A stretch of 5,987 bases of DNA, from assembly GCA_021840785.1 (NCBI GenBank), contig JAKBXD010000119.1, positions 1 to 5,987 of the forward strand, written 5' to 3'. Below the pieces are notes generated by a model. That model did not search any database. It saw nothing but the letters and a program-made list of their open reading frames with translations, and was not told the origin of the DNA. Position numbers and translations under genes: made by a program. Below are positions 1-5,987 of this stretch, one piece after another. The stretch comes from Pseudomonadota bacterium. Its GTDB lineage: Bacteria; Pseudomonadota; Gammaproteobacteria; Acidithiobacillales; Acidithiobacillaceae. Each line of letters begins with the position of its first letter. The stretch's first letter is position 1.

Positions 1-1
1 A

Positions 2-1165
2 TTCGGTCTGCCTCCCAACAATCTGCCCGCGACGGATACGAGTCAGTTGTTAGCGCTGATTGTCGCGAAACAGGTCTTGGAGGATGCTCGGAAGGGTCAA
101 TTTCGTGAATTGGACCGGGACAAAATTAGCGTCATTTTGGGGGTCACGTCGGCGTCTGAATTGCTGAGTGAAATGGCCGGGCGATTGCAATCCCCGATCT
201 GGGAAAAGGCGCTTCGTGAATCGGGTGTGAGCCAGAGCCAGATTGAAGCGACACGACAACGGGTAAACGGCATGTACGTTCCCTGGCAGGAAAGTACGTT
301 TCCCGGGTTGTTGGGAAACGTGGTAGCCGGGCGGATTGCCAATCGGTTGAACCTGGGCGGTACGAATTGCGTCGTCGACGCAGCCTGTGCCAGTTCACTG
401 TCCGCTATCGCGATGAGTGTTCGGGAACTGCAGATTGGCAGTTCCGACTTGGCCATCACGGGTGGCGTGGACACCTTAAACGATATTTTGACCTACATGT
501 GTTTCAGCAAAACGCCGGCCTTGTCCCAGGCAGGAGACTGCCGACCTTTTTCCCGCAATGCGGACGGAACACTCCTCGGCGAAGGGATCGGTTTATTGGC
601 ATTGCGCCGCCTTTCAGATGCGGAGCGCGACGGGAACCGAATTTACGCGGTTCTCAAAGGCCTCGGAAGTTCCTCGGATGGATTTGCCAAGAGTGTGTAT
701 GCGCCGAACCCGGAGGGCCAGGCGAAGGCGCTCGCCCGTGCCTACGAGGAAGCCGGATACGATCCGAGGACGGTCGAATTGGTCGAAGCACACGGCACGG
801 GGACCAAGGCGGGAGATGCCGCCGAGATTCAAGGGTTGCGGAGTGTCTTCACTATGCAGCCCGATGAGTCTCCTTGGTGTGCCCTCGGTACCGTGAAGTC
901 CCAAGTGGGCCACACCAAGTCCGCCGCGGGCGCGGCCGGTCTGTTTAAGATCATCATGGCACTGCACCACAAAGTGCTGCCGCCAACCATCAAAGTGGAC
1001 ACGCCGAATCCCGCGCTAGACCTGGAGCACGGCCCGTTCTATTTGAACACGGCGGCGCGACCCTGGATTCGCAATCGGAAGCACCCGAGAAGGGCTTCAG
1101 TCAGCGCGTTCGGTTTTGGCGGCAGCAACTTCCATGTGACCGTCGAAGAATATCGTGGAAAGAAT
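2..1165 (+). other. Ketosynthase (KS) domain of the first synthase, N-terminus missing
   Basis: This domain performs the decarboxylative Claisen condensation that extends the chain. The nucleophile Cys codon is at 386-388, and the two His codons are at 791-793 and 911-913, giving a complete Cys-His-His set. The stretches DTLNDILTYMCFSKTPALS, DGTLLGEGIGLLALRRL and SSSDGFAKSVYAPNPEGQAKAL are, from family knowledge, typical of PUFA-synthase first KS domains rather than of modular polyketide synthases. The domain ends with FGFGGSNFHVTVEEY around 1108-1152. Confidence 0.93.
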
Positions 1166-3526
1166 CAGGCGTCGCGGTATTATACGCAGTCATCTCACTT
1201 GTTTGTTTGGTCGGCGGATTCGTCTGCGGACTTACGGGCTAACGTCGCGAACTGCCTTGCGCAACTGGGAGACCGCGAGTCCGATGTCGCGTTGATTGCT
1301 TGCGCCCGCCAGTTGCAGTCGAATTTCAATCACGCTTTATCCGCGAAATTGGCCGTAGTTGCTGAGTCTTATGGCGATTTGGAAGAGAAGCTCCAGACGG
1401 CGCTTGGTGCGCTGGACGAGTCCGTATCGTCCTGGTCGTCGCCCAAAGGAATTTACTATGGATGCGATCAGCATCCGGGCAAAATTGCTTTTCTTTTTCC
1501 GGGGCAAGGAAGCCAATTCGTGAACATGGGTCAAGAGGTTACGATGACGTTTGCTCAGGCGCAGGCGGTTTGGGATGGTCTGGGTTCCCGCGAATTCGAT
1601 GGGACTGACTTGCACCGTGTAGTCTATCCGGTTCCTGTATTCACTGATGATGAGCGGGACGCCCAGAACCGCCGGTTGGTGATGACCGAATGGGCGCAAC
1701 CGGCCATCGGTGTCACGTCTCTGGCCAATCTATCGTTGCTTCACAGTTTAGGTGTCCAGGCGGACTGCATGGCGGGTCACAGTTTGGGGGAACTGACGGC
1801 ACTCTCGGCCGCCGGCGCTTTCGATGGAGACACCCTGCTAACCCTGGCGCGTAAGCGCGGCGAATTGATGGCGGCCGGGTCGCACATCGCCGGAGCGATG
1901 ACAGCAGTGTTTGGCAACAAAGACACAGTGAAACAGTGGATAGGCGAGTTGGACCTGTCGCTGGTGGTGGCAAACCACAATAGTCCTCAGCAGCACGTCG
2001 TATCCGGTGTTGTGTCCGATTTGGAGCGGTTGGAGGAGAAGCTGCAAATTAACGGCATCCAGTTCCAGCGGCTCTGCGTGGCGACCGCGTTTCATTCGCC
2101 GCTGGTGGCGGCAGCAACTCCAGCTTTCCTGAACACGCTTGAGGATACCGAGATCACCGTGCCGAACATCCCGGTTTACGCGAACGTCACAGGGCAAGTA
2201 TATCCTGATTCGGTGCCTGACCTTCGCCAGTTGCTGGCGAACCAGATTCAAAGCCCTGTGTTGTTTGAACAAGTGATTCAGGCGATGGTCGAAGACGGGG
2301 TGCGCACCTTCATCGAAGTTGGACCCGGTGCAACGCTGACCGGACTCGTGAACCAATCGTATCGCGGAGAAGCCGTGACGACCGTGTGTCTTGATCGCAA
2401 GGGGCACAACGGTGTGACCACCCTATGGCATGCCTTGGCTCGATTGGTGGTCACGGGAGTGACACTGGATTTCGACAGACTGTGGGCGCATTATGAGCGC
2501 CCCGATCCACCCGCGAAGCCGAAACCGACGGCCGTCTATATTAATGGCACGAATTACGGGCGGCCTTACCCTTCCGTTACACCCGCTGGTGACAAGACTA
2601 CGGCAACGCGGCAGGAACAAGCGCCCAGGCAAGGATCCACCCGGATCACGAAGGGTTCGGCAGGAGCCACAGATTCGCACAGACAAATGGAGGGGAACAG
2701 ACAGATGAGTGATCGGCAGTCTCTGGCGATGTCGAGGAGAACGGGATCGACCCGTACAAACGCGCCTTCGGCCGGATCCTACGAGGTGCTGCACAGCCAG
2801 GTCACGCAGGCCCATTTAGCTTTCCAGCAAGCGTTGCTTGCTGGCCATACCGCTTATTTGCAGGCGGCGGAGAACACGTTTCTGACCATGCAAGGGATGG
2901 CTCCCAAGCCGTTGGCTGAGACGCCCATGCCCGCGTCAGCACCCGCCATTTGGAGCATCGAGCCCGGAGATGCGGCGGAGTCCGAGGGGGTGGTGGCGTG
3001 GAGTGATGACCCTTCCGATGGGGCTTTCGATGATCAGGCGTCGACTTGGCAGGAGGATGGGGACGATTGGTTCACGGACCAGAAAAGCCTATCCGGCCCC
3101 GTCTATGGGAATGCGAATCGGTTGGCGGGTGCTGGAACGAGCCGCGTTGAGCCATCGTCACGGCCGGATGCAGACGCGGTGCCGTTCAGGCCCGTCGAAT
3201 CGGAACCCGCGGCAACACGACAACCGTCTGGGACTGTAACCGCAACACCGGTGGCTCCGTCGACGGCGGGATCATGGGAGGACCTGTTGTTGCGCGTGGT
3301 GGCCGAGAAGACCGGCTATCCCGTCGAAATGCTTGAAATGGACATGGCTATGGAAGCGGATCTAGGGATTGATTCCATTAAACGGGTCGAAATTATGTCT
3401 GCCATGCAGGACCAGATTGCTGGTGATATGGAGGTACAGCCCCAGGAAATGGCACTCCTGCAAACCCTGGGAGAAGTGGTTGATTATCTGAAAGAGAGCG
3501 TAAAAAAAAAGCACGAAGTGACCTAA
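2..3526 (+). CDS. PfaA-like type I polyketide/fatty acid synthase, KS-AT-ACP (5' partial)
   Basis: This multidomain synthase makes acyl chains from malonyl units on its own ACP. The frame is open to the left edge, and codon 1 here is 2-4. The TTG at 47 lies inside conserved KS sequence (PPNNLPATDTSQLLALIVAKQ), so the true start is upstream, probably by several dozen residues. KS covers about residues 1-390, with Cys129 in DAACASSL, His264 in EAHGTGT and His304 in VGHTKSAAG. AT covers about 490-800, with FPGQGSQ, Ser594 in GHSLGE and His698 in TAFHSP; the phenylalanine before the His fits malonyl-CoA. A conserved post-AT motif, INGTNYGRPYP, follows, then about 230 residues of low-complexity linker. 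The single ACP is near 1090-1165, with Ser1125 in LGIDSIKRVEI, a signature of Pfa/enediyne-type ACPs. Family PfaA proteins usually carry tandem ACPs and a KR on the same chain; here the frame stops just after the ACP (VKKKHEVT). The KR follows in another frame. The class is certain; the product is unknown. Confidence 0.95.
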   Translation, partial: FGLPPNNLPATDTSQLLALIVAKQVLEDARKGQFRELDRDKISVILGVTSASELLSEMAGRLQSPIWEKALRESGVSQSQIEATRQRVNGMYVPWQESTFPGLLGNVVAGRIANRLNLGGTNCVVDAACASSLSAIAMSVRELQIGSSDLAITGGVDTLNDILTYMCFSKTPALSQAGDCRPFSRNADGTLLGEGIGLLALRRLSDAERDGNRIYAVLKGLGSSSDGFAKSVYAPNPEGQAKALARAYEEAGYDPRTVELVEAHGTGTKAGDAAEIQGLRSVFTMQPDESPWCALGTVKSQVGHTKSAAGAAGLFKIIMALHHKVLPPTIKVDTPNPALDLEHGPFYLNTAARPWIRNRKHPRRASVSAFGFGGSNFHVTVEEYRGKNQASRYYTQSSHLFVWSADSSADLRANVANCLAQLGDRESDVALIACARQLQSNFNHALSAKLAVVAESYGDLEEKLQTALGALDESVSSWSSPKGIYYGCDQHPGKIAFLFPGQGSQFVNMGQEVTMTFAQAQAVWDGLGSREFDGTDLHRVVYPVPVFTDDERDAQNRRLVMTEWAQPAIGVTSLANLSLLHSLGVQADCMAGHSLGELTALSAAGAFDGDTLLTLARKRGELMAAGSHIAGAMTAVFGNKDTVKQWIGELDLSLVVANHNSPQQHVVSGVVSDLERLEEKLQINGIQFQRLCVATAFHSPLVAAATPAFLNTLEDTEITVPNIPVYANVTGQVYPDSVPDLRQLLANQIQSPVLFEQVIQAMVEDGVRTFIEVGPGATLTGLVNQSYRGEAVTTVCLDRKGHNGVTTLWHALARLVVTGVTLDFDRLWAHYERPDPPAKPKPTAVYINGTNYGRPYPSVTPAGDKTTATRQEQAPRQGSTRITKGSAGATDSHRQMEGNRQMSDRQSLAMSRRTGSTRTNAPSAGSYEVLHSQVTQAHLAFQQALLAGHTAYLQAAENTFLTMQGMAPKPLAETPMPASAPAIWSIEPGDAAESEGVVAWSDDPSDGAFDDQASTWQEDGDDWFTDQKSLSGPVYGNANRLAGAGTSRVEPSSRPDADAVPFRPVESEPAATRQPSGTVTATPVAPSTAGSWEDLLLRVVAEKTGYPVEMLEMDMAMEADLGIDSIKRVEIMSAMQDQIAGDMEVQPQEMALLQTLGEVVDYLKESVKKKHEVT
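1475..2480 (+). other. Malonyl-type acyltransferase (AT) domain
   Basis: The domain moves a malonyl group from CoA to the ACP. FPGQGSQ supplies the oxyanion glutamine, the catalytic Ser codon is at 1781-1783 (GHSLGE), and the catalytic His codon is at 2093-2095. AFHSP in place of the YASH-type motif of methylmalonyl-specific enzymes suggests malonyl-CoA; that specificity is an inference from known AT motifs. GPGATLTGLVN near 2321-2354 closes the domain. The conserved INGTNYGRPYP element follows at roughly 2543-2575. Confidence 0.92.
2689..2707 (+). promoter_or_regulatory. Possible internal ribosome binding site and in-frame ATG
   Basis: GGAGGGG at 2689-2695 stands nine bases before ATG 2705-2707, which is in frame with the synthase and lies in the disordered linker between AT and ACP. 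Use of this start would give a 273-residue protein consisting of the helical segment, linker and ACP. Sequence and spacing are textbook quality, but activity is unproven and G-rich codons can produce such a motif by chance. Confidence 0.35.
2780..2890 (+). other. Predicted helical segment in the AT-ACP linker
   Basis: Within an otherwise Pro/Ser/Gly/Asp-rich linker, about 37 residues (YEVLHSQVTQAHLAFQQALL and on through AYLQAAENTFLTM) are rich in Ala, Leu and Gln with few helix breakers. Many Pfa/Hgl-like synthases carry a comparable amphipathic helix of the type FxxTQxxxMxxYL between AT and ACP. Its role is not established; docking or dimer contacts are possible. Confidence 0.55.
3270..3500 (+). 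other. Acyl carrier protein (ACP) domain, single copy
   Basis: This is the carrier for the growing chain. The phosphopantetheine attachment Ser codon is at 3374-3376 in LGIDSIKRVEI. The preceding VVAEKTGYPVEMLEMDMAME and the following helix ending in LGEVVDYLKES match the complete four-helix ACP of Pfa-type synthases. Only one copy is present, whereas marine PUFA synthases usually have several in tandem. A phosphopantetheinyl transferase must activate it; none is in the window. Confidence 0.93.
3502..3511 (+). promoter_or_regulatory. Candidate -1 frameshift (slippery) site, A9 run with A AAA AAG
   Basis: Nine A residues occupy 3502-3510, followed by G. In the ACP reading frame the codons are GTA AAA AAA AAG, so 3505-3511 is a correctly phased A AAA AAG heptamer, the slippery sequence of E. 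coli dnaX. A -1 shift continues at 3511 in the frame of the downstream KR. That frame has no stop between 3484 and its end at 5053. The result would be a KS-AT-ACP-KR chain of about 1684 residues plus the missing N-terminus. A weak purine-rich GAGAG sits upstream at 3494-3498. A homopolymer miscount in the sequence would give the same picture. Confidence 0.5.
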
Positions 3527-3562
3527 GACCATTGGCCCCTCCGCTTCATCGGTACGTCGTGC
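3511..3562 (+). promoter_or_regulatory. Imperfect stem-loop at the gene 1/gene 2 junction
   Basis: GCACGA (3511-3516) pairs with TCGTGC (3557-3562). The pairing continues after one A·G mismatch with GT/AC (3518-3519 with 3554-3555). After a bulged G at 3520 it continues with ACC/GGT (3521-3523 with 3551-3553). That makes 11 Watson-Crick pairs around a 27-base loop holding the stop codon of gene 1 and the TTG of gene 2. It might stimulate frameshifting or affect re-initiation. It starts directly at the slippery heptamer, closer than the usual 5-9 base spacer, so function is uncertain. Confidence 0.35.
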
Positions 3563-5055
3563 AATGTTCCCCGTCCGAGGCTACGGGACCATCTATCTTG
3601 GAGACGGTTGATCCCCAGATCCCTATCGTGATTGCGACTCATGACGATGGCGTGGGCGCGGGCCTGGCGGAAATGCTGCGCGACGTGGGATTTTCCGCCA
3701 GGGTTGTCCATGCCGAAGACAAGGTTGACGATCCGGCTCGTGGGGTATGTTCGGGACTGATTTATCTCGGCGGGATGCGTCCCGTATCGAGTATCGATGA
3801 TGCGATGGCTCTCAACCGTGAGGCGTTCGCGTGGGTGAAGGCAGTCGGACCGGAATTATCGCAAAACGGTGGCATCCTGGTGACCGTTCAGGACACAGGT
3901 GGTCAGTTTGGACTCTCGGGTGGTGATGCGATACGAGCATGGAGCGGTGGGCTGCCGGGATTGGTCAAGACTGCGGGGCTTGAGTGGCCGACCGTGGCGG
4001 TAAAGGCTATCGACATCATGGGTGATGGTGAGGAGCCACGTTCGATCGCAAGTCTTATTTTCGGCGAACTATGGAACGGAGGGCCTGACGTGGAAGTGGG
4101 CTTTGCTAAGGACCGAATCCGACGCACGGTGACGGGGAAACTCGCTTCCCAAAAGACGGATCGAGTCAATGATCTGTCGGAAGGGGCGGTCATTGTCGTA
4201 TCGGGAGGAGCGGGTGGTGTGACGGCCGAGGTGGTGCGAGCCCTTGCCTGCTACGCCAAGCCGCGGCTCGTGCTGCTGGGCCGGACCCCCCTTAGAGAAG
4301 TGCCCGAGGCGTGCCAAGGTCTCCGGACGGATGCGGACCTCAAGCGCGCACTGCTCCGGGAGTTGAAGCAGCAGGGGGAGAATCCCTCGCCGAGGCATCT
4401 CACGGCAATGGCCCGTTCGATCCAGAGGACGCGCGAGATCACGGGCCTGTTGGCCGAACTCAAAGATGTTGGGGTGCAAGCGCGTTACATCTCGGTCGAT
4501 GTGCGGGATGAAGGGGCGTTGGCTGAAGTTCTGAACGAGGTGGGGAACGAGTGGGGACCCATTGAAGGCGTCGTGCACGGAGCGGGCGTCCTAGCCGACC
4601 GAGCCATTGTTGAGAAAACCATGGATCAGTTCGACCGGGTGTTTGGGACCAAAGTGCTGGGGCTAAGGGCTCTTCTGGCGGCCACCAAGGATCATCCGTT
4701 GCGCTTTCTGTGCCTCTTCTCCTCCATCGCAGCCAGGAGCGGGAATGTCGGTCAGTGTGACTATGCCATGGCGAATGAGGTGCTAAACAAAGTGGCTTGG
4801 AGTGAGAAATTGCGCAGGGGAACCGGTTGCAACGTGAAGGCGATTGGGTGGGGACCTTGGGATGGCGGCATGGTGACGCCCGATTTAAAAGCCTATTTTG
4901 AGGCGCGGGGCGTGCCGCTTCTGTCTGTCGAAGAGGGCCGGACGTTTTTCCTTGACGAGGTTTTTGGCGTCCGGGAGGGCGTCGAGATTGTCGCTACGGC
5001 CACGGATTTAACCCCTTTTCATTCCCTGGATTCGTCTCAGGTCAGGAGTGTGTAG
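3532..5055 (+). CDS. Ketoreductase (KR) of the synthase, SDR family; possibly the C-terminal part of the upstream protein
   Basis: The protein reduces the ACP-bound beta-ketoacyl group to the beta-hydroxyacyl form with NADPH. Counting TTG 3532 as residue 1, residues about 25-200 form the degenerate, structural SDR half found in polyketide synthase KRs. The catalytic half follows, with the nucleotide-binding SGGAGGV at 224-230, HGAGVLAD, Lys374, Ser398 and Tyr411 (13 apart, in FSSIAARSGNVGQCDYAMAN) and Asn415, so the active site is complete. The ending IGWGPWDGGMVTP is typical of PfaA-type KRs. The TTG is five bases after the upstream stop and has no clear ribosome binding site; GTG 3559 and TTG 3598 are no better. 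The N-terminal PPLHRYVVQCSPSEATG looks like an inter-domain linker, and the frame is open back to 3484. It is therefore either translated by coupling or reached by a -1 shift. Family assignment is certain; the start is not. Confidence 0.9.
   Translation: MAPPLHRYVVQCSPSEATGPSILETVDPQIPIVIATHDDGVGAGLAEMLRDVGFSARVVHAEDKVDDPARGVCSGLIYLGGMRPVSSIDDAMALNREAFAWVKAVGPELSQNGGILVTVQDTGGQFGLSGGDAIRAWSGGLPGLVKTAGLEWPTVAVKAIDIMGDGEEPRSIASLIFGELWNGGPDVEVGFAKDRIRRTVTGKLASQKTDRVNDLSEGAVIVVSGGAGGVTAEVVRALACYAKPRLVLLGRTPLREVPEACQGLRTDADLKRALLRELKQQGENPSPRHLTAMARSIQRTREITGLLAELKDVGVQARYISVDVRDEGALAEVLNEVGNEWGPIEGVVHGAGVLADRAIVEKTMDQFDRVFGTKVLGLRALLAATKDHPLRFLCLFSSIAARSGNVGQCDYAMANEVLNKVAWSEKLRRGTGCNVKAIGWGPWDGGMVTPDLKAYFEARGVPLLSVEEGRTFFLDEVFGVREGVEIVATATDLTPFHSLDSSQVRSV
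5044..5048 (+). promoter_or_regulatory. Ribosome binding site of the second KS gene
   Basis: AGGAG lies inside the last codons of the KR gene, 11 bases before ATG 5060. The spacing is slightly long but acceptable. It supports the ATG as the start, in contrast with the KR gene, which has no such signal. The stop of KR (5053-5055) falls between the site and the start, as expected for translationally coupled operon genes. Confidence 0.65.
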
Positions 5056-5059
5056 AGAC

Positions 5060-5987
5060 ATGAACTTCCCCCGTATCGCCATCATCGGCCAAGGCTTGGT
5101 TCTGCCCGGTGCTTTTACTGTCGGGGAACTATGGGATCATCTCAGGGCCCAGCGGGATGTGCTGTCGGAAGCCTCGGAGAAAGATTGGCGCTTGTCGGCG
5201 AAGGCTATCCGTCAGTGGTCGGGCGTTGACGGCTGGTCCACGCGAGGCGGGTATGTCCGTGGTTTCGATGACGTGTTTCGGGCGGATGGATTTTTGGTGC
5301 CAGCGGACGAGATCCTGCGCTTTGACAGGCTCGTGCAATGGCTGTTGTACTCGGCCCGATCCGCCCTCGAAGAGGCGGGGATGGATCCACGGGTGAAGTC
5401 CGACCGGGCCGGCGTAATCGTCGGCAATCTGTCGCTGCCCTCTCGCCGTTTCGCGCGTTTTGCCGAGGCGGTATGGCTCGACTCATTGGAGCGGCAACTG
5501 GGTGTGACGGGGCTAAGGGAGGCCGCTGTCGGCCCATCGCCCGACCCGCGCAATCGTTTCATGTCTGGTTTGCCCGCGAAGGTTGTCGCCGACGCGCTTG
5601 GCCTGGGCGCGGGCGCGCTGGCACTGGATGCGGCGTGTGCGTCGTCTCTTTATGCCATCAAGCTGGCATGCGACTGGCTGCATCTAGGTCGCGCGGACGT
5701 CATGTTGGCCGGCGGCGTCAATGCTGCTGACCCGCTACTATTGCACAGTGGATTTCGCGCGCTCACAGCGAGCAGCCCGAGTGGTCAAAGTCGGCCATTT
5801 CACAGGCGTGCGGACGGCCTCGTGGTGTCCGAAGGGGCCGGCATGGTCGTGCTCAAACGCCTGGATGACGCGGTGCGTGCCGGCGATCCCATTCTTGGGG
5901 TGATTCGCGGCGTGGGGTTATCGAACGATGCGGGGAAGCGGAGTTTTCTAGTGCCCTCGTCGGATGGCCAGGTAGCCGCCATGCAGA
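5060..5987 (+). CDS. Second ketosynthase protein, PfaC/Hgl-like (3' partial)
   Basis: Only the first 309 codons are present. The protein opens directly with a KS fold, NFPRIAIIGQGLVLPGAFTV, and needs no upstream extension. The active-site Cys193 lies in LDAACASSLYAIKLA. GGYVRGFDDVF, FLVPADEILRFDRLVQWLLYSARSALEEAG, SPSGQSRPF and RADGLVVSEGAGMVVLKRL are, from family knowledge, features of the second KS in Pfa/Hgl-type secondary lipid clusters. The two catalytic His residues and any following chain-length factor, AT or dehydratase domains lie beyond the edge, so activity and full domain order cannot be judged. Four bases separate it from the KR gene, so it belongs to the same operon and probably supplies a second condensing unit. 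Confidence 0.92.
   Translation, partial: MNFPRIAIIGQGLVLPGAFTVGELWDHLRAQRDVLSEASEKDWRLSAKAIRQWSGVDGWSTRGGYVRGFDDVFRADGFLVPADEILRFDRLVQWLLYSARSALEEAGMDPRVKSDRAGVIVGNLSLPSRRFARFAEAVWLDSLERQLGVTGLREAAVGPSPDPRNRFMSGLPAKVVADALGLGAGALALDAACASSLYAIKLACDWLHLGRADVMLAGGVNAADPLLLHSGFRALTASSPSGQSRPFHRRADGLVVSEGAGMVVLKRLDDAVRAGDPILGVIRGVGLSNDAGKRSFLVPSSDGQVAAMQ

Follow-up and report, generated by a model that had tools for sequence, protein, structure and literature searches.

The ACP-KR boundary of a PfaA-like synthase is, as judged from DNA sequence, very probably (we would say about 85%) a programmed -1 frameshift site. In the window, as we call the whole 5,987-nt stretch of DNA that was analyzed, the PfaA-like KS-AT-ACP frame and the KR frame are offset by -1, and 19 loci besides the window likewise combine, at this boundary, a split frame with a slippery heptamer in phase. 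Ribosomes that keep the frame would run into a stop shortly after A AAA AAG and release KS-AT-ACP, while a one-base slip back at the heptamer would bring them into the KR frame and yield KS-AT-ACP-KR; family-wide, different X XXY YYZ heptamers would set the same event. The anatomy of the junction, its recurrence and the controls were observed directly. Slippage in cells, how often it would occur and a use for both products are what we infer, and KR-less and KR-bearing chains may then be made in a fixed ratio. An initial annotation of this DNA had suggested a programmed -1 frameshift, which the phased heptamers of the 19 other loci support, and had known of no described recoding in this enzyme family; our literature searches likewise found no report of it in PfaA-like enzymes.

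Anatomy of the ACP-KR junction in the window

The order KS-AT-ACP-KR is present across two frames (Table 1), the first encoding a protein (P0001) of 1261 aa. With TIGR02813, the profile of the PUFA synthase subunit PfaA, ORF1 (5' cut) scored 931 bits and the KR ORF 272 bits, the cut-off for one protein being 1010. Tandem ACP repeats were not found in ORF1, which has one PF00550 stretch (n = 1), and the name "PfaA-like" is therefore used. The KR frame is bounded upstream by a TGA (3481-3483), and the shift must fall within the overlap because both frames are open there. The A9 run is the window's sole A- or T-run of at least six, and the ACP frame reads GTA AAA AAA AAG CAC across it, so that A AAA AAG is in phase for a slip of -1, and so is the overlapping A AAA AAA (3502-3508). 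Beyond this site ORF1 has a single further heptamer in phase (G GGA AAC at 313), and of 1136 stretches of equal size taken from elsewhere in this frame 14 contain one.

Table 1. Features of the ACP-KR junction and its surroundings (window positions)
Feature	Position	Strand	Remark
Zero-frame ORF1, KS-AT-ACP of PfaA-like synthase	2..3526	+	5' end open in the window
ACP domain (PF00550)	3284..3490	+	residues 1095-1163
ACP frame and -1 (KR) frame both open	3484..3526	+	overlap
-1 frame with KR extension	3484..5055	+	Pfam KR domain at 4354-4863
Weak Shine-Dalgarno-like stretch AAAGAGAG	3491..3498	+	-4.9 kcal/mol, misses threshold, possibly meaningless
A9 run	3502..3510	+	also candidate RNA-polymerase slippage site
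Phased slippery heptamer A AAA AAG	3505..3511	+	
Stop TAA of the predicted KR-less product	3524..3526	+	15 nt after the heptamer
TTG, earliest ATG/GTG/TTG of the KR frame, rival start	3532..3534	+	weak SD pairing, -3.6 kcal/mol

Most of what the initial annotation had read from the window was borne out: the A9 run of the assembled sequence with its correctly phased heptamer, the identity of the KR frame with the -1 frame and its opening point, the short distance from the heptamer to the end of the ACP frame, and a TTG without a clear ribosome binding site as the first candidate start of the KR frame. The linker-like character that it had given to the first KR residues was not confirmed for those just before the TTG, as homology to fused relatives starts at about PPLHRYVV (from 3538), past the TTG.

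Stimulatory elements were scored with thresholds of <= -6.5 kcal/mol for Shine-Dalgarno (SD)-like pairing and z < -2 for hairpins. The window reaches neither, with SD pairing of -4.9 and a z near 0, and no hairpin 3' of the site beat its shuffles over the 40-150 nt tested; such stimulators are common, not obligatory. Rfam gave no window match at gathering thresholds.

Split and fused relatives

The best 80 of 581 relatives were kept and a further 20 regions were picked mostly for their short open frames. Sorting gave 126 junctions (window included), 101 fused and 25 with KR in the -1 frame, a ratio that, owing to the hand-picked regions and the choice of the best 80 of 581, is no prevalence; 6 more rows had no readable ACP. 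The 25 splits comprise one with an N-gap (L036), five that form a heptamer-free clade (L149-L153) and 19 comparable ones; the +1 class L018, L044 and L146 was likewise kept out of the 19, and the junction test covered loci other than L159 and L160-L166. L044 is split at this boundary too, has a phased heptamer there and carries a further break inside KR, and together with 18 of the counted 19 it makes up the 19 loci besides the window. Heptamer-bearing splits (the 19 and L044) span five phyla, fused relatives being commoner, and two +1 arrangements (L018, L146) do not fit the -1 scheme. The ACP-to-KR spacing of the 19 split loci (474-516 nt) lies inside the fused range (433-772 nt). On the KR tree the junction state requires 12 changes, 8 of them forced by starred branches, and programmed -1 frameshifting is best read as a repeated gain at the boundary between ACP and KR.

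A phased X XXY YYZ heptamer just 5' of the stop was present in 19/19 comparable splits and 6/101 fused places (Fisher p 3e-17, overstated like the other p values here, since the rows are related and not independent), and in 0/5 members of the clade L149-L153. The background in the rest of the same ORFs was 30 in 17,218 codon positions; by phase, heptamers were found in 23/296 cases in phase and in 4/277 and 5/277 in the other two phases. The heptamer idea itself arose from viewing the first locus set, and 8 of the 13 -1 splits found afterwards had a heptamer. The types differ (A AAA AAG/C/A, G GGA AAA/G/C, C CCT TTG/C and C CCA AAA), and the distance from heptamer to stop end is 3 nt in 9 and 6 nt in 5 of the 19. 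In five Paenibacillaceae AAAAAAGTAG is invariant, and past it third-position variation tracks the -1 frame. C CCT TTG, present at 3 loci, is absent from the efficient E. coli motifs listed in PMC4066793; that paper rates both A AAA AAC and G GGA AAC as low-efficiency and puts shifting in E. coli at only about 0.3% for V VVA AAG motifs without a stimulator.

SD-like elements lay upstream of 13/19 split sites and 14/101 fused places (p 1.4e-6), and pairing at split sites was also stronger than at shifted positions (p 3e-8). Downstream hairpins with z < -2 were found at 7/19 split and 7/101 fused junctions, for example those of L155 (z -6.2), L148 (-4.6), L021 (-4.5) and L053 (-4.3); the z-score distributions differ weakly (p 0.048 and 0.039), and the L013 hairpin was no better than shuffles (z -0.4). 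In a post hoc grouping, 16 of 17 shorter-run relatives (L044 included) pass SD <= -6.5 or z < -2, while the long-A members, namely the window, L043 (both A9) and L059 (A10), have neither element at these thresholds. In the relatives, a stop mostly at or adjoining the site would be combined with an SD-like element upstream, a hairpin downstream or both, whereas in the three long-A members the A-run itself may act, through the ribosome, RNA-polymerase slippage or both.

The initial annotation had held that uniformly uninterrupted homologues without an A-run would point to a sequencing error or a one-strain mutation. There are indeed 101 fused junctions, but 19 loci besides the window are split with a phased heptamer; across these relatives the split frame and the -1 heptamer are kept, and the A-run itself is not. 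A further split between AT and ACP was rejected: among 87 loci checked, only L031, L079 (N-gap) and L145 depart from the usual arrangement, and the final 60 nt of their AT frames contain no heptamer. No relative was found in viral_contigs, and plasmids gave one record at E <= 1e-60 (Embleya). P0107 was matched in 6 of 198 Bacteroidia genomes, one split and already known (G011), three with single long frames (2463, 2195 and 2472 aa), one in two contig pieces (G1827) and one reaching the contig end (G1952); 7 further genomes added no match.

Competing explanations and significance

It is possible, if rather doubtful, that in the window and the other long-A members RNA polymerase slips on the A-run, so that some transcripts carry ACP and KR in a common frame. 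For the long-A loci, not for the family, this amounts to a variant of the frameshift explanation: runs of about nine or more A occur in the window and L043 (A9) and in L059 and L018 (A10), the other heptamer members are without them, and polymerase slippage leaves the G GGA AAR/C, C CCT TTG/C and C CCA AAA members unexplained. Slippage is reported at the same run length in Thermus thermophilus dnaX (PMC3711429), stimulators were not seen at the window, L043 and L059, and in L018 (A10) KR is offset by +1/-2, so that a ribosome slipping by -1 would not reach it; on the other side, A AAA AAG inside the A9 run is phased for the ribosome, and nine A in magnesium chelatase gave 40% shifting in E. 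coli, an assay that alone may not separate the two routes (PMC3711429). As the window has no clear stimulator, RNA polymerase slipping on A9 may act alongside the ribosome or in its place.

That ACP and KR are two adjacent genes, with KR starting alone or coupled to the ACP-frame stop, appears improbable, although split pfaA is described as separate genes in the PUFA literature (PMC3098273, PMC4882568). Candidate starts exist at some loci: a GTG overlapping the stop in L037 (SD -11.0), a TTG overlapping it in L043, an ATG 78 nt past the stop in L007 (-6.9) and in L009 of Paenibacillus curdlanolyticus (-5.7), and a GTG at +99 in L118 (SD -9.3); the clade L149-L153 may also consist of separate genes. 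But two genes do not predict a phased heptamer in 19/19 splits, around the junction the KR frame of L021, L053 and L059 lacks ATG, GTG and TTG alike, L158, near L037, keeps heptamer and SD with no start overlapping the stop, and the ATG of L007 and L009 sits past the onset of KR homology. A start overlapping the stop was rejected as general cause of the -1 offset, being seen only in L037 and L043 among ATG, GTG and TTG.

Least credible is a miscounted homopolymer or a mutation that split a fused gene: errors are frequent in homopolymers, most junctions are fused (101/126) and L044 has its additional break, but isolates (L007, L009, L032, L043) and an 8.67-Mb contig (L093) show the ACP-KR break as well, it is also found outside homopolymers, each of the counted 19 has its phased heptamer, and KK follows the ACP in 25/38 unfused and 0/65 fused proteins of the first relative set (the KK count as a whole skipped 20 of 239 proteins). 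Given the 19 non-window loci with split frame and phased heptamer, a sequencing error or pseudogene is unlikely, and a one-strain mutation does not explain the split.

Returning to programmed -1 frameshifting, we incline, by a modest margin over even odds, to a wider picture in which at least five phyla gained or regained it, many times over and with varied heptamers and stimulators, at a single boundary of their PfaA-like megasynthases. The arachidonic-acid synthases of the Aureispira group may belong here, their "separate KR gene" then being a frameshift extension, and the proportion of KR-less and KR-bearing chains would serve as an inbuilt means of controlling beta-keto reduction or the stoichiometry of the complex. 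The extension to the Aureispira group is weakened by KK also occurring in 10/31 fused proteins of the KKK-tailed Aureispira/Saprospiraceae set. If the frameshift reading is true, a widespread lipid/polyketide megasynthase family sets its share of reducing-domain chains by recoding, a layer of control that we did not find described for these enzymes in our literature searches. It would then be incomplete to annotate KS-AT-ACP and KR as a pair of genes, and a heterologous host that expresses them independently could end up with a wrong stoichiometry. Had one boundary repeatedly acquired such sites through different signals, it would moreover be a natural experiment on the gain and loss of frameshift sites.

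Comparison with known systems

The window shares with E. coli dnaX a phased A AAA AAG and two (here predicted) products with a common N-terminal part. In E. coli dnaX the shift is stimulated by an SD-like element upstream and a hairpin downstream; elements of this type were seen in several relatives, and the window is without clear ones. The dnaX shift yields the shorter product (PMC3711429), whereas here it would yield the longer one and add a catalytic domain. Thermus thermophilus dnaX and the two-ORF dnaX cluster, described under transcriptional realignment (PMC3711429), have an A-run of nine or ten between overlapping frames as here, but only the long-A members are similar, most others having different heptamers with SD-like elements or hairpins. 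The magnesium chelatase cluster of frameshifted genes in the same source consists, depending on the species, of two adjacent ORFs or one fused protein, like the present family, and its -1 shift at A-runs was tested in E. coli; the enzyme is a different one, and next to the A-runs tested there the present family shows several heptamer types.

Split pfaA is described for the Type D and H pfa clusters (PMC3098273) and for those of Aureispira marina and Psychroflexus torquis (PMC4882568), with KS-AT-ACP and KR on separate ORFs divided at the same boundary. The comparison is one of descriptions and not of junction DNA: the accounts given there speak of separate genes without mention of a frameshift, and of tandem ACPs, as against the one ACP matched in the window. 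In IS1- and IS3-family transposases, as here, an X XXY YYZ heptamer goes with two ORFs that overlap in the -1 arrangement (PMC4066793), those being mobile elements and this a biosynthetic megasynthase.

Split frames of the PfaA-like synthase and its relatives

The claim that the KR frame is the −1 frame of the ACP frame and is open from 3484 was reproduced in the window. From its sequence the synthase appears PfaA-like: against the NCBIfam profile TIGR02813 (PfaA; cut-off of 1010 bits for a single protein), the 5′-open ORF1 scored 931 bits over profile positions 80–949 and the KR ORF 272 bits over 1858–2254, with one ACP match in the window. The zero-frame protein (P0001, 1261 aa) is encoded on a 45,353-base contig. 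ORF1 contains a second phased heptamer, G GGA AAC at 313–319 (window 311–319) in the KS part, which is probably due to chance.

The best 80 of 581 KR relatives in genome contigs were taken, the sample was enlarged by whole-genome searches and 20 hand-chosen regions, and identical junctions were collapsed before classification. This resulted in 101 fused junctions, 25 with the KR in the −1 frame (including the window), 3 in the +1 frame and 6 without a readable ACP. Excluding L036 (N-gap) and L149–L153 left 19 comparable −1 loci. The Cohnella faecalis locus L044 shares the window's A AAA AAG motif and was placed in the +1 class because of a second frame break inside its KR (L044:4980–5429, two overlapping KR pieces); it counts as a twentieth case solely in the motif and stimulator listing and in the KR tree.

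Other arrangements were also seen. The KR is in the +1 frame, without a slippery heptamer, in L146 (2552–2885) and for the proteins P0099 and P0104, whose ACP frames share a conserved tail (RRGLQPA in L146, RRGLPPA in the others). In L145 (2333–2396, minus-strand orientation) the AT frame enters the ACP core and stops there, and is overlapped by the ACP-KR frame by 64 nt without a heptamer. L018 (4969–4993, Elusimicrobia MAG) has an A10 run with the KR in the +1/−2 frame, an arrangement that could stem from an assembly error or from slippage by the polymerase but that −1 slippage by the ribosome would not explain.

Features of the window and junction heptamers
Feature	Position or loci	Strand	Basis
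KS-AT-ACP protein, 5′-open	2–3526	+	frame and domain analysis
KR in −1 frame, open	3484–5055	+	frame and domain analysis
Start of further ketoacyl synthase	from 5060	+	frame and domain analysis
A AAA AAG	window, L007, L009, L044, L093, L094, L148, L155		
A AAA AAC	L033, L043		
A AAA AAA	L059		
G GGA AAA	L032		
G GGA AAG	L037, L158		
G GGA AAC	L118		
C CCT TTG	L013, L021, L053		
C CCT TTC	L147		
C CCA AAA	L122		

Recurrence of slippery heptamers and putative stimulators

A phased X XXY YYZ heptamer (Y = A or T) lies within 20 codons ahead of the stop in all 19 comparable −1 loci, compared with 6/101 at the equivalent place of fused loci (Fisher p 3e-17 with kinship ignored; ~1.6e-10 when counted as eight origins at the fused rate) and 0/5 in L149–L153. 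The remainder of the same ORFs held 30 per 17,218 codon positions, and by phase the counts were 23/296 in-phase vs. 4/277 and 5/277. Thirteen −1 splits turned up after the heptamer idea, eight with a heptamer and five, from a single clade, without. The heptamer ends 3 nt (9/19) or 6 nt (5/19) before the end of the stop, the window's 15 nt being toward the long end. Of the A-run and the split frame, whose conservation was initially proposed as a check, the split frame with a heptamer recurs, whereas among these sites runs of at least nine A are confined to the window, L043 and L059. AAAAAAGTAG is invariant across five Paenibacillaceae, and downstream of the site their variation tracks −1-frame third positions (0.79 vs. 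0.36 and 0.28). The analysis establishes the frame anatomy, its recurrence and the controls; −1 slippage, its rate and use of both the KR-less and the KR-bearing product are inferred.

Upstream anti-SD pairing ≤ −6.5 kcal/mol was present at 13/19 sites vs. 14/101 fused places (p 1.4e-6) and at 0–16% of seven shifted positions (p 3e-8). Downstream hairpins with z < −2 followed 7/19 sites vs. 7/101 fused, the z distributions differing weakly (p 0.048 vs. fused, 0.039 vs. shifted positions), with strong individual cases in L155 (−6.2), L148 (−4.6), L021 (−4.5) and L053 (−4.3). The main stem starts 4–8 nt past the heptamer in L013, L021, L032, L033, L053, L118, L147, L148 and L155, and ~30 nt past it in L122. 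The L013 hairpin was no better than its shuffles (z −0.4), and covariation is weak evidence, since in the L013/L021/L053 alignment both sides changed in 2/13 pairs and several pairs were broken. Outside runs of at least nine A (n = 17 including L044, a post hoc grouping), 16 sites pass at least one of the two thresholds, L147 being the sole failure (z −1.7, SD −5.8); neither threshold is reached in the window, in L043 or in L059.

On a quick KR tree (129 rows, 40/126 inner branches weak), the frameshift label (20 rows) requires 12 changes, at least eight of these forced by starred branches, against a shuffled mean of 18.9. The loci other than the window belong to Bacillota, Actinomycetota, Verrucomicrobiota, Bacteroidota and Myxococcota (e.g., L037).

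A possible separate KR gene, and unfused protein tails

Could the KR instead be a separate gene with its own start? A GTG overlaps the stop in L037 (SD −11.0), but L158, from the same small tree group, keeps heptamer and SD without such a start. L118 has a GTG at +99 (SD −9.3), L043 a candidate TTG (SD −3.3), and L007 and L009 a candidate ATG at +78, which however falls after the onset of KR homology (+30); for L021, L053 and L059 no ATG, GTG or TTG is listed near the junction. The spacing from ACP serine to KR block is 474–516 nt in the 19 split loci and 433–772 nt (median 499) in 95 fused loci, a small difference (p 0.019). In L149–L153, which came from a Myxococcota search and form one clade on the KR tree, the KR is probably a separate gene; it lies in the −1 frame without a heptamer, the ACP stop is followed by an inverted repeat rich in GC, and KR homology begins 261–390 nt further on.

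Among protein relatives, KK follows the ACP in 25/38 ending soon past it vs. 0/65 fused, and in the Aureispira-type set in 82/85 unfused vs. 10/31 fused (20/239 proteins were skipped). Unfused relatives of the window end in EKKNLVTE (P0003), VKKNELTP (P0012) or VKKN (P0025), and in Aureispira and its relatives (P0107, P0121–P0237) PfaA ends right past the ACPs, nearly always in KK or KKK. These tails may serve as leads to further candidate frameshift sites, and the ten fused cases look as if the run length had changed. Excerpts describe split pfaA in pfa types D and H (PMC3098273) and, for the Aureispira marina cluster that gave arachidonic-acid synthesis in E. coli, a KR region separate from pfaA (PMC4882568).

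Comparison with known recoding sites

Searches of open-licence papers and excerpts from PMC5009743, PMC4066793, PMC3098273, PMC4882568, PMC5067506, PMC545597 and PMC3711429 yielded no description of recoding in polyketide or PUFA synthases; given this scope, a case that drew no comment may exist. Excerpts of PMC4066793 give C CCA AAG, G GGA AAG and A AAA AAG as the best E. coli motifs with stimulators (~0.3% without stimulators) and rate both A AAA AAC and G GGA AAC as low; C CCT TTG is absent from the efficient-motif list of that paper. We consider it rather unlikely that polymerase is the main slipping machine in the window. Ribosome and polymerase are both candidates because of these motif rates and two nine-A precedents (excerpts of PMC3711429): the magnesium chelatase site, which reaches 40% in E. 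coli, and Thermus dnaX, which acts via transcriptional realignment.
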